A stretch of 64,000 nucleotides of DNA from Aeoliella mucimassa (GTDB taxonomy: Bacteria > Planctomycetota > Planctomycetia > Pirellulales > Lacipirellulaceae). The stretch's first letter is position 1, and each line of letters begins with the position of its first letter. Made by a program: the position numbers and the translations under genes. The stretch lies in assembly GCF_007748035.1 (NCBI RefSeq), contig NZ_CP036278.1, forward strand, positions 2,542,001 to 2,606,000. Reading direction: 5' to 3'. Below, one piece after another: positions 1 through 64,000 of the stretch. Under the pieces are notes generated by a model. The model was not told the origin of the DNA, did not search any database, and saw only the letters and a program-made list of their open reading frames with translations.

Positions 1-2
1 GC

Positions 3-194
3 ACCGGTCCAGGGCGCAACTGGATGAAGCCGGGCGTTGAGTTCGAACTCGGCCGCTACGACTTAATCGGCGAGCGCATCCAACAGCGGAATCCCAACAT
101 CAAAGTCGTGGAACTCGATGGACTGGGACACTTGCCGCATATCGAAGATTTCACGCGGTTTAAAATGGCCTTTACCGGGGCACTTCAGCCCTAA
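3..194 (+). CDS. alpha/beta hydrolase, C-terminal fragment
   Basis: This reading frame enters from the left edge and ends in TAA at 192-194, so only about 63 C-terminal residues are visible. It contains the segment VVELDGLGHLPHIED, in which a histidine follows a short hydrophobic strand and a Gly-Leu-Gly turn. That arrangement is typical of the catalytic His of alpha/beta-hydrolase-fold enzymes near the C-terminus. The nucleophile and acid residues lie outside the window, so the substrate cannot be inferred. A strong hairpin follows the stop codon. Confidence 0.7.
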   Translation, partial: TGPGRNWMKPGVEFELGRYDLIGERIQQRNPNIKVVELDGLGHLPHIEDFTRFKMAFTGALQP

Positions 195-209
195 CCAAGC
201 GGCAAAATA

Positions 210-254
210 CGCCCGCCGGCCAACCCGCAAAGGTCATTGGTTGGCCGGCGGGCG
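210..254 (+). terminator. 15-bp perfect hairpin after the hydrolase
   Basis: Positions 210-224 (CGCCCGCCGGCCAAC) and 240-254 are exact reverse complements, separated by a 15-nt loop. The stem sits 16 bases after the hydrolase stop. The T-tract is weak on the plus strand (ATTGTTAC) and slightly better on the minus strand (TATTTT). It could act as a terminator or a transcript-stabilising hairpin. Confidence 0.6.
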
Positions 255-473
255 ATTGTTACACGGAAGTTCCTAATTTGGCCCAATTTGTGGCCGAGTG
301 CTGCGCAGTCTGATGATGCTCCTGCTTATGTTTCTTGCTCAGCCGATATAGATTTCGGTTCAATCGCCATCGAATCCCATTCGCTGTGGCATTGGCCTTC
401 GTCAAGTCGCTATAATGATCCACAAGTCCTATCGCTTCCCACCACTCCATTCTCCCTCGGAGGCAGCGACGAC

Positions 474-3400
474 ATGTGGATCGGACCCCGTTTGTGGATG
501 CAGGGTGCATCACTAAGTATTTGTTTGCTCGCTACGAGCTTGGTTTCGTTCGTCCAGGCGGAAGATCGAATTGACTTCAATCGTCAGATTCGGCCCTTGC
601 TATCGGATCGCTGTTACCAGTGCCATGGCCCTGATGAAAATCATCGCGAGGCCGGACTGCGCCTCGACCTGGAGGAAGCCGCCACGGCCGAAACCGATTC
701 GGGCACCATTGCCCTCGTGCCTGGCGATACCGAAGCCAGCGAGTTGGTCGCCCGCATCGCGACCGACGATGCCGATCTGGTGATGCCGCCGGTCGATTCG
801 GGTAAGTCGCTCAATGCCGAGGAAATTGCGCTACTCAAGAAGTGGGTCGAGCAGGGTGCCAAGTACCAACCTCACTGGGCCTTCGTTGCTCCCAAAGTGG
901 TCGCCCCCGCCGAGGTCAAGCAAGCTGAGTGGCCAGCAGGCGAAATCGACAAGTACATTCTGGCCGAGATCGAAGCCGCGGGGCTCGAACCCTCGCCCGA
1001 AGCCAACAAGATAACGCTCATCCGCCGAGTGACGCTCGACCTCACGGGCTTGCCTCCCACGCCGGAGGAAGTGGCCGCGTTCCTGGCCGACGACTCCGCC
1101 GATGCGTACGAGAAGGTGGTCGATCGCTTGCTCGCGTCGCCCAGGTATGGTGAGCACATGGCCCGGTTCTGGCTCGATGCGGTCCGCTATGGCGACACGC
1201 ATGGCTTGCACCTGGATAACTATCGCGAGATGTGGCCCTACCGCGACTGGGTGGTGCGGGCCTTCAACGACAACTTGACGTGGGATCAGTTCACCAGGAT
1301 GAACCTGGCCGGCGACCTGCTGCCCGAGCCTTCGCTCGACGACCTGATCGCCAGCGGCTACAACCGCTCGCACATCACCACGAACGAGGGTGGTTCGATC
1401 GCCGAAGAAGTTCGGGTGCGGAACGTGGTCGATCGCGTGTCGACCACCGGTACCGTGTTCATGGGACTCACCATGGGCTGCGCGGTGTGCCATGATCACA
1501 AGTTCGATCCGATCACGATGCGCGACTTCTACGCGATGTCGGGCTTCTTTAACAATCTCGATGCCAACCCCATGGATGGCAACCGGGCCGACCACGCCCC
1601 CACGGTGAAAGCCCCTACGCCTGAGCAGCAGACTGAGCTCGCGCGTCTCGAACAACGACTCAAGGAACTCGCGACCAAGCTCGATGCTCCTTGGCAAGCG
1701 GTCGATACCGCCCAAGCGGAGTGGGAAACCAAAACCCGTGAGCAACTCGCCAGCCAGGCGAAGCCGGAGCTGGTGTGGGGCACCTGGCACAGCGTGGGAC
1801 CCTTCCGTTCCGACCTTCGCTATCTGCAAGGTCAGAAGCAAGGCCCTGAAGGCAAACCAGTGAAGCTTGACGATCAGTTTGAGCTGTCGACCGGCGAAAA
1901 GGTCGCCTGGGTCGCCCATCCCGAGTGGGCCGATGGCGAGCCGCATACCGAGTTCGAGCAAATCGTCTCCGCGATGTTCGTCTATCGCACGATCGAGTCG
2001 GATCAGGCGCGGGCGATCACCGTCGGCGTCGGTTCGGACGACGGGGTGCGCATCTACTTGAACGGCAAAAAGGTGCACGACAAACGGACGCCTCGGGGAG
2101 TCACGGTGAACGAAGATCAGGTGACCTTGAAGCTCAAACAAGGCACCAACGAGCTGCTGATGAAGATCGTCAACCACGGCGGAGGATGCGGCTTTGCCTT
2201 CAGCGTGCCCGAGGGGAATGAGTTGCCGGCCGAGGTGATTGCGGCCGTGAACGTGGAACCTGCCGCCCGCACCGACGAGCACCAGCGGACGCTTCGCCAG
2301 TACTATCGCATGCAGATTTCCGACGACGCTGGCATCGCCGAGCTACTCGACGAACGTAGCAAGGTGGAGCAAGAGAAGGTGGCTGTCGAAAGCGCCATCC
2401 CCACGACGCTCATCATGAAAGAGCGAGCCGAGGTGCGACCCACCTACGTGCTGACCCGTGGGCAGTACGATACGCCCGACAAAGAGCAAGGTGCCCTGCC
2501 CCGCCGGGTGCCGGAGTTCTTGCCGTCGCTGCCGGACGATGCTCCCAAGGATCGACTTGGCCTGGCCAACTGGTTGTTGACCGAACAGCAGCCGCTTATG
2601 GCGCGAGTCACCGTGAATCGCTTCTGGCAGCAGCTGTTCGGCATCGGTCTGGTCGAGACCTCCGACGACTTTGGTTCGCAAGGCTCCTGGCCTAGCCATC
2701 CGGAACTCCTCGATTGGCTGGCCATTGACTTCCGCGAACACGACTGGGACGTCAAACGCACGATGAAGCAAATGGTGATGTCGCAAACCTATCGTCAGTC
2801 GTCCAAGACCTCGCCGGAGCTGACCGCGATCGATCCCAAGAATCGGTTGCTGTCGCATGGTCCACGGTACCGGCTGGATGCCGAAGTGATTCGCGACCAG
2901 GCGCTCGCCGTGAGTGGGTTGTTGGTCGAAAAGCTCGGCGGCCCCGGCGTGAAGCCACCGCAGCCGAGTGGTCTGTGGGAGGCGGTCGCCTACTCCGGTT
3001 CGAACACCAAGACCTTCGTGGCCGATCACGGGCCCGAAAAGGTGCACCGCCGTAGCGTGTACACGTTCTGGAAACGGACGTCGCCGCCGCCGGAGATGAC
3101 GACGCTCGACGCCCCTTCGCGGGAGAGTTGCGTCGTGCGTCGCGAACGCACCAACACTCCCCTGGCAGCGCTCATGTTGCTGAACGATCCGCAGTACTTC
3201 GAAGCCGCCCGGGCGCTGGCCCAGCGAGCAATGCGAGACGCCAAGAACGAGCCCGATGCGGTCGTCGATCGCATGTTCGAGCTGGCAACGCTCCGCGAGC
3301 CGACCGACGACGAGCTGTATCGGCTTCGCACGCTGTTCGACGAAAGCCTCGCTCGCTACGAGAGCGATCCTAACAGTCGCGATCAACTGCTCAGCGTCGG

Positions 3401-3503
3401 CGAGGCTCCGATGGACGACGAACTCGATCACACCGAGCTGGCATCGTGGACACTCGTGGCCAACGCGATATTGAATTTGGATGAGGTGCTCAACAAGGAG
3501 TAG
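474..3503 (+). CDS. planctomycete cytochrome-C-like/DUF1549/DUF1553 secreted protein
   Basis: The product is about 1009 residues. I start at ATG 474 because the residues after it form a classical signal peptide (MWIGPRLWMQGASLSICLLA, then VQAED), whereas the open frame further upstream runs back into the hairpin at 210-254. Residues 47-51 are CYQCH, a heme-binding CxxCH site of the PSCyt1 domain. DUF1549 (PSCyt2) follows, then a central PA14-like beta region around residues 500-640 and a C-terminal DUF1553 (PSD1) domain. The family is massively expanded in planctomycetes and normally sits next to a DUF1501 gene, as here. The biochemical role is not established; a link to polysaccharide or sulfated-glycan degradation in the enlarged periplasm is commonly inferred from context. 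Confidence 0.93.
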   Translation: MWIGPRLWMQGASLSICLLATSLVSFVQAEDRIDFNRQIRPLLSDRCYQCHGPDENHREAGLRLDLEEAATAETDSGTIALVPGDTEASELVARIATDDADLVMPPVDSGKSLNAEEIALLKKWVEQGAKYQPHWAFVAPKVVAPAEVKQAEWPAGEIDKYILAEIEAAGLEPSPEANKITLIRRVTLDLTGLPPTPEEVAAFLADDSADAYEKVVDRLLASPRYGEHMARFWLDAVRYGDTHGLHLDNYREMWPYRDWVVRAFNDNLTWDQFTRMNLAGDLLPEPSLDDLIASGYNRSHITTNEGGSIAEEVRVRNVVDRVSTTGTVFMGLTMGCAVCHDHKFDPITMRDFYAMSGFFNNLDANPMDGNRADHAPTVKAPTPEQQTELARLEQRLKELATKLDAPWQAVDTAQAEWETKTREQLASQAKPELVWGTWHSVGPFRSDLRYLQGQKQGPEGKPVKLDDQFELSTGEKVAWVAHPEWADGEPHTEFEQIVSAMFVYRTIESDQARAITVGVGSDDGVRIYLNGKKVHDKRTPRGVTVNEDQVTLKLKQGTNELLMKIVNHGGGCGFAFSVPEGNELPAEVIAAVNVEPAARTDEHQRTLRQYYRMQISDDAGIAELLDERSKVEQEKVAVESAIPTTLIMKERAEVRPTYVLTRGQYDTPDKEQGALPRRVPEFLPSLPDDAPKDRLGLANWLLTEQQPLMARVTVNRFWQQLFGIGLVETSDDFGSQGSWPSHPELLDWLAIDFREHDWDVKRTMKQMVMSQTYRQSSKTSPELTAIDPKNRLLSHGPRYRLDAEVIRDQALAVSGLLVEKLGGPGVKPPQPSGLWEAVAYSGSNTKTFVADHGPEKVHRRSVYTFWKRTSPPPEMTTLDAPSRESCVVRRERTNTPLAALMLLNDPQYFEAARALAQRAMRDAKNEPDAVVDRMFELATLREPTDDELYRLRTLFDESLARYESDPNSRDQLLSVGEAPMDDELDHTELASWTLVANAILNLDEVLNKE

Positions 3504-3589
3504 CCACTCGCAAGCGGCTCGTTCGCTTGCAGGTGGATCGCTGTCTCCTTACGCATGTTCCTCAAGTCTCAACCCCTTAGATCGACGCC

Positions 3590-5092
3590 ATGGATCCTAT
3601 TCGCGAACATTTGCAGCAACTGACCCGTCGGCATTTCTTCGGCGGCACCGCCCTGGGGCTCGGCACCGCCGCGCTCGCCTCGTTGACCGGCGCCAAACCG
3701 GCGGCCGCCAGCGCGAAGCTCGGCATCGGCAGCGTTCCTCACTTCGCCCCCAAGGCGAAGCGGGCGATCTACCTGTTCATGGCCGGAGCCCCGTCGCCGC
3801 CCGACATGCTCGACTACAAGCCGAAGATGCGGGACAAGTTCAAGGCCGATCTCCGCAAGGAAGTGTACGAAGATGGCTCGCCGGTGCTGCGCACTCGGGT
3901 GACCACGATGACCTCGGGGCAAAGTGCGTTTCCCATCGCTCCTTCGAAGTACAAGTTCGAGCAGTACGGACAAGGCGGCGCCTGGATCAGCGAGCTTCTG
4001 CCTTACACCTCGCGAATGGCCGACGACATTGCCATCATTCGTTCGATGTGGACCGAGGCCATCAACCACGATCCAGCGATCACCTACATCACTACCGGCA
4101 ACCAACTGCCTGGCTCACCGAGCCTGGGTGCCTGGCTCAGTTATGGGCTTGGCAGCGAGAATGAAAACCTGCCGTCGTTCGTGGTAATGACCCCTAGTTG
4201 GACCGGTCGCCAGGAAGCCCAAGCGTTGTACAATCGGCTCTGGGGTACCGGTTTCCTGCCGAGTAAGCACCAGGGGGTCGCCCTGCGTTCGAGCGGCGAC
4301 CCTGTGCTGTTCCTGTCGAATCCCCCCGGCGTGAGCCCCACCGATCGCCGCCGGGTGCTGGACACCGTGGCCGCGTTCAACCGCGAGCGGTATCAGCAAT
4401 TCGCCGATCCCGAAACCGAGGCCCGCATCGCCCAGTACGAGATGGCCTATCGCATGCAAACGTCGGTACCGGAGTTGACCGACCTGTCGAAAGAGCCACA
4501 GCACGTGCTCGACATGTACGGCCCCGACGTCCACAAGCCCGGCACGTTCGCCGCGAGTTGCTTGCTAGCGAGGCGGATGATCGAGCGCGGAGTTCGGTTT
4601 ACCCAGATCTTCCACCGCGGTTGGGACCAGCACTTCAACCTGCCAGGCGACCTGCCGAATCAATGTCGCGACATCGACCAGCCAAGCTGGGCGCTCGTGC
4701 AAGATCTCAAGCAACGCGGGCTGCTCGACGACACCCTGGTGGTCTGGGGCGGCGAGTTCGGCCGCACCATGTATTGCCAAGGCACGCTCAACGACAAGAC
4801 CTACGGGCGCGATCACCATCCCGGCTGTTTCAGCATCTGGATGGCCGGCGGCGGCGTGAAAGGGGGCACCGTGCATGGCAATACCTGCGACTACGGGTGC
4901 AACATCGTCGATGCATCCGGCGCGCCGACCACCAAGTTTGAAGACGGCGCGGTCCACATTCGCGATCTCAATGCGACTATTCTCCACCAGCTTGGCATCG
5001 ATCATAATCGTCTGAGTGTGAAGTTCCGTGGTCTCGACCAAAAACTTACCGGGGTCGAAGAAGCCCACGTCGTGAAGTCGGTGCTCGCTTAG
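3590..5092 (+). CDS. DUF1501 family Tat-exported protein
   Basis: This 500-residue protein belongs to DUF1501, a sulfatase/alkaline-phosphatase-like superfamily group that accompanies DUF1553 proteins in planctomycetes. The N-terminus carries a twin-arginine signal, TRRHFFGG followed by a hydrophobic Gly/Ala-rich stretch, so it is probably folded with its metals before export. Downstream are segments typical of the family, including [10 protein letters not shown] and [10 protein letters not shown], whose Asp/His residues would be metal ligands in the phosphatase fold. It lies 86 bases after the DUF1553 gene on the same strand, which suggests co-transcription. The substrate is unknown. Confidence 0.92.
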
Positions 5093-5196
5093 CCCATTCG
5101 CCTTGCTGCGGAATCGAATCGCGGCTCGTGGTGCAATAGTAGCCCGCGTTGCTCAACAACGACCGCAATACCGCGGTCCGCACTTAGGTTCTATCC

Positions 5197-6522
5197 ATGA
5201 TTCGTCGATTAGCATCGTTGTTGTCTGGTTGTTGTTTCATGGGCCTGCTGATGATGGCTGGCTCGCTGTCACAGGCCGAGCAGCCCGCGACTCCCTACGA
5301 GGGGACCTTCCCCACGGCCGACTCGAAGAAAGGCCTGCAGGTCGAACTCGTCGACGATGCCCTCGCGCTCGGCATTCGCCATGCGACGCTCAACATCAAT
5401 CTCTCGCAGGCGATGCTGCCCGGCGCGGCTGCCGACGACCCGCGGGTGATTGGCTACCAGAACGCAACCGGCACTTACACCATGAATGGCGACTTCGTCC
5501 GCGGCGTCGAGCAGCAGCTCCGTCCGCTGAGCGACGCGGGCGTGTTGGTGTATGCCATTTTATTGACCTACGAGTCGGACGATCCCGACGTAAACCGCGT
5601 TGCCTTGCACCCGAGCTACGACAAGAGTGCTCCTAACCACTTGGGGGCCTTCAACACCGAGACGCAAGAGGGGCGCGAGTGGCTGGCTGCTACCATCGAG
5701 TTTCTCGCCGAGCGGTGGTCGCGTCCTTCGGGCGAATGCGGCCGGATGGTCGGGTACATCGTCGGCAACGAGGTGAACTCGCACTGGTTCTGGAGCAACT
5801 GCGGCCGCGTGACCATGGAGGAGTTCGCCGAAGACTACCTCGACGCGGTGCGTATCGTGCATACTGCGGTGCGGAGTAAGGCTACCTGGCCGCGGGTGTA
5901 CCTGTCGCTGGAGCACCATTGGAACATCCGCTACCCCGGCGGCGACGAGCTGCAAGCGTTCCCCGCCCGCCCGTTCCTCGAGTACTTTGCCAAGCGCGCC
6001 AAAGAGACTCCTGGCGGCGACTTCGATTGGCACGTTGCTTTTCATCCCTATCCCGAGAACCTGTTTGAGCCGCGATTCTGGAACGACAAAACCGCAACCG
6101 ACACGCCCGACACCCCGCGGGTGACCTTCAAGAACCTGCACATTCTGACCGACTATCTCAAGCAGCCGGCGATGCAGCATGAGGGAGCGACAAGGCACGT
6201 GTTACTCAGCGAGCAAGGCTTCCACAGCACGCCCGACAAAGAGGGCGAGACGGCGCAAGCGGCCGCTTATTGCTACGCTTACGAGAAGGTCAACCGCCTC
6301 GCTGGCATCGACGCGTTCATCCTGCACCGCCACATCGATCACCCCCACGAAGGGGGCCTGAACCTGGGCCTCCGCCGCCGCACGCCGGGTGCGGCCGATC
6401 CCCATCCCAAGAAACCGATGTACGACTGCTTCCAAGCCGCCGGCACGCCAGCCTGGGATGAAACCTCGAAGTTCGCCCTACCGATCGTGGGACTTGAGAG
6501 TTGGGACGAGATTTCGGAGTAA
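5197..6522 (+). CDS. secreted glycosidase-like protein (DUF5722-type)
   Basis: The product is 441 residues with an N-terminal signal peptide (MIRRLASLLSGCCFMGLLMM... SQAEQ). The body resembles DUF5722 proteins, which have a glycoside-hydrolase-like TIM-barrel. Two glutamates are placed as in clan GH-A enzymes: one in YIVGNEVNSHWFW (possible acid/base) and one in HVLLSEQGFHS (possible nucleophile). HVAFHPYPENL is another barrel-strand-like motif. The gene follows the DUF1553/DUF1501 pair on the same strand with a 100-base gap, so it may act on the same glycan. Family assignment is from motif memory rather than a profile search; the substrate is not predictable. Confidence 0.7.
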   Translation: MIRRLASLLSGCCFMGLLMMAGSLSQAEQPATPYEGTFPTADSKKGLQVELVDDALALGIRHATLNINLSQAMLPGAAADDPRVIGYQNATGTYTMNGDFVRGVEQQLRPLSDAGVLVYAILLTYESDDPDVNRVALHPSYDKSAPNHLGAFNTETQEGREWLAATIEFLAERWSRPSGECGRMVGYIVGNEVNSHWFWSNCGRVTMEEFAEDYLDAVRIVHTAVRSKATWPRVYLSLEHHWNIRYPGGDELQAFPARPFLEYFAKRAKETPGGDFDWHVAFHPYPENLFEPRFWNDKTATDTPDTPRVTFKNLHILTDYLKQPAMQHEGATRHVLLSEQGFHSTPDKEGETAQAAAYCYAYEKVNRLAGIDAFILHRHIDHPHEGGLNLGLRRRTPGAADPHPKKPMYDCFQAAGTPAWDETSKFALPIVGLESWDEISE

Positions 6523-6657
6523 GCGAACGGTGTATTCCGCGTGCCAAGGGCGACAAGGTTCCGTAGCGGCGAAGCCCCGTTAACACCGCCAGCGAGTTCA
6601 CCTAGAATAGGGGTTTCGGTTCCTTCTTCTCCCACGTTCTCCCAGAGCGCAGCACGG

Positions 6658-7893
6658 ATGCCCACACTCAACTGGATTGGAAAAGACGCGGTCGTCGACC
6701 ATCACCGCCGAGTGCCGACGCGGCTGTTGGAGTGCGACCGCGAACTGTCGGTTGGTGATCCCGATGCCGAAAACCTGCTGGTTGAGGGAGACAATCTCGA
6801 AGCCCTCAAGGCCTTGCTGCCCCGCTATCGGGGACAGGTAAAGTGCATTTACATCGATCCTCCTTACAACACCGGCAACGAGAACTGGGTTTACAACGAC
6901 AACGTCAACGACCCCCGCGTCCGCAAATGGCTTGGTGAGGTCGTCGGCAAAGAGGCCGAAGACCTCTGCCGCCACGACAAGTGGCTCTGCATGATGTACC
7001 CGCGACTGGCGCTTTTGCGGGAGTTTCTGAGAGAAGATGGTGCGATTTTTGTTTCGATTGCCGACCATGAAGTCCAGAACTTACGAGCAATCCTTGATGA
7101 AGTGTTTGGTAGGCAGAACTTCATTGCAACGGTTGTCTGGCAGAAAGTGTATGCTCCTAAGAGTTCAGCCAAGTATTTCTCCGAAGATCATGACTACATT
7201 CTTGTATACGCAAGAAATGCTGAGCGTTTTTTGCCAAATCTAATGCCTCGCACCGACAAGCAAAATAAGGCATACAGCAATCGGGATGACGACCCCAGAG
7301 GACCTTGGCGACCTAATAATCTTGCAGCACGAAACTACTATAGCAAAGGGACATATCCAATTACTTGTCCCGGTGGCAGGGTCATTACAGGTCCTCCGCG
7401 TGGATCCTATTGGCGAGTTTCTAAAGAGAAGTTGGAATTACTAGACGCTGAAGGTCGCATCTACTGGGGAAAAGATGGGAATAGCGTTCCGGCTCCCAAG
7501 ATATTTCTCTCAGAAGTTAAGCAAGGTGTAGTTCCGCAGACATTGTGGAAGTATGAAGAAGTGGGACATACTCAAGAAGCAAAGAAAGAATTGGTCAGCC
7601 TTTGCGATTTTGACTCATCTGCCGATGTCTTTATCACTCCCAAACCTACTCGACTAATCCGACGCATCATCGACTTGGCAACCGAGAAAGATTCGCTCAT
7701 TCTGGATTCTTTCGCGGGCAGTGGCACGACTGGTCATGCGGTAATGGCTGCCAACAAAGCCGATGGAGGCAATCGTCGTTGCATCCTCGTGGAGGTCGAA
7801 CCCGAGGTTTCACAAAGAGTCACCCGGCAGCGACTAGAGCGAGCATCCGAGCAGCTTTCCGAATGTGAAACGGGGGGGGGGGAGCGAGTCTAG
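6658..7893 (+). CDS. mod: type III DNA methyltransferase Mod, N-terminal part, frame-shifted (phase-OFF)
   Basis: This is the first 411 residues of a type III R-M modification subunit, an N6-adenine methyltransferase of the beta group: DPPYNTG (residues 67-73) precedes the AdoMet motif FAGSGTT (352-358). The start at ATG 6658 begins MPTLNWIGKDAVV, the usual N-terminus of this Mod family; the open frame upstream is dispensable. The target-recognition region lies between the two motifs. The frame runs into an 11-G tract (7872-7882) and stops three codons later at TAG 7891-7893. The family's conserved C-terminal region continues immediately afterwards in the +1 frame. As written, the gene encodes a truncated protein that lacks about 135 residues. 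With 10 or 13 Gs it would read through as one protein of about 550 residues. Confidence 0.93.
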   Translation: MPTLNWIGKDAVVDHHRRVPTRLLECDRELSVGDPDAENLLVEGDNLEALKALLPRYRGQVKCIYIDPPYNTGNENWVYNDNVNDPRVRKWLGEVVGKEAEDLCRHDKWLCMMYPRLALLREFLREDGAIFVSIADHEVQNLRAILDEVFGRQNFIATVVWQKVYAPKSSAKYFSEDHDYILVYARNAERFLPNLMPRTDKQNKAYSNRDDDPRGPWRPNNLAARNYYSKGTYPITCPGGRVITGPPRGSYWRVSKEKLELLDAEGRIYWGKDGNSVPAPKIFLSEVKQGVVPQTLWKYEEVGHTQEAKKELVSLCDFDSSADVFITPKPTRLIRRIIDLATEKDSLILDSFAGSGTTGHAVMAANKADGGNRRCILVEVEPEVSQRVTRQRLERASEQLSECETGGGERV

Positions 7894-8311
7894 CGAATCT
7901 GCCACCCCGCTTGGCTTCCGCTACTGCCGTCTCGGTCGCACGCTGCTCGATGAGCATGGCAACATTAATGGCGACGTGCCGTTTGCCGATTTGGCGCGGT
8001 ACGTTTACCTGCTTGAAACCGGGGTTCCCATCCCCAAGCGACCGCAGAAAAACTGCCCCCTGCTTGGTGTCCATCGAGGCCGAGCCATCTACCTACTCTA
8101 CAATGGTGTGCTCGGCGACCGCCGGCCCCAGGGGGGAAACGTGCTAACGTCGGCCATCCTGGCCGACCTGCCCACGCCCGACGACAAGCACCACGCCCCC
8201 AATGGCATCGAGCGAGTGGTGTATGGCGAGGCCTGCCGACTTGGCGAGGCCACTTTGCGCCGCGAACGGGTGACGTTCCGGCAAATTCCTTACTCTCTGC
8301 GCGAGGCGTAA
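7865..8311 (+). CDS. mod: type III methyltransferase Mod, C-terminal part in shifted frame
   Basis: This segment is not an independent gene. From about position 7907 it encodes LGFRYCRLGRTLLDEHGNI, FADLARYVYLLETGVPIPKR, YLLYNGVLGDRRP and GGNVLT, which is the conserved C-terminal end of the same Mod family whose N-terminal part occupies 6658-7893. The frame here is offset by one base from the N-terminal part, and the switch falls in the 11-G tract. The last codons end at 8311, nine bases before the res start. In the ON state Mod and Res are therefore tightly coupled; in the OFF state ribosomes stop 420 bases earlier, which probably also lowers Res translation. Confidence 0.9.
   Translation: MKRGGGSESSESATPLGFRYCRLGRTLLDEHGNINGDVPFADLARYVYLLETGVPIPKRPQKNCPLLGVHRGRAIYLLYNGVLGDRRPQGGNVLTSAILADLPTPDDKHHAPNGIERVVYGEACRLGEATLRRERVTFRQIPYSLREA
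7872..7882 (+). repeat. poly-G tract of 11, candidate phase-variation switch in mod
   Basis: Eleven consecutive G residues lie inside the linker between the AdoMet-motif domain and the C-terminal domain of mod. The surrounding codons are E-C-E-T-G-G-G before the shift, and the conserved domain resumes in the +1 frame. Slipped-strand mispairing at such tracts is the established ON/OFF mechanism of phase-variable mod genes in Haemophilus, Neisseria and Helicobacter. A homopolymer sequencing error is the main alternative explanation. Confidence 0.85.
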
Positions 8312-8320
8312 ACCCTGCCC

Positions 8321-11002
8321 ATGCGTCTTCCCCTAAAAGAGTTCCAGATCGAGTCGCTTGAGGCACTCAAGCAATACGCCAGGTCGGTCCGCGACTACAA
8401 GCTGACTGGCAGTCGAGTGCCTGAACGCGATGCGTTTGAAGAGACAACCGCCGGCCGCTCGTACTACCAGACACCTAAGTTTGCGGGGGTGCCGTACGTT
8501 TGCCTCCGCTTACCCACTGGCGGTGGCAAGACGTTGCTCGCTGCCCATGCGGTGGGAGTCGTTGGACGCCATTTGCTCGAAACCGATCAACCCGCCTGCT
8601 TGTGGATTACGCCGAGTACCACGATCCGAGATCAAACCTTGCGGGCGCTCAAGAATCCGTCGCACCCTTACCGAGTAGCCCTTGAAGAAGCCCTCGGCCC
8701 AGCGGTCGAGGTATCGACTATCGAGGAGGTGTTGCTATCGCCGCGGTTGGTGAAAGCTTCGGCCCCGCTGGTAGTGGTTACCACCATCCAATCGTACCGC
8801 GTGCAGGACGACAAGGGGCGGGAATTGGCCGCCGCGCGTCGCATCTATCGCGACAATGGGTACATGCAGGCGGCCCTGGCAGACTTGCCGACGTGGGTCC
8901 GCGACGAATTATCGGCCGATGCCAGCGGTTTGGTCGATCTGTCGCTGGCCAACGCCCTGCGACTTCGGCGGCCAATCGTGATCATGGACGAGGCCCACAA
9001 TGCGCGGACGCCAACGTCGTTCGACTCGCTGGCCCGCTTTGGCCCTTCGTTTGTGTTGGAGTTGACGGCCACGCCGGAGCATGCGCACGATCCGCAGCAC
9101 CCTTCGTCTCCTACGTTTGCGAGCAACGTGCTTCATGCAGTAAGTGCCTTGGAGCTAAAGAACGAGGGGATGATTAAACTGCCGGTCGACTTGGAAAGCC
9201 GCGGCGATTGGCTCGAAGTGCTGGCCGCCACTCATCAGCGGCGCGAAGAGTTAGAAGTAGTCGCCGACCGAGCCCATCACGACAGCGGTTTGCCTTTCTA
9301 TCGCCCGATTGCCCTGATCCAAGCCCAACCAAACAGCAAAACCAAAGAGACCCACACGGTTGAGGTGGTGAAAGAGGCCCTTGTCGAGAAACTGGGAGTG
9401 CCCGAAGAATACGTCCGCATTTGTACGGGAAAGATCGACGAGTTGGGCGACGAGAATCTGATGGCGACCAACTGCCAAGTGCGTTACGTAATTACTGTCG
9501 ATAAGCTTCGCGAAGGTTGGGACTGCCCACTGGCCTACGTGCTGGGTTCCATCGGCAACACCGCCACTGCCACCGCCGTCGAGCAGTTGATTGGTCGCAT
9601 CCTGCGGATGCCGAACGCGACACCGACCCGTGTCCCTGCCCTCGACCGCTCGTACGCGTTTGTGCTGAGCGATTCGGTAGCCGAAACCGCCGGGCAGCTT
9701 CGCGATCAGATGGTGCGGACCTGTGGGTTTGACGAGCGTTCGGCCACCGAAGCGTTTCGGGTCGTCGCCCAAGGGCAACGTCGGATTGGCTTTGGCTCTA
9801 TTCCGCTGGCGAAGGCTCCCGATCCGGAAGTCATGCCCTCTACCCTCGCTGCTAAGGTGAGTTACGACCAAGCCAAGCAGGAGTTAGTGCTTAACGACTT
9901 GCCCTCGGCTGGCGAGGTCCGCTTGCTTCGCGAAGCGGTGGCTAGCGAAAGCGACAAGCAGGCAGTCGATGCCTTTTGGGAAAGCGAACGTCCAGTTGGA
10001 GTCGCTGCCAAGCCGCTCACCGAGTACGCGAAACCGCTACAAGTGCCGCGATTAACGGTGCTGCAGGGCGAGCGACGAACCTTGCTCGAACCGATCGAAC
10101 TCGATCAGTTTGAGTGGGATCTCGACACATGCAATCCGGTTCTCACGGAGACAGAGTTTGCTTCGGAGCTACGGGTTGGTTCGGCAGCTACTATCGACGT
10201 GGAGCCGGCCGAGAATGCCGATGATGGTGGACTGGTAACTCGTATGGCGGGCGACGTTCGGTTACGACAACTAGAGTTGATTGGCGAAGGCGAGGACTGG
10301 ACCGACGTGGAAATCGCTCGCTGGCTCGACCGAGAATTGCACCGGGGCGATTCGCTGCAGGGGTTGCCGCATTCGCAAAGTCAGCCTTGGCTGGCTAAGA
10401 TTGTGGACGGATTGATCGACGCTCGTGGTTTGCAGCGCGGCATGGTGGTGCGTCGCCGGCATGAACTCGCCAAAGTATTGCGGGTAAAAGTTGCCGACCA
10501 TGGCCGGCAACAAATCCGCAAGGCAACCGACCAGTTATTCCAAACCATGCCCGAAGCAGTGCTCACTTCCGACGAACATGCGGTGTGGATTGAAGAGCAG
10601 GAATTTAAACCTGCACGACTAGATGATTCTGCTGTGCGGTTTAACAAGCATGCTTTCGATCAAATCGGGGAGATGAACGACGAAGAGCGGCTGTGCGCCC
10701 AGCATATCGATGCTCACGATAACGTGGAACGCTGGATAAGAAATCCGGAGCGCGAACCCCAAGGGGGCTTTTGGCTTCCGAAGAGTCCAGGCAAGTTCTT
10801 TCCCGACTTTATTGTTGAACTCAAAGATGGCCGTATCGTGATAGTCGAGTACAAAATGGGCAAGATGTCGAACGATCCCGAGGAGTTGCACAAGAAGTCG
10901 GTCGGCGTCTTGTGGGCCGCGCGGAGTGAAGGTCGATGCGGTTTCGCATGGGTGGTCGCCAAGAATTGGACAAGCTTGCTTGATTCTCTTCAAGCCAACT
11001 AA
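8321..11002 (+). CDS. res: type III restriction endonuclease Res subunit (helicase-nuclease)
   Basis: The product is 893 residues. It has SF2 helicase motifs in order: Walker A PTGGGKT (65-71), DEAH (223-226) and TAT (249-251), then a helicase C domain with REGWDCP and a QLIGRILRMP motif VI-like segment. A C-terminal PD-(D/E)xK nuclease is visible as D829 in FFPDFIVEL with E843 and K845 in VEYK. All catalytic residues appear intact, so the subunit should be active when Mod is present. Type III Res requires Mod for site recognition and translocates or slides using ATP before cutting about 25 bases from the site. The start is nine bases after the end of the Mod C-terminal frame, consistent with translational coupling. 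Confidence 0.95.
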   Translation: MRLPLKEFQIESLEALKQYARSVRDYKLTGSRVPERDAFEETTAGRSYYQTPKFAGVPYVCLRLPTGGGKTLLAAHAVGVVGRHLLETDQPACLWITPSTTIRDQTLRALKNPSHPYRVALEEALGPAVEVSTIEEVLLSPRLVKASAPLVVVTTIQSYRVQDDKGRELAAARRIYRDNGYMQAALADLPTWVRDELSADASGLVDLSLANALRLRRPIVIMDEAHNARTPTSFDSLARFGPSFVLELTATPEHAHDPQHPSSPTFASNVLHAVSALELKNEGMIKLPVDLESRGDWLEVLAATHQRREELEVVADRAHHDSGLPFYRPIALIQAQPNSKTKETHTVEVVKEALVEKLGVPEEYVRICTGKIDELGDENLMATNCQVRYVITVDKLREGWDCPLAYVLGSIGNTATATAVEQLIGRILRMPNATPTRVPALDRSYAFVLSDSVAETAGQLRDQMVRTCGFDERSATEAFRVVAQGQRRIGFGSIPLAKAPDPEVMPSTLAAKVSYDQAKQELVLNDLPSAGEVRLLREAVASESDKQAVDAFWESERPVGVAAKPLTEYAKPLQVPRLTVLQGERRTLLEPIELDQFEWDLDTCNPVLTETEFASELRVGSAATIDVEPAENADDGGLVTRMAGDVRLRQLELIGEGEDWTDVEIARWLDRELHRGDSLQGLPHSQSQPWLAKIVDGLIDARGLQRGMVVRRRHELAKVLRVKVADHGRQQIRKATDQLFQTMPEAVLTSDEHAVWIEEQEFKPARLDDSAVRFNKHAFDQIGEMNDEERLCAQHIDAHDNVERWIRNPEREPQGGFWLPKSPGKFFPDFIVELKDGRIVIVEYKMGKMSNDPEELHKKSVGVLWAARSEGRCGFAWVVAKNWTSLLDSLQAN

Positions 11003-11657
11003 ACAGTGGCAATTCAGGTGCTGACTGACAGTCGGTTACGCCCTTGTCCTCTGCGGCTCCGCTCCTCTGCGTGAGAATTCTTGTGTCGCTCCTTGTTCCA
11101 CTTCGCTAGCCTTCGTCTGCAGGCGGAGCGATTTTGCTGGATGTTCCATTTTTCGCTAGGAAATGGCCACCTGTGGTGTTCTAATGGACAGGTTGTGTGT
11201 TGTCCGTTGTTGGTGGTCAGTAGTCCGTTGTTGGAGAGTGGAATGGTTTAGCTATTTTTGAGTTCCCATGAATTACAGCATCGACGCGCAGGCGAATGGT
11301 TGCTTGCGTGGGCGCTCGCCGCTGCGCGGTTGGTAATGCGGTGGTGGGGCTGCGTCGCTGGAAGCTCCTGGACCCACCCTACTGCCCGTTCTAACCCCCA
11401 ACTCCCAACTCCCAACTCAAAATACTTTCCCATGGGTGGGAATCTATTTTGGGCAACTATTGCGGAGGTGTTGATGCAAACTGTTATCTGTCAACGACTT
11501 GCGATAAGTGCGCAGCGGGAAAATAGATTCCCACTCGATGCGTTTTGGGAAATGGGAATCTATTCGAGACCGAAAACCGCTGGTTTTATAGAGTACGCGC
11601 AGATTCAATTTTCCCATCGATGGGAAAATTGGGAATCTATTCGTGAGCGTTGAGAAT
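11003..11657. other. gene-free stretch with repeats between res and trpD
   Basis: No convincing gene is seen in 655 bases. The left half holds two GTCCGTTGTTGG words close together (about 11200-11235). The right half holds a short tandem CCAACT run near 11397-11418 and then five copies of a GGGAATCTATT word around a long palindrome, annotated separately. Part of it may be the 3' untranslated region of trpD, which ends at 11658 on the minus strand. Confidence 0.6.
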
Positions 11658-11662
11658 CTATT
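11438..11662. repeat. five-copy GGGAATCTATT motif cluster
   Basis: The 11-mer GGGAATCTATT occurs at 11438-11448, inverted at 11522-11532, at 11554-11564 and at 11631-11641, with a one-mismatch copy at 11652-11662 that overlaps the 3' end of trpD. Spacings are irregular (roughly 20-105 bases) so this is not a CRISPR. The copies flank a 24-bp palindrome. Confidence 0.75.
11607..11630. repeat. perfect 24-bp palindrome
   Basis: Twelve bases AATTTTCCCATC at 11607-11618 are followed directly by their exact reverse complement at 11619-11630. The palindrome is itself flanked by AGATTC on the left and GGGAATCT on the right, so the inverted symmetry extends further with a two-base bulge. It could be a cruciform, a protein-binding site, or a terminator-like hairpin for trpD. 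Confidence 0.85.
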
Positions 11663-12686
11663 CCGCGGGGCGGTGCGAGAGTTCGGCCAGCTGCGTCAGC
11701 AGGCGGGCGGCGGCTCCGGAGTCGATGGCCTCGGCGGCCAGCTTGGCTGCATCGGCTGGTTGGTCGGCTTTGCCGGCTGCGATCAATCCGGCGGCTGCGT
11801 TGAGGATCACCACGTCGCGCGGGGGGCCTTGCTCTCCGTCGAGGAGTCGGCGAACCAGCGCGGCGCTTTCGTCCGGCGTGTCGATCGACAGTGCTTCGAC
11901 CGGCGAGGTCGTCAATCCAAAATCCGCAGGGGTCCAAGTGAACGCATCCATCGAATCGGGCGTGACCCGCAGCACCTCGGTGGGACCGCTGCAGGAGACG
12001 TCGCCCATGCCATCGTGGCCGTGCACGACGAGCGTGCAAGCGGTGCCGAGTCGCTGCATGGCCGCAGCAAGCAGCTCGGTCAACTCGCCCCGCCCTGCCC
12101 CGAGCAGTTGGTACTCGGCCGCAGCGGGGTTGGCCAGCGGACCAAGCACGTTAAAGATAGTGCGGATGCCGAGTTGCCGGCGCACTGGGGCGACGTGCCG
12201 CATGGCTGGATGGGCGAGCGGGGCAAAGCAAAAGCAAAGCCCCAGTTGGTCGAGGCAAGCTTCGACCTGTTCGCGACTCGCGTCGAGATTCACGCCGAGT
12301 GCGGCGAGCACGTCGGCCGAACCGCTGCGGCTCGTAACGCTGCGATTGCCATGCTTGGCGACCGGCACTCCCGCCGCGGCAGCGACGATGGCCGCGGTGG
12401 TGCTGATGTTGAACGTCTGCGAACTTCCGCCGCCGGTGCCGCAGGTGTCGAGCAGCCCGGTGCGAGCGGTACGGATGGTGGTCATGTGTTGCCGCATCGC
12501 CGTGGCGGCTCCCACCACCTCGTCGACTGTCTCCCCCTTGGCGGCAAGCCCCGAGAGGAGCAAGCCGATTTCCTCATCGGTGCAGGCACCCTGCATCATG
12601 AGGTCCATGGCGGTGTGCATTTGGTCTTCGGTGAGATCGATGCCGCCAGCGACACGACCGATGAGTTCTGCAATTTGTGGATTCAT
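11658..12686 (-). CDS. trpD: anthranilate phosphoribosyltransferase
   Basis: This 342-residue protein matches TrpD, which transfers the phosphoribosyl group of PRPP to anthranilate in tryptophan synthesis. The PRPP-binding segment DTCGTGGG is followed by TFNISTTAA, and later KHGNRSVTSRSGSADVLAALG and the NVLGPLANP segment, all family hallmarks. The length is normal for the family (330-350). No other trp gene is adjacent, so the pathway is dispersed here. The 3' end overlaps the last copy of the GGGAATCTATT repeat by a few bases. Confidence 0.96.
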   Translation of the reverse strand: MNPQIAELIGRVAGGIDLTEDQMHTAMDLMMQGACTDEEIGLLLSGLAAKGETVDEVVGAATAMRQHMTTIRTARTGLLDTCGTGGGSSQTFNISTTAAIVAAAAGVPVAKHGNRSVTSRSGSADVLAALGVNLDASREQVEACLDQLGLCFCFAPLAHPAMRHVAPVRRQLGIRTIFNVLGPLANPAAAEYQLLGAGRGELTELLAAAMQRLGTACTLVVHGHDGMGDVSCSGPTEVLRVTPDSMDAFTWTPADFGLTTSPVEALSIDTPDESAALVRRLLDGEQGPPRDVVILNAAAGLIAAGKADQPADAAKLAAEAIDSGAAARLLTQLAELSHRPAE

Positions 12687-12901
12687 GTTGGAAGAAATGA
12701 AGGCTCGAAACTAGTCGGAAATAGGAGCAGCTACAGTGATCATGTGTTTTTGCAACCCTCCAGCGTATCATACCTGATAAGGCAAGCCCATCTGTCCTCT
12801 TGCTGCGGATTGTGCTATGGTGCGCGGCTCGGGACGGGGGCAAGGCAGCGGAGTTGCCTGCCGAATTGAGACAAACCCATGTTTAGCCGCGAGAGGTACT
12901 G

Positions 12902-13831
12902 ATGCCCCGCAAAGTGATTTTGGATATGGATCCTGGCTACAGCGACGCTGTAGCGTTGTGCGTTGCGCTGGCCGCCGAGGAACTGGACGTGGTGGCCGTG
13001 ACCGCAACCGGCGGTAACGTGGGGCCTAAGCTCACGAGCCGCAACGTGCAGGCGATCATCGAGCAGCTCGATCCGAAACGCTGGCCCCGCATTGGAGGGG
13101 CCTCGCCCGACCAGATTCTCCGCACCGACGCCCGCCACTTGCACGGCGAGGATGGCCTGTGCGGCGCGAACTTCCAGGTTGCTGAACTGGCGAACCGCCA
13201 TATGTCGGTCAAAGTGCTCGGCGACGAGATTCGTCGCGCTCCGGGTGACATTACGCTGATCGCGACCGGACCGATGTCGAACGTGTTCGACCTGCTGCGT
13301 TACGATCCCGATTTGGCCAGCCAGATTGGGCACCTGATCATGTGCGGAGGTGCGGTTGCCGCGCCGGGCGACGTGACTCCCTCGGCTGAGTTCAACATCT
13401 ACTGCGACAGCGAAGCGGCCAAGCAGGTGTTTGGCTCGCCGGTCACGAAGACGCTGATTCCGCTCGACGTGACACGTAACGTGATGTTGACGTTCGATTT
13501 CCTCGAACGACTGAAGAAACGAGATTCGCGGACCTCGAATCTGCTGCAGCGAATTTTGCCAGGAGCGTACCGCAGCGCGCGTCAGCATCTTGGCGTCGAA
13601 GGAGTCTACGTGAACGACGCAGTCGCGGTCGTCGCAGCGATGCGTCCTTCGCTGTTCACCATCGAACGGATGTATGGCGACGTAGAGACCGCTGGCACGC
13701 TCACGCATGGCGCAACGGTGTTCGATCGCCGACCGAACTCGGTGGAGCAGCCGAACATCGACGTCGCCATGGAAATGGACGCCGCGGCCGTGGAAGCAGT
13801 GATCGTGCAAACGCTGGAGTCAGCGCCGTAA
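12902..13831 (+). CDS. inosine-uridine nucleoside hydrolase family protein
   Basis: The 309-residue product begins with LDMDPGYSDAVAL, the N-terminal calcium-binding aspartate cluster of nucleoside hydrolases (D8, D10, D15; the canonical form is DTDPGxDDA). Also visible are TGPMSNVFDLLRYDP and MCGGAV followed by EFNIYCDSEAAKQVF, which match the substrate-binding region. Such enzymes cleave the N-glycosidic bond of ribonucleosides. The substitution of one Asp by Ser in the N-terminal motif (GYSDA instead of GIDDA) is slightly unusual and could alter metal binding. It stands alone between trpD and the protease gene. Confidence 0.92.
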   Translation: MPRKVILDMDPGYSDAVALCVALAAEELDVVAVTATGGNVGPKLTSRNVQAIIEQLDPKRWPRIGGASPDQILRTDARHLHGEDGLCGANFQVAELANRHMSVKVLGDEIRRAPGDITLIATGPMSNVFDLLRYDPDLASQIGHLIMCGGAVAAPGDVTPSAEFNIYCDSEAAKQVFGSPVTKTLIPLDVTRNVMLTFDFLERLKKRDSRTSNLLQRILPGAYRSARQHLGVEGVYVNDAVAVVAAMRPSLFTIERMYGDVETAGTLTHGATVFDRRPNSVEQPNIDVAMEMDAAAVEAVIVQTLESAP

Positions 13832-13844
13832 GAAGCGGCGATGG

Positions 13845-15005
13845 CTATTTGCCATTCGACTTTTTGTGGGTCGCGATTTTCACGTCGATTTTCATCGCCT
13901 GACGGTCACGAAACACGATGAGCGGAACCTCGCGACCAATCTCGGTGAGCCCTACCAGACTAATCAGATGATCCATGTCCTCTACGCGAACTCCGTTGTA
14001 GAGCAGGATGACGTCGTTCTCTTTGAGCCTTGCCAGATCGGCCGGCGAGTTGGGTTCGACTGCTTTAATGCGTGTGCCCGATAGCACGGTGAGCCCCAGC
14101 GCCTGGGCGCGACGCTCATCGAACAGCGAGTCGAGCGTAACGCCGAGAAAGCCGTGCTTGACCTGGCCATTGGTAATCAGGTCCTTGGCAATGCGCGTGA
14201 CCACGTTGATGGGAATCGAAAAGCCGATGCCCTCGTTGCCGCCCGAGTTGCTGGCGATCGCGGTGTTGATGCCGACGACTTCGCCGCGGAGGTTGATGAG
14301 TGGACCGCCGCTGTTGCCGGGGTTGATGGCCGCATCAGTCTGCAAGAAGTTCTGCAGGCGGACGTCGCCATCGCCGAGGTCGAGATTGTAACGACCTTTG
14401 GCGCTGATGATGCCGCGGGTCACGCTTTGGCTCAGCCCGAACGGGCTGCCGACTGCGAGTACCTGTTCGCCGATATCGATGGTGTCGCTATTGCCCATGC
14501 GGGCGGCGACGAGATTCGGGTCGGCGATTCGCATCACTGCGACATCGGTTTGCGAGTCGCTCCAGATGCGATTCGGGTGCAGGTTCGTTCCATCGGCAAA
14601 ATGAACGTTGATCAGTGCTTCGGACGAGTTCTTGATCACATGGCGATTGGTCAACACGTATGGCTTGCCATTCAAAGTGACCACGACGCCGGAGCCCGCT
14701 TCTTGAACGTCGGAGCGGCCGCGAGCTTCGCGGACCGGGCTGGCTTCGATATGCACGACCGAAGGAGTCACGAGTTTGACCACCCGCTTGATGATGCCGA
14801 GTTCGCGATCCAAGGCTGCGACATCGCGAGCGAGTTGGTCGTACGCCTGTTCGCGCTCGGAATCCGCGTTGACCCCCGGAGGTGCTTCGAGTGCAGCGAG
14901 CTGACCTTGGGCCAGCGGAGCCGACTCGACCATCACCAAGACGACGAGTGAACAGAGGACGTAACGCAGAGAGTGGGGAACAAAATGCACGAATTCAAGC
15001 CTCAA
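13845..15005 (-). CDS. HtrA/DegP-like S1C serine protease with one PDZ domain
   Basis: The product is up to 386 residues. The first codon is TTG at 15005, with an alternative GTG at 14990; both precede a signal sequence (LRYVLCSLVVLVMVESAPLAQG). The trypsin-like domain has the full triad: H122 in TNRHVI, D154 in QTDVAVM, S232 in NPGNSGGPL. One PDZ domain follows, recognisable from KHGFLGVTLD, PNSPADLARLKENDVILLYNG and the C-terminal strand. It should be a periplasmic quality-control protease or chaperone. It converges with the nucleoside hydrolase gene, with 13 bases between stops. Confidence 0.94.
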   Translation of the reverse strand: MRLEFVHFVPHSLRYVLCSLVVLVMVESAPLAQGQLAALEAPPGVNADSEREQAYDQLARDVAALDRELGIIKRVVKLVTPSVVHIEASPVREARGRSDVQEAGSGVVVTLNGKPYVLTNRHVIKNSSEALINVHFADGTNLHPNRIWSDSQTDVAVMRIADPNLVAARMGNSDTIDIGEQVLAVGSPFGLSQSVTRGIISAKGRYNLDLGDGDVRLQNFLQTDAAINPGNSGGPLINLRGEVVGINTAIASNSGGNEGIGFSIPINVVTRIAKDLITNGQVKHGFLGVTLDSLFDERRAQALGLTVLSGTRIKAVEPNSPADLARLKENDVILLYNGVRVEDMDHLISLVGLTEIGREVPLIVFRDRQAMKIDVKIATHKKSNGK

Positions 15006-15103
15006 ATAGCCGGAATGTGGCCGACAGCAACGCTGCCGAATTATAACCTATGAATCCAACTTGCCGAGTCGTTTGCCGACGGAACCCTCGAGAGTTTGCC
15101 CAT

Positions 15104-15137
15104 AAAAAAAGCCACTGGCGCGTAGCCAGCGGCTTTA
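15104..15137 (-). terminator. rho-independent terminator of the DksA/TraR-type gene
   Basis: On the minus strand AAAGCCGCTGGC and GCCAGTGGCTTT pair with one mismatch around a 5-base loop, followed by a run of seven T (plus-strand A run at 15104-15110). It lies about 40 bases after the stop of the minus-strand gene ending at 15176. Confidence 0.85.
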
Positions 15138-15175
15138 TGTGGATGAGCATAAGTTTGCGGCCCCGCGAGGGGCAC

Positions 15176-15616
15176 CTACAGCTCGAGGTCGGTCATCGAC
15201 ACGTCGGCATCGGTGTAACCCGCATCCACCACGCGACCCCAGTTGGCGTCGCGGCGAGCGTCGAGTTCGCCGGTTTCGGCAGCACGTTGGCACTCGATGC
15301 ACATTGTCGCGTAGGGCAAAGCCTGCAGGCGAGCCAAGGGGATTTTGGCAGCGCAGATCTCGCAATTGCCATAATTTCCCTGACGCATCGTGTCCAATGC
15401 TCGCTCAATGTTAGCCAGTTCGCGGCTTTCGACTTCGGCCAATTGCGAGCTAATTTCGTCCTGGGCCGAGTCGAGGGCAGCATCCACAACGTCGCTGCCA
15501 GACTGTTCACGAAGTTGCTTGAGCAAGCTCAAGTCGCCAGCCAGAGCTCGTCGCAGGGCGTCGCGCCGTTTGACGAGAATGTCTCGCATTTTCTCGATGG
15601 AATCTTTACGGGCCAT
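15176..15616 (-). CDS. DksA/TraR-family zinc-finger protein
   Basis: I start at ATG 15616 (MARKDSIEKMRD) because GAGGAG lies eight bases upstream on the coding strand; the longer open frame has no such signal. The 146-residue product has an N-terminal helical coiled-coil region with basic and Gln/Glu residues, then a C-terminal four-cysteine zinc finger: CEIC, 17 residues, then CIEC, as in DksA/TraR. These proteins bind RNA polymerase through the secondary channel and modulate transcription. The acidic tip residues of true DksA cannot be assigned with confidence. The gene has its own terminator downstream. Confidence 0.9.
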   Translation of the reverse strand: MARKDSIEKMRDILVKRRDALRRALAGDLSLLKQLREQSGSDVVDAALDSAQDEISSQLAEVESRELANIERALDTMRQGNYGNCEICAAKIPLARLQALPYATMCIECQRAAETGELDARRDANWGRVVDAGYTDADVSMTDLEL

Positions 15617-16194
15617 GGTGTACTCCTCTGTTGCCGGTTGCTGCGTGGCTGTTGGCCTGCCACGCCGACCCTGGGTCCTGATCCTCCTCCAGCACAAAAA
15701 AGGCCATTGGTGGTTGGAATAGGGAACGTCGAAAATTGCCCCAGCTGTGAGCGATTTGGGCCGCAGGTGCAGGGGTTACGGTAACTATAGTACGCATCCG
15801 CAGGGGGGAAGGTTGCAACAAGTCAGGAATTTGCCGACTGTTTTCGATCCATCAGAAGAACCACCCTAAGTAATACTATCGCAACAACTTAGCCTTTCTG
15901 GCGGGGTAGGCAAGGTGGGGGTAACAGGGAATTTCCCCCTTCCTGCGGCATCGGACACCTGGGTTTCCAGGGGGAGATTGTCACCTCCCAAATCGGCAGG
16001 ACCCGCCCAGACGGATGAGGAGGTTCTCTCTAGTTTCTAGAACTTCCGCAGCCGACCGGTTCGATTTTGACCATCCCACGGATGCGAGCTAGATCATTGC
16101 AGCGGAGATTGCATGCGCGGCCGAAATGCCATGGTTTTACTCGCTGATTAGTACTTGGAATCCACTCTCCCTGAAAGTCCCCACCCTCGCAAAG
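15617..16194. other. gene-free divergent upstream region
   Basis: This 578-base region separates the divergent DksA/TraR-type and FHA genes and must hold both promoters. I see a GGGGGTAAC..TTTCCCCC partial inverted repeat near 15915-15945, but no consensus promoter or RNA gene I would defend. Confidence 0.5.
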
Positions 16195-18672
16195 ATGAGC
16201 ACCCTACTGAACAACGCTGCGCAGATCTCCACCGAGGCACAGCCACTGGTTTTGCTCCGTAGCGACACCGGCGAGGTATTGCTGCCGCTCACAGCCGAGA
16301 AGGTCACCGTCGGCAGTGGTCAGAGCTGCACCCTGCGCCTGACGGACGCGGGGGTACGCCCCCTGCACTGCCTGATCACCAACGGGGAGCACGCGATCAC
16401 GATTCGCCGCTGGGCGGATGGCACCCTGCTCAACGGCGAGGCCTTTTCCGAGGCCGAACTACAGCCAGGCGACCGACTGACGATTGGCCCCGTGGAACTC
16501 ACCCTCGAGTCTCCCACTAGCGAACCCGAAGAGCTGGGGTCGCCGACGCTTGCTTTGTCGCAGCAAGTTAGCGAGCAAACAGAGGAATACACGGAGCAAG
16601 TCTCCGAAGAGCAAGCGGAACCGGCCGATGAAGCCGAGCCTGATATTGCCGCTGCTACGGTCGATCGAGAATCGGTCGATTTGCATCGGAATCGCGCGAA
16701 GCGATTGCTGACCGAACTGCGAAAGACTCGTCGCGAAGCGGCCGAGTTGCAGGAGTTGATGGATCGGCTGAACAACCAGCTAGACGAATACCAAACCGAA
16801 CGTTTGACCCTGGTGCAACAGCGGGTCGACCTTCAGACGCAATGTAACGAACTTATCCAAGAACGCGACGAGTTGCAGCAGCAACGCGACGCACTGGCTG
16901 GGCAGATTGAGTCGCTGAGTGCACAGCTGACATCGACACGACAAGAGCTGGAAGCCCTAAGCGAATCCCACCGCACCGGCGAGGCCGAGTTTGCCAATCG
17001 CATGGCGGAGCTGGAACAGCAGGTCACTGATCGTAACGACTTGGTGCTCGATCTGCGCAACGAACTAGAATTGCTCCGCGAGGAGCTGACGAACCTTTCT
17101 CTGCAAGCGAATGATCGCGAGTCGACACAGGACCAGCAAATGGTTGAGACTCATGCAGAGCCTGCTGGTCCGACCAGTGTGATCGAATCACTGCTACGCG
17201 AAGTGGCAGATCGCAGTGCGGTCGAAGCCACCAGCGAACCTGATGAGGCGGCGTTTGGTTTTGGGACAAGTGTTTCAGCGATCACGGAACAGCCAACCAG
17301 CCCCGTCGAGGAACCGACTCCTGCCCCGCTCGCGGAAGACTCCATCGAGGACCTCCGCTCAGCGTATGGCGACGTCGAAGAGGCTCCCGAGTCGCTCACC
17401 TTGGCCGATGCCGAACCGGTTTCCGGCGATACCGAAGTCGCCAGCGAATGGTCGCCAGCGAGTTGCTTCGGACCGATTGCGAATCCACAACCTGGGCTGT
17501 TGACCGAACCGGTCAGTCTATCGCAACCAGAAGCTGGTTTGTGGGATATCGAGGTTAAAGGGGCCGAGCCGGTTGCGGAGTCGTTCCCCACGGCCGAAAC
17601 GCTCTCTGCCGAAGTTGCTAGCGAAACAACTCCCGCTACTCAAGCGATGCCGATTGAGTTTGCTACGGACTCTTCGGTATGCGAGGAGCCCAACACCGAC
17701 GAAGAAGCTATTTGGAACCGGTTGCATGACTTGCGGGCGGTGGCTTCCGAGCGTTTGCATCACGAGATCGAAGAGTACGACGAAAGCCATGCGACCGAAG
17801 CGGGCGCGTCGCCGATGGTCGAAGAGCCGGAAGCGACTCCCGAAGAATCGATCGACGAACCCACAACCGTCACCGACCTGTTCGATCCTCCGGCCGAGGC
17901 TGAAGAACCTGCCAGCCAACATGAGGAGCCGGTCTCTTTCGTCGAACGCTACAAGCACCTGCTCGACGAGGATGGTCCCGAAGAGTCATTCGTCCGCGAT
18001 CCTGAGCCAGAGCCCGCACCAGAGCCCGCCCGAATTCCGCTGCCGGAACCTCAGGCCATGGACGATGGTGAGGAAGAGTCGATCGAAGAGTATATGGCCA
18101 AGATGATGAACCGCCTGCGCGGTGGTTCCGATCCCCAGCCCGTACCGAGCAAGAAGCCTCAGGTGTCGGAAAAGCCGCAGGTCACCTCGACCCAACAAAT
18201 GGAATTGGCGAAAGAGAAGCCAATCTGCACGCTCGCCGAATCGCTTGCGAAAAAGGGGGAGCGTAGCACCGAAGTCCTCGCCCCGCAGCAGCCGCTCGGG
18301 AGTTTGGAGGAGATGAAGTCGTCGAGCCGCCTTATCCCAACTACCGATATGAATGCTTTGCGGGACTTGGCGAACAATTCGGCCCGCGAGGCGATTCAGA
18401 CTGCCAACTCGCGGCAAGCCCGCGAGGACGCGACAGTGAACCTGCTGATGGGGGGCATCGGATTGTTTTCCGGAGCTTACCTAGTGTGGTACTCGAAGCT
18501 GGAATTGAGCGTCCTGCTGGTCACCGGCTTGTTCGCCCTGGCAGGAGCCGGCTACTGGATCTATCGCACGCTCTGCACGCTCAAGACCCCTGTCGGCGAA
18601 GCTTCCGCCGAACGGATCGAGTCGGTCGTGCAAGGGGCTGTGGATTCGAACGATACGCAAAAGACGCTGTAA
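16195..18672 (+). CDS. FHA-domain, coiled-coil, C-terminally membrane-anchored protein
   Basis: The product is about 825 residues from ATG 16195 (MSTLLNN); an in-frame ATG at 16126 would add 23 residues. Residues about 15-105 form an FHA domain (KVTVGSGQSCTLRL, HCLI, DGTLLNGEAF), which binds phosphothreonine peptides. Residues about 160-310 are a long coiled coil rich in Glu, Gln and Arg. A very acidic, Pro-rich disordered stretch follows to about residue 680. Near the C-terminus are two hydrophobic segments (VNLLMGGIGLFSGAYLVWYS and LSVLLVTGLFALAGAGYWIY) that should anchor it in the inner membrane with the FHA head in the cytoplasm. It may be a scaffold reading Ser/Thr-kinase signals. No kinase is nearby. 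Confidence 0.85.
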   Translation: MSTLLNNAAQISTEAQPLVLLRSDTGEVLLPLTAEKVTVGSGQSCTLRLTDAGVRPLHCLITNGEHAITIRRWADGTLLNGEAFSEAELQPGDRLTIGPVELTLESPTSEPEELGSPTLALSQQVSEQTEEYTEQVSEEQAEPADEAEPDIAAATVDRESVDLHRNRAKRLLTELRKTRREAAELQELMDRLNNQLDEYQTERLTLVQQRVDLQTQCNELIQERDELQQQRDALAGQIESLSAQLTSTRQELEALSESHRTGEAEFANRMAELEQQVTDRNDLVLDLRNELELLREELTNLSLQANDRESTQDQQMVETHAEPAGPTSVIESLLREVADRSAVEATSEPDEAAFGFGTSVSAITEQPTSPVEEPTPAPLAEDSIEDLRSAYGDVEEAPESLTLADAEPVSGDTEVASEWSPASCFGPIANPQPGLLTEPVSLSQPEAGLWDIEVKGAEPVAESFPTAETLSAEVASETTPATQAMPIEFATDSSVCEEPNTDEEAIWNRLHDLRAVASERLHHEIEEYDESHATEAGASPMVEEPEATPEESIDEPTTVTDLFDPPAEAEEPASQHEEPVSFVERYKHLLDEDGPEESFVRDPEPEPAPEPARIPLPEPQAMDDGEEESIEEYMAKMMNRLRGGSDPQPVPSKKPQVSEKPQVTSTQQMELAKEKPICTLAESLAKKGERSTEVLAPQQPLGSLEEMKSSSRLIPTTDMNALRDLANNSAREAIQTANSRQAREDATVNLLMGGIGLFSGAYLVWYSKLELSVLLVTGLFALAGAGYWIYRTLCTLKTPVGEASAERIESVVQGAVDSNDTQKTL

Positions 18673-18681
18673 ACCAACGCC

Positions 18682-19695
18682 CTAGAACCCGCGGGCGGCG
18701 ATGATATCGTCCCAGCCGCGCAGGTGGTATTCGACGCCGATGAAGTCGAGGATTCGGCAGAGCGAACGGAGGGCAACGCCCATTCCGTCGGGACCGCTGA
18801 AACCACCGAACTGACCGCCACCCTTCAGGTGCGGCTCGAGGTCGAGGAATACGCCGGGAATGCCGCGGCGTTTCAGCTTGCGTTCGAGCTTAGGGAGCAC
18901 TTCCTTGAAGTCCTCCAGAATGCGAGTGTGGCCGCTGTCGCCCATGTCGCTGGGGACAAAGTTCTTGAGCTTGTCCTCTTCCACGTGCCCTTGCCGACCA
19001 GTCAGGCTGGGATCGCGATAGTCTTTGATGTGCATCCAACCCAGGCTAGGCTTCATGGCCTGGTACTCCTGGAACACCTCGTCGGTGGTCATGCCCTGGC
19101 TTACCAGGTTGCCGCCATCGAAGATGGTGACCATCGCGGGGTGATTTACTTGCCGGTGCAGTTCGGCGAGTAGTTCGCCGGTCTGGCCAACGAGGTTCGC
19201 TTCCACTTCCAGCCCGAACGTCAGGTCGCTGCGATGACACAGTTCGGCGATCTGCCCGAGTTGATCGGCCGCCTGACTGATGTACTCGTATGGGTCGCTT
19301 CCCTTGGGGGGATAAAAACTGAAACCGCGAATCAGCTTGGTCTCGAACGCGTGCGCCAGGTCGCAAGCCTTTTGCACTTCCGACTTCAGGTACTTCTTGA
19401 AAGGTACGAAGCGGTTCTTGGTGCCGTCGTTCTCGTCGAGCAGCTTCACCTTGCCAATCGGCGAACCAATAGAAGCGACGTTCATGCCGAAGTCGTCTTC
19501 CATATGGCGGAGCCGAGTGATTTCGCTCTTGGTGAGCTCCATCACGTTCTTGATGCCGTGACCGACGTCCACGAATCGAAGGCTGTAGTACTCCAGGCCG
19601 ATGGCCGCAAACGCAGCAAACTGCTCGTAAGCGGTTTTATGGATGGCGGCTTCGTCGGCAAATCCGGAGAGGATGACTCGTGGTGCGGCAGGCAT
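18682..19695 (-). CDS. sugar phosphate isomerase/epimerase family protein
   Basis: The 337-residue protein starts at ATG 19695 (MPAAPRVILSGFADEA); a GTG three codons upstream is possible. It has the xylose-isomerase-like TIM-barrel pattern: LGLEVEANL-type metal-ligand strand (FGLEVEANLVG), MVTIFDGGNLV and LGWMHIKDYRD, which provide Glu, Asp and His ligands as in AP-endonuclease-2 superfamily isomerases. Planctomycetes carry many paralogs of this type; the sugar cannot be predicted. It is followed on the same strand by nothing within 10 bases of the FHA stop, with which it converges. Confidence 0.88.
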   Translation of the reverse strand: MPAAPRVILSGFADEAAIHKTAYEQFAAFAAIGLEYYSLRFVDVGHGIKNVMELTKSEITRLRHMEDDFGMNVASIGSPIGKVKLLDENDGTKNRFVPFKKYLKSEVQKACDLAHAFETKLIRGFSFYPPKGSDPYEYISQAADQLGQIAELCHRSDLTFGLEVEANLVGQTGELLAELHRQVNHPAMVTIFDGGNLVSQGMTTDEVFQEYQAMKPSLGWMHIKDYRDPSLTGRQGHVEEDKLKNFVPSDMGDSGHTRILEDFKEVLPKLERKLKRRGIPGVFLDLEPHLKGGGQFGGFSGPDGMGVALRSLCRILDFIGVEYHLRGWDDIIAARGF

Positions 19696-19737
19696 GCGAT
19701 TCACTTAGGCTAGATGAGAAGGGTTGACCGCGGTCCG

Positions 19738-20094
19738 CTACATCGCGGCCGTGTACTGGGCGGTGACCGTTTCGGTGATACCGCCACGTGCGTTAAAGGC
19801 AGCTTCGATCTTCATCCAACGTGGTTGGCAGATCGCTACCAGGTCGTCGAGCATCGTGTTGGTCACGTGCTCGTAGTAGATGCCCTGATTCCGGTAGCTC
19901 TGCAGGTACATCTTCAAGCTCTTCAGCTCAACGCAGACCTTATCCGGAGTGTACGAAATGGTGATCGTGCCATAGTCGGGCTGGCCTGTTTTTGGGCAGA
20001 CCGACGTGAACTCGGGCGCGACGATTTCGATCTTGTAATCGCGGTCGGGGAATTGGTTCTCGAAGGATTCGAGGATTTGTCGATTTTCGGACAT
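19738..20094 (-). CDS. queF: NADPH-dependent 7-cyano-7-deazaguanine reductase
   Basis: The 118-residue protein is a short (unimodular) QueF. Cys33 in [12 protein letters not shown] is the nucleophile that forms the thioimide with preQ0, and Asp40 is the acid. The NADPH-binding strand [20 protein letters not shown] and the zinc/substrate residues around [10 protein letters not shown] are present. It reduces preQ0 to preQ1 in queuosine biosynthesis. It is transcribed divergently from queC, with 106 bases between them. I looked for a preQ1 riboswitch there and did not find one. Confidence 0.96.
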
Positions 20095-20200
20095 CGTGGT
20101 TTGGCTCTCCTGTTAAACAAGTTGTCATTTTGGCATGATGGAACCCCTGGCGAAAGGTGCCACATTCCAACGATCTGCCGTCTAATACCAGTTTTTAAGC

Positions 20201-20911
20201 ATGATGACCCAGAAAACCGCAACCAAAGGCAAAGCCGTTGTCCTGCTGAGCGGCGGACTCGACTCGGCCACCACGGCCGCCATTGCTCGCCAGCAGGGGT
20301 TCGAGCTGTACGCGCTGAGCGTCGATTACGGGCAGCGGCACCGATTTGAGCTCGAAGCGGCCGCCCGCGTGGCTCAGGCCATGGGGGTGGTGGAACACAA
20401 AACCGTGCAGATTTCGCTCGACACCCTCGGCGGCAGCGCCCTGACCGACGACATCGAGGTGCCGCAAGATCGCGACGATGCGGCGATCGCCACCGGAATT
20501 CCGGTGACGTACGTGCCGGCCCGCAACACGGTGATGCTGTCGCTGGCGCTGGGATATGCCGAGGTGATCGGTGCGGCCGATCTGTTCATCGGCGTCAACG
20601 CGGTGGACTATAGTGGCTATCCCGATTGCCGGCCGGAATACATCGCAGCGTTTGAGCAACTGGCCAATTTAGCCACAAAAGCAGGCGTCGAAGGTACTTT
20701 GCGTTTCCAAGTGCATACTCCCTTGGTAGAATGGACGAAGGCACAGATCGTTACGCGGGGAAGCCAATTGGGGGTTGATTATGGCTTGACGCATACGTGC
20801 TACTCGCCGAACGACCAAGGCGTATCCTGCGGTCGTTGCGACGCCTGCCAATTGCGGCGCAAAGGCTTCGCCGAGGCGGGGCTGACCGATCCGATTGCGT
20901 ACCAGGGTTAG
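20201..20911 (+). CDS. queC: 7-cyano-7-deazaguanine synthase
   Basis: The 236-residue protein has the N-type ATP pyrophosphatase loop [13 protein letters not shown] near the N-terminus and the following [15 protein letters not shown]. The four-cysteine zinc site is complete at the C-terminus: [18 protein letters not shown]. QueC converts 7-carboxy-7-deazaguanine to preQ0 using ATP and ammonia. It is followed by queE on the same strand 92 bases later, so the two probably form an operon that makes preQ0 for queuosine. Confidence 0.97.
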
Positions 20912-21003
20912 CCTGGCGGTTGGCCATAGCGAACGATGAATAACGCACCGCAAACACGCGGGTAGCGTTGCTCCCACCCCCATTGAAGCTTGAAGAGACT
21001 CCC

Positions 21004-21690
21004 GTGCGAATTGCTGAAATCTACAAATCGACCCAGGGCGAAGGACTGCTCACCGGCACGCCGAGCGTGTTCGTGCGGGCGAGCGGTTGCAACTTGCGGT
21101 GCTGGTACTGCGATACCCCGTTTGCCTCCTGGTTTCCCGAAGGACACGACCTGGGAGTCGACGAAATCATCGCCCAGATCGACGAGTGGGAGTGTCAGCA
21201 CGTTGTGATCACTGGCGGCGAACCGATGCTCTATGCCGAGTTGATCCCGCTGTGTCAGCGACTCCGCGAGCGCGGGCAGCACGTTACGATTGAGACCGCT
21301 GGCACGCTCTATTTACCAGTGGAATGCGACCTGATGTCGGTGAGCCCCAAGTTCGCCAGTTCGGCCCCTGCCCGTGAGACGAACCACCGCTGGCATCATC
21401 GCCACAACGAAACCCGGTTTCGCCCGAAGATAGTTCGTCAACTCATGACGCGGGGTGACTACCAGCTGAAGTTCGTGATCGACGTGGAAGACGACCTGCC
21501 AGAGGTCGAGCAGTTTGTCGCCAGCATCGGCGATGTCGATCCAGGTCGGGTGCTGCTGATGCCTCAAGGGGTGGAACAGCCCGAGCTAGAACATCGCGCG
21601 GTATGGCTCAAGCCTTACTGCCAGCAACATGGGTACGTGTTCTGCCCACGTAAGCAAATCGAATGGTTCGGCGCGATCCGCGGCACCTGA
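21004..21690 (+). CDS. queE: 7-carboxy-7-deazaguanine synthase, radical SAM
   Basis: I start at GTG 21004 (VRIAEIYKSTQGEG), preceded by a GAAGAG purine stretch; an in-frame TTG 36 bases upstream is less likely. The 228-residue protein shows the E-S-x-Q-G-E-type N-terminal segment, the [4Fe-4S]-binding CNLRCWYC (CX3CX2C) and VVITGGEPMLY, the SAM-binding GGE motif. QueE converts 6-carboxy-tetrahydropterin to 7-carboxy-7-deazaguanine. The queD gene that supplies its substrate is not in this window. Confidence 0.96.
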   Translation: MRIAEIYKSTQGEGLLTGTPSVFVRASGCNLRCWYCDTPFASWFPEGHDLGVDEIIAQIDEWECQHVVITGGEPMLYAELIPLCQRLRERGQHVTIETAGTLYLPVECDLMSVSPKFASSAPARETNHRWHHRHNETRFRPKIVRQLMTRGDYQLKFVIDVEDDLPEVEQFVASIGDVDPGRVLLMPQGVEQPELEHRAVWLKPYCQQHGYVFCPRKQIEWFGAIRGT

Positions 21691-21771
21691 TTGACTCGCT
21701 TGCCCGGTTTGAGCGATAAAGCGCGATCTTGCGCAGTCGGCCGTTTGTCGGCAACACGCTTATAGCAGCGG

Positions 21772-22842
21772 TTACTTGTCGGTAAGCGGCTGCGCGGGGG
21801 TGTTCTTGCCCTTCACTGGTTCGGCATGCTTACTTGGCTTGGCCCCTGGCCGGCCCCCGCGGGGGGCAAACACCAATACCATGGCCGAGCCTGCGATCGA
21901 CAGGATCAGCCCGGCGATGAAGAAGCCGCTCAGGTCGCCCAGTTTGCCTTTATTGATCGCACTGAACAACACGTTCACCACGGGAGCACCACCAAAGATG
22001 AGCGGCATCACAAACACTGGTTTGCCGCCAAAATTGAAGGCCATGATGATGCCGAGTGCGCCGATCGCCCCCGCAGCACCTGCCCCAAGACTCCAGAGCG
22101 TGCCTGGGAAACTGTAGCTACTGGTTTCGGCAAGGTTGGGGATCACTAGCAGCATGTTCGGAACCACGACTGCGATGGCGAAGTAGGCGAGTCCTACGCA
22201 CAGCAGTGGACGCAGACGACTGTGGTCCATCGCAGCCTGGCCTTTATGCAACACCGGCCCGTAAGCACCCCAGCAAAGTATTACCATGCTGATCGACAAC
22301 AATTGCCAGACTGAATTCATAGAGAACAGGTTGAAGCCCTTCGCACCCGAAGCAGTGGGACTGAAGATGAGCACCGTCACGGCACCTAGCAGCACGATCA
22401 CCAGTCCGGCCAGGAAGAGCGGGCCGACTTCCTTGAGTTTCTTGGCCCAGACAATCGTCAGGAATGAGTTCACGACCGGAGCCCCACCAAACACCAATGG
22501 CATCACATAGATGGCACTGCCACCGAAGGTGAACGCGAGGATAATACCGAGTGCACCGAGCGCACCGGCGGCCCCGCCGGCCAGGCTCCAGATGATGCCG
22601 GTCATGGACCAATGCCCTTTCTCCCCGCGCAGGTACAGCAGCGTAGCCGGAACGATCACACCGATGGCAAAGTAGGCCATGCCGACACACACAAACGGAC
22701 GCCAGCGGGCCAGATGGGGTGGCGGAGCATCCATTGGGCCGCTGAACATGCCTTCTTGTCCGAAGTGAAGTACAGGGCCGTACAGTCCCCAACAGACGAT
22801 GGTTACGGCAAACGAGGCGATAATCAGCAGCAGGTTGCGCAT
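21772..22842 (-). CDS. DMT-like membrane transporter with two near-identical halves
   Basis: The 356-residue protein starts at ATG 22842 (MRNLLLIIASFAVT). It contains about ten membrane segments in two homologous halves. CWGLYGPVLHFGQEGMFSGP, then RWRPFVCVGMAYFAIGVIVP in the first half match CWGAYGPVLHKGQAAM and RLRPLLCVGLAYFAIAVVVP in the second, and GGAAGALGALGIILAF..FGG matches GAGAAGAIGALGIIMAFNFGG. Both halves also have MPLVFGGAPVVN-type motifs. This is the architecture of drug/metabolite or sugar (GRP/RhaT-like) transporters, but with unusually well-preserved internal repeats. The substrate is unknown; the C-terminal tail is basic and Pro-rich. Confidence 0.85.
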   Translation of the reverse strand: MRNLLLIIASFAVTIVCWGLYGPVLHFGQEGMFSGPMDAPPPHLARWRPFVCVGMAYFAIGVIVPATLLYLRGEKGHWSMTGIIWSLAGGAAGALGALGIILAFTFGGSAIYVMPLVFGGAPVVNSFLTIVWAKKLKEVGPLFLAGLVIVLLGAVTVLIFSPTASGAKGFNLFSMNSVWQLLSISMVILCWGAYGPVLHKGQAAMDHSRLRPLLCVGLAYFAIAVVVPNMLLVIPNLAETSSYSFPGTLWSLGAGAAGAIGALGIIMAFNFGGKPVFVMPLIFGGAPVVNVLFSAINKGKLGDLSGFFIAGLILSIAGSAMVLVFAPRGGRPGAKPSKHAEPVKGKNTPAQPLTDK

Positions 22843-22987
22843 GATAGAAGGTGGGGATGAAAGGCGGGGCGGGGCGAGAGCACGTGAGCGTACTACTGTA
22901 GCGAAACTCAACGCGGGCGGCCACTGTACTTCGGAAAACAAGGGACGAAACGCTATACGCACCGCTCACTTGGTCAATCGCCCTTGG

Positions 22988-25900
22988 TCAATCGCCCCGC
23001 AAGGCTGGCAGGATTGCCTGCCGAAGTGTGCCGCGAGTCGCAAGCCAGGTTGCCAGTAGTCCCACCAGGGTGACGATGGCCAGCAGAGCGGCCGCGGTGC
23101 CCCATGGTAGAGCTGTTTGATAGGTGCCGAGCTGCGGAATCAAGGCCAAAACGGCCGCCAAGGCTCCCAACAACAATCCCCCTGCGACCAGGGCGAGATT
23201 CTCCAGCAGTACGAGCCAAACCACCCGGCGACGACGGTACCCCACGGCCTGCATTAGGGCGAGTTCGCCGCGGCGTTCGAGCACGTTGCGCAATTGAACT
23301 ACCGCCAGGCCGATGGTGCCTAGCAACAGACCGAGCCCGCCGAGCGACTGGAACGTGGTAAGGTAGGTGTTCTGTACCGCCAGGAAACTGGCCAAACGCA
23401 CCTTGGCATTCTCGACGTCCATGCCGTAGTCGGCCAGGCGATTCTCGAGCAACGTATCGAGCGGCATCGCATCGGCGGCTGGTTGCTGTTTCTCGCGAAT
23501 CAAAAACAGCTGCGAGCCCGACTCGTTGGGATACATCCGGCGGAAGTGTTCGTCGCTTACGATCAAATCCCCCTGCAAAATGCTGTTTTGCAGCAGACCG
23601 ACTACTTCGAGCGTCACCGGTTGATCGTTTGAGTCGACGATGGTGAGCTGGTCCCCTACCGAGCCTGAGAGGTGCAGGCTGTACATGGCGGTCGCCAGGT
23701 CGAGTACCACTGGCACCACCGGCTGGTCGTGGTCGTCCTTGCCGAGGTCGATGTTCAAGTCGGGCGGAGCCTCGGGGGACCAGTCGGTCTTCGACCACGC
23801 AAAGTTGTTCATTACCCGCCCGGCGTCGCGAACCCCCAGCACTCGTGGCTGCGCGGTGCGGTAAAGGTTCAGGCAACTGGCATCCTCGCCACCGTGGACA
23901 CGGAGCGACTCGACCGTGCAGCCGCCCAGGCGATCCATCTCGTCGTCGCGAAACGCCAGTTCGAGCTGACCCTGTTCGGTGCCGAGGTCGTAGTGCACCG
24001 GGGCGTCGGTCGTTGCGTACCAATCGTAGTTGCCGGTGCCGGCTTCACTGGGAGCCAACCGGAAAGCGCTGATCGCCAGCAGCAGAAAACTGGCCGAGGC
24101 CACCAGGCCCATCGTCAGGGTGCTTCGCCCTGGCTGGCGGGCGAGGTTGGTCGCTGCCAGCCCGACGAGCGACATGCCAGTCGCCCGATGCCGCCCGTAC
24201 GCTTGCCGACGCCAGTGCCGGCGAACCAACAGCAACACGCCGGTGAGCACGAGCGCACCAACACCGAAGAAGGTGCCCGCTTGAGCTTCGCCCGACAAGG
24301 TAGTCCCCCAGGCAGCCATCCCGCCGGCCGCGACGAGCATCGCCTCGGCCACTGGCCATCGTCGGCGTGGTTTACTGGAGACCTGCAAGCTGGAGTCGTC
24401 CTGCATGCTGCCAGCCAGCAAACTGCGCGGCGACTGTTTCAGCACCGAACGCAAGGTTCGCCAGGTGGTCAAGCCAGCGGTGGCCAGTCCCAGCAGGAAG
24501 CCGGTTGGGATGCTCCACGAGCCGACGTGCACTTCGAGAAACGGGGTCACAATTGCGTCGACCCACAGCGTTTTCAGTCCGGTCACCATGCACCAGGCGT
24601 AGAACACGCCGACCAACACGCCGATGAGTGCGCCGGTTACCGCGACCACCATGGCTTCGATGCCAAGGAAGCGGGCGGTCTTCGCCGGGGCGAACCCCAC
24701 CGCGGTGAGCAGACCCACCTCGCGGGCACGCTCTTCCATGGCCAGGCGGAAGAGCAACACGAGCAGCATGATCGCCGCAGCGATCAGAAACATGCTGAAG
24801 CCGAGGAACAACCCATCGAACGGCGTGGTGCCGCTCGCGGCGGTGAGCCCCTGCTGTTTGACCGGCAGCATCGCCATGCCAAGCGTTTTGGGGTCGAGCT
24901 CGTTGCGAAGCAGATGCTTCACGTTCGACACGGTCGCTTCTTCACTCGCTGCCAGGCGGATCAGGCTAATGCTCCCCCAACGGGTTTGCCATTGCTGCTT
25001 CGCCAAGGTGAGCGAAATAAACGCTTTCGGCGTGGTGCTGTAGTCATCCCAGTAGTCTTCGTCGGCCTGGGTGATGCGTTCGGTGAGTTCAAACGGCAAG
25101 TCCCAATCGGAGATCGACTCCTGATCGGTCACTCCTTTGAGCTGCGGGGTGAGATGCGGATCGGCCGCCAGCGTGGGTTGGCCGTCCGCGGTCTTTAGCT
25201 CGGCGATCGCGACCAGCTTAAGCTCCAGCGGAGGCTCATGCTCGCGAAGATTGCCGTGTGTGCTCTCGGGCTCGTAGTATCGCAGCGTGACCGTGTCGCC
25301 GACCTTGGCTTCGAGTTGGTCGGCCGCCCAACGATTCAGCACCACTTCGTCGTCGGCCAGCTTCAGCGGTTCGCCTTGCTCGTTCAGCAGTGGACCGAGC
25401 AAGGCATTCGAATCGACCCCAGTGACCGTGGAGTAAGGCACCTTGCGATCACCGATGCGGATGGTGTTCGCCAAGTACGTAACGACCGGCTGCAGGTTGT
25501 CGTCGGCCAGCACCTTGTCGGCTGCCGAGACCACCAGCGGAGGCAGCACCAACTCGCTCGACTCAATCTGCAGTGTCTTGCCGTACTCGACCACCTGGAT
25601 GCCATAGTCGGCCAGGCGGGGGCGGTAGTTATCGTCGAGCCATTGGCTGGCGTCGTCGCCGGTCGGCTTGGTGACTTGCTCGCTCGTTACCAACAGGGCG
25701 TTCGCTTTGCCGGGCTGGTCGATCGCGGTAGCCAGTTCCGTGAGCGGCACAAACACCGCCCGCGGCGGTCGCTGCGACGGTTGCATGCCAAAGCGGGCGA
25801 GGCCGCGGTCGGGTAGCACTCCGGCCACGCGGAAACGCTGCCCGGCGATCGTGTCGACCTTCTCTCCCAGTGGACTATCGGCCGGCACTTCCGACATCAG

Positions 25901-26434
25901 CGGCAACTGCAGCACGATCTCGTCGCCCGGCTTCGCCTGCAGGTCGTCGGCTACTTGTGCGGTGAGCCAAACTCCCTCGGCGGACGGTTCGCTGCGGGGA
26001 TCGAACTCGCCGATGCTCCAGAACGCATCGGCCACGCCATACAGATTCAGGTTGCTCGCCCGCCGCGTCTTGTCGTCGGCCTGCATCGTCGCGGAGCCCT
26101 TCAGCAGCAAGGCGGGCTGAGCGCCGGTGAAGTGCTCGTCGAAGCCCCGCGCTTCGGTCAGTTCGGTCGCCAGTTGGTCGCGGAACAGCCGAGGCGACAC
26201 TGCCGCCCGATCGATATGGCCTAGCCGCTGGAGCGTGAGATCGCGAAGGCTGCCGCGTACCGAGTCTCCCACCACCAGGGCGCCGGTGATCACTGCGGTG
26301 ACGATGGCCACGGCTGCAATCACTGCCAGATGCATCCGCCAGTGATGACGCAGATTTGCCGTGATGTAGCTAAACGGATCGATGGTAGATTCTCCTGCGT
26401 GAGCAGCGGCCAAACTGCTGTCGGCCGCCGGCAA
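22988..26434 (-). CDS. large FtsX/MacB-type ABC transporter permease
   Basis: The product is about 1148 residues from TTG 26434; the true start is uncertain because no ATG precedes the first membrane helix. Layout: an N-terminal helix (LAVIAAVAIVTAVITGALVVGDSVRGSL), a large periplasmic MacB-PCD-like domain, an FtsX block of three or four helices around residues 540-680, a second extracytoplasmic domain, and a final FtsX block around 1010-1140 (NVLERRGELALMQAVGYRRRRVVWLVLLEN). It has the topology of lipoprotein-releasing or export-type permeases (LolCE/MacB relatives). The ATPase partner is not adjacent within the window. Confidence 0.88.
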   Translation of the reverse strand: MPAADSSLAAAHAGESTIDPFSYITANLRHHWRMHLAVIAAVAIVTAVITGALVVGDSVRGSLRDLTLQRLGHIDRAAVSPRLFRDQLATELTEARGFDEHFTGAQPALLLKGSATMQADDKTRRASNLNLYGVADAFWSIGEFDPRSEPSAEGVWLTAQVADDLQAKPGDEIVLQLPLMSEVPADSPLGEKVDTIAGQRFRVAGVLPDRGLARFGMQPSQRPPRAVFVPLTELATAIDQPGKANALLVTSEQVTKPTGDDASQWLDDNYRPRLADYGIQVVEYGKTLQIESSELVLPPLVVSAADKVLADDNLQPVVTYLANTIRIGDRKVPYSTVTGVDSNALLGPLLNEQGEPLKLADDEVVLNRWAADQLEAKVGDTVTLRYYEPESTHGNLREHEPPLELKLVAIAELKTADGQPTLAADPHLTPQLKGVTDQESISDWDLPFELTERITQADEDYWDDYSTTPKAFISLTLAKQQWQTRWGSISLIRLAASEEATVSNVKHLLRNELDPKTLGMAMLPVKQQGLTAASGTTPFDGLFLGFSMFLIAAAIMLLVLLFRLAMEERAREVGLLTAVGFAPAKTARFLGIEAMVVAVTGALIGVLVGVFYAWCMVTGLKTLWVDAIVTPFLEVHVGSWSIPTGFLLGLATAGLTTWRTLRSVLKQSPRSLLAGSMQDDSSLQVSSKPRRRWPVAEAMLVAAGGMAAWGTTLSGEAQAGTFFGVGALVLTGVLLLVRRHWRRQAYGRHRATGMSLVGLAATNLARQPGRSTLTMGLVASASFLLLAISAFRLAPSEAGTGNYDWYATTDAPVHYDLGTEQGQLELAFRDDEMDRLGGCTVESLRVHGGEDASCLNLYRTAQPRVLGVRDAGRVMNNFAWSKTDWSPEAPPDLNIDLGKDDHDQPVVPVVLDLATAMYSLHLSGSVGDQLTIVDSNDQPVTLEVVGLLQNSILQGDLIVSDEHFRRMYPNESGSQLFLIREKQQPAADAMPLDTLLENRLADYGMDVENAKVRLASFLAVQNTYLTTFQSLGGLGLLLGTIGLAVVQLRNVLERRGELALMQAVGYRRRRVVWLVLLENLALVAGGLLLGALAAVLALIPQLGTYQTALPWGTAAALLAIVTLVGLLATWLATRGTLRQAILPALRGD

Positions 26435-26458
26435 CCAACCACAACGGACTCGTCGCGA

Positions 26459-27742
26459 TTAGGAATCGATGCCGAGGGCCTTGTCCGAGATGTCTTTGCG
26501 ACACCAGGCTCCTTGCCAACGAATGCACTTTACCGCTTGATAGGCAGCCAGCTTCGCCTTGGCAACCGATTCGCCCATTGCGGTGACGCCGAGCACGCGG
26601 CCGCCGACGTTTACCACTTGGCCGTCGATCAGCGAGGTGCCTGCGTGGAACACTTTCACGTCGGGCAGCGCGGCCGCTTCTTCGAGACCACGAATCGGGT
26701 GCCCCTTTTCGTAGCTGCCGGGGTAGCCTTCACTGGCCATCACCACGCACACCGCGGGGCGGGGATCCCACTCGAGCTCGCCAATCTCGTCGAGTCGTTG
26801 GTCGACCGCGGCGTCGAGCACTTCGAGCAAGTCGGTTTTCAATCGCATCAGCAGCGGTTGGCATTCGGGATCACCGAATCGCACGTTGTACTCCAGCACC
26901 TTGGGGCCACCCTTGGTGAGCATCAAGCCCGCATACAAAACACCGCGGAATGGTCGGCGGTTGCGCTTCATTTGATGCACGGTTGGCACCAACACGTCCG
27001 ACTCGACGCTGGCCAGTAGTTTGTCGGTCACCAGCGGAGTGGGGCAGTACGCGCCCATGCCGCCGGTGTTGGGACCGCGGTCGCCATCGTAGGCGGGCTT
27101 GTGATCCTGCGCGGCTGGCAACGTGAGAATGGTGCGGCCATCGGTAATCGCCAGCACGCTCGCTTCCTGACCCACCAGCCGCTCTTCGATCACCAGTTGG
27201 TTGCCGGCATCGCCAAACTCTTTCTGCTCGGCGATCCGCTCGACCGCTTCGAGGGCCTCCTCGCGATTGCTGCAGACGATCACTCCTTTGCCGGCCGCCA
27301 GACCGTCGGCCTTCACTACCACCGGGGTATCTTCCCGCTCGGTCAGGTAGTGCTGGGCGCTCTCGGCATCGCGGAACACCCGGTAGTCGGCGCTCGGCAC
27401 GTCGGCGTTGCGGAGCAGGTTCTTGCAGAACACCTTGCTCCCTTCCAACTCGGCAGCCGCCTTGGAGGGGCCAAACGCCCGCAGGCCGGCCGCTTGCAAC
27501 GCATCGACCAACCCGGCGACCAGCGGGGCCTCGGGGCCCACCACGGTAAGGCCCACGTTGTTCTCTTTGGCAAACTTCACGATGCCTGCGGTGTCGGTGG
27601 CCGACAGATCCACGTTCTCGGCATCCACGGCCGTCCCGGCGTTGCCCGGAGCCACAAACACCCGTTCCGCGCGGGGGCTTTGGGCGATCTTCCAAGCCAG
27701 CGCGTGCTCGCGGCCTCCGTTACCAACAATCAATACATTCAT
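26459..27742 (-). CDS. purD: phosphoribosylamine--glycine ligase
   Basis: The product is about 427 residues from ATG 27742 (MNVLIVGNGGREHAL), with alternative starts three and six codons upstream. The N-terminal GNGGREHAL, the ATP-grasp segments VVKADGLAAGKGV and EERLVGQEASVLA, and the metal-binding EYNVRFGDPECQ are all diagnostic of PurD, the second step of purine synthesis. Immediately upstream of its promoter lies the EcoRI-like restriction island, so this conserved gene marks the left border of the insertion. Confidence 0.97.
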   Translation of the reverse strand: MNVLIVGNGGREHALAWKIAQSPRAERVFVAPGNAGTAVDAENVDLSATDTAGIVKFAKENNVGLTVVGPEAPLVAGLVDALQAAGLRAFGPSKAAAELEGSKVFCKNLLRNADVPSADYRVFRDAESAQHYLTEREDTPVVVKADGLAAGKGVIVCSNREEALEAVERIAEQKEFGDAGNQLVIEERLVGQEASVLAITDGRTILTLPAAQDHKPAYDGDRGPNTGGMGAYCPTPLVTDKLLASVESDVLVPTVHQMKRNRRPFRGVLYAGLMLTKGGPKVLEYNVRFGDPECQPLLMRLKTDLLEVLDAAVDQRLDEIGELEWDPRPAVCVVMASEGYPGSYEKGHPIRGLEEAAALPDVKVFHAGTSLIDGQVVNVGGRVLGVTAMGESVAKAKLAAYQAVKCIRWQGAWCRKDISDKALGIDS

Positions 27743-27866
27743 CTTGAGCATACTAGGCAAGAGTGGGAGTACGGGAAAAAGGTAGGTGTAATCCTACACT
27801 TTGAAATGGAGGGGGGGTAGCGCTTCAGAATATCAAGCTATCTCATGCTCGATTTACGGCTATGAT

Positions 27867-27900
27867 TACTGGCATTTGCTCCTGCACTTATGTACCAGTA
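27867..27900 (+). promoter_or_regulatory. inverted repeat before the D12 methylase gene
   Basis: TACTGG at 27867-27872 and CCAGTA at 27895-27900 are exact reverse complements with 22 bases between them, 60 bases upstream of the methylase start. A TATATAAGG-like AT-rich element follows at about 27936-27944. It may be an operator or promoter for the R-M island; short repeats like this occur by chance. Confidence 0.3.
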
Positions 27901-27958
27901 TACTACGGCGTCTGTACGCTTCGGGGGTGGGGTAAATATATAAGGAACGGTCCACGCG

Positions 27959-29128
27959 ATGAGCAGCATGGAGCAGAAACTGGCTAAGGTGCCGTGTCGA
28001 CAACTAGAGTTGTGGACCGACACGGAACGTGTGGAGTGCCGTAAATACTTGTCGAGTCAACTGATAACGTATATCGGAAACAAGCGATCTCTGCTCAATC
28101 AAATTAAGATCGCGGTAGAGCATGTCAAGAATCTATTCGGAAGAGATGGTCTTCGTACCGCGGATATCTTCAGCGGTTCAGGAGTCGTCTCAAGATTGCT
28201 GAAGGGATATAGTTCCTACTTAGTCAGCAATGATCTGGAAGACTATGCTGCCATCATTGCAAGATGCTACCTAGCCAATCGCAGTGAAGTGAATCTAACT
28301 CGGCTGGGTGAACTGGTAGCGGACCTTAACGCTAGAGTTGACAATGTAGAAATGCCGGAAGGGTTTATTCGAGAACTCTATTCGCCACGTGATGAGAAGC
28401 ACATCAAGGCTAGTGACCGTGTATTCTATACGATCCAGAATGCTAGACGTCTAGACAATTATCGAAGGCTAATTGCTGAAACGCCAAAGCGTTACCACGA
28501 TTTTTTGCTTGCCCCGTTGTTAAGCGAAGCATCTGTACATGCTAATACTGCAGGAGTATTTAAGGGGTTCTATAAGAATCGGAATACGAAGATTGGGCAG
28601 TTTGGTGGCAGCGGAGCCGATGCACTGCAGAGAATTCTTGGGGAGATCAAACTTGAGGTTCCCGTCTTGAGTCAGCACGAATGTCGCTTTGACGTATATA
28701 GCAGTGATGCTAATGATGTCGTAAGACAAGTTCGTGATCTAGATCTTGCATACTTTGACCCACCCTACAACCAACATCCATACGGCTCAAACTATTTCAT
28801 GTTAAACTTGATTGCTAGTTACAAGCGGCCTGATGAGATAAGTCAAGTATCTGGGATTCCCGTTGACTGGAACCGCTCGGACTACAATGTACGTGCCAGA
28901 GCATTCGAGCGGATGGCTGATTTAGTTGAAAATACTGATGCGAAGTTTTTGCTTATTTCATTCAATGATGAAGGTTTTATTTCTCCGAGTGAAATGCGTG
29001 GTTTGCTAGCCGATTTTGGCACGGTTAAAGAGTATGAACATCAATACAACGCCTTTCGAGGTAGCCGTAGTTTCAAGAATCGTCCAATTCATGTTACAGA
29101 ACATTTGTTTTTGGTGGAGAAGAGGTAG
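27959..29128 (+). CDS. D12-class adenine-specific DNA methyltransferase
   Basis: The 389-residue protein is an N6-adenine methyltransferase of the alpha (D12, Dam-like) arrangement. The AdoMet motif DIFSGSGVVSR (from residue 69) precedes the catalytic DPPY (267-270), with the target-recognition region between them. An N-terminal SQLITYIGNKRSLL is the usual start of this family. An AAGGAAC purine stretch precedes the start. The codons are distinctly AT-richer than those of purD and later genes, indicating transfer. Its stop is two bases from the start of the endonuclease gene, so they form a two-gene type II R-M operon. Confidence 0.92.
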   Translation: MSSMEQKLAKVPCRQLELWTDTERVECRKYLSSQLITYIGNKRSLLNQIKIAVEHVKNLFGRDGLRTADIFSGSGVVSRLLKGYSSYLVSNDLEDYAAIIARCYLANRSEVNLTRLGELVADLNARVDNVEMPEGFIRELYSPRDEKHIKASDRVFYTIQNARRLDNYRRLIAETPKRYHDFLLAPLLSEASVHANTAGVFKGFYKNRNTKIGQFGGSGADALQRILGEIKLEVPVLSQHECRFDVYSSDANDVVRQVRDLDLAYFDPPYNQHPYGSNYFMLNLIASYKRPDEISQVSGIPVDWNRSDYNVRARAFERMADLVENTDAKFLLISFNDEGFISPSEMRGLLADFGTVKEYEHQYNAFRGSRSFKNRPIHVTEHLFLVEKR

Positions 29129-29130
29129 GC

Positions 29131-29844
29131 ATGGCTCGCAAGCATCAGTTGAGAGAACAGCGAGCAGGCACAGTCATTAATGTGACCTCGAAGAAGCAAG
29201 AGTCTGAGATTATTCAGGCACTATCTGGTGTAGTAGACTATTTAGCGAATAAATATGGCAGCAGGATAAACCTGATTCATGCGAAGCAGTGGTTGCTGAA
29301 AGACATTGTAGCTGAGTTGCGACACACTTACCCCGAGGTTAGCTTTCACTACCATTTTGACAATAGTTCGATTCGACCTGATGGGGGAGTTCTATTCATA
29401 CAGGGCGCGGACACGGACGAATTGACTTATCCAATACTGATATCCGAAGTCAAAAACCAAGGCACAAACGATCTTCGTGTTAAGGAAGGCCTTCCAAAGC
29501 AAGCCAAAGGTAATGCAATCGAGAGGCTTGGAAAGAATCTTATCGGATTGCGAACTGCCCTCATTCGGGAGAGTATTTTCCCATTCGTTTGTTTCGGGTA
29601 CGGCTGTGATTTTGCCGCAAACTCTTCTATCCGAGATCGTGTATCCACAATGGCAATGTTTGGAGAGTTGAACAAGACACATTTACATGTTGAAGAGAGT
29701 GGTCGCTTTAATCGAGGGAGCTTCTACTTTCGGGAAGCTCGGTGGTCCGTGGGAGAGATGCAGGAGGTTATGAAAGACATCGCTGAAAGGTCGGTGCTCT
29801 ACTACTTCTCGAAATATCGTGAGGAACACTTTCAAGTGGACTAA
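29131..29844 (+). CDS. EcoRI-like type II restriction endonuclease
   Basis: This 237-residue protein resembles EcoRI and RsrI. The catalytic PD..(E/D)xK site is D84 in RPDGG with E106 and K108 in ISEVKNQG; EcoRI has D91, E111 and K113 in the same motifs. Residues 127-132 are GNAIER, identical to the EcoRI segment containing N141, A142, E144 and R145, which contact the DNA bases. A segment IFPFVCFGYGCDF also matches the following EcoRI strand in pattern. The likely target therefore has an AATT core, and GAATTC is the best guess. The protein is about 40 residues shorter than EcoRI. AT-rich composition matches its methylase partner. Confidence 0.88.
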   Translation: MARKHQLREQRAGTVINVTSKKQESEIIQALSGVVDYLANKYGSRINLIHAKQWLLKDIVAELRHTYPEVSFHYHFDNSSIRPDGGVLFIQGADTDELTYPILISEVKNQGTNDLRVKEGLPKQAKGNAIERLGKNLIGLRTALIRESIFPFVCFGYGCDFAANSSIRDRVSTMAMFGELNKTHLHVEESGRFNRGSFYFREARWSVGEMQEVMKDIAERSVLYYFSKYREEHFQVD

Positions 29845-30092
29845 TCCGATTCGGAAGCAGTGGTTGAGTCGACAATACCCCGACTCTGCCCATGCAATCA
29901 CATATTAATGCTCTGCCACCGACAAGCCATCAACCATTTTGCCCGCTTGTGCCTCTGCGATGATTCTATTGTAGGCTCCTAGGAGTTCCGCCTAAGTCGT
30001 CTACGGTATGTCGAGGCACTCCCACTGGTTGCCTGTGATGTAGTCCCTCCAGGCGATCGCCACGCACACCATGCGGCTGGGCATCGCGATTC
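29845..30092. other. intergenic region after the restriction island
   Basis: About 250 bases with no supported gene. GC content returns toward the genome average near 29960, suggesting the right border of the transferred segment lies between 29850 and 29960. A short minus-strand open frame passes through here but has no recognisable feature. Confidence 0.5.
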
Positions 30093-30212
30093 GGCGCTTC
30101 GAGACAAGGCACTTCGAGACAAGGCACTTCGAGACAAGGCACTTCGAGACAAGGCACTTCGAGAACAGGCACTTCGAGAACAGGCACTTCGAGAACAGGC
30201 ACTTCGAGAACA
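30093..30212 (+). repeat. 8 x 15-bp tandem repeat (VNTR-like)
   Basis: Eight uninterrupted 15-base units start at 30093, 30108, 30123, 30138, 30153, 30168, 30183 and 30198. The first four are GGCRCTTCGAGACAA (the first has G instead of A at position 4) and the last four are GGCACTTCGAGAACA, so the array consists of two homogeneous blocks. The array ends three bases before the AAGGAG ribosome-binding site of the next gene. The unit length is a multiple of three, so any reading frame through it stays open; in the frame of the downstream gene it reads ALRDK x4 then ALREQ x4. Confidence 0.95.
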
Positions 30213-30215
30213 GGT

Positions 30216-30221
30216 AAGGAG
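30216..30221 (+). promoter_or_regulatory. ribosome-binding site AAGGAG of the DUF4261 gene
   Basis: AAGGAG lies seven bases before ATG 30229. It is one of the few classical Shine-Dalgarno sites in this window and fixes the start of the gene downstream of the tandem repeat, although the frame is open further upstream through the repeats. Confidence 0.8.
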
Positions 30222-30228
30222 ACAAACA

Positions 30229-31044
30229 ATGTCGATTCAAACGACGGAACTCTTGTATCGCCAGCCGCCGGAGCTCGACTTCCGGGCCATTCGCGAGCGG
30301 GCGGAGCAGCTGACTGGTAGCACCGTTGAGCTTCCGGAGAGCGACGCTTCGCAGGCGGTCATCTTTCTGCACCCGGAGCACCTTCAGGAATACGCGGATA
30401 ACAAGATGGCGGCTCCGCAGACCGCGATCCTGCGCGCTGACAAGGTGACCGATCCGGCGAAGTACGTCGACGAGTTGCAGCAGTCGTGGCTCTGCCGCGA
30501 GGCCAACGAGTTGATCGCAGGCACCAACCATGGCCTGCTGGTGAGCGAGATGTTGTCGCGGACCCTCACGCCGCCGGTGCGGGCGCGGCTGTTTCATGGG
30601 GTGCTGCAGGCGGTCATCGAGCATAGCGATCCCGCAGCGGTGGTCTGCAAGAACAGCCAGCAGATCATCCCCCCTCGGCTTTACCTGGATGGGTCAGAAG
30701 TGTCGCTGATCGAACGCCCCAGCGTGCTGAACGTACGGTTCTACAATGTCTCGAACTCACCCGGCACCATGTTGATGGACACCCGCGGGATGCAGGAGAT
30801 TGGGCTGGTCGACTTGCAGTGCCATTTTCGCGATCTCGATCCACAGCAGGTGGCCTCGAAGCTCTTCAGCACCGCCCTCTACCTGTTTAAGGATGGCAAC
30901 ACGATCGAAGCGGGCGACACGCTCGAAGGCATCGAGCCTGGCACCAAGTGGACCTGTCGCTACGAGGACTCTCTGTGGGCGCCCGAGCGGCCGGTGCTCG
31001 ATCTGAATCCAGGCGATCCGTTTGCGGCCGGCAACCGCTCGTAG
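30229..31044 (+). CDS. DUF4261-like protein downstream of a VNTR
   Basis: The product is 271 residues without signal peptide or membrane segments, so probably cytoplasmic. The C-terminal half (NVRFYNVSNSPGTMLMDTRG, IGLVDLQCHFRDLDPQQV, ALYLFKDGNTIEAGDTLEG) matches the pattern I associate with DUF4261, a domain of unknown function often linked to suppressor-of-fused-like or immunity contexts. The N-terminal half is less conserved. The reading frame is open back to 29983 through the repeats without a standard start codon. Expression could depend on the repeat number. The function is unknown. Confidence 0.75.
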   Translation: MSIQTTELLYRQPPELDFRAIRERAEQLTGSTVELPESDASQAVIFLHPEHLQEYADNKMAAPQTAILRADKVTDPAKYVDELQQSWLCREANELIAGTNHGLLVSEMLSRTLTPPVRARLFHGVLQAVIEHSDPAAVVCKNSQQIIPPRLYLDGSEVSLIERPSVLNVRFYNVSNSPGTMLMDTRGMQEIGLVDLQCHFRDLDPQQVASKLFSTALYLFKDGNTIEAGDTLEGIEPGTKWTCRYEDSLWAPERPVLDLNPGDPFAAGNRS

Positions 31045-31448
31045 GCAAGCAAAATCGCCAATATCCTGCGACAAAACGGCCAAAAATCGTTGTGGAAACG
31101 TCGCGGCAATTTGGTCTAATGAAGCGATGGTTGCGCCCGGTTTCGCGCCACCATCAAGGGTACGCCCGCTGGGCCCCTTCCCTGGTGTGTTGTTAACGGA
31201 ACCTTAAGTTTTGCCCCCACCCCCACAACCCTTGGAGCACTTACGTTGATTCGAAACAAGGTAAACCCTGGTGTACGCTTGAGTTAGCACATCGAGCCAT
31301 GTCGTAAGAAATGCCCCCACCCATCGATTTTCGCCAAATGGGGGCAAAACATTCGGTTAGCGCGGTGCCCCTTACCAAGCGGCCGCTCGACGTGGGACAA
31401 TAGCGGAGAGCCTTCACTACCTCGATGGAACGTTTGCGGAGAAACCCA
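31045..31448. other. gene-free stretch with GCCCCCA/TGGGGGC stem-loop
   Basis: No gene is seen in 404 bases. GTTTTGCCCCCA at 31208-31219 is the exact reverse complement of 31339-31350, and a tighter hairpin is formed by TGCCCCCA at 31312-31319 with TGGGGGCA at 31339-31346. The loop contains ATCGATT. A similar hairpin follows the S9 peptidase gene at 41778-41810. Confidence 0.6.
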
Positions 31449-32132
31449 ATGAAAGTTACTTGGTACGGTCACAATTGTTGGATGCTCGAAATCGCTGGTC
31501 AGCGGGTGCTGGTCGACCCGTTTCTCGGCGACTCGCCGACCGCACCGGTGAAGCCCGAGGAAGTCGAGGCCAACTGCCTGCTCGTTTCGCATGGCCATTT
31601 CGATCATATTGCCGACGCGGTGAGCATCGCCAAGCGGACCGGCGCCACGGTGCTGACAAACTTCGAAATCGGCAACTGGCTGGTCGCCCAGGGAGTTCCG
31701 CAAGATCACGTGGTCGGCATGAACCACGGCGGCGGCTACAACCTGCCGTTTGGGCGGGTGGAGTACACGATTGCCCACCACAGTTCGAGCCTGCCCGACG
31801 GTTCGTACGGCGGCAATCCTGGTGGCTTCTTGATTCAGGCCGAGGAGAAACGAGTTTACCTGGCGTGCGACACTACGACGTTCCTCGAAATGAAACTGCT
31901 CGGCACCGGCGGGCTCGACCTGGCGATCGTGCCGATTGGCGACCTGTTCACCATGGGGCCCGAAGCGAGCCTCGAAGCGATCAAGCTGCTCGGTCCCAAG
32001 CGGGTGCTGCCGTGTCACTACAACACGTTCCCCCCGATCGAGCAGGACGCCGAAGCCTGGGCGCAGAGCGTTCGCTACCATACCAACTCGGAACCGCTCG
32101 TCGTCGAGCCGGGTGAATCGGTCGAGATCTAA
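31449..32132 (+). CDS. UPF0173 metal-dependent hydrolase
   Basis: The 227-residue protein starts at ATG 31449, preceded by GGAG eight bases upstream. It is a metallo-beta-lactamase-fold enzyme: SHGHFDH carries the HxHxDH metal ligands, and later GGNPGGFLI, LACDTTTF and LPCHYNTFP supply the remaining ligands. Length and motifs match the UPF0173 family (ComEC/RomA-like short hydrolases). The substrate is not known; members are soluble and cytoplasmic. Confidence 0.92.
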   Translation: MKVTWYGHNCWMLEIAGQRVLVDPFLGDSPTAPVKPEEVEANCLLVSHGHFDHIADAVSIAKRTGATVLTNFEIGNWLVAQGVPQDHVVGMNHGGGYNLPFGRVEYTIAHHSSSLPDGSYGGNPGGFLIQAEEKRVYLACDTTTFLEMKLLGTGGLDLAIVPIGDLFTMGPEASLEAIKLLGPKRVLPCHYNTFPPIEQDAEAWAQSVRYHTNSEPLVVEPGESVEI

Positions 32133-32241
32133 GCCCCCTACCCTCCCTCAGCATGGCAGGCCGCCCTCCTCCACCCAGAGACTCACGTTCGCCTGCTTGC
32201 CAAACCAAACATTCATCATTCAACGCTCGAAGAGAGTTCGC

Positions 32242-33159
32242 ATGGCATCGGTAACTCGTGGTTTGTTGTTCGTGGTTGGTTTTAGCTGCCTGGCATCCCT
32301 GGCGGTTGCGCAGGAATTGCCCCGTTGGAAGTTCGCCGAAGGCGATCGCCTGCGGTACGAGGTGACACAGCAGACCGAACTCGAAGTCGAGGCCGGCAAA
32401 GCAGGCGACACTTCGAGCTTCGTCATGCAGACGTTGGACGTCGTCTGGTTTGTCGACAAGGTCGATGAAAACGGAACCATGACCGGCACCCAACGCGTCG
32501 AACGCATTCGGCTCGAGATGCGTCAACCATCCGGGATGGAGATCGAGTACGACTCGGCAGCCGAGACGGGAGCCGAAGGCCGCGCGGCGATGCTTTCGCC
32601 GTTGTTCGACGTATTGCTGGCGACCGAGGTGCCGATTACGGTGACCTCCGCTGGCGAAGTGACTCGCTGCGAGTTGGGCGAGAAGACCGTGAAGCAAATC
32701 GCCAGCATGCCTGCCACCAAGTCGATGCGCGAGTACGCCGCGGCCGAAGGTCTGCAAGCGATTGCCAAGCAAATTGCCCTGCCGTTGCCGGCAGCCGAGG
32801 GAGAATCGGCCAAGCGAAAGATCGACATGACCTTGGCCGTGCTGGGGACGCTCGAGGGCGAGGTGGTGTGGACCGCCGAGGCCAATGAAGAAGGCCCGCT
32901 GCAATTCAAACCGACTCTTACGCTGGCAATCGACGCATCGCAGGTGCCCGAAGAGATTGAGGGCTTCGCCCAGCCGAAGCCGCTGCAGAACGCGAGCATT
33001 CGCTCGCAAGAACTCACCGGCGAAGCCCAGTTCGACGCCGAAGCGGGCCGGCTGGAGTCGTCCGACTTCGATTTGCAGTTGGAGATCGTCGGCCAACTGT
33101 TCGACAACGAGGTGACCAATCACCTGCGGCAATTGATCACCGTGAAACGCAAGCAGTAA
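32242..33159 (+). CDS. secreted protein, DUF6263-like
   Basis: I start at ATG 32242, which is followed by a clear signal peptide (MASVTRGLLFVVGFSCLASL, then AVAQ). The mature part of about 280 residues is all-beta in appearance, beginning WKFAEGDRLRYEVTQQTELEV, with repeated TGTQRVERIRLEM-like strands and a C-terminal GEAQFDAEAGRLESSDFDLQLE segment. The pattern is similar to uncharacterised planctomycete proteins assigned to DUF6263. No catalytic motif is visible. It is probably periplasmic. It follows the UPF0173 gene on the same strand by 109 bases. Confidence 0.75.
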   Translation: MASVTRGLLFVVGFSCLASLAVAQELPRWKFAEGDRLRYEVTQQTELEVEAGKAGDTSSFVMQTLDVVWFVDKVDENGTMTGTQRVERIRLEMRQPSGMEIEYDSAAETGAEGRAAMLSPLFDVLLATEVPITVTSAGEVTRCELGEKTVKQIASMPATKSMREYAAAEGLQAIAKQIALPLPAAEGESAKRKIDMTLAVLGTLEGEVVWTAEANEEGPLQFKPTLTLAIDASQVPEEIEGFAQPKPLQNASIRSQELTGEAQFDAEAGRLESSDFDLQLEIVGQLFDNEVTNHLRQLITVKRKQ

Positions 33160-33161
33160 CG

Positions 33162-33476
33162 CTACTCTGGTAAGCGAACCTGGATCTCGTCGCCTTCGAC
33201 GCGGATTTCGTAGCTATCGACTTTCAGCCGCGGATTGTCGCACCAGGTTCCATCGCAAATGCTGAACCGCCAGGCATGCCAGGGACAGGCCACCGCGCCT
33301 TCGTCGTCCAGATAACCCGCGCCGAGCGACGCCCCCTGGTGTGGGCAGCGATCGTCGATGGCAAAGTACTCGCCTTTGTGGAGGAACAACGCAATCAACC
33401 GCCCTTGGTGTTCGAGGCTCGTGCCTTGGCCTTCGGCGAGACTGCCGACCTTCGCAATGGTTTGAAAATCAGTCAT
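33162..33476 (-). CDS. Rieske-type [2Fe-2S] ferredoxin (NirD/BphA3-like)
   Basis: The 104-residue protein has the two Rieske ligand boxes: C44 and H46 in CPHQG, and C64 and H67 in CPWHAW. The length and absence of a membrane helix fit the ferredoxin subunits of dioxygenases or the small subunit of nitrite reductase. No oxygenase or reductase partner is adjacent; a SAM methyltransferase and an alcohol dehydrogenase follow upstream on the same strand, with short gaps (22 and 3 bases), so the three may be co-transcribed. Confidence 0.93.
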   Translation of the reverse strand: MTDFQTIAKVGSLAEGQGTSLEHQGRLIALFLHKGEYFAIDDRCPHQGASLGAGYLDDEGAVACPWHAWRFSICDGTWCDNPRLKVDSYEIRVEGDEIQVRLPE

Positions 33477-33498
33477 AGCATCCTTTACTCAAGTTGCG

Positions 33499-34518
33499 CT
33501 AGTTTCCCACGCTGGCCGGCTTCTCTAGCACGACGCTGTAGTAGCCGTGAGCGGAGTAGCCCACCGTGTAGGGCATCAACAGTCCGCAAATGGCGTTCTC
33601 CACCGCCAGCGGCGGCATCGTGCGACGGATCAACTTCACCGCCAGCGACATGTTAAAGAATCGCCGAGAGAGTCGGTAGAGACGCGCCAAGTCGGTCGCG
33701 GTGTCCGCCGAGCGATCGACGACGCTAACCAGCGAAAAGCCGAGGCTCGTTGCCATGGCTTGCCAGGAGTCCATCACCGCAAACGCATCGACGGCCGCGG
33801 TCTTCTCGACCAGTCGCGCTGCCTGCTGCAGCGGGGCGTCGAACGACTCGAGCGGTTGGTTGCGAAAACAATCGATTACCATCATCCGCCCACCCGGCCG
33901 CAGCACGCGATACGCTTCGGCCAGGGCGAGTTGCTGGTCGTCGGTTTGACAAAGTGTTTCAATCGCCAGCAAGGCGTCGAACGAACCGTCGGAGAACGAA
34001 AGTTGTTGATAGTTGGCTTCTACGAACTCGACATTCGCCAGCCCTTTCGCGTCGCGACGCGCCGAGCGAAGGTGGTGCGGAGACAGGTCGACCCCTACGA
34101 ACTCGCGATCGGCAAACTGCTCGGCAAGCGAACGGACGTTGAACCCCATGCCACAGCCGAACTCGATCGCCCGCTTGGCATCGATCGCGTCGAGCTGTTC
34201 GGCAAACAACTCCACGTGCCGGCGGTGGCCCACTTTGTCGTTCGCGTCGGCCGGGGCGTCGCTGGTTCGCATGCCGATGTGCAACGCACCAGCACCGGAG
34301 TGAAACATGCGATACGCCCGCTCGCTCTGACGATAGTATTCCACCACCTCGTCGGCGGCGATCTGTCGCGCGCGAATCGACTCGGTGTCGAACGCCTTCT
34401 CCACCAGAGCAAGCGCCTGGTCGAGGGGAAGGTCAACAATGTTAGCAACAGCAGGTACCACAGGAGCAATCGACGAGTAATTCAACAGTGGGTGTTTACC
34501 AGAGTTCGAGGGAAGCAA
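33499..34518 (-). CDS. class I SAM-dependent methyltransferase
   Basis: The 339-residue protein has a methyltransferase fold with motif I as IEFGCGMGFNVRSLAE, motif II acid in FVGVDLSPHHL, and FSDGSFDALLAIETLCQTDD as motif IV. LRPGGRMMVIDCF is the post-motif. An N-terminal helical region (LDQALALVEKAFDTESIRARQ, VEYYRQSERAYRMFHSGAGALH) resembles small-molecule or lipid methyltransferases of the Coq3/UbiE-like type. The stop lies three bases from the start region of the next gene. The substrate is unknown. Confidence 0.88.
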   Translation of the reverse strand: MLPSNSGKHPLLNYSSIAPVVPAVANIVDLPLDQALALVEKAFDTESIRARQIAADEVVEYYRQSERAYRMFHSGAGALHIGMRTSDAPADANDKVGHRRHVELFAEQLDAIDAKRAIEFGCGMGFNVRSLAEQFADREFVGVDLSPHHLRSARRDAKGLANVEFVEANYQQLSFSDGSFDALLAIETLCQTDDQQLALAEAYRVLRPGGRMMVIDCFRNQPLESFDAPLQQAARLVEKTAAVDAFAVMDSWQAMATSLGFSLVSVVDRSADTATDLARLYRLSRRFFNMSLAVKLIRRTMPPLAVENAICGLLMPYTVGYSAHGYYSVVLEKPASVGN

Positions 34519-34521
34519 GCC

Positions 34522-35574
34522 TTACCGCTTTGGCTCGATGACCGCCACGCCGACTTCGTCGAAGTGATCCATCGCGGCCAGCGCTGCGGGGGCTTCGCTG
34601 AGCAGAATCGAGCGGGTTACCAGTTTAGCAGCTTCGAGCCGCCCTCGGACAACAAGGTCGAGAAGTCGCGGATAGTCGCGTGCGGCCAGGCCATGGCTGC
34701 CGACGATTTCCAGCTCATGGGCGATCACCGGACCCATCGGCAGCGGAGGATTACTCTGATCGCCGGCGAGCAGACCGACCTGAACATGGCGGCCACGTTT
34801 GCGGAGCGAGAGAATCGAGTTGGTAGCAGTCGTCCGGCTGCCGAGAGCGTCGAGCGACAGATCGGCCCCTCGGCCGGTCAGCTGCCGCACAGCGGCGGGG
34901 ATATCGTCGATATGGCTGGCGTCGAGCACCTCGGCAGCACCGAGTTGTTGAGCCAACTCGAGCGGCTGCTGGCGGATGTCGATGGCAATCGGCCGAGCAC
35001 CCAGGGCGGCTGCGATAGCGACTGCGGCCAGGCCCACGCCGCCACAGCCATGCACCGCGACCCAGTCGCCAGGGCGAAGCTGTCCTTGGGCGGCCACCGC
35101 GCGGTAGGCGGTTGCCATTCGGCAGCCCAGGCTGGCGGCCGTGGCGAAATCGAGCGACTCCGGCAGGCGGACCAGGTTGAAGTCGGCGTAGCGAATCGCC
35201 ACTCGCTCGGCGTACGATCCCCAACCGGTGAAACCTGGCTGAAACTGCTGATCGCATACTTGGGCGTTGCCCGTCGTGCATTCCGGGCAGGTGCCGCAGC
35301 CCGCGACAAAGGGCATCGTGACCCGATCGCCCGGCTTCCAGCAGGTGACGTCGCGGCCAACCTCGGCAACGATGCCCGCCAGCTCATGCCCAGGCACATG
35401 CGGCAGTACGCGGATGTCAGCATCGTGACCTTGCCAGCCATGCCAGTCGCTCCGGCAGAGTCCGGTCGCGTGCACCTCGATCACCGCCCCGTCGGGGGCG
35501 CACTCCGGCTCGGCCACCTCGTCGACTCGGATGGGGCCGCGAAACTCGTCGAAAACAACCGCTTGCATGGCCAT
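34522..35574 (-). CDS. zinc-dependent alcohol dehydrogenase (MDR family)
   Basis: The 350-residue protein has catalytic zinc ligands C40-like in GLCRSDW and HE in VPGHELAG, and a structural zinc site in AGCGTCPECTTGNAQVC (four Cys). The NAD(P)-binding Rossmann motif is VHGCGGVGLAAV. Two nearby ATG codons (35574 and 35568) are possible starts. A terminator lies just upstream at 35591-35622, so the ADH, methyltransferase and Rieske genes probably form their own transcription unit. Confidence 0.93.
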   Translation of the reverse strand: MAMQAVVFDEFRGPIRVDEVAEPECAPDGAVIEVHATGLCRSDWHGWQGHDADIRVLPHVPGHELAGIVAEVGRDVTCWKPGDRVTMPFVAGCGTCPECTTGNAQVCDQQFQPGFTGWGSYAERVAIRYADFNLVRLPESLDFATAASLGCRMATAYRAVAAQGQLRPGDWVAVHGCGGVGLAAVAIAAALGARPIAIDIRQQPLELAQQLGAAEVLDASHIDDIPAAVRQLTGRGADLSLDALGSRTTATNSILSLRKRGRHVQVGLLAGDQSNPPLPMGPVIAHELEIVGSHGLAARDYPRLLDLVVRGRLEAAKLVTRSILLSEAPAALAAMDHFDEVGVAVIEPKR

Positions 35575-35590
35575 GTCACTGTGGGCAAAA

Positions 35591-35622
35591 CAAAAAACCG
35601 GGGACCGTCAGTCGGCCCCCGG
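35591..35622 (-). terminator. rho-independent terminator of the PEP-CTERM gene
   Basis: CCGGGGACCG at 35598-35607 pairs with 35613-35622 with one mismatch around a 5-base loop. On the minus strand the stem is followed by TTTTTTG. It sits 38 bases downstream of the PEP-CTERM stop codon. Confidence 0.88.
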
Positions 35623-35660
35623 AAGTATTCCGCTCGAATTGTACCGCGAATCCCCTGCTG

Positions 35661-36587
35661 CTAACAGCGGCGATAAGCGAGCACCATGGCGACCAACAGC
35701 GGCATCACCAGCAGCAGACCCGAAGGCTCTGGCACGACGAAGCCCACCCGCTCGACCAGATCGGGCTGCGAGAATTCGGCCGTGAGCGTGCTGAACGCGT
35801 CGGCCACTCGGGTGCCGTAGGCGGCCTCGGCCCGCAAGGTTTGCCAGACGTAAAAAGTCTGCCCTGGAACCACATCGAAATCGATGGTCGTGGTCCGCAT
35901 GGCTTTCGCGCCGGCGGTGTCGTTTTCGATCAGCAGTGTATCAAGATCGTAGGCCGGAGCGTTGTTGTGGCTCAGCACCGTCGCACCAAGCTCGCTCAGC
36001 AGCGTGCCGATGCCATCGAAGAACTCGTAGTTCGGCGTATCTTCGAACACCGCGGCACTGGCATGAATGTTCGTCAACGCATTGGCGATCGAGCCATTGG
36101 TACCCACGGGGTCGTCGACGATGCCTTCGAGTTCGAAGGTCAGCGACAAGGTGGTCGCCTGCGAACCGGTGTACTGGAACTGATCGGAGACAAACGCGCT
36201 CGACCAGGCCACCGCCCCGGCTGGCAACTCACCCGCGAACGCTACGTTCGATCGATTGCCGGTGAGCCGAGCTTCGGCCCGCATGGGGGCAATCACGTTG
36301 CGAGTGAAGGGGAGCCCGGTAAACGAGCGAGCGTAGGCGCGGTCCCAGGGACCACGGCCAGCGAAGTCGGTCGTCACGCTATCGTCGAGCAGCGACTCCG
36401 CAATCGGAATGCCTGCCCCGCCGGCGGTATCGAACGTGAAATTCGTCTGGCCACCTCCGGCGAAGATGTCGCCGACCGAGCTAAAGGTTTGTGTTCCCCA
36501 CTTCGGCGGCGCCTGGGCCCAGCAGGGCGACAACGCGCAGCAACTCACCATCACGCACAGAAAGAGATTCAGCCGCATTCCAGCCAT
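35661..36587 (-). CDS. PEP-CTERM sorted secreted protein
   Basis: The 308-residue product has an N-terminal signal peptide (MRLNLFLCVMVSCCALSPCWAQ; an ATG six to nine bases earlier is also possible) and a C-terminal PEP-CTERM sorting signal: VPEPSGLLLVMPLL followed by a hydrophobic stretch and YRRC. The signal is recognised by exosortase, which removes the tail during export. The mature part is beta-rich with many Thr, Ser and Gly residues (GSQATTLSLTFELEG). Neither exosortase nor other PEP-CTERM genes are nearby. Its terminator lies at 35591-35622. Confidence 0.88.
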   Translation of the reverse strand: MAGMRLNLFLCVMVSCCALSPCWAQAPPKWGTQTFSSVGDIFAGGGQTNFTFDTAGGAGIPIAESLLDDSVTTDFAGRGPWDRAYARSFTGLPFTRNVIAPMRAEARLTGNRSNVAFAGELPAGAVAWSSAFVSDQFQYTGSQATTLSLTFELEGIVDDPVGTNGSIANALTNIHASAAVFEDTPNYEFFDGIGTLLSELGATVLSHNNAPAYDLDTLLIENDTAGAKAMRTTTIDFDVVPGQTFYVWQTLRAEAAYGTRVADAFSTLTAEFSQPDLVERVGFVVPEPSGLLLVMPLLVAMVLAYRRC

Positions 36588-36779
36588 GAGATCTTTCTCC
36601 CGTTAGAAGTTTTGCCCCTTGCAACGAGATCGAGCGGCGAGGTCTCGAGTTGTCGAAACCGCTCCCCAGCCCCCGGAACGAACATAATGTCGCCCGCAGC
36701 TGGAGTCAATCAAACGAACGAGAAAAATAGTGGGTTGCGTGGTGCGCGATTCACTAGGCGGCAGCTCAGCTCGCGTCGT

Positions 36780-37907
36780 TTAACCTCGCGAGAGGGCGTC
36801 GGACTGATCGACGAACGAGTCGCCATCCCACTCAGCGTCGGCCTGGATCATGCGAATATGGCTTTCAGCCTGACGGGCGGCCCGGGCTTCGGCCTGACGG
36901 CGGACCAGATCGGAGTGCGTGGTGAAGTACTGCAGCGAGTGGCCTTTGAACTCGTCGAGTGTCTCGAAGCCATGCTGCTCCATGAACTCCAGCAGTTGTT
37001 CCTTCATGGTCTGCACGCAGCGATAACCCATTTTCATCACGCCGGTGCAAACCTGCACCGTGTCGCAACCGAGCAGCAAGAACTGCGTAGCGTCGCGCCC
37101 GGTCTCGATGCCGCCGACGCCCGACAGCGAGCGGCCAGGGAACTCGTCTCGCAGCACCGTGGCGATCTCCATGCACATTCGCAGCGCGATCGGCATGATC
37201 GCCTGCGAGCTGTATCCCCCCGCGGTGCTGTAGCCTTCCACGCTCGGCTCAGGGCGGAGCGTATCGAGGTTCACCCCGACGACGCTGCGGATGGTATTGA
37301 TGGCCGAGATGCCTTGGCACCCGGCTCGCAGGCTCGCGCGGGCGGGGTCTTCGATGCGGGTGACGTTGGGAGTCATCTTCACCCACACCGGGCGGTCGGC
37401 CACTTGCATGACCCAGCCGCAGACTTCCTCGAGCAGTTCGGGATCCTCGCCCATGGCCGAGCCCATGCGACGCTCGGTGAGTCCGTGCGGGCAGCTCATG
37501 TTCAGTTCGAACGCATCGACGCCGGTTTCCTGGCAGCGACCGACAATCTCGTGCCAGGCGTTCTGGTTGTACTCTTCCATGATCGAGGCGATCAGCACAC
37601 GATCGGGGTACTTGTCTTTGATCAGCTTGAACTCATCAAGCCAGGTTTCGAACGGGCGATCGCTAATCAGCTCGATGTTTTCCCAGCCGTAGATCTCGCC
37701 AGTCTCGCGGCTACGCAAACGGGCGTAGCGTGGCTGCACGTTCACCACTTTTTCGGCTTCCAGGCTCACGGTCTTGCAGACAACCGCTCCCCAACCTTCA
37801 TCGTAGGCTTTGCCGATGACATTCGCGTTCGTGCCCGGGGGGCCCGATGCGATGACAAAGGGGTTCGGCAACAACAGGCCATCAACGGTAGACGCGAGCT
37901 TTGGCAT
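36780..37907 (-). CDS. PreA-like dihydropyrimidine dehydrogenase/dihydroorotate dehydrogenase-fold enzyme
   Basis: The 375-residue protein has the FMN-binding TIM-barrel of the dihydroorotate and dihydropyrimidine dehydrogenases: FVIASGPPGTNAN, FELNMSCPHGLTERRMGSAM (with the active-site Cys), VWVKMTPN, SGVGGIETGRDATQFLLLG. It matches PreA more than PyrD. The C-terminal ferredoxin domain that PreA of E. coli carries is not visible here. No PreT-like partner is adjacent. The reaction may be NAD-linked reduction of pyrimidines or another flavin oxidoreduction. Confidence 0.85.
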   Translation of the reverse strand: MPKLASTVDGLLLPNPFVIASGPPGTNANVIGKAYDEGWGAVVCKTVSLEAEKVVNVQPRYARLRSRETGEIYGWENIELISDRPFETWLDEFKLIKDKYPDRVLIASIMEEYNQNAWHEIVGRCQETGVDAFELNMSCPHGLTERRMGSAMGEDPELLEEVCGWVMQVADRPVWVKMTPNVTRIEDPARASLRAGCQGISAINTIRSVVGVNLDTLRPEPSVEGYSTAGGYSSQAIMPIALRMCMEIATVLRDEFPGRSLSGVGGIETGRDATQFLLLGCDTVQVCTGVMKMGYRCVQTMKEQLLEFMEQHGFETLDEFKGHSLQYFTTHSDLVRRQAEARAARQAESHIRMIQADAEWDGDSFVDQSDALSRG

Positions 37908-38135
37908 AGGAAGGGAGGGAGATGGGGACTGGCGTGCCGGATCGTTCGAAATCCCTGGTCCAGCTATCTAGATGTCGCGCGGGTCGCCTGTGGTCGCAGG
38001 CCGTTGGGCGGGTATAAATCCCTGGCTGCGTCTGACGCACTCCACCTTTCGAGATGATTAATGGTACACTTAAGGATTCCTGAGTTAAACTCCCCAATCC
38101 CCGGCCAGCCAGTAAACCGAGGCCCTTTCGCTGTG

Positions 38136-38969
38136 ATGCAATATCCCAAGCTATTTCTGACGTTCGCCCGCAATAGCTTGATCCGCGATATGACGTTTCG
38201 CACCAACTTTCTGATCGAGGTCATCTCGAGCATCAGCTGGATGGTGATGAATCTCGGCTTTTACCTGCTGGTTTACAGCTATACCGACTCAATCGGCGAC
38301 CCGCAAAACCCGGAAGACGGCTGGACCAAATATCAGTTCTTCGTGTTCATCGCGACCACCATGTTCATCAATAGCATTGTGCAGGCGATGTTCATGCCGA
38401 ACGCCCAGGAAATGAGCGAATTGGTCCGCACCGGCGGGCTCGACTTTGCCCTGCTCAAGCCGATTGACACCCAGTTTCTGCTCTCGCTCCGGCGGGTCAA
38501 TTGGTCGTCGCTAGGCAATTTTGTGGTCGCCTTCGGGGTGCTGATCTACGCGTCGCAGCACCTGGATCACACGGGATTCACCCTGGTGCAGTACTTGCTC
38601 TACCCCATTTACATCGTGTGCGGGGTGCTGATTCTCTACAGCATTATGTTCTCACTGGCGGCAACCAGCATCTGGCTTGGCCGCAATCAAACGCTGTACG
38701 ACTTCTGGTTCTACATCACAAATTTCTCGCGGTATCCGCTCGAGATTTACAGCGGCAATGCCTTGGGCAACGCCTTGCAAACCGTGTTTACGTACTTTGT
38801 GCCGGTGCTGATTGTGATTAACGTTCCAGCTCGCATGATGGCCAAACCGCTCACTGCCGAATACGCCTACCTGGCGGGCTACGCAATTATCGCCACCGTG
38901 CTGTCGCTGGTGATCAACCGCTGGGTCTTCCAGCGGGCGTTGGCCAGCTACCGCAGCGCTAGCAGCTGA
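38136..38969 (+). CDS. ABC-2 family transporter permease (DUF990-like)
   Basis: I start at ATG 38136 (MQYPKLFLTFARNSLIRDMTF); the frame is open 25 codons further upstream without features. The 277-residue protein has about six membrane segments (LIEVISSISWMVMNLGFYLLV, FFVFIATTMFINSIVQ, FVVAFGVLIYA, YPIYIVCGVLILYSIMFSL and a C-terminal pair). This is the ABC-2/DUF990 permease type that typically works in pairs with an ATPase. Neither the ATPase nor the second permease lies next to it here. The substrate is unknown. Confidence 0.88.
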   Translation: MQYPKLFLTFARNSLIRDMTFRTNFLIEVISSISWMVMNLGFYLLVYSYTDSIGDPQNPEDGWTKYQFFVFIATTMFINSIVQAMFMPNAQEMSELVRTGGLDFALLKPIDTQFLLSLRRVNWSSLGNFVVAFGVLIYASQHLDHTGFTLVQYLLYPIYIVCGVLILYSIMFSLAATSIWLGRNQTLYDFWFYITNFSRYPLEIYSGNALGNALQTVFTYFVPVLIVINVPARMMAKPLTAEYAYLAGYAIIATVLSLVINRWVFQRALASYRSASS

Positions 38970-38999
38970 GTTGTGCCTGTGGTCCCCTGCCCTCCCCCG

Positions 39000-39416
39000 C
39001 TACTCGCCGTGCACGGTGACCACCACCGAGCGGCTGCGCGGCTTGATATCGCACTCCAGGTGAATCACCTGCTGCCAGGTACCGAGCACCGGGCGGCCAT
39101 TTTCGACGGGAATCGTCAGCTCGGGACCGAGCCAGGTGGACTGCAGATGCGAGTGCCCGTTGCCGTCGTTCCAAGCCCGCTCGTGCCCGTAGGAGGTGCT
39201 GGGGGGAATCAGCTGGTCGAGAATCGCAGGCAAATCGCCGGCCAGGCCCGGTTCGAATTCAATCGCGGCGATCACTCCGGTGCTCCCGACGTTGAAAATG
39301 TGGGCGGTGCCGGTTTGAATAGAACTTCGCTGGATGATCTCCGACACCCTGCTGGAAATATCCTGCATGTCGCGGTGACCAGAGGTCTCCAGCTTAAACC
39401 GTTCCTGAAACACCAT
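39000..39416 (-). CDS. YjbQ/UPF0047 family protein
   Basis: Starting at ATG 39416 (MVFQERFKLETSGH) gives 138 residues, the usual length for this family; an upstream ATG at 39473 would add 19 unsupported residues. It has TGTAHIFNVGSTGVIAAIEFEPG, SYGHERAWNDGNGHSHLQSTWLG and TWQQVIHLECD, the UPF0047 pattern with several conserved His residues that bind metal or phosphate. Members have been reported to have thiamine-phosphate synthase activity in vitro, but the physiological role is unclear. Confidence 0.92.
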   Translation of the reverse strand: MVFQERFKLETSGHRDMQDISSRVSEIIQRSSIQTGTAHIFNVGSTGVIAAIEFEPGLAGDLPAILDQLIPPSTSYGHERAWNDGNGHSHLQSTWLGPELTIPVENGRPVLGTWQQVIHLECDIKPRSRSVVVTVHGE

Positions 39417-39510
39417 CGGCGCGTCTTTCGCTAAAATCGAGTAAAGGCGAGCCATTGCCCACCGAGTATTCATCGTTCATCCATCCCTAGTTTTGCACCA
39501 AGGAAGTATC

Positions 39511-41673
39511 ATGTTCAAGCGTCTCCAGAATGGTCGTTCCCCTGTAAGTGTGACGATGTCGCTGTGGATCGGCTTGGTCGTGGTCGTTATTTCTATGCCC
39601 AATAGCGCTCCCGCCGGCGACTACCCCGCGACACGAAGGGTGGACCACACCGACGATTATCACGGCACCACCGTGCCCGATCCTTACCGTTGGCTCGAGT
39701 CCGACGTCCGCGAATCGCAGGAAGTGGCCGACTGGGTCGAATCCCAGAGCGAGTTCGCCCGCCAGTACCTCGACACGATCCCCGCCCGCGAGATCTTCGC
39801 CAAGCGGTTGGAGAAGCTCTACAACTTCGAACGCTACTCGGCCCCCCGTCGCAAAGGTGGTCGCTTCTTCTACTCCAAGAACGACGGGCTGCAAAACCAG
39901 TCGGTGCTGTACCTTGCCGAGTCGGACACCGACCCCGGGCGGGTACTGATCGATCCGAACACCTGGAGCGAAGATGGCACCGTTGCCCTGTCGTCGTTCT
40001 CGGTAAGCGAAGATGGCGAGCTGATGGCCATTGCCAAGAGTTCGTCGGGTTCCGATTGGAAGACCATTCAGGTCATGGAAATCGAATCGGGCAAGATGCG
40101 CGACGACCTGATCGAGTGGGTGCGGTTCGGCGGAATGGACTGGGACCGCCATGGAACTGGCTTCTACTACGCTCGCTACCCCAAGCCAGGGGAGGGAGAG
40201 AAGTTCCAGTCGGTCGCGCTCAACCAGAAAATCTATTACCACAAGCTGGGCACCCCGCAAGCCGAAGACAAGCTCGTCTATGAGCGGCCCGATCATCCCG
40301 ATTGGTCGTTCGGAGTGAGCGTGACCGAAGAGGGAGACTGGCTGGTGCTGTCGATCGGCTCGGGCACCGATCCCCAGAACCAAGTGTGGGTCAAGAGTCT
40401 CGCTGCAGAGGATGCCGATTGGATTCCGCTGGTCGACCACTTCGAGAATGAGTACGCGTTGCTCGCCAATCGCGGCAGCCTGCTCTACTTCCTGACCGAC
40501 AAAGAGGCTCCGCAAAAGCGGATTGTCGCAATCGATGCGGCCAAGCCGACGGAGATGATGGAGATCGTTCCGCAGCAGGAAGCCACGCTGGTGGATGCCG
40601 ATATCGTCGGCGGCCGGCTGATTGCTCAGTACCTGAAGGACGTGCACGCGGAAGTCGAAATGTTCGACTACAACGGCAAGTCGCTCGGCCAGGTCGAACT
40701 CCCTGGTATCGGTTCCGCAGGCGGGTTCCATGGCGAGGAAGACGAGAACGAAACTTACTTCTCGTTCACCAACACGGTCACTCCCACCAGCATCTACAAG
40801 CTCGACATCCCCACTGGCAAAGTCGAAGTGCTCCGCCGGCCGGGCATCGATTTCGACTCCGACCAATACGTGGTCGAGCAAGTCTTCTACCCGAGCAAAG
40901 ATGGCACCAAGATTCCGATGACCATCTCGCATCGCAAGGGCCTCAAGCTCGATGGCACCAACCCCACGCTTCTGTACGCCTACGGCGGGTTTAACATTTC
41001 GATCACGCCAAGCTTCTCGGTCGACTACGCTGCCTGGATGGAACAAGGCGGGGTCGTGGCCATCGCCAACCTGCGTGGCGGCGGCGAGTACGGCGAAGAC
41101 TGGCATCAAGCCGGTAAGCTCGGCAACAAGCAAAACGTGTTCGACGACTTCATCGCCGCGGCCGAATGGCTCATCGCGAACAAGTACACTGCCAGCGAGC
41201 GACTCGCCATCCGAGGCGGCAGCAACGGTGGTTTGCTGGTCGGCGCGGTCATGACTCAGCGGCCCGAATTGTTCGGCGCTTGCCTGCCCGCGGTCGGCGT
41301 GCACGACATGCTGCGGTTCCACAAGTTCACCGCCGGGCAGTTCTGGCGGAGCGAATATGGCTCGTCCGACGAGGCGGAAGACTTCAAGTTCCTCTATGCC
41401 TACTCCCCTTACCACAACGTGGAGCCAGGAACCTCGTACCCAGCGACCATGGTCACCACGGCCGATACCGACGATCGCGTGGTGCCGATGCACAGCTTCA
41501 AGTTTGCCGCAGCGTTGCAAAACGCCCAAGCGGGCGAGGCCCCCATTCTGCTGCGTGTGGAGCTGAAGGCTGGCCACGGAGCGGGTACGCCGATTTCGAA
41601 GCACATCGAACAGGCTGCCGACATGTGGGCGTTCCTGTCGAAGGTGTTCGACATGCAGGTCGAAGCGAAGTAA
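39511..41673 (+). CDS. prolyl oligopeptidase, S9A family
   Basis: The start at ATG 39511 is preceded by AAGGAAG. The product is 720 residues with an N-terminal signal-like segment (LWIGLVVVVISMP), so it may be exported. A seven-bladed beta-propeller occupies the first two thirds. The C-terminal hydrolase domain has S571 in RGGSNGG, D654 in TADTDDRV and H689 in KAGHGAG, the complete triad. It should cleave oligopeptides after proline. A candidate terminator lies about 105 bases after the stop. Confidence 0.96.
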   Translation: MFKRLQNGRSPVSVTMSLWIGLVVVVISMPNSAPAGDYPATRRVDHTDDYHGTTVPDPYRWLESDVRESQEVADWVESQSEFARQYLDTIPAREIFAKRLEKLYNFERYSAPRRKGGRFFYSKNDGLQNQSVLYLAESDTDPGRVLIDPNTWSEDGTVALSSFSVSEDGELMAIAKSSSGSDWKTIQVMEIESGKMRDDLIEWVRFGGMDWDRHGTGFYYARYPKPGEGEKFQSVALNQKIYYHKLGTPQAEDKLVYERPDHPDWSFGVSVTEEGDWLVLSIGSGTDPQNQVWVKSLAAEDADWIPLVDHFENEYALLANRGSLLYFLTDKEAPQKRIVAIDAAKPTEMMEIVPQQEATLVDADIVGGRLIAQYLKDVHAEVEMFDYNGKSLGQVELPGIGSAGGFHGEEDENETYFSFTNTVTPTSIYKLDIPTGKVEVLRRPGIDFDSDQYVVEQVFYPSKDGTKIPMTISHRKGLKLDGTNPTLLYAYGGFNISITPSFSVDYAAWMEQGGVVAIANLRGGGEYGEDWHQAGKLGNKQNVFDDFIAAAEWLIANKYTASERLAIRGGSNGGLLVGAVMTQRPELFGACLPAVGVHDMLRFHKFTAGQFWRSEYGSSDEAEDFKFLYAYSPYHNVEPGTSYPATMVTTADTDDRVVPMHSFKFAAALQNAQAGEAPILLRVELKAGHGAGTPISKHIEQAADMWAFLSKVFDMQVEAK

Positions 41674-41777
41674 ATGCCAGTAAAGTGAATGCCAGCGAAG
41701 TAAACGTTCGTATGGCTTCCACTCATCCCCTCCCCCTCTGGGGGAGGTCGGGTGGGGATAGCAGCGGCATCGTTTTG

Positions 41778-41816
41778 CCCCCACAAGCCGGAAATCGATT
41801 CGTGGGGGCTTTATTC
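41778..41816 (+). terminator. candidate terminator after the S9 peptidase
   Basis: GCCCCCAC at 41778-41785 pairs with GTGGGGGC at 41803-41810, followed by TTTATT. The loop contains ATCGATT. A hairpin of the same design lies at 31312-31346 upstream of another gene, so this may be a repeated element rather than a dedicated terminator. Confidence 0.55.
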
Positions 41817-42244
41817 TCTCCGGATCGAGGGCAACGGATTCGCGTTTACCCTTGGTTTACCGACACTTTTTGCCTTACTTAAAAATCGCCCGCCGGGAGT
41901 TTCGCCCCACCCTGTTCGAAAGTGGGGCAATACGATTGGTGGTCCGTCGTTCGTGGTCCGTTGCAAGTACCGCGCAGCAGCGACCGGGTAGCACCGACAC
42001 TCGGGCGGAGGGCGTGTTGCTCGCTGCCGATAGCCAAATTGTCAAAGATCACCGCACCGATCACGTGGTGGTGCACTGATCATTAGTGCACATCTGGTGG
42101 CCATTTTCTACAAGAAAATGGAAAGATTGTAGGGTGCATGCAATGCACCGGTGTGTTGGGCGTAATCTCTTGTACGTGTGCATCCGTGGCCCAATGATTC
42201 ACCACGGCCCCATGGCGGTCTCGGCCACATGCCGGCGAGTGGGG

Positions 42245-42331
42245 AATCGCTCGCTCGACCGCTTCGCCGATTCGCAAACCAAACCTGGGGCGGCACTTCG
42301 GCTCGCGGAACTCGCCAGCGTTTGCCCCAGG
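42245..42331 (+). repeat. interspersed structured repeat, copy 1
   Basis: AATCGCTCGCTCGACCGCT at 42245-42263 is followed 55 bases later (start to start) by GGCTCGCGGAACTCGCC at 42300-42316. The second block sits in the loop of a hairpin with stem CCTGGGGC (42284-42291) and GCCCCAGG (42324-42331). The same two blocks with the same spacing recur at 43225-43296 with a different stem sequence. Confidence 0.75.
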
Positions 42332-42680
42332 CCAATCTATTTCGCCACTCCGTGGCTGAAGGGAATGGCGAACTGGCACGCACTGCAGCGCAGGCCTTTG
42401 TGGTCAGCTTGTGGGGGAGGCAAGGTGGCTAGCACCGACATTCGGGCGGAGAGTGGGTTGCCCTCGCATCTCGTCATCTCGTGCGAAGCCCAAACTGGCC
42501 ACGTCCTCACCACCGACGGTAATCGCTCCCAACAGCCTCTCTTGCAAATCATCCTCCCTCTTTTTTACCGCGCATACACACTCTCCCTTCACAACTGACG
42601 TTTGAGAAGACTCCACGCCCAAGTAGACTGAAGACTTGCTGGTTTCCCCCAAAACAAGCGGAGTCGATGTGGATATCGCC

Positions 42681-43118
42681 ATGTCATCGCGACAGTTTGC
42701 TACCGGTTTACTGCTACTTGTCATAGGAGTCCTCGCAACTCCCGCCACCGCTAGCAGCCTCCACCCCTCTTTGCCAAAAGACGAATTGCCCGAGCTGTCG
42801 CTAGAGACAAGCTTGTGGCTGGTGAATGCTTGTGCCTACCGGTACGTATTGGGGTGGGAGTCTGCCTATGTGGACTATTGTATTGAGCATGGCAAGTACG
42901 ATGATTTCAGAGGCGACCTCGATACTCCCCTTCTGGGAGGCCCATGCCATTTCAAACGCATGGCTTTTCAGGCCCGCGGACGAAGCCATGCCAAGATATC
43001 CCTTCGGTGCGTCACACCCATGGTTGGTAGTAGGCAGGTTATGCAAACCACCAGTATCGCTTTCGCCATTTTAGGGGTGAGTGAGGGTGAGTCCGCAACT
43101 GATTTATTCTGGCCGTAA
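42681..43118 (+). CDS. small putative secreted protein
   Basis: From ATG 42681 the product is 145 residues with a good signal peptide (MSSRQFATGLLLLVIGVLAT, then PATASS). The next 60 residues (LPELSLETSLWLVNACAYRYVLGWESAYVDYC) look like a folded domain, but the last third has no clear pattern and may be read in a shifted frame. No known family is recognised. It lies isolated between two copies of the structured repeat. It may be a decaying gene. Confidence 0.45.
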   Translation: MSSRQFATGLLLLVIGVLATPATASSLHPSLPKDELPELSLETSLWLVNACAYRYVLGWESAYVDYCIEHGKYDDFRGDLDTPLLGGPCHFKRMAFQARGRSHAKISLRCVTPMVGSRQVMQTTSIAFAILGVSEGESATDLFWP

Positions 43119-43438
43119 GTATCAGACGCGACTGTTCTGCGGTCTCTCTCCTCTGTATCTCATACGTGGCTAGATTGTGTCACCCGAACCGCGTAGCGGT
43201 CCGGGTAGGGGCACAGAAAGGTCTAATCGCTCGCTCGACCGCTCAGGGCTAAACGCACCGAAACCCAGCGTAGGTTTTTGGCTCGTGGAACTCGCCGAAA
43301 ACCAACACTGGGCTCGGATGTGATTCCCTTTCAGGGAAGAAGTTCCGGTGCCATACCTTTTTTAAAGAGCACCAACGCTCAAACGCCTTCAATGGGGGGC
43401 CCAGATTCTTTCAGAAGCTTAGACGGCCCTCCCCCCGG
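43119..43438. other. gene-free stretch before ispH
   Basis: No gene is seen in 320 bases. ACCCGAACCGC and GCGGTCCGGGT near 43180-43206 form a hairpin with one mismatch around GTA. Copy 2 of the structured repeat follows. Confidence 0.55.
43225..43312 (+). repeat. interspersed structured repeat, copy 2
   Basis: AATCGCTCGCTCGACCGCT at 43225-43243 and GGCTCGTGGAACTCGCC at 43280-43296 reproduce copy 1 with identical 55-base spacing. The hairpin stem is longer here: CCCAGCGTAGGTTTT at 43264-43278 pairs with AAAACCAACACTGGG at 43298-43312 at 13 of 15 positions. Stem sequences differ from copy 1 while the loop block is conserved. Confidence 0.75.
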
Positions 43439-44374
43439 CTACTTGGTTTCCAACGCCCGCAGTTCTTTCGGCAGCTGGAACGACACGTGTTCTTCGCGGG
43501 TGGTACGTACTTCGACCGTGGCTCCGTATTCGTCGCGGAGCAGGTCGAGGCATTCCTCCACGACCACCTCGGGAGCACTCGCTCCGGCTGTCACCACCAC
43601 GGTGTTGGCCGCGCTGAGCCATTCGGGCCGGATGTCGCTGGTGCCGTCGATCAGGTAGGCGGGCACGCCACGTTCGCGGGCGAGTTCCGCCAGACGCTGG
43701 CTGTTCGAGCTGTTTTGGCTACCGAGCACCAGCACCATGTCGGCTTCGGACGACAGGATGGAGACCGCTTCCTGGCGGTTTTGCGTCGCGTAGCAAATGT
43801 CGTCTTTCGGCGGGCTGGCGATCTGCGGGAAGCGCTGTCGCAGGCGGGCGATAATGCGGTTCGCGTCGTCGACGCTGAGCGTGGTTTGGGTGAGATAAGC
43901 CACTTTCGACTCGTCGGCCACTTCGAGCCGGGCCACGTCGTCGGGGGTCTCCACCAGCAGGATGGCCTCGGGGGCCTCGCCCATGGTGCCAACCACTTCG
44001 TCGTGCCCTTCGTGACCGATCAGGCAGATCGTGTAACCGAGCTTGGCGTACTTGATCGCTTCGAGATGCACTTTGGTGACCAGCGGGCAGGTCGCGTCGA
44101 TCGCGGTAAGTTGCCGATCGCGGGCCGCCTGACGAATCTCGGGCGAGACACCATGCGCGGAGAATAGCAGCGTGGAACCTTCGGGCACTTCGTCGAGGTG
44201 ATCGACAAAGACAACCCCCTTCTCGCGGAAATGGTTGACCACGTACTTGTTATGAACAATTTCGTGGTAAACGTAGAGCGGGGGCCCAAACTGCTTAAGG
44301 GCGAGCTCCAGCGAGTCGATCGCCATGTTCACGCCCGCACAGAATCCGCGAGGGCTGGCTAGAAGTACTTTCAT
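43439..44374 (-). CDS. ispH: 4-hydroxy-3-methylbut-2-enyl diphosphate reductase
   Basis: The 311-residue protein is IspH (LytB), the last enzyme of the MEP isoprenoid pathway. The three [4Fe-4S] ligands are C12 in SPRGFCAGV, C96 in DATCPLVTK and C194 in DICYATQNRQ. The substrate-binding motifs YHEIVHN, FSAHGVSP, GHEGHDEVVGT and QNSSNSQRL are all present. Length is normal. A small gene with a strong ribosome-binding site lies 100 bases upstream on the same strand. Confidence 0.97.
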   Translation of the reverse strand: MKVLLASPRGFCAGVNMAIDSLELALKQFGPPLYVYHEIVHNKYVVNHFREKGVVFVDHLDEVPEGSTLLFSAHGVSPEIRQAARDRQLTAIDATCPLVTKVHLEAIKYAKLGYTICLIGHEGHDEVVGTMGEAPEAILLVETPDDVARLEVADESKVAYLTQTTLSVDDANRIIARLRQRFPQIASPPKDDICYATQNRQEAVSILSSEADMVLVLGSQNSSNSQRLAELARERGVPAYLIDGTSDIRPEWLSAANTVVVTAGASAPEVVVEECLDLLRDEYGATVEVRTTREEHVSFQLPKELRALETK

Positions 44375-44474
44375 AGGTAACGGCGCATTTGCTGCGTGGT
44401 TGCGAGGAATGGCTCTGCAGCATAATCTCCGGCCGCTGTCGTTAACAGGTCACCAACAAGCGTTCGCTATTGGA

Positions 44475-44711
44475 TTAGCAGTCGGACGAATCCGACGCTT
44501 CGTCCTGAGCGGTACCACAAGGTTGCTGGTGCGTAGGCAAAATGGCCTTGCGCTGAGCACCATGACCGCGGCTGGCGTGTTTCTGCTCGAGCCCTGCGAG
44601 TTGATGATCGATCGAACCCACAAAACGTCGGTACGCGGAATGGTCGTAAACCACTGGCTGCAGCCAGTCGTGAGGATATTCGACTCTCAATTGATTGGTA
44701 TCGCTGGACAT
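44475..44711 (-). CDS. small hypothetical protein upstream of ispH
   Basis: ATG 44711 is preceded on the coding strand by GAGGAGG with five-base spacing (44717-44723), the strongest Shine-Dalgarno site in this part of the window. This supports a real 78-residue product. The first half (LRVEYPHDWLQPVVYDHSAYRRFVG) looks like folded protein; the second half is hydrophilic. No signal peptide, membrane segment or known family is seen. It may be co-transcribed with ispH, whose start is 100 bases downstream. Confidence 0.55.
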   Translation of the reverse strand: MSSDTNQLRVEYPHDWLQPVVYDHSAYRRFVGSIDHQLAGLEQKHASRGHGAQRKAILPTHQQPCGTAQDEASDSSDC

Positions 44712-44716
44712 CGGGG

Positions 44717-44723
44717 CCTCCTC
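44717..44723 (-). promoter_or_regulatory. strong ribosome-binding site GAGGAGG
   Basis: CCTCCTC on the plus strand reads GAGGAGG on the coding strand, five bases before ATG 44711. It is the main reason to accept the small gene at 44475-44711. Confidence 0.7.
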
Positions 44724-44947
44724 TCAAGTTCCTAGGGTCCCGGGCGGGAAAATCCGCAACGAGGATGACAAACGATGTCGCAGCCAGGCTCGTTACTTGC
44801 TTATACGGTAGACACGCCGTGTTAGTTCCCGGTTCACTGCACTTACCGCGCCAAACTGGATTTTCGTCCGAAATACGAAAACCGGCGGCCGAAAGGCAGG
44901 GCCTGAGACCTCTAGTTTTTCGCAGCCGAGTGGCTGTTCTTGGAAAA

Positions 44948-44967
44948 TTGTCGCACCAGTGCGACAA
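44948..44967. promoter_or_regulatory. 9+9 palindrome, candidate operator
   Basis: TTGTCGCAC at 44948-44956 and GTGCGACAA at 44959-44967 are exact reverse complements with a two-base centre. The site lies between the small gene upstream of ispH and the 3' end of the EF-hand gene (44997). The dyad is typical of dimeric repressor sites, but the regulator is unknown. Confidence 0.45.
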
Positions 44968-44996
44968 ACGCGCGCGAAATGAGATTTTGTGCTGCT

Positions 44997-45830
44997 TTAT
45001 TCAGCATTGGTGCGCGACATTGACCGCATCGAGCGGAGGGTTCGGTTGGCCGCAGTTTCGAACTCCCCCTTCGACAACGCCCCGTCGCGGTCGCGATCGC
45101 CGAACCGGATGAGTCGCTCGAAGCGTTCGCGGGCTGCCTCCGGCACCTCGTCGAGTACGAGCTTGCCGTCCTGGTTGCCGTCGTACTCCTCGAACAGGGC
45201 CAGCTGCTGCGACGGGTCGCGGAGCATCCGCTGACGGGTCAGTGGCTCCGAGAATCGCTGGGACGCTTCGCCCTGCTGGCGGTCGAACTTCGCCAGTTCG
45301 GATTCGACATCCCAGTTGCGCTGGCGGGCGATGCGTTGGGCGAGTCGCGACAGCTGCGGGCCGCTGCGGGCGAGTTCCAACGAGTCGAGCTGGCCGTTGC
45401 CGTTGTTATCGAACTGACCCGCGATTTGGGTGTAAACGTCGGCCAGCGACTCGGGAATCTCTTTCTCTACCAACTTGCCATCCTGGTTGGTATCGAGCTT
45501 CAGCAGCAAGAGCCGCGCGGCATCGGCCCCCGGCAACTCGCCCGAGGCTTTTTCCTCCAACGGCTTCGCAGGCCGGCGCGGGGTTGTTGCGGTGTCCCAC
45601 TCCCTCTTGGCCAGTTTTCCATCGTTGTCGCTGTCGCCGAGCCGTACGAGCCGGGCAAACAGTCGCGCCTGATCGGCTGGAAGCTCCTCGGCTGCGAGCA
45701 GCCCGTCGCCATTGGAATCGAGCCGGTCAAAGAGTCCAGAGTCTGCAACGCGGACCTCCTCTTCGGCCTTTGCGGAGAGGGCGAAACCAGCGAGCAAGCA
45801 GAGTACGACCAGAAGGGAGCGATAGGCCAT
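44997..45830 (-). CDS. secreted EF-hand calcium-binding protein
   Basis: From ATG 45830 the product is 277 residues with a signal peptide (MAYRSLLVVLCLLAGFAL, then SAKAEE). Six EF-hand loops are visible: DSNGDGLLAAEE, DSDNDGKLAKRE, DTNQDGKLVEKE, DNNGNGQLDSLE, DGNQDGKLVLDE and DRDRDGALSKGE. Each has Asp/Asn at positions 1, 3 and 5 and Glu at 12. It should bind several calcium ions in the periplasm or outside the cell. The longer open frame upstream to 46133 is not needed because ATG 45830 is directly followed by the signal peptide. Confidence 0.92.
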   Translation of the reverse strand: MAYRSLLVVLCLLAGFALSAKAEEEVRVADSGLFDRLDSNGDGLLAAEELPADQARLFARLVRLGDSDNDGKLAKREWDTATTPRRPAKPLEEKASGELPGADAARLLLLKLDTNQDGKLVEKEIPESLADVYTQIAGQFDNNGNGQLDSLELARSGPQLSRLAQRIARQRNWDVESELAKFDRQQGEASQRFSEPLTRQRMLRDPSQQLALFEEYDGNQDGKLVLDEVPEAARERFERLIRFGDRDRDGALSKGEFETAANRTLRSMRSMSRTNAE

Positions 45831-46359
45831 GGCTACGAATTCTTCGGGTGAAACGGTGCATAACGATTGAAAAGCAGCTAGCAGTAAAAACACCGCCCAT
45901 TCAGCAAGGTTCCGCTTCGCCCGGGGGTCGTACCGGTCGTACCGGTCGTACCGACACCACCGCTTGCAGTGGCCCAGGCGTTGAGGTTTCGCCACATCCG
46001 ACATTGTACCCCGACTGTGCAGGAGCCGCACAGATTGCACACGCGGCATGTTGCGTGCGATTGGGTCGCCGACGTGAAATCTCGATTTGTTTGCTAGCAT
46101 CGCCGATGAATTGGGTACGGAGCCACGGTGCACCTACTCAGCAGAACTTTCCAATTTCTTCAGCAACTTGTTCCTCTTTCTCGCCGAGCCTGGAAGAGAC
46201 CTGAACCACCCCAAATACAGCACGTATAAGTAACCTGACCCCCGTTTGCCCAACGGATAGAGCAAGCCATCGGCGTCAGGTTGCCCTTGACTCGAAACTC
46301 AGAAAGCTTTAGTAATTGGCCGCGAACGGATGCACTTTGGCCGCGGGAAATCACTCATC
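45831..46359. other. gene-free divergent region with short repeats
   Basis: This 529-base region lies between the divergent EF-hand and FlgM-like genes. It has three perfect tandem copies of the 9-mer GTCGTACCG at 45927-45953 and an inverted repeat AACCTGAC (46232-46239) with GTCAGGTT (46275-46282) that encloses a GCCCAACGGATAGAGCA word. No tRNA structure could be built from the latter. Confidence 0.55.
45927..45953 (+). repeat. three tandem copies of GTCGTACCG
   Basis: The 9-mer occurs at 45927, 45936 and 45945 without interruption, about 100 bases upstream of the EF-hand gene start. It lies in the probable promoter region of that gene. Confidence 0.8.
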
Positions 46360-46638
46360 ATGCAAATCAACGGCGCACACCAAGTTCACGGCACTCAAGC
46401 CCTCAACGGACCCCACTTCAATCAACGCCCTCAGCAGGCCGAGGCTCGCACCTCGAGCCAGCCGGTCGACCAGCTCGATATTTCGCCAGCCGCGCAAGCT
46501 GCTAGTGAGAGCACCGGCACCGATGGCATTCGCAACGACGTGGTGGCTCGCCTGCGAGCGGAAATTGCCAGTGGAACCTACGAAACTCCTGAAAAGCTCG
46601 AAGCAGCCGTCGATCGGCTGTTCGACTCCATGGGCTAA
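46360..46638 (+). CDS. FlgM-like anti-sigma factor
   Basis: The 92-residue protein starts at ATG 46360. Its N-terminal half is low-complexity and polar, as in FlgM, which is unfolded until bound. The C-terminal half has VDQLDISPAAQAA and then IRNDVVARLRAEIASGTYETPEKLEAAVDRL, which matches the FlgM sigma-28-binding pattern (VxxIRxxIxxGxYxxxxxxxAxxL). FlgM would hold FliA inactive until the flagellar hook is complete. No other flagellar gene is in the window. Confidence 0.8.
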   Translation: MQINGAHQVHGTQALNGPHFNQRPQQAEARTSSQPVDQLDISPAAQAASESTGTDGIRNDVVARLRAEIASGTYETPEKLEAAVDRLFDSMG

Positions 46639-46915
46639 CATGACCGCGGCGCAGGCGATGTGAATCGCCAGTGCGCGCCCCGCGGGAAGTCCCTCGCCCA
46701 GTGCGAAACCAAGCTGTCTAGTTTGCCTATATTTCCCCTCTGTCGGGGTAGGACTTCTATAGGCGTTTCTGAGGTGCGGTTAATCCCGGGCTGGTTGTTG
46801 GCCGCAGGGGCGTGATCTAGAATGCGTAGACGCCGGGTGCATTAGTTCGGCGGTAATGATTCGCCACGCTCCGTTTGGGCGTGGGACCAGCTTGCCGTGT
46901 TCCGCTCGCTTCCCG

Positions 46916-47416
46916 ATGTCTAAAGAGTACGCCCTTGAATCGATCGAAGTTTCGCTCTCCCCGCGGGAGCGGTTCGTCGAGTATTTGCAGAGTCGCGGCA
47001 AGCGGGTCACTCAGCAGCGGATGCAGTTGGTCGACCGCATCTTCGAGCGTCACGAGCATTTCGACGCCGACGAGTTGATCGCCCATCTCTCGCAAAATAA
47101 AGAGACACGCATCAGCCGGGCGACGATCTATCGCACGCTCGACGAACTCGTCGACGCAGGCATGTTGCGAGCCATGTCGCTCTCAGGGCGTCGCGTTTAC
47201 GAGCACGACTATGGCTACCCCCAGCACGACCATTTGCACTGCAAGAGCTGCGACTCGCTGATCGAGTTCGCCAGCGACGAACTGGTGACCCTCCGCGACG
47301 CGGTGGCTCGCGAGCATGGCTTCCGGGTGACCGGGCATCGGCTCATCATCACCGGCATCTGCGCTCCGTGTCAAAAGAAGCAAAGCCGCCCCGCGTCGCC
47401 GCTCGACTTGGTGTAG
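46916..47416 (+). CDS. Fur-family transcriptional regulator
   Basis: From ATG 46916 (MSKEYALESIEVSLSPRERF) the product is 166 residues. The winged-helix region has TQQRMQLVDRIFERHEHFDADELI and RISRATIYRTLDELVDAGML, typical of Fur proteins. The dimerisation domain carries HDHLHCKSCDSLIEF with metal-binding His and Cys residues and a second CxxC in CAPC. It should be a metal-responsive repressor (Fe, Zn or Mn, or peroxide). It converges with the toroid gene, with 21 bases between stop codons, and is not obviously linked to it. Confidence 0.94.
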   Translation: MSKEYALESIEVSLSPRERFVEYLQSRGKRVTQQRMQLVDRIFERHEHFDADELIAHLSQNKETRISRATIYRTLDELVDAGMLRAMSLSGRRVYEHDYGYPQHDHLHCKSCDSLIEFASDELVTLRDAVAREHGFRVTGHRLIITGICAPCQKKQSRPASPLDLV

Positions 47417-47437
47417 CTCCAACGCGCGACCGCATGG

Positions 47438-50400
47438 TTACTTGCCGGTCATTTCGTACAGCGGCAAGTGTCGATAGCTCACCTCGAGCGACAGCAGATT
47501 CAGGCAGGTGACGTAGAGCCGGCCGCCATGAGCTCCCCACATATCGGGAATCGGCTTCTGTGGATTCCAGCTTCCAGCCAGGGGGCCTTCCTGGGTTTGG
47601 TGGTCGACTAGCAGCGGGTGCAGGTGCTCGTGCCATTGTTGCCAGTTCTCGCCCCCCATGTGGAACATCACCTGCGTTGCGTAGTACCAGTAGTAGGTGT
47701 CGCGCTGCGGGTTGCGAGCGGTACCGACCGGCACCAGCCGGAACTCTCCATCGTGGGTCGGCAAGTTCTCGAGCAGATGCTCGGCCCCCCGCTGCATGAG
47801 CTGCGAGTCGCGATTCTCGCCTAGATAGAGCTTCATCAGCATGCCGACCGCGGTCATTACCGTGCTTGGCTTGTTGTAATGCTTCATGCCATCGCGGGTG
47901 CTGGTGACGTAGGGGTTGTAGCAGTACATGGCTCCCCCGCCAGCCGTGGCCCGGCACTTTTCGACAAACTGCCCGACCCGCCGGTACGTTGGCTGATTGA
48001 CGCTCAGCCCCGCGAGTTCGCCGCTGCGCATGGCCATCATTTGCCACCCGGTGACCGACAGATCGCTGTTGGTGCCTTCGGTATAGCGCCAGCCGTTGTA
48101 GCGTGGGTGTTGGGTTTCGATGATGTAGTTCAGCGCCAGTTGGGCGGGCCGCTCGAGTTCGGGGTCGCCGGTCATGCCGTACGCCTCGCAGAGCGCCAGG
48201 GTAGCGATGCCATGGCTGTAGAACCGGGTCGCTCGCGGGCCTGGCAAATCGCGTTCGGGGAAGATGTCGCCCCGGTCCGATTGCTGGCTCACCAGGTAAT
48301 CGAGACCCCGCTGGATCACGGTGCGGTACTTGTCGTCGTAGTGGTCGTAGCCGCCACCGAGGAACGCGAGCAGCGCTAGTCCAGTAGCGGCTCCGTCGGC
48401 TCGGATGCTTGGTAGTTCGTCGTCGTCCACCGGCAGTCCGGCAAACTCACCGAGCGACCAGCTACCATCCTCGCGTTGCACGCGGGCAAGGAACTCGAGT
48501 CCCAGCTCGATGGCCGCTTCGGTCTTCGGACGGGGATCGGTGGGGCTGGTGATCGGGGCGGCGCTCCGCCGTTCGGAGCGGGCCGCGAACGCGGGGGCTG
48601 GGTTCCGCTTGCGACCCGGCGGAGAGCGATCGCCCCCCTCGGTTTCGTTATCGAATCGGCTGGGAGTCATGCGAAGCGGACTGGCCTGTCGGCGGGCGAC
48701 ACGCTGGGGAATGCCCGCGTCGAGCGTCGGTGCCGCGGCGAGCCCTCCGTCGCCCAGGTCGGCGATGAGCATCGCAGGTCGTTTCGGCGCGACGTCGCGC
48801 ATGCTGTCGGTGGCCGGAGCCGCAGCAACCGCTTGGCTGGTACCCTTACCAGTGGCGGCCGGCGACATCGGTGTCGGCTCGGCGGTGCTTACGATGGCCG
48901 CTGCCGAGGAGCCCCGAGGACCAGCCCCGGCCACACTACCCCCCGAAGGCGATGGTAACGCGACGCTTGGCCCTGCCCCGCGACCGTTGGCCGAGCGGGT
49001 GCGAGCGATGGATCCGCCAGCGCGGGGAGGAGTGGCTCCTTGCACGCTCGAGGAGGCTTCTGGCCCGGTGCTCGGCGAAATGGCCCCGCCGCCCGAGGTA
49101 GCCCCGGCCGGGGCACGAGCCTGCGTGAGTTTACTGGCGTCCGCCCGGTCGGGTCGTCCCGCAGCACTCGGCTGCAGGGCTCCGCCCGATTGGGTCTCGA
49201 CGCGGGCGATCGCGGCGGTGCTCGGCGCGGCGGCACCAGCCGATCCGCTGGCTGGCGGGGCCAACGATACCGACGAGGGCGACATCGCTGCCTGGGCGAT
49301 TCGGCGCGGTCCTAGCCCCCGATTGGTCTCCGGCGCCTGCATCGCCATGCGACCTCCCATCGAGCCGCGTCCCTGCCCTTGCTCGGGAGCGACCTGGGGG
49401 GGTCCCGTGTCGAACTCCGCCTCGCCTTTGGCGGCGGTGATGTCGCCGAGCGTCACGTTGGCGAACTGGCGATCGGTCGCAGCACTGCTCGACGCGCTGA
49501 TGTTGTCGGGCTTGGTTGCCCCAGCGACGTCGGCCATCGGCGTCGGAATCGCGGCGAGGGTCGATTGCGGGGTTGCGGCTGCGGCCCGGCCCTTAGCGAC
49601 CTGGGCGACCGGGTTCGGGGCCAGCGACGGCCCACGTTCGGTTTGCGTGCTGCGGTTGCGTTTGGCCGTGGAACTGGCGAACGGAGCACTACGACTGGCT
49701 GGCGCGGGGGCGTCGCCCACGTTGTTGAGCCCCGAGCCCTGCATGCCGGTTCCCCCGCGAGAGTCGGCCAGCACCCGCGGCGAGGGACTCGTCGACGGAG
49801 TCGGCGTGGTTTGCTGCGGCACCGCGGCCATCACCGACTCAGGCGAGTCGGCAATCGCCTGGGCGATCGACTTACTGGGCGACGCGTTGTTCGCAGGCGT
49901 CGCCGCGGGGTTCGTCATCGCGACGCGAGTCGGGCGACGATCGGACTTCACGCTCGGCGACGGCGTCGCGGTCGACGAGTCTTCCACCGCCTCGGCGATG
50001 TTCGATTGCTGGCGATTCGGTTGCTGCTGCTTGGCCACCGCGGCGGCGATCGGTTCCACCGCCTGATCGGTCGTCGAGGCCGAGCGGGTTTGCTCGGCTG
50101 GCCTGCGCGCGGTCGGCGTGAGTTCCACCGCCTGGGCGACGCTCACCGCGGTGCGGCGATCGAGCGGAGTTGGTGCTGCTGCGGGAGTCATCTCCGGCTC
50201 CCGCGTGTCGCGTCGTGCGACCATGGTTGGCGGAGTCGGTCGCTCAATCTGGGGCTCAGGTGTGTCTTTTTGCGATACTACTGGTTCGCGAGGCCGTTCC
50301 AGCCGCGAGGGCTCGGCCGCTACGCGATTGGTTTCCGGTGTGGTCACGCTCGGCGCGATGCTCGCCAGGGCTGGTTCCACCACCTCGGCGGGCGATTGAC

Positions 50401-51280
50401 GCTGCCGCGGGGTCGGCTCGTTCTGGGCCACCTGCGGGGCGTCGGTGTTCTCGCGGCGAGGAGCATTGGTAGGCGCCGCGGCCGATGCCTGCTCGGGAGC
50501 GGGCGTCGACTCGCTTTGGCTCGGATTCGCTTTGGCCACCTGCGCGGCTGGCGACGGCTCGGCCGACTCCGAAGGGGTCGGCTGCTTCGGGCGTACGATC
50601 GGCTGCGGAGCCGTGGTCGCCAGCGTGGCCGCCTCGGTCTGCCGGCTCTGCTGCCCTGGCGACTCCGCCCGGTGCGCCAGGGCGGTGCGCGGCCGGCGCT
50701 GATTCATCGACTGGGGAGCATCGGTCGAGGCCAGTTCGGGGGCTTCCTGCTGCTCGACACTCTCGGTCGGCGACTCGGCTTTCGATTGCTCGGTTTGGGC
50801 TTCGATTTGTTGGGCGAGCTGCTCGGTAGGTACTGGTTTCTCGTACTCCTGCTGCTCGGTTTCGGGACGCACGATCTCGACCACCTCCGGCAGCTTTTCT
50901 TCTGGCTGCATCACCACTTGTCGATCGATGTCGGTCACCGGTTCGGTAAAGAAGAACATCAGGTTCGACAGCAACAGCACGATCGCCAGCACGGTATGGA
51001 ACACCAGGCTCCAGGCGACCCCGAAGCGTAACCGCTGCTCCATCCACTTGCCCGGTTTGGCAGCCAGCCAGGCCAGTAGTGCCCAGGTGACCGCGACCCC
51101 CATCAGGCGGACCCATGCGTTGTACAGCATCCGCGGGTCTTCCCACCCGCCGAGCGCAAGCACAAGTACCGTGATCAACATCGCCCAGAGCATCAGCACC
51201 CATTGCGTGGTGCTATTACGCTCGTCGAAGGCGTTTGACCGACGTCGCGGCAGTTTGCGAATATTCCGTTGGTTGGGCAT
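47438..51280 (-). CDS. TonB-like N-terminus fused to an alpha/alpha-toroid domain
   Basis: The 1280-residue protein has three parts. Residues 27-45, 57-74 and 88-111 are membrane helices; the third reads WSLVFHTVLAIVLLLSNLMF, containing S91-x3-H95, the SxxxH motif through which TonB senses ExbB/ExbD. It is followed, as in TonB, by a Glu/Pro-rich segment (PEEKLPEVVEIVRPETEQQ). Residues about 140-900 are a disordered Pro/Ala/Ser/Thr-rich linker. Residues about 920-1280 form a prenyltransferase/squalene-cyclase-like alpha/alpha toroid (LEFLARVQREDGSW, GWRYTEGTNSDLSVTGWQMMAM, SWNPQKPIPDMWGAHGGRLY). No TonB C-terminal domain is present. It follows exbD by 16 bases on the same strand. Confidence 0.85.
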   Translation of the reverse strand: MPNQRNIRKLPRRRSNAFDERNSTTQWVLMLWAMLITVLVLALGGWEDPRMLYNAWVRLMGVAVTWALLAWLAAKPGKWMEQRLRFGVAWSLVFHTVLAIVLLLSNLMFFFTEPVTDIDRQVVMQPEEKLPEVVEIVRPETEQQEYEKPVPTEQLAQQIEAQTEQSKAESPTESVEQQEAPELASTDAPQSMNQRRPRTALAHRAESPGQQSRQTEAATLATTAPQPIVRPKQPTPSESAEPSPAAQVAKANPSQSESTPAPEQASAAAPTNAPRRENTDAPQVAQNEPTPRQRQSPAEVVEPALASIAPSVTTPETNRVAAEPSRLERPREPVVSQKDTPEPQIERPTPPTMVARRDTREPEMTPAAAPTPLDRRTAVSVAQAVELTPTARRPAEQTRSASTTDQAVEPIAAAVAKQQQPNRQQSNIAEAVEDSSTATPSPSVKSDRRPTRVAMTNPAATPANNASPSKSIAQAIADSPESVMAAVPQQTTPTPSTSPSPRVLADSRGGTGMQGSGLNNVGDAPAPASRSAPFASSTAKRNRSTQTERGPSLAPNPVAQVAKGRAAAATPQSTLAAIPTPMADVAGATKPDNISASSSAATDRQFANVTLGDITAAKGEAEFDTGPPQVAPEQGQGRGSMGGRMAMQAPETNRGLGPRRIAQAAMSPSSVSLAPPASGSAGAAAPSTAAIARVETQSGGALQPSAAGRPDRADASKLTQARAPAGATSGGGAISPSTGPEASSSVQGATPPRAGGSIARTRSANGRGAGPSVALPSPSGGSVAGAGPRGSSAAAIVSTAEPTPMSPAATGKGTSQAVAAAPATDSMRDVAPKRPAMLIADLGDGGLAAAPTLDAGIPQRVARRQASPLRMTPSRFDNETEGGDRSPPGRKRNPAPAFAARSERRSAAPITSPTDPRPKTEAAIELGLEFLARVQREDGSWSLGEFAGLPVDDDELPSIRADGAATGLALLAFLGGGYDHYDDKYRTVIQRGLDYLVSQQSDRGDIFPERDLPGPRATRFYSHGIATLALCEAYGMTGDPELERPAQLALNYIIETQHPRYNGWRYTEGTNSDLSVTGWQMMAMRSGELAGLSVNQPTYRRVGQFVEKCRATAGGGAMYCYNPYVTSTRDGMKHYNKPSTVMTAVGMLMKLYLGENRDSQLMQRGAEHLLENLPTHDGEFRLVPVGTARNPQRDTYYWYYATQVMFHMGGENWQQWHEHLHPLLVDHQTQEGPLAGSWNPQKPIPDMWGAHGGRLYVTCLNLLSLEVSYRHLPLYEMTGK

Positions 51281-51296
51281 TGCGCTCGGCGGGTGG

Positions 51297-51704
51297 CTAT
51301 TCGGTAGCGATGTTGTAATCGCGGATATTCGCCTTGTTACATGCGTTGATCACGGCCACCGCGTTGGCGGTGCGTGAGTCCTGGTCGGCGCGAATGGTCA
51401 CTCGCTGCTTGCCAGGGTTGTTCTCGTAGAGATTTTTCAGCTCGGTTTCCAGCGAGGCCGCCGAGAATTGCTTGCCCTCGATAAAGTAGTCGCCTTCGGC
51501 GTTGATGGTGACAAAAATCTCTTTCCCCTCGAACATGGTCGGCTGCGCGGCGCTCGCCTTCGGCAGATTCACCGCCAGGCTGCGTTCTTCTTCCTCGAAT
51601 CGCGTTGCGACCAGAAAGAAGATCAGCAGCAGGAACACCACATCGATCAGCGGAGTCAGGCTCAGGGTGCTGGCCGAGATTCCTTTTTTGATTTGAACAG
51701 GCAT
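51297..51704 (-). CDS. exbD: ExbD/TolR-family energy-transducing protein
   Basis: The 135-residue protein has one N-terminal membrane helix, LTPLIDVVFLLLIFFLVAT, with the conserved proton-path aspartate at D21, and a periplasmic domain ending in VTIRADQDSRTANAVAVINACNKANI. This is the ExbD/TolR fold. It works with the ExbB-type protein encoded 69 bases upstream to couple the proton gradient to work in the envelope. The last residues are followed after 16 bases by the TonB-like/toroid gene, so the partner is likely that protein. Confidence 0.95.
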   Translation of the reverse strand: MPVQIKKGISASTLSLTPLIDVVFLLLIFFLVATRFEEEERSLAVNLPKASAAQPTMFEGKEIFVTINAEGDYFIEGKQFSAASLETELKNLYENNPGKQRVTIRADQDSRTANAVAVINACNKANIRDYNIATE

Positions 51705-51773
51705 GATGCGAACGTGGGAGCTAAGTGCGAGGGCGTGCGGGAGCGAAGCGGCGGACGGCTGCCATCGCGCGGG

Positions 51774-52676
51774 TTAATTCTTCGCCGGCGTTGGCTGCAT
51801 ATGCGGGGCGGTCGATTTCGACTTCTCCGGCTCGCTTTCCAGGCGCTGCTTATCGAGTCGCAATTTGCCTTCGTAACGCTCCACCTGCGGCAACAGCGAT
51901 GCGGCCAGGCTCTCGACATTCCGCAGCAGCCGCAAGATGCGACCCTCAAAAAAGTGAGCCAACACCGCAGCGGGGATCGCCACTGCCAGGCCGGCAAACG
52001 TGGTGACCAGCGCGACGTAAATGCCTTGCGCCAAGGCTTCGCCTTTGTTCGACGATTCCGGCAGGTTGGCCGTGACAAAGAACGCCTGAATCATGCCCCA
52101 CACGGTACCCAGCAGGCCTAGCAGCGGGGTGACGCTGGCTGCCAGGTTCAGGGTGCGTACGTTGGAGTACAGCGAGTCGCTCTCGGCCTGACAGGCGTTG
52201 GCCACGGTGGTTTCGACTTCCGCGTGCGGGCGGCCTACCTTCAGCAACATCGCGCGGACCACTCTGGCGGCCGAGCTGGGATATCGCTGGCAGAGCTGAT
52301 ACGCCTGGCGCGGGTCGAACACGCTCGATTCGGCGAGCTTGCCGAGTTGCTGCACAAGTTCCTCGGGGATGATCCGCGACTCTCGCAGCCCGAAGGCACG
52401 CTCGATGCCGATGGCGACCACCAGGATCGACATTAGCACGATCGGGGCCATCAGCCAGCCCCCTTTGGTCAGCAGATCGAACATGCGTACGGTCGGCACG
52501 TCGGAAACTGGCTGCTCGGCGGCCACTTCCGAGTCGGTGGGGCCACTCAGCACCTCGCTCGCCCGATCGTTCGAGGGGCTCTCCTGCGAACCGCCCTGTT
52601 GGGCCCAGGTGGTGGTCGACGCGAGCAGGAAGGTCGCCACGAGACCAACCAACAGGTACGCGAAAAATCGATTCAT
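51774..52676 (-). CDS. exbB: ExbB/TolQ/MotA-family proton channel with signal peptide
   Basis: The 300-residue protein starts at ATG 52676 with a cleavable signal (MNRFFAYLLVGLVATFLLAS, then TTWAQQGG), as in planctomycete ExbB proteins with an extra periplasmic N-terminus. TM segments follow: GGWLMAPIVLMSILVVAIGIERAFG, then TLNLAASVTPLLGLLGTVWGMIQAFF and IYVALVTTFAGLAVAIPAAVLAHFF, which contain the MotA/TolQ/ExbB GLLGTVWGMI motif. It lies between the TPR gene (93 bases upstream) and exbD in one minus-strand cluster. Confidence 0.94.
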   Translation of the reverse strand: MNRFFAYLLVGLVATFLLASTTTWAQQGGSQESPSNDRASEVLSGPTDSEVAAEQPVSDVPTVRMFDLLTKGGWLMAPIVLMSILVVAIGIERAFGLRESRIIPEELVQQLGKLAESSVFDPRQAYQLCQRYPSSAARVVRAMLLKVGRPHAEVETTVANACQAESDSLYSNVRTLNLAASVTPLLGLLGTVWGMIQAFFVTANLPESSNKGEALAQGIYVALVTTFAGLAVAIPAAVLAHFFEGRILRLLRNVESLAASLLPQVERYEGKLRLDKQRLESEPEKSKSTAPHMQPTPAKN

Positions 52677-52769
52677 GGCAGCAAGCGGGGTGGAGAGGAA
52701 AAGTAGCCTGTGACTCACGGAGCGGGAGGAGCGTCATGCTCTCCCATGGCAAGAGATGCGCGAAGGGGG

Positions 52770-55700
52770 CTAAGTGCCCCCTAAACTGTTCAGCCGGTTC
52801 TTGGCAAGCTCGGCCTTGGAGTGCTCGGGGAAGCGTTCCACTAGCTCCGCGTACACCTTTTTGGCTGCCGAACTGCGGTCGAGTTGTTCCAGGCACCGCG
52901 CGGCTTCGAACAGCGATTCGGCCTGCCAGTTGTGGTAGGCCTCGGGGGCCTGGCGGTCGCCATAACCGTAAGCAACGCGGAAGAAGCTGCGAATCGCCGG
53001 CTCGTAGTCCTTCGCGGCGAACTGCAATTCGCCGGTGACGAATCGCGCCCGGGCGCCGAGCGGCGAGGTATCGCGGTCGGCCACTTTCAGCAGCAGCGGC
53101 ATCGCTTCGTCCGGCTTATTCTGCTTGGCCAAGGCCCAGCCGAGTTCGTACTCCACTTCGCTCTGCCCGGCGTAGTCGGGATAGTCGGCGTTAGCTTTCT
53201 TGAGCCACGCGACTGCTTGATCCCATTGCTTGAGCTGATTGGCCGCTTGCCCGGCGTGAAGCATGCCGAGCGGGGCGAGTGACTGGGCCGTGGGCTTGTC
53301 GGCCTTGGCCTCGTCGTACGCGGCCAAGGCTTTCTCGTATTCTTCCAGGGCAAAGAGCGACTCGCCCCGCATCCACTTGGCGTCGGCCGCCAGCGATGCG
53401 GTGGGGTACGCCTGCATTTGCACTTCGAAGCTATCGGCGGCCTGATCGTATTTCTTGTCCTTGAAGCGAGCCCAGGCCAGCATGTGCAGCGCCTTCTCGT
53501 GCAGCTCGGGATCGCTCATGTTGCCATCGGCCGATTTGGCAAACCACTCCGCGGCCGCAGGGAACTCGCCTGCTTCGTAGTGCGACTCGCCGATGCGGAA
53601 CATCGCGTCGCGAGCCAGTGGGCTGTCGGCAAACTGTTCGGCCAGCTTCGTGAACGCCTGTTGCGATTCGGCCGGTTTCTTCGCTTCGCGATAGGCCCAG
53701 CCGAGCTCGTACCACGCCCGATCGCGATCGGTAAACTCGTCGCCGGCGGTGGTGGCAGTGGTGAGTGCGGCGATAGCTTCGTCCCATTTCTCAAGGCCGG
53801 CCAGGCTGGTGCCGCGGGCCAAGGCGACCTGAGGATTCTTGCCATCCATGCCGGCCAAAGCTTTCAGCGCTTCGGTATGCTTGCCGGCCTGAGCCAGCGA
53901 ACTGGCTTGCCCCATCTGCCCTTCGCGGGCGAGGGCGTGATCGGGGTATTCGGTCGCTAGCTTGGCAAACCGCTCCGCGGCCGCGGCGGCCTGATCGCTG
54001 TTGAGCAGCAATCGTGCCGCGCGATAGCCGGCGTACGGAGCCAGCGGGTGCTTGGCTGCGGTGGCTACCACCTGGTCGTAATCGGCGATGGCCGCTTCGG
54101 CGTTGCCCGCTTTCTCGTTGGCTTCGCCCCGTCGGTAATAGGCCTGGGCCAGCATCGTGGCTTCGGGCTGCGAGTCGATGAGCGACGTTAGCGAAGCGAT
54201 CGCTGCATCCAACTCCCCAGCGGCGGCTTGCGAGCGGCCAGTAATCAACTTGGCTTCAGCGGTCCAGTTGCTCGGAGGATCGAGCGCGGCGACTGCTTTC
54301 AGGGCTTCGATCGCCTGAGGATACTGTTTGAGGCGGTAATTCGCGCGACCCACGAGGAACTGGGCCTGCTGGCCATCGCTGCTGTCGGCCGCTGCGTTGA
54401 GCGGTTGGAGCGTGGTGAGCACTGCTTGCTCGTCGCCAGCGGTACTATGGGCCCACGCTTTGCGAACGCTCCAGGCCAGGCGATGCTCGTCGTCGGCCGA
54501 CTTCAGTAGCTCGGCAAACGTGGTTGCAGCTGCCTGAGCCTCGCCGGCTCGCAGCTGGGCCTCGGCCAGGGTGAGTTGGGCGTCGCCGACAAAGCTCGAA
54601 TCGCCATACTTGGCGATCACTTGCTCGGCGTATTGCTTGGCCTTGGCAAAGTCCTGCAATTCCAGCGCGGTCGCGGCTGCCAGGTAGAATCCCTCGGCGG
54701 CCACTTCGCCTTCGCCGGCCGCTGCGGCCGCTGCGTAGACATCTACCGACGCGGCTCGCTGGTTATCGAGGGCATACATCGCATCGGCCTTGGCCAGCAT
54801 CAATTCGGGCGAGCTGGTTTTGGCCAGCGCCTGGTCGGCGGCCGCCAAGGCCTTTTCGGCCGAGCTGGCTTCGATCAGCGCCCGGACCCACCAGTGGGCC
54901 AGGTCGGCATCTTCTGGCTTGGCCTGGTAGGCAGTGCCAAGTTTCTCGGCCGCCTGGGCGTACGACTGAGCTTGGTAGAGGGCTTTGCCAGCCGAGGCGA
55001 CGTCGCCAAGTTGCTCGTAGGCCTCTGCGGCTTGTTGGTACTCGCCGGCGTTGAACAGGGCGCTGGCTCGGGCCGAGCGGGCAAAGTTGGCGTCCATCAG
55101 CGCGTCGCCCTTCGTCAGGGCTTCGCCGTAACGTGTGGCGGCTTCCTGATAACGACCCGCGGCCGAGAGGGCATCGCCCAGGCGCACGAGCGCTTCGCCA
55201 GCGACGACAGGTTCGGGGTTAGTGGACAGTAGCGTCTCGAGCGACTTGATTGCCTCGTCGGCGTCGCCGGTTTCGTTCAAGGCCACCGACAACGCTAATC
55301 GCACGTCGCCTGCCAAGGGACTGTCGCCATGCTTCTGAAGCCATTCGCGGTAGGCCTTTACCGCGTTCTCGGTTTGCCCCAAAGCGTACAGCGACTCGGC
55401 CCGGTAATAGTCGGCCTGCGGGGCGAGCTTGCTAGTGGGGAACTCCTTACGCAGCCGATCGAACGCGGCAACCGCCTGCTGGTAAGCGGTGTTCGCCGGG
55501 TTGCCTTCGAGCGCCTGGGCCTGGTTGTAAGCGGCCAGCCCCATGTTGGTGAGCGTCGCTTCGGTCAGCTCATGCTTGGGATATTTTTTCAGAAAAGTTT
55601 CGAACGATTGAATCGCTTCGGGGTACTTACCCAGTTGAAACTGGCACACACCCGCATGGTGCCAACCGCTGGCCGCGAGCGCGTCGTCGGCATGCTTGGT

Positions 55701-55877
55701 GGCCAGGCGTTGCCATTCGGTGAGCGCCAGATCGTACTGCTCGAGCTTCTGGTAGCGGGCCGCGAGATTGTAATTCTCGATCGCGTCGGCCGACGATTGC
55801 CCCAGCGAGGCTTGGGCCCCAAGCAGTAAAAAGCTTACAGCTAGCGGGAAAAGTGCCAATCCGCTTCGCAAATTCAT
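52770..55877 (-). CDS. giant periplasmic TPR protein of the ExbB/D cluster
   Basis: From ATG 55877 the product is 1035 residues with a signal peptide (MNLRSGLALFPLAVSFLLLG, then AQASLGQ). Nearly the whole mature protein is tetratricopeptide repeats, for example YNLAARYQKLEQYDLALTEW, AGVCQFQLGKYPEAIQSFE, and many Ala-rich A-W-Y-x2-G-x-A-x2-A copies up to the C-terminus. This gives a superhelical scaffold for protein-protein contacts in the periplasm. It is the first gene of the cluster with exbB, exbD and the TonB-like/toroid gene, so it probably belongs to the same machine. It is divergent from the pseudopilin gene. Confidence 0.9.
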   Translation of the reverse strand: MNLRSGLALFPLAVSFLLLGAQASLGQSSADAIENYNLAARYQKLEQYDLALTEWQRLATKHADDALAASGWHHAGVCQFQLGKYPEAIQSFETFLKKYPKHELTEATLTNMGLAAYNQAQALEGNPANTAYQQAVAAFDRLRKEFPTSKLAPQADYYRAESLYALGQTENAVKAYREWLQKHGDSPLAGDVRLALSVALNETGDADEAIKSLETLLSTNPEPVVAGEALVRLGDALSAAGRYQEAATRYGEALTKGDALMDANFARSARASALFNAGEYQQAAEAYEQLGDVASAGKALYQAQSYAQAAEKLGTAYQAKPEDADLAHWWVRALIEASSAEKALAAADQALAKTSSPELMLAKADAMYALDNQRAASVDVYAAAAAAGEGEVAAEGFYLAAATALELQDFAKAKQYAEQVIAKYGDSSFVGDAQLTLAEAQLRAGEAQAAATTFAELLKSADDEHRLAWSVRKAWAHSTAGDEQAVLTTLQPLNAAADSSDGQQAQFLVGRANYRLKQYPQAIEALKAVAALDPPSNWTAEAKLITGRSQAAAGELDAAIASLTSLIDSQPEATMLAQAYYRRGEANEKAGNAEAAIADYDQVVATAAKHPLAPYAGYRAARLLLNSDQAAAAAERFAKLATEYPDHALAREGQMGQASSLAQAGKHTEALKALAGMDGKNPQVALARGTSLAGLEKWDEAIAALTTATTAGDEFTDRDRAWYELGWAYREAKKPAESQQAFTKLAEQFADSPLARDAMFRIGESHYEAGEFPAAAEWFAKSADGNMSDPELHEKALHMLAWARFKDKKYDQAADSFEVQMQAYPTASLAADAKWMRGESLFALEEYEKALAAYDEAKADKPTAQSLAPLGMLHAGQAANQLKQWDQAVAWLKKANADYPDYAGQSEVEYELGWALAKQNKPDEAMPLLLKVADRDTSPLGARARFVTGELQFAAKDYEPAIRSFFRVAYGYGDRQAPEAYHNWQAESLFEAARCLEQLDRSSAAKKVYAELVERFPEHSKAELAKNRLNSLGGT

Positions 55878-56189
55878 AATCGAACCCAATCGTCCAAGAA
55901 TGGTTGATCGCTTGTAAAGTGCCATGATGGTGGATCGTGCAACCGAAGTGCACTTCCTTTCTCCTATTCGTAGGCAATCCCCCAATTATCGCCGGTTACT
56001 GCAGATGATCCAGGTGATCTGCCACTTTGTCACCAAGTTTTCTGCTGTCTCCCGCCGTTGGAGCGACGGGGCTAACTATTCCCAACTCTTTCTTGACAAA
56101 CATCTTACGTCGGGTTGCAATAGGATGTGTAGCGGTAGCCCGCCTTAGGGGCTCGAAGCGGGCAGCCACAGAGAATCGAGGTAATCCAG
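55878..56189. other. divergent promoter region of TPR and pseudopilin genes
   Basis: This 312-base region separates the divergent genes. A promoter-like element for the plus strand is annotated separately. Nothing else definite is seen. Confidence 0.5.
56093..56121 (+). promoter_or_regulatory. candidate sigma70-type promoter of the pseudopilin gene
   Basis: TTGACA at 56093-56098 is a perfect -35 box; after exactly 17 bases TGCAAT at 56116-56121 matches the -10 consensus at four of six positions. Transcription would start near 56128, about 60 bases before the GTG start codon of the pseudopilin gene. Confidence 0.55.
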
Positions 56190-58244
56190 GTGATTTCAGC
56201 CATCTTGTCGTATCAACTCCATAGCCTCTCTAGAAGGGGTGCGTTGTCTTATCATTTGCTTGGCGCTGTCGTTCGTACGCGGCCCGCGCGTCGACGGGTC
56301 GGTTTCACCTTGGTGGAAATGCTGGTTGCCATCACGATCACGCTAGTGATGATGGCTACCGTCGTGGGGGTGTTCGCCACGCTCAGTTCGAGTGTGACGA
56401 AGCGGCAAGCCGTGATTGAAGTGAACAATCAAGTCCGCCAGGTACGCAATACACTGCAGCGCGACCTCGCTGGTATCACCTGTCCTACGCTCCCTTGGAC
56501 CAAGCCGGAATCGAACGCAGGATACTTTGAATACATCGAAGGCATTCACTGCGACTTCTTCCCCAGTGACCTGACTGATGACTTGAGTTCGAATCCGATC
56601 CCTGGCGAAATCGACCATGCCAGCTCCACGCTGCCAGCCAGCAACACGAACTTCGCTCTGAGCAACCCCGGTTGGGTGACCGACGGCGGTGGACTCGGCG
56701 ACTACGACGACGTGCTCGCGTTCACATCGCGCAACGAAAAAGAACCTTTCAGCGGCCCCGCGCCGAAGAACAATGTTAATACCAATGACAACGACGACAT
56801 AAACCAACAAAATCCATTTGCCAATTGGGGATCGCAGGCAATCACGTCGCCGGTGGCCGAAGTCATTTGGTTTTGTGTGGAGAATCCGGCCGTCGATACC
56901 GGTGGTTACTTCGGCACCAGTTCGGAGCAAGGGTTCCGTACTATTTACCGTCGTACGCTGCTGGTGGCCCCCTGGCTCAACTACTACTACAACGTCGACG
57001 ATGCTGGCAATAAGAGCCGACCCGGCGTGCTACGAATCCTTACCAACCTGGCCGACGAAACAAGCGACCAGGCCGAAGCCCTGGCCGCGTTGATTGCGTT
57101 TCAAGAGCGGTACGATATTTCCGCCCGCATTGAGTTCGATCATTCGATCAATGCCCCCGATGGCTGTTGGACCATCAAAGCCAACACGTTGGCCGATCTA
57201 ACGAAACGCGAAAACCGCTACGAACACCACGGTTTCGCTGGCGACGCCAGCTCCGGCAGTCGCAATTTCCCGTTCGTCATGGTCTCGGCCGGCGGCGGAT
57301 CGACTAGTAGTGTTCGCTTTATCGTCGATCGCGAGCTGAGTGGCGGAGGAGCTTCTGCCAATCCTCGTGCCGGATCGAGCAACGAAGTGCTCGGTTTTGA
57401 TGTGCGTACGGGCGGTGGCTACCCAATTCGTCCCCTCGCCATCCTCGATGGCGGCAGCACTGCCCGTGCAGTGGTGAATGAACCGGGCCCGGCAGCGAAC
57501 GGATTGGGCCAGGTGGTGCATCTAACTACTGGGCTGGTTCCGCTGAGCATCACGGGACCCAATCAAAGCCGCCGCGGCAACGACCTGATGCTGAGCGACG
57601 TCTTAGGCTTCGACGTGCGAGTTTACGATCCACAGTCTCCCATCTATGCACTCAATCCCAATGGTTCTGCAGTTCAAAATGGTGATTCCGTGGATCCTGC
57701 TACCGATATCACTTCGGTCGATGCGGGGGACGTGGGGTGGCGTTTTGCCCTTAACTCAAGCGATCCCATGCAGGTCGGCGAGGGAGCCTTTGTTGATCTT
57801 GGGTACCTAGAACTGCACGAACTGGACGCGCGGCGGTGGGGTGTGAACCTATCAAATCTCCCCTTCACCATCTCCTCTCCTTATGCTGGTTTGCCTCACG
57901 CGAAGTCGAAACTCAACGACGCGCGCCTGACCCGCGTGTACGATACCTGGAGCTTTAGCTACGAGAACGACGGGGTGAACCAAGACGGTGACGACCTGAA
58001 CGGCGTACCGATGGTCGACGAGGGGACCGACGGGTTCGACAGCTTCACCTGGTACGATATGGATGGCGATGGATCGAACGATTCGTGGACCAAGTTGTTA
58101 GGGGCCGACGACATGGCCGAGCGCGAGACCTCGCCCCCCTACCCTGCTCCGCTTCGCGCGGTGCAAGTATCGCTTCGCGTCTACGAACCCGACAGCGGCC
58201 AGATTCGCGAAGTCACGGTGCGTCAGCACTTTGTTCCCGAATAG
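56190..58244 (+). CDS. large type II secretion/type IV pilin-like pseudopilin
   Basis: The product is up to 684 residues from GTG 56190, with some uncertainty about the start. A prepilin-peptidase site is at G38 in RRVGFTLVEMLVAITITLVM; cleavage before F39 leaves Glu at +5 and a hydrophobic helix, as in class III signal peptides. The mature body of about 640 residues is far longer than the usual pseudopilin and includes repeated Asp/Gly-rich, calcium-site-like stretches near the end (NDGVNQDGDDLNG, DMDGDGSNDSW). Such large PulJ-like proteins are common in planctomycetes. The remainder of the secretion system is elsewhere. Confidence 0.88.
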   Translation: MISAILSYQLHSLSRRGALSYHLLGAVVRTRPARRRVGFTLVEMLVAITITLVMMATVVGVFATLSSSVTKRQAVIEVNNQVRQVRNTLQRDLAGITCPTLPWTKPESNAGYFEYIEGIHCDFFPSDLTDDLSSNPIPGEIDHASSTLPASNTNFALSNPGWVTDGGGLGDYDDVLAFTSRNEKEPFSGPAPKNNVNTNDNDDINQQNPFANWGSQAITSPVAEVIWFCVENPAVDTGGYFGTSSEQGFRTIYRRTLLVAPWLNYYYNVDDAGNKSRPGVLRILTNLADETSDQAEALAALIAFQERYDISARIEFDHSINAPDGCWTIKANTLADLTKRENRYEHHGFAGDASSGSRNFPFVMVSAGGGSTSSVRFIVDRELSGGGASANPRAGSSNEVLGFDVRTGGGYPIRPLAILDGGSTARAVVNEPGPAANGLGQVVHLTTGLVPLSITGPNQSRRGNDLMLSDVLGFDVRVYDPQSPIYALNPNGSAVQNGDSVDPATDITSVDAGDVGWRFALNSSDPMQVGEGAFVDLGYLELHELDARRWGVNLSNLPFTISSPYAGLPHAKSKLNDARLTRVYDTWSFSYENDGVNQDGDDLNGVPMVDEGTDGFDSFTWYDMDGDGSNDSWTKLLGADDMAERETSPPYPAPLRAVQVSLRVYEPDSGQIREVTVRQHFVPE

Positions 58245-58315
58245 GAGGAAGCCCGAGTAAAGGGCAAAGCTCTGAATTTCTGGTCTCCGACTACTGACTT
58301 TCCCGTTCGGTATTC

Positions 58316-58741
58316 ATGCACTGCATTCGTCTTCGAGGTCCCTGGCGTTACGAAGTGCTCGAGCGTCAGGCGGGCGACCCTACGCGTTCAAGCGAGGGCA
58401 AGCAGCAACTGCCGGCCGACTGGTCGAGCACGTTAGGCGACGACTTTCGCGGCACCGTGCGCTTTGTGCGCAAGTTTCACCAGCCTACGGGGCTCGAAAC
58501 CGACCAGCAGGTCTGGTTATCGATCGAGTCGCTCGTTTCATCCGCCCGGGTGACGCTGAACGACCAAATGCTGCCCGATTGCGAGGCCGGCAACTGGCGT
58601 CACGAGGTGCATAAGTTGCTTCTGCCGAGCAACGAGCTTACGATCGAGGTCACCCACCCCCACCAGGCCGCCGGCCCGGGAGGTCTTGATGGTCTGGTGC
58701 AGCTTGAGATCCAAACGGTGCGTCCCCGGCCGGTCGATTGA
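58316..58741 (+). CDS. small galactose-binding-like beta-sandwich protein
   Basis: The 141-residue protein starts MHCIRLRGPWRYEVLERQ and has FRGTVRFVRKFHQPTGL, VWLSIESLVSSARVTLNDQML and ELTIEVTHPHQ, resembling the sugar-binding (jelly-roll) domain of family 2 glycoside hydrolases. No signal peptide or catalytic domain is present, so it is a stand-alone domain. It lies between the pseudopilin and the DUF1080 gene on the same strand. The family assignment rests on strand pattern only. Confidence 0.65.
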   Translation: MHCIRLRGPWRYEVLERQAGDPTRSSEGKQQLPADWSSTLGDDFRGTVRFVRKFHQPTGLETDQQVWLSIESLVSSARVTLNDQMLPDCEAGNWRHEVHKLLLPSNELTIEVTHPHQAAGPGGLDGLVQLEIQTVRPRPVD

Positions 58742-58786
58742 TATCGGCCCGCGGTTGACGTCTGTCACGAGAAAGGTCCCCCTTCG

Positions 58787-60085
58787 ATGCGTACTCTGTT
58801 TGCTTCTATGGTCGTACTCTGCTGGCTTGCGTCCGGCGTAGCCTTGGCCGAACTGCCTGCTCCGGATGCATGGCAACCGAATTGGCTCACGCTGCAAGAC
58901 GATCAAACGTCGGACGACGAAGAGCCTAAAAACGACGCTCCTAAAATCGCCTGTTGGCTCGACAAAGAGATGATCGCCGAGGGATGGCTGCAGTTGAGTA
59001 ATGATGCGTCGATGTTTGGATGGCAGGCAACGAACGACGAGGGTTGGACGCTCTGCGCCAATCATCAAATGTACTATGAAGGGCAGGAAAAAGGCTGGTT
59101 GATGACCACCACCGAGTGGACCGACTTTGAATTGGTAGTCGATTACACTTGTAACGACGAGCAAGTGAACAGCGGAGTGTTTATTCGCAGCAAGCTTGAG
59201 CCTGAGAATCCCACGAGCGACTGCTACGAAGTGAACATCGCTCCCGAGTCGAACGACTACCCCACCGGTAGTATCGTCGGTCATGCGCGCGGTAAGTACG
59301 AGCCGGACCAGCTGGCCTCGTTAGGGGGGAAAGATAATCAGGTGCATCGCCTGGAGATCACCGCGAATGGCCCGCAAATCGTGGTGAAGCGGGATGGCAA
59401 ACTCGTGTGCGACTACGTCGATAACAGCCCAGCCCCACGACTCAAGGGACGCATCGGTCTGCAGTACAAAGAAGGGGTGGTGCACTTCCGCCGTGTGCTG
59501 CTCAAACCGCTAAACACCAAGCCGATCTTCAATGGCAAGGACCTTACCGGGTGGAAGACCGACCTCGCGGGGCCTGCTGAGTTTTCGGTAACCAAAGCAG
59601 GCGAGATGCAGGTGCTCGGAGGCTCGGGCCAGGCGGAGTCGACTGCTGTGTATGGCGATTTCGTGCTGCAATACGAGTGCAAAGTCAACGGCGACGGGGC
59701 CAACTCCGGCGTGTTCTTTCGCTCGATCCCCGGCGACAAAATGAACGGCTACGAGTGCCAAGTGCAGAACACCTACGTCGATGGCGACCGCACCCAGCCT
59801 AAGGACTGCGGAACCGGCGGCATCTACCGCCGGGTGAACGCGCGGCTGGTGAATGCTAGCGACCACGAGTGGTTCACCACCACCGTGCACGCCGACGGCC
59901 CGCACATCGGGACTTGGGTGAACGGACTGCAGGTGGTCGACTGGACCGACACCCGCAAGCCCGACGACAATCCTCGGCGCGGACTGCGGACCGAAGCGGG
60001 CACGTTTTGCTTGCAAGCACACGACCCGACCACCAACTTGCTGTTCCGCAACATGCGCGTGCAGTCCATGATTACCCAGCATTGA
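58787..60085 (+). CDS. secreted protein with two DUF1080 domains
   Basis: The 432-residue protein has a signal peptide (MRTLFASMVVLCWLASGVAL, then AELP). Two copies of the DUF1080 (3-keto-disaccharide hydrolase-like) beta-sandwich follow. The first has GWLMTTTEWTDFELVVDYTC, NSGVFIRSKLEPENPTSDCY and VHRLEITANGPQIVVKRDGK. The second starts at IFNGKDLTGWKTDL and repeats the motifs as FVLQYECKVNGDGANSGVFF, NGYECQVQNT and WFTTTVHADGPHIGTWVNG. Such proteins bind or cleave sugar derivatives in the periplasm. It is followed by a strong hairpin. Confidence 0.92.
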   Translation: MRTLFASMVVLCWLASGVALAELPAPDAWQPNWLTLQDDQTSDDEEPKNDAPKIACWLDKEMIAEGWLQLSNDASMFGWQATNDEGWTLCANHQMYYEGQEKGWLMTTTEWTDFELVVDYTCNDEQVNSGVFIRSKLEPENPTSDCYEVNIAPESNDYPTGSIVGHARGKYEPDQLASLGGKDNQVHRLEITANGPQIVVKRDGKLVCDYVDNSPAPRLKGRIGLQYKEGVVHFRRVLLKPLNTKPIFNGKDLTGWKTDLAGPAEFSVTKAGEMQVLGGSGQAESTAVYGDFVLQYECKVNGDGANSGVFFRSIPGDKMNGYECQVQNTYVDGDRTQPKDCGTGGIYRRVNARLVNASDHEWFTTTVHADGPHIGTWVNGLQVVDWTDTRKPDDNPRRGLRTEAGTFCLQAHDPTTNLLFRNMRVQSMITQH

Positions 60086-60160
60086 TTTTCCGCCCAAATA
60101 GCCTAATTGTCCGGCCGTGTACCGGTGTGCTATCATCGCGGAACGGAGGGTTGGCGAATC

Positions 60161-60201
60161 GCAAGAAAACACTGGCAATCAAGCGCAAAGTGTTTTCTTG
60201 C
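60161..60201. terminator. 13-bp perfect hairpin after the DUF1080 gene
   Basis: GCAAGAAAACACT at 60161-60173 and AGTGTTTTCTTGC at 60189-60201 are exact reverse complements around a 15-base loop. No long T-run follows on either strand. It may terminate the DUF1080 transcript or insulate the promoter that begins 27 bases later. Confidence 0.6.
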
Positions 60202-60227
60202 AAATACTTATGGAAATAATATCAATC

Positions 60228-60255
60228 TTGACTGGTTTACCCAGACCCGTATAAT
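60228..60255 (+). promoter_or_regulatory. near-consensus sigma70-type promoter
   Basis: TTGACT at 60228-60233 is five of six to the -35 consensus; after 16 bases TATAAT at 60250-60255 is a perfect -10 box. The predicted start is near 60262, leaving a leader of about 230 bases before ATG 60495. Confidence 0.75.
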
Positions 60256-60329
60256 CCGCTCACACCTGGCAAACCAGGTAACCTCGGCAGGCGCGGCGGA
60301 TGTTGCGAATTGCAGAGGCGTGTAGAATT

Positions 60330-60353
60330 GTGTAAATCGTGAGTTTTTTACAC
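60330..60353. promoter_or_regulatory. inverted repeat GTGTAAA-N10-TTTACAC in the leader
   Basis: GTGTAAA at 60330-60336 and TTTACAC at 60347-60353 are exact reverse complements spaced by ten bases, within the predicted 5' leader of the HTH-receiver gene. The arrangement would suit a dimeric HTH protein, perhaps the gene's own product. Confidence 0.45.
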
Positions 60354-60494
60354 TTTACGGCAAACAGGAACTAACGGGGCCCTGGTGCCCGCGACGAAAA
60401 GGGACATATCACATCCCAGTGTCGCGTTGGTTTCCGGCCATTGATGGCCGTGCCATTCCCGCTCACATGGCTAAGGAGAGAGGTGGTTGAGCGT

Positions 60495-61076
60495 ATGAAA
60501 ACCGTGTTCACAACTGGCGAGGCCGCGAAGATTTGCAAGGTCAGCCAGCAAACCATCATTCGCTGCTTCGACTCGGGACAGCTCAAGGGGTTCCGCGTAC
60601 CGGGTAGCCGCTTCCGTCGCATTCCTCGCGACCAGCTGTACTCGTTCATGCGCGACAACGGCATTCCGACCGACGCTCTGGATAGTGGCAAACGCAAGAT
60701 TCTGATCGTCGACGACGACGAGGATCTGGTAGACCTGCTGGTCGATCACTTTGAGCGCGACGGACGCTTCGACGTGCGTAGCGTTAACAACGGGTTCGGC
60801 GCCGGCATGATGATCAAAGAGTTCGGCCCCGACCTGGTGGTGCTCGACGTGATGCTGCCCGATATCAACGGCATGGAAGTATGCCAGTTGGTGCGGAGCG
60901 ACAAGTCGATGGACGAAGTTCGCATCATCTGCATCTCGGGTATGGTCGAGCAGGATCGCATTCAGCAACTCCGCGACGCGGGCGCGAACGACTTCATGAA
61001 GAAGCCGTTTGATATCGACGCCTTGTCGACCCGAGTGTGTCAGTTGCTCGAAATCGAATCGGCTTCGCCTAACTAA
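60495..61076 (+). CDS. response regulator with N-terminal excisionase-type HTH
   Basis: From ATG 60495 the product is 193 residues. Residues 1-55 form an excisionase/MerR-like HTH (FTTGEAAKICKVSQQTIIRC, then RVPGSRFRRIPRDQLYSFM). Residues about 66-190 are a receiver domain: acidic pair in ILIVDDDEDL, phosphoacceptor D118 in LVVLDVMLP, and lysine in DFMKKPF. The order is unusual, since most response regulators have the receiver first. It is directly followed by a histidine kinase gene, 29 bases away, which is its likely partner. Confidence 0.9.
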   Translation: MKTVFTTGEAAKICKVSQQTIIRCFDSGQLKGFRVPGSRFRRIPRDQLYSFMRDNGIPTDALDSGKRKILIVDDDEDLVDLLVDHFERDGRFDVRSVNNGFGAGMMIKEFGPDLVVLDVMLPDINGMEVCQLVRSDKSMDEVRIICISGMVEQDRIQQLRDAGANDFMKKPFDIDALSTRVCQLLEIESASPN

Positions 61077-61105
61077 TCACACGACTTGTTCGCTGGCACT
61101 ATGTG

Positions 61106-62308
61106 ATGTTGTGGTTGCCCGCTCTCCATTCCGCTCCGGGCAATCCTCCGTTGGCCGTGTCCGACGCCGCTGCGGTGGCGTTGGAGACTGCGCTGCTCGA
61201 GCCGCTGGCCGCTGAGAGCCAGCTTAGTGCCGCGCTGCTGATTGATCCTTGGTTCTGTCGCTGGGCGGCCACCGACTGCCCAGCGGCGCAAACCATTGCC
61301 GAGCTGGCCCGCCAGTTTGCAATCGGCCTGGCCGATCGACTGAAGTCGTTGCCCAGTCAGCCGCCATGCTGGTTGCGCCCTAGCGTGGGCGACGCCCAGG
61401 CGTTTGCTGCGCAGGCCGAATCGATTCGCAACCAGGCGTTGCAGCTCGAACTACTTGGCTTGCCAGCGGCCGCTTCGCCGGCGTTCTTCGAGCGGCTGCT
61501 CCACGCGGTGCCCGACTACGGTTCGCAAATCGTGATGTCGGATTACTTGCTCGAGATGCCTGGCATCGACTGGCGGTTGTCGCGTTTGATCGCGTTGGTG
61601 CACCAGCCGAATCGTTGCGAGATCGATCTCGAGCAAGCGAAGCTGGCCGCCATGAAAGAACTCGCGTACGGAGCGAGTCACGAAATCAATAATCCGCTGG
61701 CCAACATCTCGGGCCGGGCGCAGTCGCTGCTTCGCGACGAGCCCGATCCTCGCCGGCGGCGGTTGCTCAAGGCGATCGACGCCCAGGCGATTCGCGCGCA
61801 CGAGATGATCTCGGACCTGATGCTGTTTGCCCACCCGCCAGCCTTGGTGCTGGAGGAGGTCGACCTGGTGCAACTCGTCAACCAGTGTGTTGCCGAGATG
61901 CAGCCGATCGCCGAAACGCAGCAAATCGAACTACATAGCGAAACGCCCAGCGAGCCACTAACCGCTCAGCTCGACGCGACGCAAACGCTGGTCGCCATCC
62001 TCGCCCTGCTGCGTAACAGTGTGGAAGCGATCGGCTTCGGCGGCTCTATTACCACCGAGCTGCAAGGCTGCGACGAGTGGGCCGAAATCGCCGTGACCGA
62101 CACTGGTCCCGGCGTGCCGGTGGAAGTCCGTGAGCATATGTTCGACCCCTTCTATAGCGGGCGCGAAGCGGGGCGTGGGTTGGGCTTTGGGCTCAGCAAG
62201 TGCTGGCGTATCGCCCAACTGCATGGCGGCAACGTCAAACTCGTGGAGAGCGGCCCGGTCGGCTGTCGATTCGTGCTGCGGTTGCCAATCGCCGAGCGGG
62301 AAGCATAG
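61106..62308 (+). CDS. soluble histidine kinase
   Basis: The product is about 400 residues from ATG 61106 (GTG 61103 is possible). It has no membrane segments. The N-terminal 180 residues are Ala/Leu-rich with no recognised sensor domain. The dimerisation H-box is ASHEINNPLANISGRAQ with H192, followed by the HATPase domain: N-box LLRNSVEAI, G1 DTGPGVP, and GLGFGLSKCWRIAQLHGG. It probably phosphorylates the adjacent HTH-receiver protein. The signal is unknown and must be cytoplasmic. Confidence 0.9.
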   Translation: MLWLPALHSAPGNPPLAVSDAAAVALETALLEPLAAESQLSAALLIDPWFCRWAATDCPAAQTIAELARQFAIGLADRLKSLPSQPPCWLRPSVGDAQAFAAQAESIRNQALQLELLGLPAAASPAFFERLLHAVPDYGSQIVMSDYLLEMPGIDWRLSRLIALVHQPNRCEIDLEQAKLAAMKELAYGASHEINNPLANISGRAQSLLRDEPDPRRRRLLKAIDAQAIRAHEMISDLMLFAHPPALVLEEVDLVQLVNQCVAEMQPIAETQQIELHSETPSEPLTAQLDATQTLVAILALLRNSVEAIGFGGSITTELQGCDEWAEIAVTDTGPGVPVEVREHMFDPFYSGREAGRGLGFGLSKCWRIAQLHGGNVKLVESGPVGCRFVLRLPIAEREA

Positions 62309-62310
62309 CC

Positions 62311-63153
62311 ATGGGGTGGCTCTGGCAAGTTGGTGCCCGCATGCTCGGTTCGCGGATGGTCAGCGAGGCGAAGCAGGCCGCTACGAGCGAAGTCGCCAAG
62401 GCGATGCTGAAGAGTGGTCCGAGTGACCCCGCCGCGGCGATCGCGGTGCTTTGCGAGAACAAGTGGTTGTTCGATGCCGTGGTCGACGAACTGGTCGACA
62501 AACGCCGGTTGGAAGCCGACCGCATGCAAATCGCCCAAGGACAGTTGGCTGAGGTGCCTGTGGTGGTCGCCCGCCCTCTCGGCGAGGCGGTTGAACCGCT
62601 GCGGATGGTGACCGCGGTGGTCGACGCACACCTGCCGAAGTTCGCGATGTCGGTGGCCGAGGGCATATGTCTCGATCGCGAACTCAAGCACGGCACTTTG
62701 GTCATGGCGACCCGACTCATCGACTCCGCGGGGCGCTCGCTGCGAGTCGAACTCACCCCACCCACAGGCGAGGGGCTGCGTGGCGGAACAGTTGGCACTA
62801 TTGGTGCTCCGGTAGTCGGCGAGCTAGCCGCGACCGAGCAGTTGCCGGTGGTCGAAGATGCCTGGAGCAGTGCGGTAGCGCGGGCGTGCCAGCGAGTGGG
62901 GTTGCCGTTGGTGGCCGTGTCGGCGGTGGTGCAGTTGCCGCTGAGCGAGCGTTCGCAGGCGGCCGAGGCCATGCATCGCCAGCGATCGATGGCGGGCCGC
63001 GCCGGCGTATTGACCGGCATGCTGTTCAAAAAACGGAGCGGGCTGAAGCATCTCTGGAACGACAAGCAGGCGAAATGGGATGCCACGGTCCGAATCGCTG
63101 GACTGGCTAAGTATCTGGCCAAAAGCGTTGAAGTGCCGAAGTCGAATGAGTAA
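62311..63153 (+). CDS. uncharacterised protein after the histidine kinase
   Basis: ATG 62311 follows the kinase stop by two bases, so the genes are very likely co-transcribed and translationally coupled. The 280-residue product is soluble, Ala/Val/Leu-rich and without signal peptide. It begins MGWLWQVGARMLGSRMVSEA and has a central all-beta-like part (VVVARPLGEAVEPLRMVTAV, GTLVMATRLIDSAG) and a basic C-terminus. No family is recognised. It may be a regulator or target of the two-component pair. Confidence 0.75.
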   Translation: MGWLWQVGARMLGSRMVSEAKQAATSEVAKAMLKSGPSDPAAAIAVLCENKWLFDAVVDELVDKRRLEADRMQIAQGQLAEVPVVVARPLGEAVEPLRMVTAVVDAHLPKFAMSVAEGICLDRELKHGTLVMATRLIDSAGRSLRVELTPPTGEGLRGGTVGTIGAPVVGELAATEQLPVVEDAWSSAVARACQRVGLPLVAVSAVVQLPLSERSQAAEAMHRQRSMAGRAGVLTGMLFKKRSGLKHLWNDKQAKWDATVRIAGLAKYLAKSVEVPKSNE

Positions 63154-63239
63154 GCGCTCTGCTTGATGTCGCAGCGGGTCGCCGTGCCGGGTATATTAGA
63201 TGGTGTTCCCCTTCCTTGCAGACATCCACAAGCAGCGTT

Positions 63240-64000
63240 ATGAGCAAAACTGGCGAAGCGTTCACTCACTTTAATTCCACCGTGCGAACCGTGTTGATGG
63301 CCGTGTTGGTCGGCGTGTTCGGGTACGGTGGGTTTCAGGCGTATCAGGCTTACAGCGAACCTCGCCGCGAGCTGGAAGGCAAAGAGCGCGAACTCGAACA
63401 GGCGTATTCCGACCTCGACGACGTAAAGCAACAGCTTGTGACGCGCGACGAGAAAATCTCGGAACTCAACGACGACATCACCGAACGCGATGTTCGTATC
63501 GACGAGTTGCAGGAAGACCTCGATCGGGTGCAAACTGCGGTACGACTGTTGAAGCTCCATCGCCGCCTCGCCCGAGTGGAAGTACTCGATCAGCAGACCG
63601 ACGAATCGGGGCAGCTGCAAACCAAGATCCGCTTTATCGAGGTGGCTGACGAAGGCCAGCCGATTGGCGAGCCTGCCGAATTGACGCTGGAGGGAGATCG
63701 GGTTTATATCGAATACCTGGTGGTAAAGTTTGACGACCAGTACGTGGAGCAGGCCGACATTGAGCGCGGCACCGCGATCTGCTTGTTCGAGAGAATCTTC
63801 GGCGAGAATCAGAATCCCGACGAGGGGTTTGTGATCGACAAGGTGGGCTCTCGGCCGAATGCCTACGATCGCGGCTCGGTGACCAGTGACTTCGAGCAGC
63901 AGATCTGGAACGACTTCTGGACCATCGCCAACGATCGCAAAAAAGCCGAAGAGCTTGGTATCCGCGCGACACACGCCTTGGCACCTTCGATTCGGATGGA
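63240..64000 (+). CDS. membrane-anchored coiled-coil protein, 3' truncated by the window
   Basis: ATG 63240 opens a frame (MSKTGEAFTHFNSTVRTVLM) that remains open to the window edge, giving 253 visible residues. One N-terminal membrane helix (TVLMAVLVGVFGYGGFQAYQ) is followed by a coiled coil (LEGKERELEQAYSDLDDVKQ onward to about residue 115). A globular beta domain follows (KIRFIEVADEGQPIGE, YIEYLVVKFDDQYVEQ). It resembles periplasmic tether proteins with unknown function. The end is not seen. Confidence 0.8.
   Translation, partial: MSKTGEAFTHFNSTVRTVLMAVLVGVFGYGGFQAYQAYSEPRRELEGKERELEQAYSDLDDVKQQLVTRDEKISELNDDITERDVRIDELQEDLDRVQTAVRLLKLHRRLARVEVLDQQTDESGQLQTKIRFIEVADEGQPIGEPAELTLEGDRVYIEYLVVKFDDQYVEQADIERGTAICLFERIFGENQNPDEGFVIDKVGSRPNAYDRGSVTSDFEQQIWNDFWTIANDRKKAEELGIRATHALAPSIRM

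Follow-up and report, generated by a model that had tools for sequence, protein, structure and literature searches.

What would an ExbB/ExbD motor drive in a planctomycete when the gene that follows exbD encodes neither a recognisable TonB nor a TolA? We addressed this question for the protein P0001, encoded on the minus strand of a 64,000-nucleotide window of Aeoliella mucimassa DNA (contig NZ_CP036278.1, positions 2,542,001 to 2,606,000), which a preliminary description had read as a TonB-like energy transducer ending in an alpha/alpha toroid instead of a TonB C-terminal domain. The gene is the last of four in the order TPR-exbB-exbD-toroid (Table 1), and the ORF coordinates put it exactly 16 bases after exbD, as the description had stated. 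The likely start of the TPR protein is Met21 or Met37 of its TTG-initiated ORF. This four-gene operon recurs within the same genus, family and order, with a TPR homolog upstream in 39 of the 51 exbD-linked toroid loci that had enough upstream DNA. What the operon encodes is likely, in our view, an envelope machine of the Ton/Tol kind powered by the proton motive force, in which the toroid protein docks on ExbB and its toroid takes the place of the TonB or TolA end; in Planctomycetota it probably represents a force-transmitting machine of a kind not yet described.

Table 1. Positions in the window of the operon genes and of the parts of P0001
Feature	Position	Strand	Details
Toroid transducer gene (P0001)	47438..51280	(-)	1280 aa, ATG start
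Alpha/alpha toroid	47441..48538	(-)	Residues 915-1280; AlphaFold2, Foldseek
Low-complexity linker	48539..50944	(-)	Residues 113-914; composition
Juxtamembrane element	50831..50884	(-)	Strand-like VVEIVR (133-138), then EYEKPV (145-150)
Third helix, bearing SxxxH	50945..51043	(-)	Residues 80-112; AlphaFold2
SLVFH	50996..51010	(-)	Residues 91-95; Leu102 and Asn106 occupy the L and final S positions of SHLS
Membrane helices 1 and 2	51059..51202	(-)	Residues ~27-45 and 55-74; hydropathy and AlphaFold2
exbD	51297..51704	(-)	Pfam ExbD E 7.9e-28; proton-carrying Asp21
exbB/tolQ-like gene	51774..52718	(-)	MotA_ExbB 6e-25; Thr205, Thr240, Pro198, Pro249, TM1 Ser97
Large TPR protein gene	52770..55985	(-)	Opens the operon; apparent signal peptide; ORF begins at TTG

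Hydropathy placed membrane segments of P0001 at about residues 27-45, 55-73 and 92-110, and AlphaFold2 modelled N-terminal helices at residues 18-43, 55-74 and 80-112; the SLVFH that had been noticed on the third helix stands at the start of that helix. The N terminus is presumably cytoplasmic, as would be the N-terminal part of the third helix, in which SLVFH lies. Among homologs, a positive-inside signal was clear in toroid proteins encoded away from exbD (25/33); in the linked proteins it was weak when judged by Lys and Arg alone (30 vs 22), and their net charge went from +2.8 before the helix to -0.3 after it.

The SxxxH position was conserved in homologs far above background, suggesting that SLVFH is more than a chance occurrence. 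A search for exbD-adjacent toroid genes found 64, all of whose products had at least one membrane helix, and [SGAC]xxxH was present in the pre-toroid helix of 61 (including 46 with SxxxH), or of 63 if Asn was accepted for His. Only 10 of 1517 background helices carried SxxxH, several of these from real transducers. Ninety-six proteins align a residue with the His position, and it was His in 90 and Asn in 6; Swayne and Postle (2011, cited in PMC8928145) reportedly found that Asn substitutes fully for His20 of TonB. In alignment A3 of the N-terminal regions, with a mean identity of 31%, the His column was one of only two conserved at 90% or more, and although the third helix was only 48% identical between congeners, both Ser and His were retained. 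The central proposal of the preliminary description, a TonB-like, ExbBD-coupled protein that ends in a toroid, is thus supported by the motif in nearly all linked homologs.

The description had further expected homologs to keep the motif, the membrane helices and the association with exbBD. Nearly all linked proteins kept the motif and all kept at least one membrane helix; many toroid genes, however, lie away from exbBD, so that the third expectation held only in part. A single SxxxH helix was found in 29 of the 40 unlinked toroid proteins that have a helix (33 allowing Asn), and because most unlinked proteins, phylum-wide, retain this helix, they look like relatives with a motor supplied in trans rather than counter-examples. 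Inspected by eye, the neighbouring genes of the unlinked toroids had none in common. Our homolog survey covered Planctomycetota: P0001 had orthologs (E<=1e-82) in 62 of the 119 genomes from its order, exbD-adjacent toroids were few outside the window's order and class, and most sampled genomes of the phylum held toroid matches. P0001 belongs to a phylum-wide family and is not isolated.

To place the membrane helix among those of known transducers, we searched helix HMMs against a set of 6050 ORFs to which TonB and TolA of E. coli had been added. With the linked-toroid HMM, TolA was the top match outside the toroid proteins (E 0.0066, the next at 0.53), and with the unlinked-toroid HMM two vWA transducers came out on top (8e-5 and 0.021), both being weak signals from a short helix; TonB did not rise above background in this search. 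A Pfam scan found no TonB_C in P0001, in agreement with the claim that the toroid stands in its place, and P0001 is not a TonB because this domain is absent; the single TonB_C of the genome sits elsewhere. Nevertheless, P0001 resembles the TonB-ExbB-ExbD system in the SxxxH that opens an in-to-out helix, in the proline-rich linker, and in the adjacent ExbB and ExbD with proton-path Asp and Thr, and its aligned relatives exchange His only for Asn. It differs from TonB in its one or two extra N-terminal helices, in the toroid that replaces TonB_C, in linkers of up to 1820 aa among its homologs, and in the TPR gene of its operon. The TolA-TolQ-TolR system shares with it the closest helix match of the linked-toroid HMM, and the exported TPR protein of the toroid operon has a parallel in CpoB of Tol-Pal, but P0001 lacks the TolA C-terminal domain and the operon lacks TolB and Pal (Pfam scan, gene content of the window and loci).

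Among the closest described systems are the vWA force transducers of PVC bacteria, planctomycetes included, reported in 2025 (PMC12204202), which likewise combine an SHLS-type helix, a disordered linker and a non-TonB globular end, adjoin tolQ/tolR-like genes, and have a TPR gene upstream. They differ from P0001 in a linker of about 100 aa, paired tolR-like genes and the vWA end itself, of which the Pfam scan found no match in P0001. This corrects the preliminary description on one point: a transducer whose end is not that of TonB already has a published precedent, in the vWA form (PMC12204202). The main text of that paper names no toroid, squalene or prenyltransferase ends, and the openly readable literature gave no match for a toroid or prenyltransferase together with ExbD and planctomycetes. 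The genome of A. mucimassa also encodes one TonB, with SVCLH and TonB_C, as well as two SxxxH proteins from exbBD clusters, one with a vWA domain and the other laminin-G-like, which suggests that the ends are interchangeable.

The linker of P0001 was as long as had been proposed, with 802 residues of low complexity (18% Ala, 13% Pro, 10.5% Ser) and no hydrophobic stretch, and its initial 100 residues were rich in Glu, Gln and Pro, which agrees with the Glu/Pro-rich stretch noted after the third helix. Across exbD-linked homologs linker length ranged from 178 to 1820 aa. The pattern [DE][FWY]xxP[VIL] occurred in 28 of 63 windows formed by the first 70 linker residues versus 3 of the 3498 windows taken from the remainder of these linkers. 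Chou-Fasman strand propensity after the helix (34 of 63 linkers with f<0.2) was suggestive only, the EYxxPV count being clearer, and the AlphaFold2 model of the isolated protein had no strand at the VVEIVR/EYEKPV element. By analogy, this element may be a counterpart of the TonB/TolA 'motor box'.

Structure prediction of the C-terminal end yielded the alpha/alpha toroid that had been anticipated (pLDDT 90.4, pTM 0.92). These ~366 residues matched squalene/hopene cyclases weakly (PF13243 26.0 bits, cutoff 26.1; TIGR01787 8e-7), and a sequence search of the PDB gave nothing meaningful. The best Foldseek match was 8paj (TMq 0.64, E 9e-8), and the nearest solved structures were a one-domain squalene-hopene cyclase and sugar 2-epimerases, with GH76 and terpene cyclases also among the neighbours. 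The one-domain class II terpene/squalene-hopene cyclases (8paj, MstE) share the alpha/alpha toroid at a TM-score of about 0.6, but at about 15% identity, and the toroid protein differs from them in having no conserved DxDD and in its fusion to a motor-type membrane anchor. Purifying selection fell most strongly on the toroid (dN/dS against the nearest congener 0.10, linker 0.22), and conserved positions lay mainly on inner helices (34/96) rather than outer ones (9/87), with conserved aromatic and polar residues at W27, Y107, H109, W150-R151-Y152, D159, Y282-Y286, W324 and R340. This clustering, the selection and the sugar-handling and cyclase neighbours would all suit a toroid that is an enzyme or glycan-binding receptor on ExbBD, where the motor powers or regulates gating or substrate handling in place of an outer-membrane hook. 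We regard this as unlikely: no known catalytic motif was conserved among 75 toroid sequences, and DxDD, considered as a catalytic mark, gave scattered matches in a minority of them, at no single site. It also fits the force-transmitting machine that we favour, because a ligand-binding end can be pulled as well.

The motor proteins bear on whether force reaches the toroid at all. ExbD D21 and ExbB T205, T240, P198 and P249 were kept in at least 90% of 52 linked pairs, and the conserved residues match those named in a cryo-EM paper (PMC12215075). No equivalent of E. coli ExbB Trp38, which contacts the TonB Ser/His, was evident in this ExbB, where Val101 stands at the matching spacing by a comparison short of a rigorous alignment. 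At least four linked loci paired exbD with a toroid gene and had no recognised exbB alongside. Such pairs, and the fact that docking and energisation are inseparable by sequence, could suggest that the role of the SxxxH helix ends with attaching the protein to ExbBD, as a scaffold or a sensor that regulates the motor, the toroid receiving no force; we give this little credence, as Asp21, Thr205 and Thr240, the residues for proton flow, are conserved and the parts follow one another as they do in TonB, TolA and vWA transducers. A candidate assignment to Zorya defence was rejected, since PADLOC gave only a weak ZorA match on ExbB (E 5e-4) and none to the partners ZorB, ZorC/ZorD or ZorE. The reading of the toroid as an isoprenoid or terpene cyclase, tethered to the membrane and next to exbBD by coincidence, is barely credible, despite the Pfam and NCBIfam matches to the squalene-hopene cyclase C-terminal domain and a cyclase as best fold match, given the unconserved DxDD acid motif, the absent second domain, the long linker, the conserved motor-type helix and the motor genes that share its operon at 52 loci.

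In the force-transmitting machine, as modelled on Ton and Tol, ExbB and ExbD would make up the inner-membrane motor, and the third helix would dock on the exterior of ExbB through Ser91 and His95 in the fashion of TonB, while the short conserved strand and EYxxPV at the start of the linker may dock on ExbD. The long disordered linker would cross the periplasm bearing the folded toroid which, in place of the TonB/TolA C-terminal domain, would hold or act on a glycan or on a partner in the periplasm, cell wall or outer membrane. One candidate for such a partner is the exported TPR protein from the same operon. Docking on ExbB, energisation and delivery of force are all predicted here by analogy.

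Planctomycetota are known for an enlarged periplasm and for unexplained polysaccharide uptake. Toroid matches occur in most sampled genomes of the phylum, yet the genome studied here has a single TonB_C. We tentatively suggest, as a possibility that we would not put at even odds, that toroid-ended proteins are the main ExbBD-driven force transducers of the phylum and largely replace TonB; very-long-linker branches in exbBD operons and phylum-wide short-linker paralogs sharing motors in trans could pull on or operate a toroid that binds glycans or proteins within the enlarged periplasm, a task that may serve macromolecule uptake. More broadly, the four ends found in this one genome (TonB_C, vWA, laminin-G-like and toroid) suggest a general role for the TonB/TolA helix, as a motor plug to which evolution has fitted unrelated working ends. 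Both Stieleria maiorica and Planctopirus limnophila are amenable to gene deletion (PMC11958385), and the operon is present in a Stieleria species, S. tagensis, which makes the idea open to direct testing.

The preliminary description gave the toroid protein three membrane helices, the third carrying SLVFH, followed by a Glu/Pro-rich stretch, a very long linker and a C-terminal toroid, in a gene starting 16 bases after exbD. The spacing is as claimed, and the parts were all present when judged by hydropathy and AlphaFold2. Membrane segments lay at about residues 27-45, 55-73 and 92-110, a model of residues 1-170 (mean pLDDT 76) contained helices at 18-43, 55-74 and 80-112, and SLVFH occupies residues 91-95. 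The linker (residues 113-914) is of low complexity (Ala 18%, Pro 13%, Ser 10.5%) and without hydrophobic stretches, its first 100 residues being rich in Glu, Gln and Pro; in linked homologs, whose genes adjoin exbD, it is 178-1820 aa long. The operon is transcribed in the order TPR protein, exbB, exbD, toroid protein, beginning with a 1071-aa ORF that has an apparent signal peptide, and the gene next downstream of the toroid gene is convergent.

Position of the toroid gene in the window
Feature	Coordinates	Strand	Assessment
Toroid transducer gene, 1280 aa	47438-51280	minus	ORF real, parts as first described

Structure prediction of residues 915-1280 returned an alpha/alpha toroid (pLDDT 90.4, pTM 0.92), which Pfam and NCBIfam registered only as a weak squalene-hopene-cyclase match. 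The best Foldseek match was 8paj, a one-domain squalene-hopene cyclase (TMq 0.64, E 9e-8). Next came glucose-2-epimerase, GH76 and MstE, a terpene cyclase, and sequence identity was about 10-16% in every case. Among 75 relatives the acid motif of the cyclases, DxDD, was not conserved, and the toroid is not a proven cyclase. In at least 93% of these relatives 73 positions are conserved, mostly on inner helices and in linking loops (34 of 96 positions on inner helices versus 9 of 87 on outer ones, counted from the model and alignment). Because the conserved residues are largely aromatic or polar, the modelled toroid and its alignment suggest a working pocket. Identity with the nearest congener is 84% over the toroid (dN/dS 0.10) and 60% over the linker (dN/dS 0.22).

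We gathered toroid proteins from the same genome, its order, its class and more distant families, plus 80 named loci (including Blastopirellula marina DSM 3645, strain K23_9 and Stieleria tagensis) that bear planctomycete titles, except one record titled only 'bacterium'. The motif recurred among exbD-adjacent toroid genes, in line with the preliminary reading: [SGAC]xxxH stood near the start of the last pre-toroid helix in 61 of 64 non-redundant linked proteins, 46 of those 61 having the full SxxxH. As background, 1517 helices predicted in the remaining ORFs of those loci (200 aa or longer) held SxxxH at this place in 10 cases and [SGAC]xxxH in 56; at least four of the ten were a TonB, two vWA proteins and a laminin-G-like transducer. 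When the N termini of 44 linked proteins were aligned (mean column identity 31%), only the His column and one other reached at least 90% conservation. Among all toroid proteins with a residue at the aligned position it was His in 90/96 and Asn in 6/96, in a model built from motif-bearing proteins using [HN], where proteins with neither residue show as gaps (1 linked, 7 unlinked). Swayne and Postle are said to have found in 2011 that Asn fully substitutes for His20 of E. coli TonB. One toroid protein adjoining exbD (L120:5403-9077) has an N terminus without an SxxxH helix and is either degenerate or has a misjudged start.

An HMM spanning 40 residues of the linked-toroid helix was searched against 6050 ORFs and the N termini of E. 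coli TonB and TolA, whose helix parts agree with sequences printed in PMC12215075. TolA was the best non-toroid match (E 0.0066; next 0.53), and E. coli TonB was not picked out from this set. The corresponding unlinked-toroid HMM had two non-toroid matches below 0.1, L052:8329-9333 (8e-5) and L120:15772-16857 (0.021), both vWA proteins. Since TolA and vWA proteins rank top, the helix is, on a short and weak sequence signal, like known or proposed force-transducer helices, and it may share ancestry with those of Ton/Tol transducers. The two vWA proteins have SxxxH helices and either belong to the published vWA force transducers or are related to them.

Of the 52 linked pairs, at least 90% retain the motor residues ExbD D21 (the proton-path Asp) and ExbB Pro198, Thr205, Thr240 and Pro249. 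Relatives of known structure are TolQ and ExbB, together with ExbD and TolR. In ExbB, Pro198 and Thr205 are seven apart and Thr240 and Pro249 nine, the same spacings as between E. coli Pro141 and Thr148 and between Thr181 and Pro190 (PMC12215075). In E. coli, ExbB Ser34 contacts TonB Ser16/His20 (PMC12215075); the conserved TM1 serine S97 of the window ExbB may be its match. Trp38, the partner of Ser34, is not evident there. Some 38-55 residues beyond the His, many linked proteins also show a strand-like segment that leads into [DE][FWY]xxP[VIL] (EYEKPV in the window protein), a pattern found in 28 of 63 first windows versus 3 of 3498 taken from other parts of those linkers. It is a plausible candidate counterpart of the 'motor box' strand that follows the helix in Ton/Tol and is thought to bind the ExbD/TolR dimer (PMC12204202).

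A TPR homolog lay upstream in 39 of the 51 linked loci with enough DNA, and the full four-gene operon recurred in the nearest congener as well as in four other genomes of the family. Of the order's 119 genomes, 62 have close toroid orthologs (E<=1e-82), and across the phylum toroid matches (E<=1e-10) occur in 256 of 294 genomes. A quick tree placed most linked toroids in two clades, the larger holding the window gene and the smaller, two-helix clade containing a second toroid of the same genome, beside its own exbBD (L051). At four loci (L079, L104, L109, L112) exbD is followed directly by the toroid gene with no recognised exbB adjoining, and the gene for the motor pentamer may lie at another site.

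The toroid had been expected to occur together with exbBD and the motif. The first expectation held only in part, many toroids having no motor gene nearby, and the second largely stood: 29 of 40 such unlinked proteins with a helix keep SxxxH, and 33 of 40 have H or N. Most of the unlinked proteins have a single helix, a length of roughly 500-770 aa and a linker of ~100-120 residues. Distant families repeat the pattern W-[LM]-[IVL]-S-xxx-H, and several motif exceptions resemble signal peptides. Most simply, unlinked toroids would borrow motors encoded elsewhere; the Aeoliella mucimassa genome has ten ExbD matches. Six unlinked toroids (L036, L058, L139, L140, L142, L148) have a cytoplasmic zinc-ribbon-like start, ACACPxCxxPMSIRLW...ADCxRCG, ahead of the SxxxH helix.

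The toroid protein probably works, by analogy, like Ton/Tol transducers: its His/Ser would dock on ExbB, ExbB/ExbD would move it using protons, and force or motion would pass along the linker to the toroid, for which the leading candidate partner is the exported TPR protein encoded in that operon. Planctomycetes are described as having an enlarged periplasm (PMC11958385), which the long linkers (178-1820 aa) would suit. We rejected identification as TonB, TonB_C being absent, and also as TolA or as a vWA transducer. The TonB-like proteins ending in vWA, published in 2025, are a precedent for non-TonB ends, but this protein ends in a toroid instead, an end not named in the main text of PMC12204202 nor found in the literature searched.

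The same genome encodes one TonB_C protein (helix motif SVCLH) and, in an exbBD cluster, a vWA protein (STLIH). Also in this genome, an 841-aa protein (L053:6435-8960, minus) starting 4 bases after exbD, which opens with an SVLIH helix and has a weak laminin-G/ConA-lectin match in the middle, is possibly a further end type. Taken with the toroids, these proteins suggest that the working ends are interchangeable within one genome. Two further loci of this genome also have motor genes. At L055:4703-6595, exbB and two exbD genes lie beside opposite-strand genes that by eye resemble flagellar/type III export apparatus. At L054:4857-10018, exbB and two exbD genes precede a 1092-aa protein that contains a PQQ/BamB-like propeller, and immediately upstream is a divergent toroid bearing a signal peptide.
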